Origin: Brevinema andersonii
GTDB taxonomy: Bacteria; Spirochaetota; DYKD01
Direction of reading: 5' to 3'
Length of the DNA stretch: 40,478 nucleotides
NCBI GenBank assembly: GCA_020722765.1
Contig: DYKD01000025.1
Coordinates: 1-40,478 of the forward strand
Below, one piece after another: positions 1 to 40,478 of this stretch. How positions within the stretch are numbered: the stretch's first letter is position 1; each line of letters opens with the position of its first letter. Under the pieces are notes generated by a model. The model saw only the letters and a list, made by a program, of their open reading frames with translations. It had not been told where the DNA came from and searched no databases. Position numbers and translations under genes: made by a program.

Positions 1-76
1 AAAAAATGAAGACATTGTCCCTTCTTAAAAAATTTGACTTCATTACTTAAATCAATTATATTATAACCCACATTTA

Positions 77-104
77 TTGACAGTCCATATTTGGATTCTA
101 TCAT
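77..104 (+). promoter_or_regulatory. predicted sigma70-like promoter of ilvC
   Basis: TTGACA (77-82), 16-bp spacer, TATCAT (99-104), followed by AAGGAG RBS and ATG at 117. Confidence 0.6.
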
Positions 105-116
105 AAGGAGATACGA

Positions 117-1217
117 ATGGCAAAAATCAAGTTTGGTAATGAAATGGAAACAGTTGTAACGCGGAAGGAGTTCCCTCTCGCAAAGGCACGCAAAGTGCTC
201 AAGAATGAAACAATCGCCATTATCGGTTATGGTGTGCAAGGGCCTGCCCAGTCACTTAACCTAAGAGACAACGGGTTCAACGTTATCATAGGTCAGGCAA
301 AATCTTTCAAGAAAGATTGGGATCGTGCGATTAAAGATGGCTGGAAACCTGGCAAGACATTGTTCGATATCGAAGAAGCTGTAAAGAAAGCGACGATCAT
401 AGAGTTCCTTGTTTCTGACGCTGCACAACGAGTGATCTGGCCGACAATCAAGAAGAACCTGAAAGATGGCGACGCTCTCTATTTCTCACACGGGTTCTCC
501 ATCACATACAAAGACCAAACCAATGTGATTCCTCCCAAAAATGTCGATGTCATCCTCGTTGCACCAAAGGGATCAGGATTGAATGTTCGCAGGAATTTCC
601 TTTCTGGAGCTGGCATCAACTCATCGTTCGGAGTATTCCAGGATTACACTGGTCGCGCAGAAGAGAGAGCCATTGCTCTTGGAATCGGAATCGGTTCAGG
701 GTACCTTTTTCCGACAACTTTCGAGAAAGAGGTTTATAGCGATCTCACAGGAGAACGCGGTGTGCTTATGGGTGGACTCGCTGGCATGATGCAGGCGCAG
801 TATGATGTGCTCCGCAAACATGGGCATAGCCCAAGTGAGGCTTTCAATGAAACTGTGGAAGAACTTACACAGTCTCTTATCCGCTTAGTTGATGAGAACG
901 GTATGGATTGGATGTACGCAAACTGTTCCACAACAGCCCAGCATGGAGCTTTGAAGTGGAGACCCATTTTCTACAAGGCCAATCTTCCTGTGTTCGAACA
1001 GCTTTATAAGTCCGTGAAAACGGGACAGGAGACAAAAGAAGTTATCCGCGATTGTGGCGGTCCTGGATATCAGCAGTATCTAGGGAAGAAACTTGCAGAA
1101 ATACATAATAATGAAATGTGGCTAGCAGGCGCAGCAGCACGCAACTTAAGACCCAAAGAAGGCGTTAAAGCCAAAGGGAAATCCGTCAAAGGTGTTTCTG
1201 GTAGGGACTCAAACTAA
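117..1217 (+). CDS. ilvC: ketol-acid reductoisomerase
   Basis: IAIIGYGVQGPAQSLNLRDNG nucleotide-binding motif and full-length KARI-like sequence (366 aa). Confidence 0.95.
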   Translation: MAKIKFGNEMETVVTRKEFPLAKARKVLKNETIAIIGYGVQGPAQSLNLRDNGFNVIIGQAKSFKKDWDRAIKDGWKPGKTLFDIEEAVKKATIIEFLVSDAAQRVIWPTIKKNLKDGDALYFSHGFSITYKDQTNVIPPKNVDVILVAPKGSGLNVRRNFLSGAGINSSFGVFQDYTGRAEERAIALGIGIGSGYLFPTTFEKEVYSDLTGERGVLMGGLAGMMQAQYDVLRKHGHSPSEAFNETVEELTQSLIRLVDENGMDWMYANCSTTAQHGALKWRPIFYKANLPVFEQLYKSVKTGQETKEVIRDCGGPGYQQYLGKKLAEIHNNEMWLAGAAARNLRPKEGVKAKGKSVKGVSGRDSN

Positions 1218-1246
1218 CAATAACACTTTCTGAATGAAAACTAACA

Positions 1247-1279
1247 AAGCGGACCCTTTAAAAGGTTCGCTTTTTTTTT
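1247..1279 (+). terminator. rho-independent terminator after ilvC
   Basis: AGCGGACC-CTTTAAAA-GGTTCGCT stem (one G-U pair) followed by a run of 9 T. Confidence 0.8.
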
Positions 1280-1328
1280 GAAGTGAAGAAACATTCAAAA
1301 GCAGGAGTGCTAAAAAAATGTAGGGCTT

Positions 1329-1357
1329 TTGACTTTTGAAAGGATTGAGAATATATT
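1329..1357 (+). promoter_or_regulatory. predicted promoter of leuA
   Basis: TTGACT - 17 bp - TATATT upstream of ATG 1378. Confidence 0.65.
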
Positions 1358-1377
1358 AATGACCATTGGAGAGAATC

Positions 1378-2937
1378 ATGACCACTAAAAATGAACGAAG
1401 AATTTTGGTTTTTGATACGACATTGCGTGATGGGGAACAGTCTCCTGGCGCTAGCATGACCATTGAAGGCAAATTTCGTGTGGCTCAGCAGTTGGCGAGG
1501 ATGAAGGTCGATACAATCGAGGCAGGGTTTCCTGTCTCTTCACCTGTCCAGTTTGATGCTGTAAAATTGATTGCTCAGAAGATTAAAGGTCCCGTCATTA
1601 CAGGATTATCGAGATCCGTCAAAAAAGATATTGATGCCTGCTATGAAGCTGTCAAGTATTCAGCACGTCCAGGGATTCATACTTTCATTGCCACATCAGA
1701 TGTTCATTTAAAGCATAAATTGAACATTGGCAGGGAACGTTGTATTGAATTGGCTGTAGAAGCTGTGAAATATGCCAGGAAGAAATTGGATTACGTCCAG
1801 TTTTCAGCGGAAGATGCGACACGTACGGATTGGGCTTTCCTTGCTGATGTTGTCCGTGCTGTCATCAAAGCTGGTGCCAAAGTTGTCAATCTGCCTGATA
1901 CTGTAGGATATACTGTTCCGACTGAATATTCGAATCTGATCCATTATATTTTGGAAAATGTGCCTGAAGCGAGGGATGTGATCATCAGTGTCCATTGCCA
2001 TAACGATTTAGGTTTAGCAGTTGCCAACTCGCTTTCTGCTGTCGAGGCTGGAGCCACACAGGTGGAAGGCGCAATCAATGGGATTGGTGAGAGGGCAGGG
2101 AATGCTTCTATAGAAGAGATGGTCATGTCTTTGTATGTGCGGAGACCTCATTTCAAGGCTTATTGCAATGTGAAGACAGAGGAATTGTATAATGCCAGTA
2201 GGTTGGTGACTGCTGTGACAGGAATCCATGTCCAACCCAATAAGGCGATTGTAGGCGAGAATGCATTTTCACATGAAGCAGGAATCCATCAGGATGGCGT
2301 GTTAAAAAACAAGAAGACTTATGAAATCATGGATCCAAAAATCATTGGTGTACCGAGTAATAAGCTGATTTTGGGAAGGCACTCAGGCAAACATGGATTT
2401 TTGAAACGCGTGGAAGAGTTAGGATTGAAAATAGCAAAGACAGAAATTGAAAAATATTATGAAAAGTTCTTGGAGATTGCGGATAAGAAGAAGCAAGTCT
2501 ATGATGATGATCTGTTCACGCTTTTCAGTGAAGAGATGGAGAAGACGACAGCCACGTATGATTTGAAATACTACCATGTGCTGAGCGGGAACAGCATCAT
2601 CCCCAATGCGATTGTAACACTTGTGAAAGCAGGAGAAGCGGTGACTGCAAGTTCCATAGGCGATGGTCCCGTTGATGCCGTTTACAGTGTGATTAAAAAG
2701 ATTACAGGGCTTGATGTGAAACTTATGGATTACAGGATCAACTCTGTAACTTCCGGTAAAGAAGCCCAAGGTGAGGTCTCTGTTGTTGTTGACATCAAGG
2801 GACGCAAATTCTCAGGGCAGAGCGCGCGGACTGATATTGTAGAAGCGAGTGCGAGGGCATTTATTTCTGCCATTAACCGATGGATTTTGACAGGAGACAG
2901 GGCTGTTAAGAAGGTAAAAAAAATCAAGAAAAAATGA
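1378..2937 (+). CDS. leuA: 2-isopropylmalate synthase
   Basis: VFDTTLRDGEQSPGASM and HCHNDLGLAVANSLSAVEAGATQVEGAINGIGERAGN motifs; ORF listed from TTG 1366, ATG at 1378 preferred (preceding GGAGAG). Confidence 0.95.
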   Translation: MTTKNERRILVFDTTLRDGEQSPGASMTIEGKFRVAQQLARMKVDTIEAGFPVSSPVQFDAVKLIAQKIKGPVITGLSRSVKKDIDACYEAVKYSARPGIHTFIATSDVHLKHKLNIGRERCIELAVEAVKYARKKLDYVQFSAEDATRTDWAFLADVVRAVIKAGAKVVNLPDTVGYTVPTEYSNLIHYILENVPEARDVIISVHCHNDLGLAVANSLSAVEAGATQVEGAINGIGERAGNASIEEMVMSLYVRRPHFKAYCNVKTEELYNASRLVTAVTGIHVQPNKAIVGENAFSHEAGIHQDGVLKNKKTYEIMDPKIIGVPSNKLILGRHSGKHGFLKRVEELGLKIAKTEIEKYYEKFLEIADKKKQVYDDDLFTLFSEEMEKTTATYDLKYYHVLSGNSIIPNAIVTLVKAGEAVTASSIGDGPVDAVYSVIKKITGLDVKLMDYRINSVTSGKEAQGEVSVVVDIKGRKFSGQSARTDIVEASARAFISAINRWILTGDRAVKKVKKIKKK

Positions 2938-2938
2938 T

Positions 2939-2999
2939 GACCCACCCCACCTCGTGAACTCGGTGCCCCTCCCTTTAGAGGGAGGGGTAGGGGAGGGTC
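2939..2999. repeat. 61-bp palindromic GC-rich element between leuA and leuC (MITE-like, G4-capable)
   Basis: Outer inverted ends GACCCaCCCC/GGGGaGGGTC; inner perfect stem CCCCTCCCT/AGGGAGGGG; plus strand GGGAGGGGTAGGGGAGGG fits a four-tract G-quadruplex pattern. Confidence 0.6.
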
Positions 3000-3039
3000 G
3001 GAACTATCTTGATTATAAAATTTATAAAGGATAAATATC

Positions 3040-4329
3040 ATGGGCAAGACGATTGCGGAAAAGATATTTGACGCTCATTTGGTCGATCAACCTTTTCCAG
3101 AAAGTTATGTATTGAAATTGGACCGTGTATTTTGTCATGAGATCACAACCCCCATTGCCATAACCGATTTGCAAGCACGGGGAATGGATCGAGTGTTTGA
3201 TGCAAGCAAGATCAAGGCAGTCATTGACCATGTCACACCTGCGAAAGATTCCAAAACAGCAGAGCAGGGGAAAATCATGCGTGACTGGGCTCGCAGGCAC
3301 AATATCAAGGATTTTTTTGATATCGGGCAGAATGGTGTTTGCCATGCATTATTTCCCGAGAAGGGTTTTGTGCGTCCCGGTTTTACAATCATCATGGGCG
3401 ATTCACATACTTGCACGCATGGAGCTTTTGGTGCTTTCGCCGCTGGTGTGGGAACAACAGATCTGGAAGTGGGTATCCTCAAAGGTGTTTGTTCTTTCAG
3501 GTATCCCAAAACTATCAAGTTTGTTTTGAAAGGGAAATTGCCAGCCGGTGTATATGCCAAAGATGCCATCCTCTTTGTTATCTCGCAGATTGGGGTGAAT
3601 GGTGCTACTGATCACGTTATGGAATTCACTGGATCCGTTGTCGATGCGATGACCATGGAGAGCCGTATGACACTTTGCAATATGGCGATTGAAGCCGGTG
3701 GAACAAGTGGCATCTGTTATCCTGATATGGCAACTGTGGAATTCCTATGGGATTTCATCAAAGCTGATTATTCCTCAAAAGAAGAGGCTCTGAAGGATTT
3801 CTCAAAATGGGTTTCAGATCCGGATGCAAAGTATGAGAAAGTGTTGGAATATGATCTTTCGAAACTTGAACCTATGGTTACATTCGGGTATAAGCCCGAT
3901 CAGGTCAAGAGTGTAAAAGAGATGTCTGGCACGCCAGTGGATCAGGTTTATATTGGCAGTTGCACTAATGGGAGGATTGAAGATTTGCGCATTGTAGCAG
4001 GGATTTTGAAAGGGAAGAAAGTTTCTGATAAGATCCGAGTCGTCCTTTCACCAGCCACTCCCAAAATCTATCAGATGGCTTTGAAAGAAGGTCTGATTGA
4101 CATATTTATGGAAGCAGGAGTGTGTGTAACCAATCCCACTTGTGGCGCCTGTTTGGGAATGTCCAACGGCGTTTTGGCAAATGGGGAAGTCTGCGCTTCC
4201 ACCACTAACCGCAACTTCAACGGACGCATGGGCAAGGGTGGAATGGTCCATCTGATGAGCCCAGCCACTGCTGCAGCAACAGCTTTGGAAGGTAAGATTG
4301 TGAATTCCCCGCTGTTTGCGGGAAAATAG
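3040..4329 (+). CDS. leuC: 3-isopropylmalate dehydratase large subunit (aconitase family)
   Basis: GDSHTCTHGAFGAFAAGVGTTD, YIGSCTNGRIEDLR and NPTCGACLGMSNG Fe-S ligand motifs. Confidence 0.95.
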   Translation: MGKTIAEKIFDAHLVDQPFPESYVLKLDRVFCHEITTPIAITDLQARGMDRVFDASKIKAVIDHVTPAKDSKTAEQGKIMRDWARRHNIKDFFDIGQNGVCHALFPEKGFVRPGFTIIMGDSHTCTHGAFGAFAAGVGTTDLEVGILKGVCSFRYPKTIKFVLKGKLPAGVYAKDAILFVISQIGVNGATDHVMEFTGSVVDAMTMESRMTLCNMAIEAGGTSGICYPDMATVEFLWDFIKADYSSKEEALKDFSKWVSDPDAKYEKVLEYDLSKLEPMVTFGYKPDQVKSVKEMSGTPVDQVYIGSCTNGRIEDLRIVAGILKGKKVSDKIRVVLSPATPKIYQMALKEGLIDIFMEAGVCVTNPTCGACLGMSNGVLANGEVCASTTNRNFNGRMGKGGMVHLMSPATAAATALEGKIVNSPLFAGK

Positions 4330-4345
4330 GAACTGGAGAATTTTT

Positions 4346-4870
4346 ATGAAAACATTTCAAGGGAAAATATTATTCCTGGATAGATCTGATATCAATACAG
4401 ATGAGATTATCCCTGCGAAATATTTAACAGAAATAACAAAAGAGGCTCTCAAACCATACTGTTTGGAAGATCTGAAATTACCAGGCTTTGATCCTAAGAA
4501 GGATGTGGCAGGAAAAGCTGCGGTCATCACACGTTCCAATTTCGGATGTGGATCTTCGCGAGAACATGCACCCTGGGCATTGGAAGTGAATGGAATCTGT
4601 ACAGTGATTGCAGAAAGTTATGCGCGAATTTTCAGGCAGAACATGTTCAATGGCGGGATGCTTGCTATTGAACTTCCCAAAGAGACCATTGACAAGCTGT
4701 TCAAGGAATTCGCTGGAAAAGACGCTTCCCTCAGTGTTGATGTTGAAGCAGAGACTTTTGAAATCGAAGCTGCAGGCAAGAAGGAGAAGGTCTCTTTCAA
4801 ACTGGCAGGTTTTGATAAAGCTCTTGTGAAATCCGAGGGCTGGGTCGGGTATGCGGACAGGAATTATTGA
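4346..4870 (+). CDS. leuD: 3-isopropylmalate dehydratase small subunit
   Basis: DINTDEIIPAKYL and NFGCGSSREHAPWAL motifs; ATG at 4346 with upstream GGAGAA preferred over the longer ORF start. Confidence 0.93.
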   Translation: MKTFQGKILFLDRSDINTDEIIPAKYLTEITKEALKPYCLEDLKLPGFDPKKDVAGKAAVITRSNFGCGSSREHAPWALEVNGICTVIAESYARIFRQNMFNGGMLAIELPKETIDKLFKEFAGKDASLSVDVEAETFEIEAAGKKEKVSFKLAGFDKALVKSEGWVGYADRNY

Positions 4871-4909
4871 GTCATTTTTTTTCTGAAATTGAATTGATTA
4901 ATCCACGAA
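4629..4909. repeat. direct repeat 1: leuD 3' end plus downstream flank (partner 7676-7956)
   Basis: CAGAACATGTTCAATGGCGGGATG...GGAATTATTGAGTC...CTAATCCACGAA-type match to 7676-7956. Confidence 0.95.
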
Positions 4910-5135
4910 GGTCTGACTAAAAAGTGAAGGTTACGACCCAAGCTGATTCCGGATCAGTGAATCTTTGTATATCCAAATATTTGAAAATGCAGTTGGGATT
5001 GGAACTTATTTATCTGAAAGAGGTTGTTCTTGATGGTTGTCATTTTTTCGTGGCTTAATGCAAAACTTCTTAATATAAAAACAAGCAAAAATGACAGGTC
5101 GAGGGTTGACCGAAACTTTTAAGGGTTAAGGCTTT

Positions 5136-6437
5136 ATGATGGAATCAAAGATGGTGTATACAACTGAGGTCCCTCTTCTCAGAAGCTGTGATGTTCTGGT
5201 TTGCGGAGCAGGGCCGGCTGGAATAGCTGCGGCAGTGACTGCTGCAAGATCAGGACTTGATACGGTACTTCTTGAGCGGTTCGGGATGGTTGGTGGTAGT
5301 ATAACTATCGGCAATGTCACAACGTTGATGGGAACAAGTACCCCGGGAGGGATTTGGCAAGAAGTAATGAGCTTGCTGGGGGCTCCCGATGGCCAATTCG
5401 CGATTGATCCTGAACGGGCAAAGATAGTATTGCTCCAATTGATTGAAGCTTCAGGAGCCCAACTCCATCTTTTGACTCCTATCATAGACACGGTTATGAA
5501 CAATAGAATTCTTGAAGGAGTGATTGCACTCACTCCTCAAGGTCCCATGGTGTATAGGGCAAAAAGGATTATTGATGCTACTGGCGATGGATACGTTGCA
5601 TATAGAAGTGGTTGCGTAACTGAGTATGGAAGAAAAGAGGACGGATTGGTTCAACCAGTCAGCCTGTGTTTTCATATTCGGGGTGTAGACCCTTCCTGTA
5701 ATCTGGTCTGCCGTCATGAGGAAGATGATACCCTTTTATCTACAGGAAAATCTTATCTGACTGTATGCAAGGAAGCTGCTGCATCAGGAAAGCTTCCAGC
5801 TCATGTAACCATTGTTCGGCTCTATCCCTCGGCTGAGAGAAAAGGGGAGTATCTTGTTAATGCCACCCAAGTTGGTGCTGTCGATACACTGAGTGCAGAT
5901 GCACTTACTAAAGCTGAAATTGCTTTGCGAAGTCAGATGCAGAAGGTTGTTGCTTTCCTAAAGGAACAAGTCCCTGGTTTCAGTGCCATAGAAATAGCCT
6001 CATCTCCATCCTCAATTGGGATACGTGAGAGTCGCAGAATCATTGGGCATTATATTCTTACTGGTGAAGATGTACTAAAGGGAAGAATGTTCACAGATGT
6101 GGTAGTGCATCAGGCCTCATTCCCGATAGATATTCACAATCCGACCGGTGGTGGACAAGCAGAAAAGGACGGGTTACCCCATCAGTGTCAACCATATGAT
6201 ATTCCTTTACGCTCTCTCATTCCTCTATGAGTGCAACATCTTGTTCTGAGTGGACGGAATATTAGTGGTGATCATAGAGCGTTAGCCTCTTATCGAGTAA
6301 TGAACATAGCTATGTCAATTGGTCAAGTAGCAGCAGTTATCGCACAAGTATCCCTGCAGTCAGATGTGGATGTTTCACAAGTTTCTCGTGAAGCGGTTCA
6401 AGAAGTACTCATAGGGCTTGGATGCAAACTGTTTTAA
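5136..6437 (+). pseudogene. FAD-dependent oxidoreductase (FAD_oxidored-like), interrupted by an in-frame TGA at 6228-6230
   Basis: CDVLVCGAGPAGIAAAVTAARSGLDTVLLER Rossmann motif; ORFs 5136-6230 and 6231-6437 are in the same frame: ...DIPLRSLIPL-*-VQHLVLSGRNISGDHRALASYRVMN. Confidence 0.8.
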
Positions 6438-6699
6438 AAAGGAAATAAACTCATCAATATTACCCATACAGTCCAAGAAAATTCAGAAAACATGGTTTTT
6501 ATTAAAATCTCTCCATCATCGGGAGAGGACTGCAATAATTCAAGAAGAATAAAGCTTCAGAAAAGATGTCGATGTTAGGGCAGGGAACAGGTGCCAGATC
6601 AAGTAAGCGTTTATGGTTTTAATTCATAGTTTGTAGTGATGTTTTCCTATCAGTCTCAAATTTAGTGTTGCTTTCTCTGAAAAAAAACTAAAACTAAAA

Positions 6700-6720
6700 A
6701 CTATGAACTACGAACTATGA
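6700..6720 (+). repeat. heptamer tandem repeat, 3 units (ACTATGA/ACTACGA)
   Basis: ACTATGA ACTACGA ACTATGA; inverted arm TTCATAGTTTGTAGT at 6623-6637. Confidence 0.9.
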
Positions 6721-6732
6721 ATTTCTTCAGGC

Positions 6733-6761
6733 TTGAAAACGACGCAGATCTATGGTATATT
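6733..6761 (+). promoter_or_regulatory. predicted promoter inside repeat copy A
   Basis: TTGAAA (6733-6738) - 17 bp - TATATT (6756-6761). Confidence 0.6.
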
Positions 6762-6892
6762 GTGACCAAGAGGAACATGATGGATCTTAGCAGAACTTTT
6801 TGTGGTGGTAGGTGGAGCGATCGGTTCACAGAAGGAGAGATTTGGGATAATTTTTCAGGCAGATTGGGAAAAGCGAATTCCTGTAATGTAGT

Positions 6893-7171
6893 TTAGGCTT
6901 CCAACCATTCTGGGTATGGTTCGCCAGTAGAATCATGATATAATGTTTCTGGGGCAATATCTATCTGCCCATCCTTCCAACATAGAATCCCATCTGCAAT
7001 TTTAAAGTTTCTGAAAAGTTCAGGATTATCCCGAAGTTCAGAATAGACACCTGTTTTTGAAAAATATTGGCTAAAATCAAGTTGTCCTGTTTTACCGTTT
7101 TGAAATTTTATTTTTAATTCAAAACCAGTTACATATTCAGCGGAAATGACATCGTAATCAACGAGTTCCAT
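6893..7171 (-). CDS. DUF2442-like protein, predicted antitoxin-like partner
   Basis: MELVDYDVISAEYVTGFELKIKFQNGKTGQLDFSQYF...GILCWKDGQIDIAPETLYHD; start at ATG 7171 with upstream AGGAGG. Confidence 0.75.
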   Translation of the reverse strand: MELVDYDVISAEYVTGFELKIKFQNGKTGQLDFSQYFSKTGVYSELRDNPELFRNFKIADGILCWKDGQIDIAPETLYHDSTGEPYPEWLEA

Positions 7172-7179
7172 ATCTCCTC

Positions 7180-7437
7180 CTATTCTAAGGGAGCAATTTT
7201 GAACATATTGCCGTTTTTCGAGGCTTCCCATTCTCGAATCAATTCTTCTTTGTGGAGAGCCGCCCATTCAACGATAAGTGCTAAAGCCTTTGGTGGAAAA
7301 GAGCCTTTGAGAATGGACAAATCTGATATACGTATAGCTATCCGATATTCGCCATATTCAGCGTGAAAATGTGGTGGTTTGTGATCGTTAAAAAGCATTT
7401 TGATGATAATACCAAAAAATCTTGAAATCTCGGGCAT
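7180..7437 (-). CDS. DUF4160-like protein
   Basis: MPEISRFFGIIIKMLFNDHKPPHFHAEYGEYRIAI...; characteristic (D)H.PPHFHA(E)Y motif; AAGGAAG RBS. Confidence 0.8.
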   Translation of the reverse strand: MPEISRFFGIIIKMLFNDHKPPHFHAEYGEYRIAIRISDLSILKGSFPPKALALIVEWAALHKEELIREWEASKNGNMFKIAPLE

Positions 7438-7464
7438 ATTCTCACTTCCTTCAGTTGCTGAATG

Positions 7465-7493
7465 ATGATAGTCATTTATTCTTATTGTTTCAA
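7465..7493 (-). promoter_or_regulatory. predicted promoter of the DUF4160/DUF2442 pair
   Basis: Minus strand TTGAAA - 17 bp - TATCAT upstream of 7437. Confidence 0.5.
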
Positions 7494-7675
7494 CTTTTTT
7501 CAATTTTCTCATTTTCGGATGACATTCAGAATGCACCTTTTAGTTTCCTTGCGATCGACTTTTGTGGATAGGGGGCCTTACTGGCAAGCTTTCCACTTAA
7601 AAAGGTTGCCCCCCCTGAAAAATGATTCTGGTATTGAAGAGCATTCGTCCTGATGCATTGCCAGGTAATCTTTTT

Positions 7676-7956
7676 ATTTTACGCCAGAACATGTTCAATG
7701 GCGGGATGCTTGCTATTGAACTTCCCAAAGAGACCATTGACAAGCTGTTCAAGGAATTCGCTGGAAAAGACGCTTCCCTCAGTGTTGATGTTGAAGCAGA
7801 GACTTTTGAAATCGATGCTGTAGGCAAGAAGGAGAAGGTTTCTTTCAAACTGGCAGGTTTTGACAAGGCGCTTGTGAAATCCGAGGGCTGGGTCGGGTAT
7901 GCGGACAGGAATTATTGAGTCTTTTTTTTCTGAAATTGAGCAGGCTAATCCACGAA
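7676..7956. repeat. direct repeat 2: duplicated leuD 3' fragment (truncated leuD pseudogene)
   Basis: Encodes RQNMFNGGMLAIELPKETIDKLFKEFAGKD...GYADRNY*, matching the LeuD C-terminus with 2 amino acid changes; flank homology also retained. Confidence 0.95.
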
Positions 7957-8044
7957 ATTTTTTGTGGTGGTAGGTGGAGCGATCGGTTCACAGAAGGAAC
8001 GATTTTGGATGATTTTTCAGGCGGATCGGGAAAAGCGAATTCCT
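7957..8044. repeat. modular repeat copy C (5'-truncated)
   Basis: TTTTTTGTGGTGGTAGGTGGAGCGATCGGTTCACAGAAGGA...GGGAAAAGCGAATTCCT, fused directly to the leuD fragment on its left. Confidence 0.9.
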
Positions 8045-8062
8045 GTTATGTGTCTCTGTGCA

Positions 8063-8215
8063 AGTTATCCAAGATATGAATATCAATTATTTTCGCAAAA
8101 CTGTAACTTCCAAGTAGGAAGTATTATTAGAAAAAGTGGCGCTTAGTTTCCGAATGGTTATGGCTATTATTGGTTGCCTGGTGTTAATACTAAAAATACT
8201 TGGGATGTAAAATAA
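8063..8215 (+). pseudogene. toxin-tip-like C-terminal fragment 1 (NCN-motif), interrupted by TAG at 8144-8146
   Basis: SYPRYEYQLFSQNCNFQVGSIIRKSGA*FPNGYGYYWLPGVNTKNTWDVK*, homologous in frame to 8727-8879. Confidence 0.65.
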
Positions 8216-8672
8216 TGAAAAAATAGCTAAGAGATTGATTCTTATATTGATAATAAGTCTGATATTCGGATGTGCAAGAAAAGAACCAACAGTACAAATT
8301 GAAGTGTTATCAATAAATTATGATAATGAATCTTCAGGGACTGTTTTAGTTTTTGATATTCATTCAAAAATAAAGAATATAAGTGATGTGAAAGGATCAT
8401 CTGGTGATTCTCATTGGTTAGCTATACAAAAAATAGTGTTTTTATGCTCAAATCAAAATCTAGACATTCAATTAAATGGCAGGTCTGCGGGAGTTGATTT
8501 ACCTGTTCCAGAACCTGATCAACAAGTAGAATATCATGCTTTTAATTATTTCTCAAGAAAAAATTCTTATCTTTTAGCTATAACCTCGAGTAATTTTCAT
8601 GATTATATATTAGGGACTCAAAAGGTTGGCGAAATAACGTATACGTGGAATGATCCTTCGATTCTGACATAG
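8215..8672 (+). pseudogene. lipoprotein, candidate immunity protein, with a poly-A frameshift in the signal peptide
   Basis: ATG 8215 followed by AAAAAA then TAG; adding one A gives MKKIAKRLILILIISLIFGC|ARKEP, a lipobox signal peptide continuous with ORF 8235-8672. Confidence 0.65.
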
Positions 8673-8678
8673 GATAAA

Positions 8679-8879
8679 ATGGTGAAAGAGATGTCTTATA
8701 AGACAAAAAATATATATCTCTTTTTTAGTTACCCGCGACAACCCTATGGGTTAACAAGTATAAACTGTAATTCTCAAGTTGGAAGCACAATCAGAAAAAG
8801 TGGTGTCCAGTTTCCTTCTGGCTATGGGTACTATTGGGTGCCTGGTGTTAATACAAAAAATAAATGGGAGGTAAAATAA
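8679..8879 (+). CDS. toxin-tip-like C-terminal fragment 2
   Basis: SYPRQPYGLTSINCNSQVGSTIRKSGVQFPSGYGYYWVPGVNTKNKWEVK; paralogous to fragment 1; its stop overlaps the next ATG (TAATG). Confidence 0.5.
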   Translation: MVKEMSYKTKNIYLFFSYPRQPYGLTSINCNSQVGSTIRKSGVQFPSGYGYYWVPGVNTKNKWEVK

Positions 8880-9076
8880 TGAGTACGCCAAGCAAAGCTG
8901 CTATAATCGAATTGGTTTTATAAGAATAAAGCTTCAGAAAAGATGTCGATGTTAGGGCAGGGGACTGGTGCCAGACCAAGTAAGCGTTTATGGTTTTAAT
9001 TCATAGTTCGTAGTGATGTTTTCCTATCAGCCTCAAATTTAGTGTTGCTTTCTCTGAAAAAAAACTAAAACTAAAA

Positions 9077-9118
9077 ACTACGAACTACGAACTACGAACT
9101 ATGAACTATGAACTATGA
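9077..9118 (+). repeat. heptamer tandem repeat, 6 units
   Basis: (ACTACGA)x3 (ACTATGA)x3; perfect 15-nt inverted arm TTCATAGTTCGTAGT at 9000-9014. Confidence 0.95.
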
Positions 9119-9130
9119 ACTTCTTCAGGC

Positions 9131-9159
9131 TTGAAAACGACGCAGATCTATGGTATATT
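9131..9159 (+). promoter_or_regulatory. predicted promoter inside repeat copy B
   Basis: TTGAAA - 17 bp - TATATT. Confidence 0.6.
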
Positions 9160-9291
9160 GTGACCAAGAGGAACATGATGGATCTTAGCAGAACTTTTTG
9201 TGGTGGTAGGTGGAGCGATCGGTTCACAGAAGGAGAGATTTGGGATAATTTTTCAGGCAGATTGGGAAAAGCGAATTCCTAGAGTATAATT

Positions 9292-9612
9292 TCAATTCCC
9301 TATTTCTACTCCTGTTTCCTTGATTTCACGAAGCAATCCGAAACTCGGACTATCAGCCATATCTTTTTCTGTATAGAAAACAGGTTCAAAACGGCAATCT
9401 GTGCGTATAATGGCATACGATGTTTCTCTCAATACAGTTGTGGGATCAATCTCGTCAGGAAGCACCAGACAGATGTCTATGTCGCTCCCTTGATGTTGAT
9501 TCCCTTTTGCATAAGAACCATAGAGAATAGCCCTTGAAACTGGAATGCTTTTACTAAGTTCAATTTTGAGCGCTTTTACTTTTTCAATGATGCTTACATC
9601 GATTTTAGCCAT
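9292..9612 (-). CDS. MNT-family minimal nucleotidyltransferase (antitoxin of HEPN/MNT pair)
   Basis: ILYGSYAKGNQHQGSDIDICLVL = GSx10DxD nucleotidyltransferase motif. Confidence 0.9.
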   Translation of the reverse strand: MAKIDVSIIEKVKALKIELSKSIPVSRAILYGSYAKGNQHQGSDIDICLVLPDEIDPTTVLRETSYAIIRTDCRFEPVFYTEKDMADSPSFGLLREIKETGVEIGN

Positions 9613-9980
9613 TCAATTAACTCCTTTCCGAGAGGAAGCTGTTCCGAAGCGAATTCCTTTGTGCACATAGATTTGAAGCTATTCTTATAATCATCATAAC
9701 GTGCTGAAATCTGGAACGTGGAAATTCTCGCAAAAATAGCCAGCTTATCTTCGGGAATTGTCAGTTGTTGAATTCCCTTTATCAACAACTGGAGATTATG
9801 ACCAAAAGGGGGTTCGGTACATGCAAATTTGACATGGATTGCTTTTATCAGTTGTTCAATTGTCAAATGTAAAAAGAACATAGCGTGAACATATTGACCT
9901 TTTTCATACAAAGTTTCAGTCGTTTTTAAAGAGTCTTCGTGCAATTGAAGCCAATGTTGTTGAATATTATTTATGTCCAT
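9594..9980 (-). CDS. HEPN-domain protein (toxin of HEPN/MNT pair)
   Basis: AMFFLHLTIEQLIKAIHVKF...GHNLQLLIK...ISARYDDYK; overlaps the MNT start by 19 bp. Confidence 0.88.
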   Translation of the reverse strand: MDINNIQQHWLQLHEDSLKTTETLYEKGQYVHAMFFLHLTIEQLIKAIHVKFACTEPPFGHNLQLLIKGIQQLTIPEDKLAIFARISTFQISARYDDYKNSFKSMCTKEFASEQLPLGKELIEWLKSM

Positions 9981-9986
9981 TTTTTT

Positions 9987-10015
9987 ATAATAACGAAAGA
10001 ATACTGTTTTGTCAA
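9987..10015 (-). promoter_or_regulatory. predicted promoter of HEPN/MNT
   Basis: Minus strand TTGACA - 17 bp - TATTAT, only 6 nt before the HEPN ATG. Confidence 0.6.
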
Positions 10016-10049
10016 ATTAACACCATTTAAAACACGAAAGAGTTCATTT

Positions 10050-10164
10050 ATAGAACACTGTGGCGAGCATATGTGGCGCTTTGAAGCCATGTCGACACGC
10101 GACATGCGACGTTGCGGAGATCCTGACGAGGTGATGTCGCGTTAGTGTCGACCAGGTGTTCCAT
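10050..10164. repeat. large imperfect palindrome / structured element
   Basis: Arms ATAGAACACTGTGG..CCAGGTGTTCCAT and GTCGACACGCGACAT..ATGTCGCGttaGTGTCGAC. Confidence 0.7.
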
Positions 10165-10236
10165 GTAGATCCACTGGTCTGTCTAAAGCGTGGTACATTG
10201 ATAGTTGTAAAGGGTATTTATAAGAATAAGGCTTCC

Positions 10237-10303
10237 GCCGTGACCGCAATACTTCTTTCAGTTTGCTGAAACATCAAACTGAAAGGTAATTGTTGGTCAC
10301 GGC
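10237..10303. repeat. 67-bp hairpin inserted within copy D
   Basis: GCCGTGACC...TTTCAGTTTG-ctgaaacat-CAAACTGAAA...GGTCACGGC; absent from copies A and B at the aligned position. Confidence 0.85.
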
Positions 10304-10486
10304 ACAGGCGAAATGATGTCGATGTTGGGGCAGGGGACAGAAGCCGAGCCTCCGAGGCAAATGGCTTCGTAAAAAGTATTTTCATTTAATCAATAACTTC
10401 CGTAAAAAATATTAGATTCAATGGGTTTAGTCTGTATTGAACCAGTAAAATGTCATAGAAAACATGCAAAAATGGCAGGGTGAAGT

Positions 10487-10515
10487 TTGACTCTTCAAGC
10501 AATCCGAGGTATATT
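10487..10515 (+). promoter_or_regulatory. predicted promoter inside repeat copy D
   Basis: TTGACT - 17 bp - TATATT. Confidence 0.65.
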
Positions 10516-10533
10516 AGAGTACGAGGATACATA

Positions 10534-10647
10534 ATGTCCATTAGCGAACTTTTTGGGTTAGTAGGTGGAGAGATTGATCCACAGGAGGAATGGTTTGTGA
10601 TGATTTTTCAGTCGGATTTGGAAAAGCGAATTCCTATTATGTCATGA
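10534..10647 (+). CDS. 37-aa leader-type small ORF
   Basis: GAGGA then ATG: MSISELFGLVGGEIDPQEEWFVMIFQSDLEKRIPIMS; TGA overlaps the next ATG (ATGA); same reading frame recognisable in copies A-C. Confidence 0.5.
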   Translation: MSISELFGLVGGEIDPQEEWFVMIFQSDLEKRIPIMS

Positions 10648-11123
10648 AGATAGGTTCAGCCATAATCCCAGCGGTCTTTGTCCTCATTGTCCTCGTAAGC
10701 ATGCCTTTGCTCTCCATCAATCAAAGGTTGAAAGCCCTGAACGGCACAGGCATCATTGAATTTGAACTGCTCTTCTCCACGGATAAATGCAATATCGTCA
10801 TGGATTCCTGGGGAGATAATGGGAGAGCCCTTGTCCAAAGGTCTATTTTTTGGGATTATCCTTACTTGGCATTGTATACCATCCTCCTGGTGCTGGTCGC
10901 GTCGCGTTTTTCCTGCAAAGTCGCCACTCTCCCATCGCTTCTCACTGGTTCCGCGGATATCCTTGAAAATATCCTGATGACTCACTGCATCCAAAAAAAG
11001 CTCCCGAGACTCACCCCGGTTTTCAGTTCTGTGGCAGCGGTTAAATTCGCGCTTCTGACCTTGACTATTGTCCTTATTCTCCGGTGTGTGGCTGCAAAAT
11101 CAAAAAAAGGCAACACCGTATGA
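10644..11123 (+). CDS. predicted integral membrane protein
   Basis: MKIGSAIIPAVFVLIVLVSMPLLSIN...YLALYTILLVLVASRF...AAVKFALLTLTIVLILRC hydrophobic segments. Confidence 0.65.
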   Translation: MKIGSAIIPAVFVLIVLVSMPLLSINQRLKALNGTGIIEFELLFSTDKCNIVMDSWGDNGRALVQRSIFWDYPYLALYTILLVLVASRFSCKVATLPSLLTGSADILENILMTHCIQKKLPRLTPVFSSVAAVKFALLTLTIVLILRCVAAKSKKGNTV

Positions 11124-12623
11124 GGCTTATCCAAGTTCCCCAGTTTAGCCTGCTTTGGTTGAGTTCGGCAACTCTCTTTCTTGGTCTAGCATTGGCCCTA
11201 TACTTCCATAACAGGAAGAGTCCCCAGAATATCCTCTTCAGCATCTATCTGACTCTTGTCTTCATCTTCACATTGCTCGGATTCTTCACTCTTGTTCTCG
11301 GTTTCCCTGCGCCGATTATGGTCTCTCTGCAAATGATCAACAACTGTTTCCTAGGGATTGTCTTTGTCTTCTTCACGAGGACATTCATAGAAGAAACACG
11401 CAAGCCCAATCCCGTGGAACTTCTCTGGTTTGTTCCAGCCTTATATTTTATCATCTATGGCTTGATTCGGACATTTATCCCCGGATTCGTAGAACAGGCA
11501 AAACTCGACATCACGGTTGTGGATTTCAAGCTCGTTAGGAAGATTGACATCCATTATTACATTTACACGGCCTTTCTTTTTTACTCTCATCTAATGGGTT
11601 TTATCACGCTTTTCAAAGCCCATCGGGCGGCGGTCTCTCCTGATGAAAAATGGAGAATCCGGACAATTCTTATTGCCCTGCTTTTCGGAGTAGTCCTTGT
11701 TCTCATATTCAATAATCTTTTCACCATCCTCGGGATTCCTGTACAAGGGGATTATACATTCTTCGTCATTCTTATTACACTGACAGTCATCAGCATTTCT
11801 CTCATGCGGCACGGAGCATGGAGGATGGAGAAACTTTTTGATATCATAAGGGACAGGGAGAAAAAACTCACAGAACGGAGCAACATCATCGAGTCCGAAC
11901 TTGACATGGCCCGACTCATTCAAAAAAACCTCATACCTTTGAAACCTCCCGAAGTTCCAGGCTTTTCCATTTTCTGCCCATTATCTTCCTATGGATAAGA
12001 TCGGTGGGGATTATTATGACTTCCACACTACGCGTGACTCCCTTGGTATCCTCATTGCTGATGTGTCTGGTCATGGCATACCTGGAGCCTTCCTTGCCTC
12101 CATGACAAACATGGCGTTTAAACAAAATGTTGAAAAGTCCCAGAATTGCACAGAATTGATGAGTGCACTTGATCGGATCCTGTCAGCCAAAAGTGTCAAG
12201 TCGATGTTTGTTACTGCCACATATTTGCATCTCAATCTTTCAGATATGAAATTCGAATGCTGTAACCGTGGCCATTGCAGACCATTGCTTCATCGAAGGC
12301 AGACTGGTTTGGTCCATGAGATTGGCAAGAAAGGACCGCCTCTTGGAATTGGCATGGACTCTTTCGGGGAGGGGACGCTTGAAAATCAGGGAGAGGAGTT
12401 GCTGTCTGGAGACCGGTTCATCCTTTTCACTGACGGGATTGTTGAAGCGATCAGCCCGGACAAGGAAGAATTTGGGGAAGATCGATTGAGGGAAGTCATT
12501 GTTGAATCGTCCTTGTTGAATACTCATGATTTGCTCAATTCTATTGTGGATGCACATTCCAGTTTCATCAAGGGTATGGAACGGTGCGATGATATGACTC
12601 TGGTGATAATAGATGTGCTGTGA
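11120..12623 (+). pseudogene. membrane-anchored SpoIIE/PP2C-type phosphatase, frameshifted near 11980-11990
   Basis: N-terminal TM region (11120-11998), then IGGDYYDFHTTRDSLGILIADVSGHGIPGAFLASM (11991-12623) in the +1 frame; one extra nt near CCATTATCTTCCTATGGATAAG. Confidence 0.8.
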
Positions 12624-12778
12624 GTGGCTTTGATGTATGAGAGTTACCGCTATTGCCTTTTGCAGTCTGTGGCTTTTCTTCCCGAGGCTTCCCTGGAAGG
12701 GGACGGGTCGTTCTTTATGTGATTTTAATTCAACATAATTGAACACTTCGTTTGCTTCCTCTTTTTATTAACTTCTAA

Positions 12779-12807
12779 TTGACTTTTTTAAAAACCTGTA
12801 GTAATTT
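12779..12807 (+). promoter_or_regulatory. predicted promoter of leuB
   Basis: TTGACT - 17 bp - TAATTT upstream of AGGAG and ATG 12835. Confidence 0.5.
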
Positions 12808-12834
12808 ATCTGACCTTAATACAGGAGTTATATT

Positions 12835-13908
12835 ATGAAGTCGTACAATATTGCTGTCATGCCTGGTGATGGAACAGGTCCCGAAGTTATTAACGAGGGA
12901 ATCAAGGTCCTTGATGCTGTTTCTGCCAAACATGGTTTTAAACTTAACTATACGAATTTTGATTTTGGTGGTAACCGTTATCTAAAGACTGGTGAAACCC
13001 TTCCTGATAGTGCCATAGACGAATTACGCAAGTTTGATTCTATTTATCTTGGTGCCATTGGCCATCCTGATGTGAAGCCTGGTATCTTGGAAGTGGGCAT
13101 CCTGCTCAAAGCGCGTTTTGCCTTGGATCAGTATATCAACCTTCGGCCTGTTCGTCTTTATCCCAACGTGGAGACTCCTCTCAAGGACAAGGGTCCTGAA
13201 CACATCGATTTCGTTGTCATCCGTGAAAATACAGGTGGTATCTATACTAGCGTAGGTGGAACAACAGCAAAAGGGACTGCCCATGAAATTACCACACAGG
13301 TGATGACTTATGACCGTTTCACTGTTGATCGTTGTTTGCGTTATGCATTCGAACTGAAAAAGAGACGGAATGCCGCTAACCCAAAATATGCGGAAAAGCC
13401 CATCACCCTGGTTCATAAGCGGAATGTTTTGACCCATTGTGGTGATATGTGGTATCGGGCTTTTGAAGAGATGGGAGCTAAGGATTATCCTAACATTAAA
13501 CGCGATTATAATCATGTTGATGCAGCCAATATGTGGTTTGTGAAAAATCCTGAATGGTTCGATGTTGTTGTCACTGAAAATCTTTTTGGTGATATCATAA
13601 CAGATCTTGCAGCCATGATTCAAGGTGGATTGGGTGTTGCTGCTGGTGGAAATATTAATCCAGAAGGCGTTTCCATGTTTGAACCAATGGGTGGATCTGC
13701 GCCAAAATATACAGGCTTGAATGTTATTAATCCTATCGCTGCTATTGGGGCAGGGATGATGATGATCCAGACTTTGGGAGAAGTGAAAGCTGCAGCTGAT
13801 GTTGAAAAAGCGATGATGATTGCCATCAGCAAGATGAAGAGCCAGAGTGCTGGCAAGATGGGCATGGGGACTACAGATGTCGGTGATCTGGTAGCTAAGA
13901 ATATCTAG
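12835..13908 (+). CDS. leuB: 3-isopropylmalate dehydrogenase family protein
   Basis: [61 protein letters not shown] motifs; in a leu gene context. Confidence 0.88.
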
Positions 13909-13938
13909 AAAAAAGAGTTTGATGATAGGAGAATTGAT

Positions 13939-14955
13939 ATGTCGAAGAAAGTGAATGTGGCAGTAGTGGGCGCAACGGGCGCTGTTGGTGAGGAGATGCT
14001 CCTGACCCTGAAAAAAAGAAATTTTCCCATTGACAATCTCTACCTCATGGCTTCTTCCCGTTCTGCTGGAAAAAAGATGATGTATGCTGGGAAAGAATAT
14101 GTCGTTGAAGAATTGAACGAGAAAGCTTTTGAAGGTAAGAATATCAAGATAGCTCTCTTCTCTGCGGGTGCAGACAGATCCAAACAGTTTGCCAAATATG
14201 CAGTCAATGCAGGAGCTGTAGTTATTGATAACAGTTCTGCATTTAGAATGGATCCTGAAATTCCTCTTGTCGTTCCTGAAGTGAATCCTCATGCCATAAA
14301 GAATCATAAAGGGATAATCGCTAATCCGAATTGCTCAACAATTATCATGGTTGTGGCTCTCCAACCTCTTCATAAAGTTTCACGCATCAAGAGAGTGATC
14401 GTGTCCACTTATCAGGCTGCATCGGGTGCAGGCGCACAAGCTATGACTGAGTGTAATGAACAGACCCGCTCAGTCCTTGATGGGAAACCTGTCAAGGTTG
14501 AAAAATTTGCACATCAGCTTGCGTTCAATCTGATTCCTCATATTGATGTCTTCCAGGATAATGCTTATACAAAGGAAGAGATGAAGATGGTTTATGAGAC
14601 GCGTAAGATCATGGAAGATGCAGAGATACAGGTTGCTCCCACTTGCATCCGTGTTCCTGTTAAGCGCGCTCATTCTGAATCCATCAACATCGAATTTGCT
14701 GGTAAAAAGATTTCACCGCAGGAAGCTCGGGAAATCCTTTCCAAAGCTCCTGGCGTGACTGTGCAGGATGACCCTTCAAAGAAAATCTATCCTATGCCTT
14801 GGTTCTCTTCTGGTGAAGATAATGTTTTTGTTGGACGTATCCGTGATGATATCTCCATCCCCAATGGCTTGGCAATGTGGGTTGTGGGAGATCAGATTCT
14901 CAAGGGTGCAGCTTTGAATGCTATCCAAATTGCAGAAAAAGTGATAGAGATGTAA
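13939..14955 (+). CDS. asd: aspartate-semialdehyde dehydrogenase
   Basis: VAVVGATGAVGEEML, NPNCSTIIMVVALQPLHK catalytic Cys motif. Confidence 0.93.
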   Translation: MSKKVNVAVVGATGAVGEEMLLTLKKRNFPIDNLYLMASSRSAGKKMMYAGKEYVVEELNEKAFEGKNIKIALFSAGADRSKQFAKYAVNAGAVVIDNSSAFRMDPEIPLVVPEVNPHAIKNHKGIIANPNCSTIIMVVALQPLHKVSRIKRVIVSTYQAASGAGAQAMTECNEQTRSVLDGKPVKVEKFAHQLAFNLIPHIDVFQDNAYTKEEMKMVYETRKIMEDAEIQVAPTCIRVPVKRAHSESINIEFAGKKISPQEAREILSKAPGVTVQDDPSKKIYPMPWFSSGEDNVFVGRIRDDISIPNGLAMWVVGDQILKGAALNAIQIAEKVIEM

Positions 14956-14958
14956 TCG

Positions 14959-17373
14959 ATGAAAAAAAAAAAAGAAGGCGCACTTCCATCAAGCCATTTT
15001 AAAATAGATGATTTGACACTTATAAAAAAGAAGTATGATTGGCCGATGTATATCGGTTTTTTCATCATTTCGGTGGTTGTCTTAGCGTTCCAAACAGTCA
15101 TCAACCGTATGTTCTCCCTCATGTTCTGGTATCATTTTGCCTTTATGATCATTTCTGTAGCCATGTTTGGTATCGGACTGGGAGGCCTTCTTGTCTATTT
15201 CATCAACCGTTTCCTAAAGAATCAGGTTCCACTTGTTTTAGCTATCCTGTCAGTTTTGCTTGCTTTTTTTCTTCCTATAAGTCTTATGGAAGTTAATGTC
15301 ATTCCTCTCAATATGGATCTTTTAGGAAAGGATCCTCTTCATACAAAATATTTTGTCCAATTTTTCCTTACCCTTTCAGTCCCTTTTATCATTTCAGGTT
15401 TTGTCTTTTCTTATGTCTTCACAAATTTTAAGCTTGATATAAACCGTGTCTATTTCTTCGATCTCTTTGGTGGTGGAATCGGTGCCATTGCAGTCCTGTT
15501 TCTTTTTCCTCATCGTGGACCCTTCATGTCTGCTTACGTGCTTTCTGCCTTAGCCTTGTTAGCGGCTTCTTCTTTCCTTTTTAAACGTTGGAAAGTGGTG
15601 GCCATTATACTTTTCCCTCTTTTGCTTTTGGGTAATCATCTCTTCTTTTTTGATAGACTTTCACATGCTGAAGTGCGTGTCAGCAAAGGGAAAAACAGGG
15701 TAGAGTATTCAAAAAATGCAGGCTTGTCAAAAGACCTTGAAAAACAGTATGGTCCGCGTATCTTTAAGGGTTGGGATAATTTTGGTTTTGTGGCTGTTCA
15801 CCAATCCAGTGAAAAGGTGCTTCTCTGCACTGCAGACTATTCCTGTTATACTTATTTTCTGAAAGTAAACAAGAAATCGCATTATTTTGAATATCCTGAA
15901 TATGGGGATCACTTCTATCCTTATGTCGTGAAGAAACGGCCTGGTACAGTCGGGATTATTGGTGTAGGCGCTGGTAAAGACGTGCTTATGACCCTGAATA
16001 ATGGGGGCAAGGAAGTATATGGTGCTGAATTTAACGGCACTGTATTTAATCTCTATCATGACAAATACGCGGATTTCATTGCGAATATCTCGCGATTGTC
16101 CAATGTCCATACAGTGAAGGAAGAAGGACGTTTTTTCATACGTTCGAAAAACAGAAAGTATGATCTTCTTGTTTTTGACAATGCTGTTGCACAAACCGCA
16201 GTCTCTTCTGGAGCTTTCACTATAGCAGAGAGCTATCTTTATACTGTTGAAGCTATGATGGATTATATCAGCCATCTAAAAAATGGGGGTGTGATCTATT
16301 TTTCAAATCCTTATGTGGATTCTCACAGGTTTGTAACTGTCATTCGCGAAGCATATAAGAAGATGAGACGAGATGTAGAATTTGAAACATCAGTATTCAT
16401 TGTAGATAACCTAAATGACAAGTATAGGAAGTGCAAGGTTTTGATCAAGAATGGCGGTTTCTCAGAAGATGATGTCGCAAAGCTTGTCGCTTTTTCGGAA
16501 AAGTCTGGAGCAAAACTTCTCTATGCACCAGGAAAAGAGACGAAGTCGTATGAAGAGAAGCTTATCAAGACCAAAGATATTGAGAAAGAATATGAGGATT
16601 CACCTTCTGAAATCCGGCCTTCCCGTGATGATTGGCCATTTTTTACACAACGGGTGAAGCCACGTATGAAAGAGTTGAATGCTGCTGCATGGAATGTGAA
16701 GGTCTATTATCCTGAGCCATTTCTTATGCTGAAGCAGGCTACAAAACAAGTAGGACTGTTTTCCATCCTCTTCCTGATTGTTCCTTTGATTTTCTTGAAT
16801 CTCCGCGGTTTCAAGGAGATGAACAATAAGATCGGGAGCATGCTCTATTTCTGTTCCTTAGGACTTGGGTTCATGTTTTTGGAAATTGTCTATATGCAGA
16901 AATTCCAACTCATACTTGGTCATCCTGTTTATGCTTTTGCAGTAGTGCTTGGTGGGTTGCTTATGAGCACTGGTGCAGGAAGCCTTTTTTCAGACAAGAT
17001 AAAAGATCCGTATTCTGCCATGAAAACAGGATTAGCAGGTATATCTGTAGCAGTTGTGCTTTCGTTCCTGTTCCTGAACTTTTTAGGCTCATCAGTTGTT
17101 GGGTTTTCATTCCCAATACGCATACTGATTACTATTTTTTTTGTCTCGCTTTCAGGTTTTTTTATGGGGTTCATGATGCCCGCAGGAATACGCGCTGTAG
17201 CCAAAGTGGAATCTTCAATACCATGGATGTGGTCACTTAACAGTGTCTTTTCGGTTGTAGCAAGCTTCTTGGCCATTTACATATCCATATTATTCGGGTT
17301 TACAGTGGTCATGTTGTTTGCAATTGGTGTTTATGCTCTTGGTTCACTAGCTCTCCTGCTGAGAAAAAACTGA
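14959..17373 (+). CDS. polytopic membrane protein with central spermidine synthase-like domain
   Basis: N- and C-terminal multi-TM regions flanking VGIIGVGAGKDVLMTLNNGGKEVYGAEFNGTV... SAM-fold motif. Confidence 0.75.
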   Translation: MKKKKEGALPSSHFKIDDLTLIKKKYDWPMYIGFFIISVVVLAFQTVINRMFSLMFWYHFAFMIISVAMFGIGLGGLLVYFINRFLKNQVPLVLAILSVLLAFFLPISLMEVNVIPLNMDLLGKDPLHTKYFVQFFLTLSVPFIISGFVFSYVFTNFKLDINRVYFFDLFGGGIGAIAVLFLFPHRGPFMSAYVLSALALLAASSFLFKRWKVVAIILFPLLLLGNHLFFFDRLSHAEVRVSKGKNRVEYSKNAGLSKDLEKQYGPRIFKGWDNFGFVAVHQSSEKVLLCTADYSCYTYFLKVNKKSHYFEYPEYGDHFYPYVVKKRPGTVGIIGVGAGKDVLMTLNNGGKEVYGAEFNGTVFNLYHDKYADFIANISRLSNVHTVKEEGRFFIRSKNRKYDLLVFDNAVAQTAVSSGAFTIAESYLYTVEAMMDYISHLKNGGVIYFSNPYVDSHRFVTVIREAYKKMRRDVEFETSVFIVDNLNDKYRKCKVLIKNGGFSEDDVAKLVAFSEKSGAKLLYAPGKETKSYEEKLIKTKDIEKEYEDSPSEIRPSRDDWPFFTQRVKPRMKELNAAAWNVKVYYPEPFLMLKQATKQVGLFSILFLIVPLIFLNLRGFKEMNNKIGSMLYFCSLGLGFMFLEIVYMQKFQLILGHPVYAFAVVLGGLLMSTGAGSLFSDKIKDPYSAMKTGLAGISVAVVLSFLFLNFLGSSVVGFSFPIRILITIFFVSLSGFFMGFMMPAGIRAVAKVESSIPWMWSLNSVFSVVASFLAIYISILFGFTVVMLFAIGVYALGSLALLLRKN

Positions 17374-17447
17374 TTCCAGATGGATTTGACATTTTATCCT
17401 GACATTCTTAAATTATAAGACAAGATCTGATAGGATAAGGTAGCCAG

Positions 17448-18245
17448 ATGACAGATTCTCAGGAGCCAGTACGGAAAATCAAAAAGTGGCATTTCATTAT
17501 TCCTTTTTTTTATGGTCAGAATCTTCATGTAAATAGGAAGGGGGGCGCACCTAAAAACAAGAAAATTGAATATCTGAGAAGCACGCTTGAATCTCTTGTA
17601 AAACATTTTCCAGATCCTGACATTCATCTTTTTGTGCGTGATGATGCCAGTAAAGAGATGGCGTCTATCTTCCCGTTTTTGGTTCATAGGCTGGAATGCC
17701 CTCCAAAAGAACTTCCTTATAGGATGCTTCTGGAAGTTTCAAAATTCAAATATAACTTTAAAAATGAAGATATTCTCATGTTCACTGAGGATGACCATAT
17801 ATTGTATATGGCTGATACTGTAAAGGAAGACATTGAGGATGCTGGAAAAGATCTTATCTTCTCACCTCACAGATGGTCCAAACTTTTCATGAAGTTCCGT
17901 ATAAAGGGAAGACCTCAATACATATTGAATGATGTGAACGGAGTTCTTGATAATATCGATGTTAAGTCACAGACACCACAGATTATTCCTTTCAGGCACA
18001 AATGGGAAATCCAGGATACCAGGAATGGCGCCTACGCGGCATGTTGGGCTATGAGGTTTTCAACATTCAAGAAAATCGACCTTTCACTCAAATCGCCTCC
18101 AGATGCATGGCTGGAATTGGGTTCTTATGCAGTGTTTGACAAGTATCCTGTCTTGAAACTTTCCCTCAAGGATAATGAGAATCCAGGTTCATTCATAGTT
18201 GATCATCTTTCAGGGTATGATTATAATAAAAGAATCCTTTTCTAG
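17448..18245 (+). CDS. glycosyltransferase-like protein
   Basis: HLFVRDDASKEMAS...DILMFTEDDHILY; GT-A-like acidic motif, family not certain. Confidence 0.4.
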   Translation: MTDSQEPVRKIKKWHFIIPFFYGQNLHVNRKGGAPKNKKIEYLRSTLESLVKHFPDPDIHLFVRDDASKEMASIFPFLVHRLECPPKELPYRMLLEVSKFKYNFKNEDILMFTEDDHILYMADTVKEDIEDAGKDLIFSPHRWSKLFMKFRIKGRPQYILNDVNGVLDNIDVKSQTPQIIPFRHKWEIQDTRNGAYAACWAMRFSTFKKIDLSLKSPPDAWLELGSYAVFDKYPVLKLSLKDNENPGSFIVDHLSGYDYNKRILF

Positions 18246-18261
18246 AAAGAACAGGATTGAT

Positions 18262-19628
18262 ATGAAAAACGGACTTTCTCTCTTTATTTTCAGACGGGAT
18301 TTAAGACTTGTAGATAATACAGGTCTGAATGAAGCCTTGCGTTCTTCAAGTCATGTCCTGCCTTGTTTTTTTTTAGACCCACGACAGTTAAATAATAATC
18401 CTTACAGAAGTGAATCCTCTGTAAAGTTCATGCAAGATTCTCTGGAAGATTTGTGTGGGGCTTTCAAGGGAAAAGGTGCAAGATTATATTTTTTTGACGG
18501 GTCTCCAGAGAGCCTGCTGCCAGATATGATTTCTCGTTTGAAAATAAAAGCCGTTTTTTTTAATAGGGATTATACTCCCTTCAGTTTGCAAAGGGATAAG
18601 GTATTAAAATCGATTTGTGATAGGAATGGGATTGACTGTATCATTTCAGATGATGCGCTTATAAACCCACCAGAGAAAACTGTAAAGAAAGACGGTTCTC
18701 CTTATTCCATGTTCACACCATATTTCAGGAATGCTTCTTTATTCGATGGTTCAGTTCCTATCAGGGGCAGTATGTCAAATTTTTGGACAAAGAACGTGCC
18801 AGGGACCATAAAGGATTGGCGGGTGCTCCTGAAACACGGAAAAACTACGACAATCAAGGGGGGACGGTCTGAAGGGTTGAAGCTGTTATCTAAGCTTAAT
18901 TTCCAGCAAAAATATGAGACAACAAAAGACTTGCCTGTCTTGAAGACATCTCTCCTTTCAGCACATAATAAGTTTGGCACGCTCTCAATCCGGGAAGTAT
19001 ATCATGCTATAAGAAAACGGCTTGGAGTTGGGCATCCTTTACTTAGGCAACTTTATTGGCGTGACTTTTTTACTGCCATCGCGTTTTTCTTCCCTCCTGT
19101 TTTCGGTTCTCCCTTTCATGAGAAATATTCTTCAGTCAAATGGATGGATGATTCAGACGCTTTCAAAAGGAGGTGCAGGGGGAGACAGGTTTTCCCCTTG
19201 TTGATGCGGGTATGCGGGAATTGAATGCAACAGGATTCATGCATAATAGGGTGAGGATGGTTACTGCTTCTTTCCTGGTCAAGGATATTCATATTGACTG
19301 GCGGAAAGGGGAGCAGTACTTCGCAAGCAGGCTTGTTGACTATGATCCTGCTGTAAATAATGGAAACTGGCAGTGGACCGCTTCAACAGGTTGTGACGCA
19401 CAACCATATTTCAGGATTTTCAATCCTTGGAACCAACAAGTTAAGTTTGACAAAGACTGTGAGTATGTACGGAGATGGATTCCTGAATTGCGAGAGATAC
19501 CTGTCAAGTCCATTCACAAATGGTTTAGCGAACATGGCAAGTATGATGTTTCATATCCAGCTCCTATGTGTGATCATAAGGAGGAAGCGCATAGGGCTAT
19601 TATTCTATATAAGCAGGTTTTTAATTGA
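18262..19628 (+). pseudogene. phr: deoxyribodipyrimidine photolyase (cryptochrome/photolyase family), frameshifted near 19170
   Basis: SLFIFRRDLRLVDNTGLNEAL (18262-19224), then GETGFPLVDAGMRELNATGFMHNRVRM...NNGNWQWTASTGCDAQPYFRIFNPWNQ (19173-19628) in the -1 frame. Confidence 0.88.
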
Positions 19629-20374
19629 AGAAATTTTTACTTCGGATATTTCCTTTTATAGCTTCTCTCGTTATGGCTTCTGTTTCCTATTCCGAAATAG
19701 AGGAATCCATAATACTTCCTGAAAAAGGGAATCCTAAAAAATGGGTAGTGGTGTTGTGTGGGTATACGCCTGCTGGAGACCCGTATCAGCAGTTTCCTGC
19801 GCATTTTGTTAAGAATTGGAAGATCAAGGAGCTTTCGGATAAGCATCAACTTGCATTTTATATAATCAATTCAGGGGAGTCATTTTATGACAAGAAATAT
19901 GTTGGGATTTTGGTGGATAAGATTGTTAAAAAGACAGAAAACAAGAAGGTTATTCTGATTGGTGTATCTACTGGTGTTGAAGGAATTATTAAATTGTGGA
20001 CTGGAATTGCTAAAAAAGTCAGTTGTATGATAGGAATTTCTGGAACATACGATTTGTTCAGTCTTCCAAAAGAGTCTGGGGAATATAGGATTCATGCCAA
20101 AGTCTGGGGGGCAAGAGACGAAAGATGGAAAGAGGATAATCCAGCTGATATAATGCAAAGATGCAGTCAGAGAGGGAAGACCTGTTTTTATCTCTTTTCT
20201 GAATATCATTCCATATATTATGGACAGATGAAAAGTATTTCAGAAAAGCGGTTCAATTGCATTTCCCTGATTCCTGATTTTAATGTCGGAAAAGAGATGC
20301 AACATGATTGGAATTTTTGGAAACATGAAGACCTCCTCCTAAACATAGAAAGAATATTCTCTATGTGTAGATGA
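19625..20374 (+). CDS. secreted hydrolase/esterase-like protein
   Basis: Signal peptide MKKFLLRIFPFIASLVMASVSYS; VILIGVSTGVEG resembles a GxSxG nucleophile elbow; TTG start. Confidence 0.45.
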   Translation: MKKFLLRIFPFIASLVMASVSYSEIEESIILPEKGNPKKWVVVLCGYTPAGDPYQQFPAHFVKNWKIKELSDKHQLAFYIINSGESFYDKKYVGILVDKIVKKTENKKVILIGVSTGVEGIIKLWTGIAKKVSCMIGISGTYDLFSLPKESGEYRIHAKVWGARDERWKEDNPADIMQRCSQRGKTCFYLFSEYHSIYYGQMKSISEKRFNCISLIPDFNVGKEMQHDWNFWKHEDLLLNIERIFSMCR

Positions 20375-20421
20375 GGACTGTAATGATCACGTGTTATCCA
20401 TCCTTTGTCAGATGAGGGCTA

Positions 20422-20807
20422 ATGAACATTCTTCTGGCTATGACAATCTGTTTATATTCGGCTTTTAGTCTTTTTGCAGCAGAATGGACTGGAAATCCTT
20501 GGGAATGACAGTATTTGAATCCAAAAGCTCACTTTATGTTCTTTTCTGTGATGCACGCAGGTCAAACCAGCCTGTCCCTGCAGGAATCACTGTGTATGGG
20601 CCGTATGATGTGAAAAGAAATATGCTTTGGCCAATGAAAGATGAATCTATGGGTTTGCAGAAGACAATCTATCCGAAATTGACTTATTGGCCTGTGACAG
20701 AATCATTTTTCGACTTGTTTTATAATTATCATATGACAGAATTTTCCATAACACAGACAATCGGTCCGAATGCGTTTGTATGGGGCTATCTTGCAGCAAG
20801 GAAGTGA
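20422..20807 (+). pseudogene. small secreted protein with frameshift near 20503
   Basis: ATG 20422 gives MNILLAMTICLYSAFSLFAAEWTGNPWE*; one extra A would join it to MTVFESKSSLYVLFCDARR... of ORF 20484-20807. Confidence 0.55.
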
Positions 20808-20816
20808 TTGATCAGT

Positions 20817-21995
20817 TCACTTCCTGATTTTCCGTGAAAGGGAAGAGAATGTTATGGAGTTGTTATACTCGCCTTTTGTGGAAAGCTTGATGGTATGTTC
20901 ACCTTCAGGGATTCCCGCAGTATTAATGATATAATACAGGAATTTGATGGCATCAGGTTTAATTTCTGGAATTGTCAGCGTTGTATTTATTTTTGATAAT
21001 CTGTAACTGCCTTCAGGAAGTGTCATTTCCACTTTTACGTTTTTCACGGTTTTGAATGGATCCTTGTTCTGTACAAGTGCGATGATCACCGCTGTTTCTC
21101 CTGAAATTTTAAGCGGAGCTCCCAAGGAGAGATCTATCGCTTCCCCTTTGTAAATGGCACTGTTGTAAAGACCGATCTTTGATGCGAGTTTCTTTTTACT
21201 CCGTTTGTCTGAGACTGGAGGAAATTTAATGGGTCCCCACATCAGCGCATATCCAGAATCTGGAAGTCCCATTTCTGTTTTTTTGAGAGGAGCGCCATCT
21301 GTTGTAGTATAATCCCATCCAGCTGTATCCAATTTTTCAGGGTTTGCAAAAATGACACTATCGGGGGGAGCTAATCCTGCCCCTTTTAATGTGGCTTGGA
21401 ACTGTGCATAGGGGCTCAGTAAACTATCAAGTGTTATAATATAATCAGGAACATCTGTTATCCGTTGTTCAGTCATGACAACCCCTTTTCCTGCAACAAG
21501 AAAGGGCATGCTGTCATTTGGTCCGTTGAATGTGTCAAACATCAGTCTCATCCCAAGTTCACGTTCAACTGTATCCATATTCTGGATAAAATAGGAGATG
21601 ACAATGGAATCAGGTTTTTGGGAAGTATATCCGTCTTTTATTTCTATGATTTGGGTAAGCCGAACCTTGTTGATTTCCCATTCTGATGTGATTTTTGTAG
21701 GAGTCTCAGCTATAGGTTTCTTGACCGGCTTCCCATCTTTTCCCATTTTGAAGAGTTTCCCATCTATATAAACATAGACGCCATTCATGGAAGGAGCTTT
21801 CTGTTGAAGAAGAAAATGGTTGTCATCCGAAGGGAAATTAGGGTCTCCCTTGATTGTTTGAAATGATTCCAATCTCTGGTTAAAATCATTGACTGTCACT
21901 TCTATGAATTCGTTTTTTATGGTTACTCCAAAGAGAGCTACATTGAGGAGAAAAAGAAAGGAAAGTGTCATTAGATAACTTATGTTTTTCATCAC
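20817..21995 (-). CDS. secreted protein of unknown function
   Basis: Signal peptide MMKNISYLMTLSFLFLLNVALFG; long continuous ORF of 392 aa, no family recognised. Confidence 0.6.
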   Translation of the reverse strand: MMKNISYLMTLSFLFLLNVALFGVTIKNEFIEVTVNDFNQRLESFQTIKGDPNFPSDDNHFLLQQKAPSMNGVYVYIDGKLFKMGKDGKPVKKPIAETPTKITSEWEINKVRLTQIIEIKDGYTSQKPDSIVISYFIQNMDTVERELGMRLMFDTFNGPNDSMPFLVAGKGVVMTEQRITDVPDYIITLDSLLSPYAQFQATLKGAGLAPPDSVIFANPEKLDTAGWDYTTTDGAPLKKTEMGLPDSGYALMWGPIKFPPVSDKRSKKKLASKIGLYNSAIYKGEAIDLSLGAPLKISGETAVIIALVQNKDPFKTVKNVKVEMTLPEGSYRLSKINTTLTIPEIKPDAIKFLYYIINTAGIPEGEHTIKLSTKGEYNNSITFSSLSRKIRK

Positions 21996-22156
21996 TATAT
22001 ATTAATATTTTGTGATGTAAATGTCAAGAAAAGTGTAAATGAATAGTATTCTTTGTCAAAGAAGATATTAGAACAAAAAACGGCTTATCAATTTTTTTGA
22101 AAGATGGAATTAATTGATTATATTAAAGTAGGTATGGTTTTTGCAAAGGAACCCGA

Positions 22157-22723
22157 ATGAGAATATTATCTGGAAGATTAAAAGGCCGTGTTATAGAGCT
22201 TAAAGGACCAATCAAATTTAGGCCTGCTTTGGCTATTGTCCGAAAAGCCCTTTTTGATATCATCAGGTTTGATATTTCCCCAAATCAGTATTTTCTGGAT
22301 CTGTTCGGTGGGTCAGGTTGTGTTGCTGTTGAAGCCTATAGTCGGGGCATAGACAATGTCTGGATCAATGAATTAGACCGAGGCAACTTTGGCTCTATTC
22401 TTGATAATCTAAAGCGTTTCAAGATTGATACAAATTTCAAACTTTTCAATAGGGATTTCAGGGCTGTTCTTGATTTGATTAAATCTGAAAATAGGATTTT
22501 CAATTATATCTTTGCTGCTCCGCCTTATGATGATGTTTCTTTTTATCCGGAAATCGTGCGTTTTTTCAAGGAGAATCAGAATCTGCTTGCTGATGATGGT
22601 TTTCTCATACTTGAATACAGGCGTCGTACCCCAATCGATACGGATGGATTTGAAGTCTATAAGGATAATTCCTATGGAGATACAAAACTGATGTTTCTCA
22701 GGAAGAGGTGTATCAATGCCTAA
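22157..22723 (+). CDS. rsmD: RsmD-like RNA methyltransferase with atypical motifs
   Basis: MRILSGRLKGRVIE...FLDLFGGSGCVAVEAYSRG...YIFAAPPYDD. Confidence 0.75.
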   Translation: MRILSGRLKGRVIELKGPIKFRPALAIVRKALFDIIRFDISPNQYFLDLFGGSGCVAVEAYSRGIDNVWINELDRGNFGSILDNLKRFKIDTNFKLFNRDFRAVLDLIKSENRIFNYIFAAPPYDDVSFYPEIVRFFKENQNLLADDGFLILEYRRRTPIDTDGFEVYKDNSYGDTKLMFLRKRCINA

Positions 22724-23651
22724 TTGGATTGTTCATCTTGGCCTCCAATATGGTGCTGTGAAAGCGATTCCCCATCGCTTTCGTGATGTGACCCTCTTCA
22801 TGCTGGGGGCCATCACTCCTGATATCGCTTCTGTTGTATATGTTGGATTGTTGGATGTGTTGAATGTCCAAAAACATTTTGATTTCATAATCTGGTATTT
22901 TCAACCTTTTCATACTCCTTTCATGTCTGTTCTCATAGGACTCATGATCGCCTTGTTTCTGAAAGGTCCTAAACCTGCTTATTTTTTCAGCTATTCTGCC
23001 GGAGCTATGCTTCATTTCGTTTTGGATAGCACTCAAAAACATATTGGGTTTCATATCCTTCTCGGATATCCATTTACATTCCAGGATCTGAATTTGAACC
23101 TGTTTTTTACTGACCATGTCATTTATTATATTTTTACATGGATTTCGCTTGGTATTCTTGTGACGATCCTGCTTTTTGAAAAAGAGAGGTCTCATGTAGA
23201 CATCCGTCATGTTTTTGACAGGACAGGGATGCCCTTTGGTTTTGTACTCTTAGCGCTGATTTTGGTTTTCCCGTTTTTTACAAAAGATGATTTTTTCAGG
23301 AATAATTATCATTACATCAACTTTTTTACAGATAAAGAGGATTTTACTGGGAAAAAAATCGCATTATGTGTGAGCGAGGTCGTTTCCACAGAACCTCTGA
23401 AAGTTTTTGAACTGAACAAGATATTGGAGCTTCATTATTCCGGATCGATTCGTTTAAAAAAAGGTGATTTTGTCTCTTTGGAAGGGATTTATAACGGCAA
23501 ATCCATAGATGTTGATTTTATTAGGATACATGGATCCTACAGGTTTAAACGCATTACATCAATCATAGGTTTGATATTCTTTATCCTGATCATCATCAAT
23601 GCAGAAACAGGAGTGTTCCAATGGCATGTGAGAACATCAATAAAAAACTGA
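22716..23651 (+). CDS. YdjM/DUF457-like membrane-bound metal-dependent hydrolase family protein
   Basis: MPNWIVHLGLQYGA...LGAITPDIAS...FHTPFMSVLIGL...HFVLDSTQKH with multiple TM segments. Confidence 0.6.
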   Translation: MPNWIVHLGLQYGAVKAIPHRFRDVTLFMLGAITPDIASVVYVGLLDVLNVQKHFDFIIWYFQPFHTPFMSVLIGLMIALFLKGPKPAYFFSYSAGAMLHFVLDSTQKHIGFHILLGYPFTFQDLNLNLFFTDHVIYYIFTWISLGILVTILLFEKERSHVDIRHVFDRTGMPFGFVLLALILVFPFFTKDDFFRNNYHYINFFTDKEDFTGKKIALCVSEVVSTEPLKVFELNKILELHYSGSIRLKKGDFVSLEGIYNGKSIDVDFIRIHGSYRFKRITSIIGLIFFILIIINAETGVFQWHVRTSIKN

Positions 23652-23707
23652 AAAAATGTAACTGTACTTATGAACCCTGTGTTTTTTTATGAGCAATAGG
23701 AAGTAAT

Positions 23708-24436
23708 GTGAAAATCATCGGAGTCATCCCAGCCAGGTTGCATTCAACAAGATTGCCAGGCAAAGTGCTTCTGGACATTGCAGGAAAGCCGCTTCTCTGG
23801 CATGTCTATCATTCAGCTTTGAAATCATCTTGTCTGGATTCCATTGTTGTTGCGGCAGACGATGAGAAAATTGTTTCAGTGATGGAGTCTTATCATATTC
23901 CATGTATGCTGACTTCCAAAAAACACAAGTCAGGAACAGAACGGGCAGGAGAAGTGGCTTTGAAAATGAAAGCTGATGCTTATATCAACATACAAGGCGA
24001 TGAACCTATGATTGCCGCTTCGAATATCGATATGATTGCCAGGAAATTTGAGACTGATAAACGGTTCCCTATTGTAACACTTAAAGTCAGGATACGATCA
24101 CAGAAGGATGTCCTTAATACTAATAACGTGAAGGTCGTAACGGATAGGGAAGGCCGCGCGCTTTATTTTTCACGTTCAGTCATACCATATGATAGGGACA
24201 AATCTGAGAATGTCAGATATTTCAAGCATCTTGGGATATACGGTTACACCAGACAGGCATTACTGAAGATCGTACGACTGGCACAGACAGATTTGGAAAT
24301 TTCTGAAAAACTTGAACAATTAAGGTTTATGGAACATGGATTCCCGATTTCTGTGCTTGAAACCAAGAAAGGTTCTATTGGAGTAGATACAGCGGAAGAC
24401 CTTGAACATGTACGAAAAATGATGATAAGGAAGTGA
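23708..24436 (+). CDS. kdsB: 3-deoxy-manno-octulosonate cytidylyltransferase
   Basis: IGVIPARLHSTRLPGKVLLDIAGKPLLWHVY, AYINIQGDEPMI. Confidence 0.95.
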   Translation: MKIIGVIPARLHSTRLPGKVLLDIAGKPLLWHVYHSALKSSCLDSIVVAADDEKIVSVMESYHIPCMLTSKKHKSGTERAGEVALKMKADAYINIQGDEPMIAASNIDMIARKFETDKRFPIVTLKVRIRSQKDVLNTNNVKVVTDREGRALYFSRSVIPYDRDKSENVRYFKHLGIYGYTRQALLKIVRLAQTDLEISEKLEQLRFMEHGFPISVLETKKGSIGVDTAEDLEHVRKMMIRK

Positions 24437-24442
24437 TCTGGT

Positions 24443-25276
24443 ATGGGACAGCAAATCATTAAGTTGGATCAAAATGAAATTTCTAACAATAGACCGCTTA
24501 TGCTTATTGCAGGACCGTGTGTCATTGAAAGCGAGGCTCTTGTTCGTTCTGTTGCACAGGAATTAAAGAGAATTACGGGAACACTGGGCATTCCCCTGGT
24601 TTTTAAGGCTTCTTTTGACAAGGCGAATCGGACTTCAGTTCACTCATTCAGGGGCCCTGGTTTGGATGAAGGACTTCGGATCCTCGCAGCAGTAAAGAGG
24701 GATTTTTCTCTGCCCATCCTTACTGATGTCCATGTTCCTGATCAGGTAGGGAAAGTCTCCGAAGTTGCAGATATCATCCAGGTTCCGGCTTTTCTGGTCA
24801 GGCAAACAGACCTGCTTGTTGAATGCGCCCAGTCAAAACGTATCGTTAATCTGAAGAAAGCCCAATTTCTTTCACCAGAGGAGATGCGGTTTGCCATAGA
24901 AAAAATAGAGTTTTTTGGGAATAAGAATATACTATTAACTGAAAGAGGTACTTTTTTCGGTTATCATAATCTTGTTGTTGATCTTCGTTCCTTGGAGATT
25001 ATGAAAGCAATGGGGTATCCTGTCGTTTTTGATGCAACACATAGTGTCCAAAGTCCAGGTGCTGGAGGTGACAAGACATCCGGTCAAAGGGAGTTTATTC
25101 CCGTATTGACAAGAGGTGCTGTTGCGTCAGGGATTGCTGGACTATTCATGGAGGTGCATCCAGAACCGGAAAAAGGATTAAGCGATGCGGCAAACATGTT
25201 CCCTCTTAATGAGTTGGAAAATTTCTTGAAAAAGATAATGCGGATTGATGGAGTCGTGAAACAAGATGAAGAATAA
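24443..25276 (+). CDS. kdsA: 3-deoxy-8-phosphooctulonate synthase
   Basis: LIAGPCVIESEAL, FKASFDKANRTSVHSFRGPGLDEGL, FDATHSVQSPG. Confidence 0.96.
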   Translation: MGQQIIKLDQNEISNNRPLMLIAGPCVIESEALVRSVAQELKRITGTLGIPLVFKASFDKANRTSVHSFRGPGLDEGLRILAAVKRDFSLPILTDVHVPDQVGKVSEVADIIQVPAFLVRQTDLLVECAQSKRIVNLKKAQFLSPEEMRFAIEKIEFFGNKNILLTERGTFFGYHNLVVDLRSLEIMKAMGYPVVFDATHSVQSPGAGGDKTSGQREFIPVLTRGAVASGIAGLFMEVHPEPEKGLSDAANMFPLNELENFLKKIMRIDGVVKQDEE

Positions 25277-26234
25277 GGTTGCAAAAGACATAAAAGAAGC
25301 CATCAGCAAAGAGCGTTTAGCGCTCTCTGAACTTGAAAGTATCATTACAGACCAGCATGTAAGATTTGTGAAGATGGCTCAGGATTGTCATGGCAGAATC
25401 ATTTTTACAGGCATTGGGAAATCAGGAATCATTGGAAAAAAACTCGCAGCCACTTTTTCTAGTACTGGGACATCGGCTTTCTTTCTGGATCCGACATCAG
25501 GCATTCATGGTGACCTTGGAGCTCTTGGGAAGGGTGATGTTGTTGTTGCCTTGTCCAAAAGTGGGAATACTGAAGAAGTCCTGAGGATTATTCCCTATAT
25601 AAAACGGTTGGGAATCAAACTTGTAGCGATGACCGAACATCCTGGTTCTGAATTAGGGAAGCATAGTGACCTTGTTCTCCGCATTCCTGCTATGGCTGAA
25701 GCATGTCCTTTCAATCTGGCACCAACCATAAGCACGACTCTTCAACTTGTGTTGGGTGATGCCCTTGCCATAGCTTTGCTGAAAGCCAAGGGGTTTTCAA
25801 AAAATGATTTCGCGCTTCTCCATCCTGGTGGAAGTCTAGGCAGGCAGTTGATGAAAGTTTCTGAGGTCATGCGCACAGGGAAAGACCTTTCTGTGGTTGA
25901 TGAGGATTCGACCATGGACGTGATCCTGAATTCTATCATTAGCGGGAGAGCCGGTGTCGCGATCATTGTTAATAAGAAAAAAAAGCTGACAGGTATTATT
26001 GTTGACGGTGATCTCAAACGGATCTTGGTAGATCATCGTAAAGAGGATTTCTTCAAAATCAAAGCAAGGGATGTCATGACTCGCCATCCAAAAGTCATTA
26101 CAAAGGACAGTCTGGTTGTTGAGGCTTTGTCTATTATGCAGGGCCGTATTACCTCCCTTGTTGTTATTGATAAAGGACATAAACCTGTTGGACTCATCCA
26201 TCTACATGATATACTCCAGAAAGGTTTTATCTGA
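25266..26234 (+). CDS. kdsD: arabinose-5-phosphate isomerase (SIS + CBS domains)
   Basis: IIFTGIGKSGIIGKKLAATFSSTGTSAFFLDPTSGIHGDLG SIS motif, C-terminal CBS pair. Confidence 0.93.
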   Translation: MKNKVAKDIKEAISKERLALSELESIITDQHVRFVKMAQDCHGRIIFTGIGKSGIIGKKLAATFSSTGTSAFFLDPTSGIHGDLGALGKGDVVVALSKSGNTEEVLRIIPYIKRLGIKLVAMTEHPGSELGKHSDLVLRIPAMAEACPFNLAPTISTTLQLVLGDALAIALLKAKGFSKNDFALLHPGGSLGRQLMKVSEVMRTGKDLSVVDEDSTMDVILNSIISGRAGVAIIVNKKKKLTGIIVDGDLKRILVDHRKEDFFKIKARDVMTRHPKVITKDSLVVEALSIMQGRITSLVVIDKGHKPVGLIHLHDILQKGFI

Positions 26235-26761
26235 TGAAACATATCATTCTAATGACATTTTTGTCTGTGTTTTTTTTGGTTTCCTGTGGCAAAAAGGAGT
26301 TTATTCCGTTCTTGGATTTTGAAGGGGAGCCTGATCTCATATTGACAGATTTTATTTATACATCCTCGGTTCTCACAAACAAGATATGGGAGATCAAATG
26401 TGATGAGGCTGAGAAATATGAGGATAAGAAGCTGTTCCTTTTTAAGACCATTGAGCTTAAGATGTTTGAGGATAACAAGGTCAATTCCGTTTTAAATGCC
26501 AAGTATGCGATTGTGAATTATACAGGTAAGAATGTTACAGCCCAAAGCAATGTGGTTTTAGTCACTTCTGATCGAAGCCGTCTCTATACGACAACTTTGA
26601 CTTGGGATGATAGTAGGAAAATCCTTAGGACGGATGATTTTGTAAGAATTGTCAGGACGAACGGGGATGTCATTACAGGCTACGGCCTTGAAATGGATCA
26701 GAATGCCCAGGAAATTGTCATAAAAAACCGTGTAAGAGGTAAGTTTAAGAAAGATGAATAA
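26234..26761 (+). CDS. lptC: LptC-like LPS export lipoprotein
   Basis: Lipobox LVSCGKKE; LptC-like beta-sheet pattern and synteny between kdsD and lptA. Confidence 0.7.
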   Translation: MKHIILMTFLSVFFLVSCGKKEFIPFLDFEGEPDLILTDFIYTSSVLTNKIWEIKCDEAEKYEDKKLFLFKTIELKMFEDNKVNSVLNAKYAIVNYTGKNVTAQSNVVLVTSDRSRLYTTTLTWDDSRKILRTDDFVRIVRTNGDVITGYGLEMDQNAQEIVIKNRVRGKFKKDE

Positions 26762-27389
26762 ACTCTTTTTGGGGGCATCCCTTTTATGCCTTCTTATGAC
26801 AGAATCAGCCAGCTGGTCAGAAATAATGAATTTCAAGGCTCATACTGTAAAATATAAGATGGGCTCTCCCAAACAGGTTACATGCATTGGCAATGCGGTA
26901 ATTTCAAACGAGAAAAACCTGATGAAAGCAAACCGTATTGTTATTGCTGGCTTAGATTTAGATGAGGCAAAAATGTTCGGAAAAGTCACTGTAGCTGATT
27001 ATAAATCAGATATGGTTCTGACATCGGAATATATTGAATTTTTCCAGAAAAAGGATTATATTCGTGCTTTAAACAAGCCGATTCTTGTCATGGGAAGCTT
27101 GGTCATCAGTTCTGAGGTTATGGAGCGATTTTTGGACAAGGAGATATCACTCATCCAGGGAAAGAGCGTCATTTCACGTTCCAATGTGACAGTACATTGC
27201 AGATCCGGTATTTTTGATGAAAAGCGAAAGTCTGTTGACCTTAGGGGAGACCCCAAGATTTTTGTCAAACATCAGGAAGACGAGGATGCTTTTGATGATT
27301 TTTCATGTGGACGTATAGTGCTTTATAATACAAACAATACGGTTGTACTTAGCCGTGATGTTAAAGGTCGGATATATCTGAATGACTAG
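26754..27389 (+). CDS. lptA: LptA/OstA-like LPS transport periplasmic protein
   Basis: Signal peptide; NFKAHTVKYKMGSPKQVTCIGNAVISNEKNLMKANRIV OstA-like pattern; synteny. Confidence 0.7.
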   Translation: MNKLFLGASLLCLLMTESASWSEIMNFKAHTVKYKMGSPKQVTCIGNAVISNEKNLMKANRIVIAGLDLDEAKMFGKVTVADYKSDMVLTSEYIEFFQKKDYIRALNKPILVMGSLVISSEVMERFLDKEISLIQGKSVISRSNVTVHCRSGIFDEKRKSVDLRGDPKIFVKHQEDEDAFDDFSCGRIVLYNTNNTVVLSRDVKGRIYLND

Positions 27390-28113
27390 TGGAATTCGAT
27401 TGAATATAGAGAGTCTTAAGAAAGTCTATGGAAAGAAGACAGTTGTCCAAGATATAAGTTTGGACATTGGCCAAGGCGAGGTTGTTGGGCTTCTTGGACC
27501 TAATGGGGCTGGCAAGACTACCACTTTTTATATGATTGTCGGGGTTATCAAACCCAATGGTGGTAAAATAACATTATGGGACCAGGTCTTGAACGAGATG
27601 CCTATGTATAAAAGAGCACGGTTGGGTATAACATATCTGCCACAAGAATCATCTGTTTTCAAGAGAATGACAGTGGAAGAGAATATCAGTGCAGTATTGG
27701 AGCTGAAGGGTTTTTCAAAAAAGGAGACGCAGGAAAGGACAGAAAAAGTCCTTCATGAATTATCCATCACTCATATCAGGAAAAACCAGGGATTCTACCT
27801 TTCAGGTGGTGAAAGGCGACGCACTGAAATCGCCAGAGCCCTTTGTCTTGAACCGAAGTTCCTTCTGCTTGATGAACCTTTTGCAGGGATCGATCCTATT
27901 GCGGTTATGGATATACAGAATATCATTCGTCAGTTGAAGGAAAAGAACATCGGAGTGCTTATCACGGATCATAATGTCCGGGAGACCCTTTCCATAACCG
28001 ACAAGTCTTATATCATCTATCAAGGGAAAATCCTATTCTCAGGAACATCCGAACAGCTGATCAACGATGAAAATGCACGACGGGTTTACCTGGGGGAGAA
28101 CTTTAAGATCTGA
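27382..28113 (+). CDS. lptB: LPS export ABC transporter ATPase
   Basis: GLLGPNGAGKTTTFYMIVG Walker A, LSGGERRRTEIARAL signature, LLDEPFAGIDPIAV. Confidence 0.95.
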   Translation: MTSGIRLNIESLKKVYGKKTVVQDISLDIGQGEVVGLLGPNGAGKTTTFYMIVGVIKPNGGKITLWDQVLNEMPMYKRARLGITYLPQESSVFKRMTVEENISAVLELKGFSKKETQERTEKVLHELSITHIRKNQGFYLSGGERRRTEIARALCLEPKFLLLDEPFAGIDPIAVMDIQNIIRQLKEKNIGVLITDHNVRETLSITDKSYIIYQGKILFSGTSEQLINDENARRVYLGENFKI

Positions 28114-29477
28114 TGAAACTAGAAGTAAACATAGCGCAGAAGCTTATACTTACACCACAGCTTCGAGCGGCCATAGAGATTTTGCAGATGTCTGCTTTGG
28201 AACTGAAACAGAAAGTACAATCTGAACTCCAGGACAATCCTTTTTTGGAAGAGGATGCAGAAGCGACTCATGATGATGATGCGGATATGATTGTCGCAAA
28301 AGAGACACCTGCGCAGGATGTGATGGAAACCCGTTTTGAAGATTCGAGTGACACAGGCTATGTGAGGCGTTCAAACAACGCTTCGAATTCAGATTTTTTA
28401 GAAGGAGTCCTCGCCAGACCCAAGACATTGAAAGATGAATTGCTTTGGCAACTCAGGTTGACACTCTCCGATGACCGCCAAATTGCCATTGGTGAAATGA
28501 TCATTGGGAACATCAATGATGACGGTTTTCTTGCAGTCTCACTTGAAGAACTCTCTGACTATATGAAGATTCCTGTTAATGACGTAAAAACAGTCCTGGA
28601 TGTGATACAGACATTTGAGCCGTATGGTGTTGCTGCCGCAGATCTTAAGGAATCTCTCCTTATCCAGTTAAGGTATAAGAAAATCCCTGATCCTTGGGCT
28701 TCCCGCATAATTGAGAATTATTTCGACCTTCTCACTTCCAGGCGGACTACACAAATCGCAAGAAACCTGGGTGTTTCTGAAAAAGTAGTAGAGGCTTCGC
28801 TTGCAGTGATTGCTTCACTTAACCCAAGACCAGGACAGGAATATGAGAGCAGGGAGACAACTTATGTGGTTCCTGATGTGATTGTCAAGAAGATTGGGGA
28901 GAAGTTTCTGACAATCATCAATGATCCATGGATACCAAAAGTCAATATCAGTGATTTTTATGGCAATCTGATGAGACAGACGAGCCAAAAGGATCCTGCA
29001 CAGAAATTCATGGAAGACAGGTATCTTTCTGCGTTATGGCTCATCCGCAGTATTGAACAGCGCAGACAGACCATTTACAAGGTCGTGAACAGTCTGGTAA
29101 GGTTTCAGGAACTTTTTTTTAAAAATGGGATTAAGTCGATTGCGCCACTCACACTGAAAAGTATTGCTGATGACATTGAAATGCATGAGTCTACAATTTC
29201 CAGGGTTACCCAGAACAAGTATATCCAGACTCCTTGGGGTATTTTCGAAATGAAATATCTCTTTTCCAGTAAGTTGAAGAATGATTCAGGTATTGATTTT
29301 TCGTCGCGTTCTGTGAAGGAAATTATCAAGGATATTATTGAAAATGAGGACAGCGCTCTTAGTGATGCTGAACTTGTAGGACAGCTCACAAAGATGGGAG
29401 TCCAGATATCCAGACGAACTGTAACAAAATATAGGAAGAACTTGAGGATCCTTCCATCATATCTCAGAAAAAAATAA
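28113..29477 (+). CDS. rpoN: RNA polymerase sigma-54 factor
   Basis: QKLILTPQLRAAIEILQMSALEL region I; ISRRTVTKYRKNLRILPSYLRK RpoN box. Confidence 0.95.
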   Translation: MKLEVNIAQKLILTPQLRAAIEILQMSALELKQKVQSELQDNPFLEEDAEATHDDDADMIVAKETPAQDVMETRFEDSSDTGYVRRSNNASNSDFLEGVLARPKTLKDELLWQLRLTLSDDRQIAIGEMIIGNINDDGFLAVSLEELSDYMKIPVNDVKTVLDVIQTFEPYGVAAADLKESLLIQLRYKKIPDPWASRIIENYFDLLTSRRTTQIARNLGVSEKVVEASLAVIASLNPRPGQEYESRETTYVVPDVIVKKIGEKFLTIINDPWIPKVNISDFYGNLMRQTSQKDPAQKFMEDRYLSALWLIRSIEQRRQTIYKVVNSLVRFQELFFKNGIKSIAPLTLKSIADDIEMHESTISRVTQNKYIQTPWGIFEMKYLFSSKLKNDSGIDFSSRSVKEIIKDIIENEDSALSDAELVGQLTKMGVQISRRTVTKYRKNLRILPSYLRKK

Positions 29478-29498
29478 TACACTCGAAAGGAGTTTTTC

Positions 29499-30275
29499 AT
29501 GAACATCAATTATCATGCAGTTAATTTCAAGCTTACGGAACCGCTGAAGAACCATGTTGTAACAAGGCTGGAACATGCAACCAGGGTGTTTCATAAGGTT
29601 GAGGGTGTGAATGTCTATCTTAAGGTTGAAAAAAATGTCTGTACTTCGGAAATCATCTTACAGGCAGATGGTATGAATCTCTATATGACAGAGACGGATG
29701 CAGATATGTACAGATGTGTTGACTTGATGCTAGGACGTCTTATTGCCCAGGCGCATAAGTCCAAAGAACGGCAGAAAGCCCATAAGTCCAAGGCTACAGA
29801 GCACCATCATCATGTCGTATTGACAAGGAATTTCAAGAGTAAGGACGATATTGAGGAAGATGTTGAAGTGTTTAGCAATAAGCCTCTTTCACGGATGGAA
29901 GCCTATCTTGAATTGAGGGTCTCGAAAAACAATATTCTTGTATTTAAAGACGTAAAGGATTTTTCTTTTAATATCATGTTGCTTGAACAAGGGACCTGTT
30001 TTCTTATCCGCAAAGATGAGCCTTTCTTCAAGTTCTTTTCCAAGTTTATGTCCTCAGGGCTTGTACAATATACCTTGGAATTGAGAAAAGAAGATATAGT
30101 TGTGACTTCCAAAAAGAAGTATGTCATCAGTGAATTAAAGCAACAGGATGCTGTCAAAGAGCTCTCCAAGAATGATTTTTGCATATATCAGGATTCACTC
30201 ACAAGGAATTTGAATGTGCTTTTCAAGTATGGTAAGAATAAGATCGGTCTAGTGGAGAATTTAGCGCTACAATGA
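29499..30275 (+). CDS. hpf: ribosome hibernation-promoting factor-like protein, extended C-terminus
   Basis: N-terminal HPF/RaiA fold pattern; KPLSRMEAYLELRV and DFCIYQDSLTRNLNVLFKYGKNKIGLVE resemble the long-HPF C-terminal domain. Confidence 0.8.
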   Translation: MNINYHAVNFKLTEPLKNHVVTRLEHATRVFHKVEGVNVYLKVEKNVCTSEIILQADGMNLYMTETDADMYRCVDLMLGRLIAQAHKSKERQKAHKSKATEHHHHVVLTRNFKSKDDIEEDVEVFSNKPLSRMEAYLELRVSKNNILVFKDVKDFSFNIMLLEQGTCFLIRKDEPFFKFFSKFMSSGLVQYTLELRKEDIVVTSKKKYVISELKQQDAVKELSKNDFCIYQDSLTRNLNVLFKYGKNKIGLVENLALQ

Positions 30276-31228
30276 GACCTCAATTGATTGTAAAAGATAT
30301 TTTTGATGCGAACTATAAGAAATCAGACTACATGAAACTCGATTTTCTTACAGGTAAAATCGGGTTCGACCGCAAAGTGATGCAGCTTGATTTGAACCGT
30401 CCGGGTTTGGCTTTGAGCGGTCATTATAAGAATTTTGGGAGTGAACGTATCCAGATTTTCGGAAAAGGGGAGTGCGCTTTCCTTTCGTCCTTGTCCCAAA
30501 AGGCTCTTAAGACAACATTGGATAAGATTTTCAACTATAGAATGAATCTTTGCATATTCACACATGGCATCAAGCCCCCTGCATATTTCATTCAGCAAGC
30601 CAAAAAGGTAGGAACTCCAGTTGCGGTTTCCAGACATGCGACATCAGCTTTCATCATCCTTTTAAGTGAATTATTGGAACATTGGTTGGCTCCCATGCTG
30701 AATACTCATGGTGTTCTTCTTGAAGTTTTTGGTGTTGGTGTTTTTATCACAGGTCAGAGCGGGATAGGGAAAAGTGAGACAGCTCTGGAATTGGTCAAGA
30801 GAGGCCATCGTTTTGTAGCAGATGATGTTGTCAATATAAGGAAAGTCATGGGGACGACACTTATAGGGACAAGCCATGAACTGTTGAAACATAAAATGGA
30901 AATTCGAGGTATGGGCATTGTGGATATTGAAAGGGTTTTCGGTATAGGTTCCATCAAGCCGAGCAAACGGATTGATATTGCGATAAAACTGGCATCTTGG
31001 GATAAAGTGGCTGACTGTGACCGGTTAGGGATTCAAAGGAGCACATTTTCAATTTTGGGAATTAAGATCCCGTATATAGTGTTGCCAGTAAAGGCAGGTA
31101 GGAATATTCCTGTCATTATTGAGACAGCGACACTGGATATGGTTCTTAAGGAATCTGGATATAATGCATCACTTGAACTGACGCAACAAGTAAAGAAAAA
31201 TCTGAACAGGACAAAGGTATGTCTATGA
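30272..31228 (+). CDS. hprK: HPr kinase/phosphorylase
   Basis: VFITGQSGIGKSETALELVKRGHRFVADDVV Walker A and EIRGMGIVDIERVFG signature. Confidence 0.96.
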   Translation: MRPQLIVKDIFDANYKKSDYMKLDFLTGKIGFDRKVMQLDLNRPGLALSGHYKNFGSERIQIFGKGECAFLSSLSQKALKTTLDKIFNYRMNLCIFTHGIKPPAYFIQQAKKVGTPVAVSRHATSAFIILLSELLEHWLAPMLNTHGVLLEVFGVGVFITGQSGIGKSETALELVKRGHRFVADDVVNIRKVMGTTLIGTSHELLKHKMEIRGMGIVDIERVFGIGSIKPSKRIDIAIKLASWDKVADCDRLGIQRSTFSILGIKIPYIVLPVKAGRNIPVIIETATLDMVLKESGYNASLELTQQVKKNLNRTKVCL

Positions 31229-31614
31229 CAGGAATTATCATTGTGACTCATGGGAAACTGGCGTTGGAATTGGTTAACACAGCAAGCATGGTTTTTGGAA
31301 CTTTAGAAAAAGTGCATCCTGTATGTTTCACGTCTGACATGGAACTGGATGATCTTCAGGAAGAAGTCAAAAAAATATCTGCCAAGTATGTATCTGAGCC
31401 TCTCATATATATGACAGATATGTTTGGCGGCAGTGCATTTAATGTCGCTTCAATGATTATGAAAAAAGGGGTCGATTTGCTGTTGGCAGGAGCTAATATG
31501 CCTTTGCTGTTGGATATCCTGTTTGCCAGGGATGAACAAGATATTATTTCAATTAAGAATAATATTATTAATGATATGTCTAAATTTATCGTTATCTATG
31601 AGGGGGGTGCTTAG
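31219..31614 (+). CDS. PTS mannose-class EIIA
   Basis: IIIVTHGKLALELV active-site His; YMTDMFGGSAFNVA. Confidence 0.9.
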   Translation: MSMTGIIIVTHGKLALELVNTASMVFGTLEKVHPVCFTSDMELDDLQEEVKKISAKYVSEPLIYMTDMFGGSAFNVASMIMKKGVDLLLAGANMPLLLDILFARDEQDIISIKNNIINDMSKFIVIYEGGA

Positions 31615-32109
31615 TTGTCTACTAAGGTCTTCAGGATAGATGATCGTCTCGTGCATGGGCAGGTGATTGTTGGATGGGTTCAACGACTCAGGCTCAATTG
31701 TATTGTTGTTGCAAACGATGAGGCTGTCTGTGATTTGCAGAAAAAAAGCATCTGGAAACTCGCATTGCCTATTGAAGGGTTTCATTTTTTTTGTTGGTCA
31801 CTTGCTGAAACTGTAGAAAAACTGAATAAAGGTGAGTTGGAACAATATAAATATGTCTTGTTAGTGGATTCAGTTCGTGATGCCCATAGACTGATTAGTT
31901 TAGGTTTGGATGTTCAGGAAATCAATATAGGAGGGTTGCACTTCAAAGAGTCAAAGAAGCAATACTCTGATTCGATTTTTTTGGATGATTCGGATATCAA
32001 CCTGTTGAAAGATCTGGTGTCTAAAGGGATCCATATCATTTCACAACCGTTGCCTAGTGATGCCAGGGTTGAAATCCAAAAGATTTTACCAAGGATGGAA
32101 ATGTCATGA
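31615..32109 (+). CDS. PTS mannose-class EIIB
   Basis: RIDDRLVHGQVIVGWVQRL active-site His; TTG start. Confidence 0.93.
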   Translation: MSTKVFRIDDRLVHGQVIVGWVQRLRLNCIVVANDEAVCDLQKKSIWKLALPIEGFHFFCWSLAETVEKLNKGELEQYKYVLLVDSVRDAHRLISLGLDVQEINIGGLHFKESKKQYSDSIFLDDSDINLLKDLVSKGIHIISQPLPSDARVEIQKILPRMEMS

Positions 32110-32858
32110 CGGAATGGATCTGGATCTCCATCATTGTTGGTTTGATCAATTTTACAAACGTAAGGTTTGGTCTTTTCTTTTTTGGAGAACCGTTGGTCAT
32201 TGGTATGTTGACGGGCTGGTATGTCCAAGATATCGCTCTTGGCCTGTATATTGGTGCTGTTATGCAGTTTATGTGGATTAAAAGCATACCCATCGGGGTA
32301 AAAGTCCAAGTAAATTATTCTATAATGACTTTTCTTTCTATTGTTTTTATTCAAGCCTATGGGGAAAGCCTGTTCCCGATTGTTTTTTTCTGTGCTTATG
32401 TCTTTTCCTTGATTGGTAAATTTTTGGAAATCGTCATGAAACGCCTTTGCAATGTGTTTGTGGGCGATATGATGAAGAATATCGAAAAGGTCCGTTTTTT
32501 AACTGTGCATTTCCTGTTTTTGCTGTTTCATGTCTTATCTTTTTCTCTTCTTGCTTTTGTAGGGTTGTTTGCTTCAGATATGGCATTAAACTTTGTCGGG
32601 CCTTTGCTTTCAGAAAAGATGAAGGACGCCTTTGGATTTACTTATCCGTTCCTGGCTTTATACGCTTTGGCCATGTTTTTTCATTCGGTGGAGTTCAATC
32701 TGAAGTATCTATATTTGCTGATAGGTATTATTTTAGGATTAGCGATGATGTTTCTCAATCTCGGATTTGAGGTTAAAATATCTGTCCTGGTAATAGGTGC
32801 GATAGGCATTACTCTTTTACAGCAAAGGATTTATCGTTCTAAGAAGGCTCTTCTATGA
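32106..32858 (+). CDS. PTS mannose-class EIIC
   Basis: GEPLVIGMLTGWYVQDIALGLYIGAVMQFMW; multi-TM; position after EIIB. Confidence 0.85.
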   Translation: MTEWIWISIIVGLINFTNVRFGLFFFGEPLVIGMLTGWYVQDIALGLYIGAVMQFMWIKSIPIGVKVQVNYSIMTFLSIVFIQAYGESLFPIVFFCAYVFSLIGKFLEIVMKRLCNVFVGDMMKNIEKVRFLTVHFLFLLFHVLSFSLLAFVGLFASDMALNFVGPLLSEKMKDAFGFTYPFLALYALAMFFHSVEFNLKYLYLLIGIILGLAMMFLNLGFEVKISVLVIGAIGITLLQQRIYRSKKALL

Positions 32859-33577
32859 CGATATTCAAAGTCTTTATACGTTCATTTTTTATCAATGTGT
32901 TCCAAAATGAGAAGAATATGCAGAATTTTGGATTTGTATTTGCTATGAAAGATATCCTTAAGGAAACGACTAATGGAGTCAAGGAATATTATTCGAGACT
33001 ATTGTCATATTTTGAATACATATCTTCCAATCCTTTTTTTGTAACAGCTATTATTGGTCTTTGTATCAACCTGGAACGAAAGCAGAAGACCGAAATGATC
33101 GGAAAGGTCAAGATAGATGCGATGTCTCCGATTGCGGCTTTGGCTGATGCCATGATTTGGGGAACTTTAAAACCTGCTTTGACGGTTTTGTTCGGTACTT
33201 TGGCATTGCTTATGTTCAGTGCAAGCCCCTTTTTTTTCTGGTTGTTTTTTATACTTGTAACAAATTTTTTCAGATGGTATAACCTCTTATTATGCGAGAA
33301 GATGGGTTTAGGATTCCTTTTTCAATATTCCAAGATGAATCTCCAGGAAATCATGCTAATCGTAAAACGTTCTTCAATGATTTATTTTGGTGGATTTTTA
33401 GTGCTATATTTTTCTTACCAGTTTAATATGACTCCGATTCTGACACAGGGAAATGAGCATTTTTTGATTATAGCATATTTCATCTTGTCATCCATTTTGA
33501 TGAATAAGATCAATCAGGAGTTTTCATTGCTATTGTTTATGTCTGTTTTTATAGGGTATTATTATATTTTTTTTTAA
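32855..33577 (+). CDS. PTS mannose-class EIID
   Basis: NEKNMQNFGFVFAMKDIL...YYSRLLSYFEYISSNPFFVTAIIGL. Confidence 0.85.
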   Translation: MTIFKVFIRSFFINVFQNEKNMQNFGFVFAMKDILKETTNGVKEYYSRLLSYFEYISSNPFFVTAIIGLCINLERKQKTEMIGKVKIDAMSPIAALADAMIWGTLKPALTVLFGTLALLMFSASPFFFWLFFILVTNFFRWYNLLLCEKMGLGFLFQYSKMNLQEIMLIVKRSSMIYFGGFLVLYFSYQFNMTPILTQGNEHFLIIAYFILSSILMNKINQEFSLLLFMSVFIGYYYIFF

Positions 33578-33587
33578 GAAGGACACC

Positions 33588-33854
33588 ATGAAGGAAAAAA
33601 CAATCACTCTTAAGAATCATAATGGGCTTCATGCAAGGCCTGCTGCGGAACTTGTCCGGTTGGCTGGATCATTCAAGGCAGAGATATTCATTATGAATGT
33701 CTCTACCAAGAATAAGGTCAATGCAAAAAGCATATTGCAGCTGCTGACTTTAGGTGCTTCGTTTGGTTCTGAACTGCATATCCATTGTGTTGGATCGGAT
33801 GAAGACAAGGCTTTGACTACTATTGTGGAATTTCTTTCATCGTCAAAACAATGA
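33588..33854 (+). CDS. ptsH: phosphocarrier protein HPr
   Basis: GLHARPAAELV His site and NAKSILQLLTL Ser site. Confidence 0.95.
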   Translation: MKEKTITLKNHNGLHARPAAELVRLAGSFKAEIFIMNVSTKNKVNAKSILQLLTLGASFGSELHIHCVGSDEDKALTTIVEFLSSSKQ

Positions 33855-34327
33855 GGTGTTTCATGTTAAAAAAAACGTTGATTATCATCCTTTTTATTGC
33901 CACAATCCTTCAGGCTCAAGATGGGACAAGTCCGGTTGCAACTGAGTACAATCCTTTTTTGGCTGGTACTCTTTCTTGGTACAGTGCGGGGCTAGGGCAG
34001 ATATATACCAGGAATTATATCAAAGGGGTTGTTTTTTTCACTGTCGATACATCCCTTTTTCTTCTAATGATTAATTCTGTAGCTGATTTTAACCTGAACA
34101 TAGATGATAAACTCGGGTTTAGTCTTAATGTCCAATTGAAAAGCCAGAAAGACATCGAATATAATTCTTTAAAAGCGGCTTTTTTCCTTGTTTCTTATGT
34201 CTCTTTTCATTTTTATAATGTTTTTGATGCGGTTCTCACATCAGCACGGAAGAATGCAAGATTATCTTTTCATACGGATCCTTTCAAACAGCAAGCAACA
34301 CTAGCTTTTTCTGAAAAGTTCAACTAA
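33851..34327 (+). CDS. DUF5683-like membrane protein (paralog 1)
   Basis: EYNPFLAGTLSWYSAGLGQIYTRNYIKGVVFF. Confidence 0.65.
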   Translation: MRCFMLKKTLIIILFIATILQAQDGTSPVATEYNPFLAGTLSWYSAGLGQIYTRNYIKGVVFFTVDTSLFLLMINSVADFNLNIDDKLGFSLNVQLKSQKDIEYNSLKAAFFLVSYVSFHFYNVFDAVLTSARKNARLSFHTDPFKQQATLAFSEKFN

Positions 34328-34336
34328 GGTGGATTT

Positions 34337-34834
34337 ATGAAAAAAACAATTGTCATTTCCCTTTTCTTGCTTTTTATTGTCGTAGGAGTGGCGTTAACCG
34401 ATTCTCCAGCCGTAAGACTTAACACTACTTACAAAGATCCTTTTCTGGCAGGTGTTCTTTCATGGGTTATGCCAGGTGCTGGTCAGATCTATTGCCAATC
34501 GTATACCAAAGGATCCGTTTTTATTTTTGGGGATATGATTGAAAAATCATCAATGGTTTTTATCCTGTTGTATCTGAATAATAAATACTTTAAGACATCT
34601 TCAGACCTTATTAGCTGGGAACGGCTTGATGTAAATGACAAGACTATTATCATTTCCTATTTTGTCTTAAGTGCCTCGTTCAAACTGTTTAATGCCATGG
34701 ATGCTGTTTTTACAGCTGAAAAATTCAATACATTACATATGAATGATAATATTGGTTTCCATTTTGATCTCAAGTCTTTAGGAGGAGGAAGTCATTTTTT
34801 AACAGCTTCCTTGACATGGTCTGAAGGATTATAA
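34337..34834 (+). CDS. DUF5683-like membrane protein (paralog 2)
   Basis: YKDPFLAGVLSWVMPGAGQIYCQSYTKGSVFIFGD, same layout as 33851-34327. Confidence 0.65.
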   Translation: MKKTIVISLFLLFIVVGVALTDSPAVRLNTTYKDPFLAGVLSWVMPGAGQIYCQSYTKGSVFIFGDMIEKSSMVFILLYLNNKYFKTSSDLISWERLDVNDKTIIISYFVLSASFKLFNAMDAVFTAEKFNTLHMNDNIGFHFDLKSLGGGSHFLTASLTWSEGL

Positions 34835-34837
34835 AAT

Positions 34838-35395
34838 ATGAATAACCGGTATAATATCATTTTTCAGTTTCTTATTATTCTGATGAGTCCAATTTTCCTT
34901 TTTGCACTGGATAGGGACTTGACAGGTGTCATAGTTCAAGATCATTCCCAGGTTATGCTCAGGACTAGTATTCCTAAGTTTATCAATCCTGAGCTTATCA
35001 ATGTCCTGAAGGCAGGAGTTACCATTAGTGTTGTATATGAGGTGAAAATATCAAAAAAGACATTTTTGCCGAATTTTGTTGTTGATAAGAAACTGACATA
35101 CAAGAAGTCATTGGCTTATAACATCCAGGATAATATTTATGTTTTGCAGGCCCCTAATCAGTCATATAAAAAATCGGATTTAAAAAAAATACTTGATGAT
35201 TTTTATTCGGAAGATATCATTGTTTTAGGGAAAAGGGATGAGTTCCTATTAGATCAGGTATCATACAACGTAAGGTATAGGCTTACAACTGAAACCATCA
35301 AGTTGTATCCTCCCTTAAGTATAATATTTGGATTCATTGAAATCTATAATTTTACGACTGCTTGGAAAACCCTTGAATTGGATAAGAAAAAATGA
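34838..35395 (+). CDS. secreted/periplasmic protein of unknown function (DUF4390-like?)
   Basis: Signal peptide then LRTSIPKFINPELINVLKAGVTISVVYEVKI; directly upstream of and overlapping the kinase gene. Confidence 0.5.
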   Translation: MNNRYNIIFQFLIILMSPIFLFALDRDLTGVIVQDHSQVMLRTSIPKFINPELINVLKAGVTISVVYEVKISKKTFLPNFVVDKKLTYKKSLAYNIQDNIYVLQAPNQSYKKSDLKKILDDFYSEDIIVLGKRDEFLLDQVSYNVRYRLTTETIKLYPPLSIIFGFIEIYNFTTAWKTLELDKKK

Positions 35396-37095
35396 TTAAA
35401 AACATAAGATTATTCTATTATTTTATACCTGCTGTGATTTTTATATTGGGCACGATGCTTGGTGGTTTTTTATTTAGAAGTTTTGATGTCATGTACTCAA
35501 AAAACATCATTTTTTCCATGGTTTTTGTTTCCCTTCCGGCGGTCTTGCTCTATTATATCGTTCTTGCAGTCATTAAGCTTATTGTGGAATTCAAAAGGGG
35601 GAAGACGGGGACACAGTATCAGGTCGGTATCCTGCTAAGTTTTTTCCTTATTATCGCACTTATCATGGGACCTTTTATTTTTTTTATGAATAATATTCTT
35701 AATAGGAGTTTCGATATCTGGATGATGTCTGACTTAAAGAATGCCCTTGATGGAGGCCATAAACTATCCCAGCTTTTGGAATCAGATACAAAAAGGAAAT
35801 TGACTGCAACTACAGACCGCATCATCGAAAACCTGAAAAATGGGACCCAGCCAGTCTCGGATGATTTGGATCTTGATTATTTCAAACTGTATTCCAAAGG
35901 TTCCCCTGCTGGTTTTGTGTCAAAAGACAAGGACGATTTCAATCTGATCACACAAAAGGATATCATTGAATATAAGGACGGCAATGACCTTTTTTTACGG
36001 AAAAAGTTTAATCATAAATATTATTTGGTTTATCTTAAACAGATAAGGGAAGAAAATCAGGATTCCGTGATTATCACGGCTGCAAAAATCGCTCCTGAAC
36101 TGTATTTGAACATGGCTGCCATCGAAAAAGGCTATATCATTTATCAACAAATCAATGTATTCCAAAAACCTTACCAGAAAATAATCTTTATGGTCATGAT
36201 GGATCTTGTCTTGTTGGTTCTTTTTATTGCAGTCCTGCTCAGTATCCTTTTTGCAAAAAGGATTTCTTCGCCCATACTTAAGCTTTATGATGGTATTCAG
36301 AATATTGCAGCAGGCCGTCTTGACCACATGATACAGTATCCTAAAAATGATGAAATGAAAATCCTAATCTCATCATTCAACAATATGATCAAGGAGCTCT
36401 CTTTTAATCAACAGGCAGTCCAGCATTCACGCCATATGGAAGCCTGGAAAAAGATGTCTATACGAATCATTGACGATCTTAAAAAAAGGATATTAGAGCT
36501 GACTTCAGAATTCAACCAATTGGCTGTTTCACTCCCTGAATCGTCTGTAGCACGGCTGGATATCGCCCATTTCCAGGGTCAAATCAGGGACCTTTCACTA
36601 ATGATATCTGAGTTTGATGCGATGACAAATTCAACAAAACTTCCCTTAAAAAAAGAGAACTTGAATGATATCATACGTGATGTTGTAGAAATGTTTGAGT
36701 CTGTTAATCTAAACGTCTCTTTTCATGTCGAACTGGATAATTCACTCCCTTTGATGAATATCAACCGTGATGAAATCCATCAGGTTCTCATCAATCTTTT
36801 AAAAAATGGACTGGAAGCTATCCCCCTAAAAGCCAAAGGCGTAATACGGATTTTAACCCAAAATCAAAGGACTTTGCAAGGAAGTTTTGTCAAACTGGAA
36901 GTTTCAGATAATGGTATAGGAATTAGAGATGATATCCTGCCTCGTATTTATGACCCTTATTTTACAACAAAAAAACGTAAACAGGGACTGGGTTTGACCA
37001 TTGTAAAAAAGGTGCTTTCTGATCATGAAGCAAGGATTTCTTATAAGCGCCTTGATGGACGTTCTATTTTTACCATCGAATTTCAGACAGAATAG
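35392..37095 (+). CDS. NtrY-like sensor histidine kinase with HAMP and HATPase, degenerate H-box
   Basis: HAMP-like ISSPILKLYDGIQNIAAGRLDH; N-box HQVLINLLKNGLEAI; VSDNGIGIRDDILPRIYDPYFTTKKRKQGLGLTIVKKV. Confidence 0.85.
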   Translation: MIKNIRLFYYFIPAVIFILGTMLGGFLFRSFDVMYSKNIIFSMVFVSLPAVLLYYIVLAVIKLIVEFKRGKTGTQYQVGILLSFFLIIALIMGPFIFFMNNILNRSFDIWMMSDLKNALDGGHKLSQLLESDTKRKLTATTDRIIENLKNGTQPVSDDLDLDYFKLYSKGSPAGFVSKDKDDFNLITQKDIIEYKDGNDLFLRKKFNHKYYLVYLKQIREENQDSVIITAAKIAPELYLNMAAIEKGYIIYQQINVFQKPYQKIIFMVMMDLVLLVLFIAVLLSILFAKRISSPILKLYDGIQNIAAGRLDHMIQYPKNDEMKILISSFNNMIKELSFNQQAVQHSRHMEAWKKMSIRIIDDLKKRILELTSEFNQLAVSLPESSVARLDIAHFQGQIRDLSLMISEFDAMTNSTKLPLKKENLNDIIRDVVEMFESVNLNVSFHVELDNSLPLMNINRDEIHQVLINLLKNGLEAIPLKAKGVIRILTQNQRTLQGSFVKLEVSDNGIGIRDDILPRIYDPYFTTKKRKQGLGLTIVKKVLSDHEARISYKRLDGRSIFTIEFQTE

Positions 37096-37221
37096 CCTTT
37101 TTAACGACAAAAGCGGCATTTTAACGAAATTTCAATATTTCAAGTTTAATTGGTGAAATGCCGAAAATAGTACTATACTATACTATATAATATCATTATA
37201 ACAGACAGTAAGGAAATCACT

Positions 37222-38808
37222 GTGGCTGAAAAAAAGAACAAAAATGCTCCTCCCCAACAGGCAGATGATGATTTTCACAAGATCATAAAACTTAGTCTTC
37301 GCTCAAAGATCATTTGGCTGATTGTCATGGTCATTGTCATTATCATGCTCTTTGTCTATCGGACAATACTACGCGACGAGCGTGAGGCCTTGTTTGATTC
37401 AATGAAAAATAGCGGTGGTGCGTTGGCTACTTTGCTTGCCAATAATTCACGCGTAGCTTTGGTCAAGGCCCTTTTAGACGAGTCTGTGGATGGGCGTATC
37501 AATGAGCAGACTTATGCACAATTGAATTATTTCGAACTTGGCTTTGCAGAAACACTGGATCAGATGATTGAACAGAAGGACATTGTCTATGCAGTCATTA
37601 TAAACAAATTTGGAAATGTCGTAGGGCATTCAAAAACTGAGCCAGAGGTGATAGAAAATACTCCTTATCATCCCTTAGGGACAATACAGAACTTCAAAAC
37701 GTCATATGTAGAAGGGGATCCTATCAGACCTCTCATCCAGGACTATAATGGTGAATACTACGATCCGAAGTTAAAACAGGTTGTGACAGGAGAAATTTTG
37801 GATGTCGCTTTCCCCATGGTTGTTGATATCAAGGTGAATACACTGAGAGCCTATGAAGGTGAGGTGCATATAGGTATTTCCAAGGCTACTATCAACAAGA
37901 CCTTGCGACAAGCTGAAGCAAAATTGCAAGGAGTTGCAATCCTTTCTTTGTTAATTGGTATCTTTTTTGCCATCATTCTAGCGTCCATTATCATCAGCCC
38001 TATAAAAAAACTTGTAACTGCCATGGGTAAAATCTCCAATGGTGATTTAAAACAGAAGGTTATTGTAAAAACGGGAGATGAGGTGCAATTGTTGGCTACC
38101 TCTTTTAATAGGATGACCGATGGTCTTTCAAAATATGTCTCCGCAGGTCTCGTCAAAAGATTGATGAAACAGGAAGGTCTGTCTTTGGGCGGTTCTTACA
38201 AGAAAGTCACAATCATGGAATCGGATCTTAGGAATTTTACTGGGACCTCAGAAAAGATGAAACCAGACGAGGTGGTCAGTTATCTTAACGAATATCTTGA
38301 TATCATGACAAAAATAGTCTTGAAGTATGGCGGTGAGGTGGATAAGTATATTGGTGATGCTATCTTGGCAGAATATGGCCTATTTGATCCCAATATCGAA
38401 AACCTGCAGGAGCATACAAAGAATTGTATAAGGGCCTGTGTTGAAATGAACCAGGCAATGATCCAGTTCAATGAAAAACAGATTGAGAGAGGCAGGAATG
38501 TCGTTCGTTTCGGTGTTGGGATAAATACAGGGGATATCATTGTAGGCAATATGGGTTCAACAGAGCGTATGGACTATACAATTATTGGCGATAACATGAA
38601 TCTTACAGCTCGAATATGTGATCACGCAGGAAAAGATCATAAAGAAGATAATGGTAACATTGTACATCTGAGGAATATCCTTATCACTGAACCGACATAC
38701 GAACTTGTCAAAGATATTGCAGTTGTTGAAGACAAGATTGTACATATAAAGGTCAAGGGGAAAGAAAAGCCTATAAAAGTCTATCAGGTTTATGATGTAA
38801 GAGGATGA
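37222..38808 (+). CDS. HAMP-domain class III adenylate/guanylate cyclase
   Basis: TIMESDLRNFTGTSEK, GGEVDKYIGDAILAEYG, GINTGDIIVGNMGSTERMDYTIIGDNMNLTARI; GTG start. Confidence 0.93.
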   Translation: MAEKKNKNAPPQQADDDFHKIIKLSLRSKIIWLIVMVIVIIMLFVYRTILRDEREALFDSMKNSGGALATLLANNSRVALVKALLDESVDGRINEQTYAQLNYFELGFAETLDQMIEQKDIVYAVIINKFGNVVGHSKTEPEVIENTPYHPLGTIQNFKTSYVEGDPIRPLIQDYNGEYYDPKLKQVVTGEILDVAFPMVVDIKVNTLRAYEGEVHIGISKATINKTLRQAEAKLQGVAILSLLIGIFFAIILASIIISPIKKLVTAMGKISNGDLKQKVIVKTGDEVQLLATSFNRMTDGLSKYVSAGLVKRLMKQEGLSLGGSYKKVTIMESDLRNFTGTSEKMKPDEVVSYLNEYLDIMTKIVLKYGGEVDKYIGDAILAEYGLFDPNIENLQEHTKNCIRACVEMNQAMIQFNEKQIERGRNVVRFGVGINTGDIIVGNMGSTERMDYTIIGDNMNLTARICDHAGKDHKEDNGNIVHLRNILITEPTYELVKDIAVVEDKIVHIKVKGKEKPIKVYQVYDVRG

Positions 38809-38814
38809 GAAGGG

Positions 38815-39117
38815 ATGAATTACTCTGATTTAGTGAAAAAAGCTGCGAAAGAGACAAAGCTAACACATAAGACCACAAAAAGAGCTCTAGACCTATTTCT
38901 TTTAAAGATCAGGCAGGAGTTAGACTCTTCAGGAAAATCGCGGATCACTGGTTTTGGGACCTTCAAGTCAAAGATGCATAAGGCTCGTGAAGTTATTATT
39001 CCTGGTACTTTAGAGAAAAAGTTCAAAACATCCCATTATTCAGTGCACTTTACACCAGATAGGATTTTTAAACGAAAATTCACCTTGATAAAGAATAAGG
39101 CCAAGGAGCAGGCGTGA
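38815..39117 (+). CDS. HU/IHF-family-like protein lacking the canonical GRNPxTG arm
   Basis: SDLVKKAAKETKLTHKTTKRALDLFLLKIRQEL...SRITGFGTFKSKMHKAREVIIPGT. Confidence 0.8.
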   Translation: MNYSDLVKKAAKETKLTHKTTKRALDLFLLKIRQELDSSGKSRITGFGTFKSKMHKAREVIIPGTLEKKFKTSHYSVHFTPDRIFKRKFTLIKNKAKEQA

Positions 39118-40316
39118 ATAAGGTTTCCTTGAAGACTATATCTTCAAAAATCAAGATAAAACCGGCGCAAATGGAAAAGATCGTATCAGTATTTTTCCAG
39201 GAAACTGCGAATGCGCTTGCTTCACAAAAAAAAATCCGAATTCCTGGAATTGGATTAATGAAAGCTGATGAGAGGAAGGCTTATGTTGGCAGAAACCCAT
39301 CAACAGGCGCTAGTATCGAGATTCCTGTAAAAACCAGGATTCAATTGAAAACCTCTCCTGCCTTCAAACATTTTTTAGACAAGAAATTAAAGAAACAGCA
39401 GGATATTGAGTTACAGAAATATAAGGAAGAGAAAGAGAAAGCTAAGCTTATCCCGTTTGATAAAGGACTGAAGCCAGAACCGGAGGAACAGTCTGATAAG
39501 ATAAAAAGCGATTTAAATGTACCAAAAACCAGCGTTGCTCAAAATATGAATGGTAGTATGGGCGAGAGTGATATGTTGCCTGGATCGGAAATGAACCATG
39601 AAGAGCAAGCCTCTTTTTTTAATGAAGACTTCAAAGCAGCCCAGGAAATCGTTGATCCTATCGATGTCCATGCTGGGAATGGCGCTTTTGAAAAAGAGTT
39701 TACTATACGTGAAATAGCTGACCAGACAGCACGCAAGGTTCAGAATAAGATGCTGATTGTTTTTGGTTCAGGGGCACTGGCTGTCATCATACTTGTTTTT
39801 GTGGTCTTCTTTTCCTATTTCAATAGCACTTCTTTTTATCATTTTATTAAGTCCAGTGTCAATAAGGTTAACGAAGAAAATAACCTTACTTATGAGCAGA
39901 TAGACATGCTTGTCATGGAACGGATGAAAGAGCTCCGCTTGGACATGAGCCAGATGAATGACCTGTACAAACAGGAATTGTATTCCTTGCAAGATGTTGC
40001 CCAGAAAAAAATTAACGACAAGATCCGTGCAGATGTGAAGAAGGAGATGAAGAAGCTTAATTCAGGTATAAGAAGCGGTTGGAAGAAAAGCAATACAGGG
40101 AATCCATACATAAAGATAGTTAGATACAAGGTTCGAAAAGGGGATAATCTCTGGAAAATAGCAGAAAGCAAATCAAAAAATCCTTATAATTGGGTTGGTA
40201 TCTATCAGACGAATGGTCGAAAAATAAGAAATCCACATCTGATCTATCCGGGGCAAGAAATCCTGATCCCTATCATCATAGAAAAAGTTCAGGTAAAAAA
40301 GAATATAAAACGTTAA
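39114..40316 (+). CDS. HU-domain / transmembrane / LysM fusion protein
   Basis: N-terminal HU with RIPGIGLMKADERKAYVGRNPSTGASIEIP; TM IVFGSGALAVIILVFVVFFSYF; C-terminal LysM YKVRKGDNLWKIAESKSKNPYNWVGIYQTNGRKIRNPHLIYPGQEILIP. Confidence 0.9.
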   Translation: MNKVSLKTISSKIKIKPAQMEKIVSVFFQETANALASQKKIRIPGIGLMKADERKAYVGRNPSTGASIEIPVKTRIQLKTSPAFKHFLDKKLKKQQDIELQKYKEEKEKAKLIPFDKGLKPEPEEQSDKIKSDLNVPKTSVAQNMNGSMGESDMLPGSEMNHEEQASFFNEDFKAAQEIVDPIDVHAGNGAFEKEFTIREIADQTARKVQNKMLIVFGSGALAVIILVFVVFFSYFNSTSFYHFIKSSVNKVNEENNLTYEQIDMLVMERMKELRLDMSQMNDLYKQELYSLQDVAQKKINDKIRADVKKEMKKLNSGIRSGWKKSNTGNPYIKIVRYKVRKGDNLWKIAESKSKNPYNWVGIYQTNGRKIRNPHLIYPGQEILIPIIIEKVQVKKNIKR

Positions 40317-40478
40317 GCTCGGTTCCATTTTTTCAGGCATTAAAACAAACCTCTTAAAAGTTCATATATATCATATTATGGAATTTATGATAATGTCTGA
40401 TCTCCTTTGAACAGATTCAATGTACAGCAATAAAGAATCCTTTTTCTCGCACCCAAAACATGCCTAAAAACGACTTAT

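What the first reader, a model, noticed from the sequence alone, without database searches (positions are those of the whole stretch)
39114..40316. HU-TM-LysM protein: possible direct tether between chromosome and cell wall
An N-terminal HU domain keeps the DNA-bending arm GRNPSTG, followed by a charged linker, one TM helix preceded by basic residues (ARKVQNK, inside-positive) and a C-terminal LysM. Predicted topology puts HU in the cytoplasm and LysM on peptidoglycan. HU proteins joined to SPOR (also peptidoglycan-binding) are known in Bacteroidetes-type bacteria, so this is an analogous design with a different wall-binding domain.
Basis: partly seen in the sequence, partly recalled or inferred. 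Interest (0 to 1): 0.7.

Follow-up and report, generated by a model that had tools for sequence, protein, structure and literature searches.

The report
HU-membrane-LysM protein pair in spirochaetes
A spirochaete protein carries a chromosome-type DNA-binding domain predicted to lie inside the cell and a cell-wall-binding domain predicted to lie outside the inner membrane, is made together with a second chromosome-type protein, and has look-alikes across the spirochaete phylum, so it may be a direct link between DNA and wall, although nobody has yet shown that it binds either.

Summary
The GTG gene at 39114-40316 encodes HU (residues 7-86, with arm GRNPSTG), a charged linker, one membrane helix (214-232), a helical stalk and LysM (338-386). 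First, a complete second HU gene (38815-39117) overlaps it by 4 bases, so a heterodimer with one membrane-anchored subunit is likely. Second, the design is phylum-wide. The genome is a Spirochaetota MAG. I found HU-membrane-LysM(-like) proteins in about 12 family-level groups, including a large Treponemataceae-like genus and Brachyspira (one genome identified through plasmid pBHWA1). Most non-Brachyspira cases have the same overlapping upstream HU gene. HU-less homologues of the LysM half carry signal peptides, which supports HU inside and LysM outside. No Pfam or NCBIfam model covers the combination, and I found no paper on it. The tether reading fits the anatomy but is unproven. The Pro arm is lost in the three closest relatives and the HU domains are acidic and arm-less in Brachyspira, so some members may not bind DNA. 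The link to other lineages outside HU and LysM is unresolved. Verdict: new variant of a known kind (membrane-anchored HU with a wall-binding domain), not HU-SPOR.

The parts
39114..40316 (+). HU-TM-stalk-LysM protein (HU2), 400 aa, GTG start
   Evidence: orthologues with the same layout in G011, G024, G035
39132..39371 (+). HU/IHF domain, residues 7-86
   Evidence: PF00216 E=9e-16; PDB IHF/HU chains
39288..39308 (+). HU arm tip GRNPSTG (residues 59-65)
   Evidence: sequence
39414..39752 (+). charged, probably disordered cytoplasmic linker
   Evidence: pLDDT below 50 for residues 112-201; composition
39753..39809 (+). single transmembrane helix core, residues 214-232
   Evidence: hydropathy 2.96, basic N-flank ARKVQNK
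39834..40064 (+). predicted helical (coiled-coil-like) periplasmic stalk, residues 241-317
   Evidence: helices 197-256, 260-273, 278-317 in a low-confidence model
40125..40271 (+). LysM domain, residues 338-386
   Evidence: PF01476 E=5.4e-8; PDB LysM chains
38815..39117 (+). HU1: separate 100-aa HU/IHF protein, overlaps HU2 by 4 bases (GTGA); likely heterodimer partner
   Evidence: PF00216 E=1.4e-16; tandem overlap conserved across the phylum
39103..39108 (+). AAGGAG Shine-Dalgarno-like site 5 bases before the HU2 GTG, inside the HU1 gene
   Evidence: sequence
37222..38808 (+). HAMP-class III adenylate/guanylate cyclase, 6 bases before HU1; same neighbour in all four genomes of this clade
   Evidence: PF00211 1.9e-18, PF00672 6.4e-13

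Best explanation
A two-gene unit encodes an HU heterodimer of which one subunit is nailed to the envelope. HU1 (soluble) and the N-terminal HU of HU2 are made by coupled translation from overlapping genes and pair in the cytoplasm as an HU/IHF-type dimer. HU2 then crosses the inner membrane once and, through a helical stalk, places a LysM domain on the peptidoglycan. In this organism, where both HU parts are strongly basic and HU2 keeps the arm, the dimer most likely grips chromosomal DNA without sequence specificity and so ties the nucleoid to the wall. Shown by sequence: both genes, overlap, domain order, conservation. Well supported by inference: topology. Inferred: heterodimer, DNA grip, LysM binding to peptidoglycan, tether function.
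For: HU and LysM models above cut-off, single TM, basic N-flank. Both HU parts strongly basic: net +13 (HU2, first 100 aa) and +16 (HU1), against +4 for one ordinary HU sequence typed in from memory as a yardstick. Cyclase-HU1-HU2 order in G011, G024, G035, with HU1-HU2 overlapping by 4 bases in all three, as in the window, and argS following where the contig reaches that far (G011, G024). Same HU1 + HU2-TM-LysM(-like) tandem in other families: G014, G045, G010, G201, G349, G361, G001, G066, G073 and a Treponemataceae-like genus. HU1 and HU2 parts form separate groups in part of the family (HU2 core clade of 13, 93/80). LysM half exported: HU-less homologues with signal peptide or anchor (L129, L132-L134, L137-L139). 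Where no separate HU1 exists (Brachyspira, G162), at least two HU-like modules sit in one chain, as expected if a pair is needed.
Against: No DNA-binding or wall-binding data. Arm Pro lost in the closest relatives, HU1 arm-less there. Brachyspira and G162 HU regions acidic (net -4 to -6). Flank charges contradict or do not support N-in for some members (Treponemataceae-like -5/+1 and -3/+3; G011 +1/+4). The LysM part is degenerate (below Pfam) in several members. Position of the window HU2 in the HU tree unresolved, and outside HU only the LysM aligns with the rest of the family, so the window clade could be an independent fusion.
Confidence: 0.5

Rival explanations
1. The HU pair is a protein-interaction scaffold rather than a DNA grip: an HU-fold dimer on the inner face of the membrane recruits cytoplasmic partners to a wall-anchored site. 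HU folds used for protein binding are proposed for CCDC81-type proteins (from memory).
For: Arm Pro lost in G011/G024/G035 and arms deleted in their HU1; Brachyspira and G162 HU modules acidic and arm-less; what persists is HU pairing + TM + LysM.
Against: The window copies, G014, G045, G043, G201, G349, G361 and the Treponemataceae-like proteins keep an N-P arm and/or high positive charge.
Confidence: 0.25
2. A membrane-tethered regulator: the HU dimer acts at particular promoters or modulates transcription near the membrane in response to wall state or cAMP made by the neighbouring cyclase.
For: HAMP-cyclase directly upstream in all four genomes of the clade, overlapping HU1 by 4 bases in G024 and G035; a HAMP-histidine kinase next to the cyclase in the window.
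Against: The cyclase is absent from the other families' loci, so it is not part of the core; HU dimers rarely carry sequence specificity.
Confidence: 0.12
3. Inverted or cytoplasmic arrangement: LysM stays inside (as reported for the BON-LysM protein Kbp/YgaU, from memory) and the hydrophobic segment is not a true N-in anchor.
For: Weak match to the Kbp/YgaU model over its length (NF008399, 42.6 bits against cut-off 134); ambiguous flank charges in some relatives.
Against: HU-less homologues of the LysM half in other lineages start with cleavable-looking signal peptides (L138, L139); most members have a more positive N-flank.
Confidence: 0.05

Closest known systems
HU-TM-SPOR proteins of Bacteroidetes (CCDC81-type prokaryotic HU; described from memory, paper not held)
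   Same: N-terminal HU-fold, membrane helix, C-terminal peptidoglycan-binding domain; predicted role in chromosome partition
   Different: Here the HU is ordinary PF00216 (PF18175 only 10.1 bits, cut-off 35), the wall domain is LysM not SPOR, and a separate overlapping HU gene comes with it
HU / IHF nucleoid proteins (PF00216)
   Same: HU fold, G-F/I-G turn, GRNPxTG arm, two tandem subunits recalling IHF alpha/beta
   Different: Fused to a linker, TM and LysM; arm lost in close relatives; below every HU/IHF equivalog cut-off
LysM envelope proteins of spirochaetes, e.g. Borrelia BB0323 (PMC5462797, found, not read)
   Same: LysM in an exported part of the protein; the A6 profile gives weak LysM hits of E about 1e-14 in 380-400 aa frames of the small-genome family f36; identity with BB0323 not tested
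   Different: No HU hit in those f36 frames; only ordinary-length HU genes found there
HU-less LysM homologues (L129, L132-L134, L137-L139)
   Same: Same LysM and C-terminal helical domain as the fused spirochaete proteins of other families
   Different: Signal peptide or anchor in place of HU; the window protein lacks their C-terminal domain

Membership tests
HU/IHF (PF00216) | score above curated cut-off over the domain | tested here: met
   58.3 (HU2) and 61 bits (HU1) against 22.4
HU/IHF (PF00216) | arm with Pro wedge (RNP) | tested here: met
   GRNPSTG in the window HU2; not met in G011/G024/G035 HU2; HU1 keeps Pro only (IPGT)
HU/IHF (PF00216) | dimer formation and DNA binding | not testable with these tools
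   needs protein
LysM (PF01476) | score above curated cut-off | tested here: met
   33.1 against 20.9 bits
LysM (PF01476) | binds peptidoglycan glycan | not testable with these tools
   needs binding assay
HU-SPOR / CCDC81-type prokaryotic HU | PF18175 HU clade | tested here: not met
   10.1 bits against 35
HU-SPOR / CCDC81-type prokaryotic HU | SPOR domain | tested here: not met
   no SPOR hit at E<=1 in Pfam
IHF alpha/beta | equivalog cut-off of NCBIfam models | tested here: not met
   best 41.5 bits against 111

The most novel reading that the evidence does not exclude
Spirochaetes as a phylum own a dedicated, previously unnamed chromosome-to-peptidoglycan coupling device: an HU heterodimer with one transmembrane, wall-binding subunit, inherited in tandem, which mechanically fixes the nucleoid to the cell cylinder, with some lineages (Brachyspira) converting the HU part to another use.
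Probability: 0.35. Interest if true: 0.85.

Novelty: new variant of a known kind. Interest (0 to 1): 0.62.

Why it matters
How bacterial chromosomes are physically connected to the envelope is largely open, and few proteins are candidates for one continuous chain from DNA to peptidoglycan. This one is small, has a defined partner gene, and occurs in groups with cultured members (Brachyspira; a Treponemataceae-like genus), so the idea can be tested directly. In spirochaetes, where flagella turn in the periplasm around a long flexible cell, fixing the nucleoid to the wall would be physically meaningful (inference).

Tried and rejected
AlphaFold2 of the whole protein with four homologues: pLDDT 52.7, not used as evidence for fold and not sent to fold search. 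Treating the cyclase as part of the core system: rejected, it is confined to one clade. Calling it a member of HU-SPOR: rejected, both defining features not met. Counting every long-frame HU hit: rejected for the 284-311 aa proteins with a C-terminal HU and no TM (L070-L074, L084), which are another family. Counting the weak family-f36 (Borrelia-sized) LysM hits as members: rejected, no HU in frame. Showing one origin for all HU-TM-LysM proteins: the HU tree does not resolve the window pair (one of the five comparison rows, G000_hkB, was taken from the wrong strand and is meaningless), and profile comparison aligns only the LysM. Literature: the Burroughs paper on HU clades is not held; searches for HU with LysM or SPOR gave nothing relevant.

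Full report
OBSERVATION. The gene at 39114-40316 (+) encodes 400 residues from a GTG. Residues 7-86 are an HU/IHF domain (PF00216, 9e-16) and residues 338-386 a LysM (PF01476, 5.4e-8). By PDB sequence search the HU half is closest to IHF and HU chains and the LysM half to a LysM-domain protein (6ve2) and SafA. There is one strong hydrophobic segment, 214-232, preceded by TARKVQNK. The arm GRNPSTG is intact.

A complete HU gene, 38815-39117 (100 aa, PF00216 1.4e-16), ends inside the start of the LysM gene: the stop TGA and the start GTG share GTGA, and AAGGAG lies 5 bases before the GTG. HU proteins act as dimers (established knowledge), so the natural reading is a heterodimer with one anchored subunit. 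A HAMP-class III cyclase ends 6 bases before HU1.

WHERE IT OCCURS. The genome is a Spirochaetota MAG: two of the three relatives found by profile are titled 'Spirochaetes bacterium'. Three genomes from two other family-level groups (G011; G024 and G035) have cyclase, a 72-73 aa HU without an arm, then HU-TM-stalk-LysM, with HU1 and HU2 overlapping by 4 bases in all three; argS follows in G011 and G024. In the window and in G035 the contig ends too soon to check argS. Identity to the window protein is 22-27%; the Pro of the arm is replaced (KNKTTG, KNETTN, KNSKTN).

PHYLUM SURVEY. HU hits in about 296 Spirochaetota genomes, followed by reading the loci, showed further HU-TM-LysM(-like) proteins: G014 and G073 (family f15), G045, G001 and G066 (f2; the G066 gene runs off its contig after the TM), G010 (f11), G043 (f26), G201 (f30), G162 (f43), G349 and G361 (f56), ten genomes of genus g51 in f18 (eight read in full: G069, G110, G145, G345, G306, G331, G355, G385; G208 and G227 by frame length and profile), and genus g9 and neighbours in f9 (about 29 genomes by profile; a handful read). 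With f1, f12 and f22 that is 12 family-level groups. G077 of g9 holds 5.78 kb of the Brachyspira hyodysenteriae plasmid pBHWA1 at 97% identity, so g9 is Brachyspira; that f18 is Treponemataceae is my inference from genome sizes. LysM passes the Pfam cut-off in the window protein, G045, G001, G073, G162 and G201; in the others it is recognised by alignment only. In most cases outside Brachyspira, a separate HU gene lies directly upstream, mostly overlapping by 4 to 32 bases (9-12 base gap in G001, G066, G073) (the script missed HU1 of G011 and G010, seen; none was found for G306, and G043 begins at a contig end). In Brachyspira and G162 two or more HU-like modules sit in one chain.

TOPOLOGY. 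N-flank charge exceeds C-flank charge in most members, for example +7/-2 (G201), +9/0 (G008), +4/+1 (G045), and +2/0 net in the window, but not in the Treponemataceae-like proteins or G011. An independent argument: the profile of the LysM half of these proteins also finds HU-less proteins that start with a signal anchor (L129, L132, L133, L134, L137) or a cleavable-looking signal peptide (L138, L139). That half is therefore exported, which puts HU inside. This argument comes from the other families; the window clade joins them only through its LysM.

DOES IT BIND DNA? For the window pair it is plausible: +13 and +16 net charge and an intact arm on HU2; HU1 keeps a Pro (IPGT) but not the RN. 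Against a general rule: arms degrade in the closest relatives, vanish in their HU1, and Brachyspira and G162 HU regions are acidic (net -4 to -6). The conserved core is HU pair + TM + wall domain, not DNA bending.

ANCESTRY. A maximum-likelihood tree of 47 HU domains gives a core HU2 clade of 13 (f15 G014, f2 G045, f30, f18, f56; support 93/80) and HU1 groups of its own, but does not place the window HU1 or HU2. One comparison row in that tree (G000_hkB) was read from the wrong strand and should be ignored. One origin for all is possible, not shown; repeated fusion is the alternative.

KNOWN RELATIVES. No Pfam or NCBIfam model describes the combination. HU-TM-SPOR of Bacteroidetes (known to me from memory; the paper is not held) works on the same plan, but the present protein fails both of its defining features (PF18175, SPOR). 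I found no paper on HU-LysM in spirochaetes in the held library, which is limited to open-licence papers.

VERDICT. Observation confirmed; interpretation partly supported. Topology about 0.9, heterodimer about 0.7, DNA binding by the window pair about 0.65, tether as the biological role about 0.5.

Noticed in passing
window 11084-11998 and 11991-12623 (+): Apparent single membrane-bound SpoIIE-type phosphatase gene split into two overlapping frames; the second half is PF07228 (8e-40), so a frameshift by mutation or assembly error.
   Followed up: partly
window 18199-19224 and 19173-19628 (+): DNA photolyase split into two overlapping frames: PF00875 plus start of PF03441, then the rest of PF03441. 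A second frameshift in the same contig.
   Followed up: partly
L070 1350-2201, L071 1515-2390, L072 237-1172, L073 2771-3631, L074 1515-2369, L084 2337-3212: Another unnamed spirochaete HU family: soluble 283-311 aa proteins with HU at the C-terminus (residues about 185-276) and no TM; in three loci (L071, L074, L084) a divergently transcribed neighbour encodes a conserved protein ending in a similar '(E)ELLxxVxxxLSxxFxEINKT' tail.
   Followed up: partly
L129 (215 aa), L132, L133, L134, L137, L138, L139: HU-less relatives of the LysM half with a conserved C-terminal helical domain; an uncharacterised exported LysM family of spirochaetes.
   Followed up: partly
window 33851-34327 and 34337-34834 (+): Two adjacent related small membrane proteins (weak DUF6677/DUF5683 matches, below cut-off), apparently a tandem duplication.
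   Followed up: no
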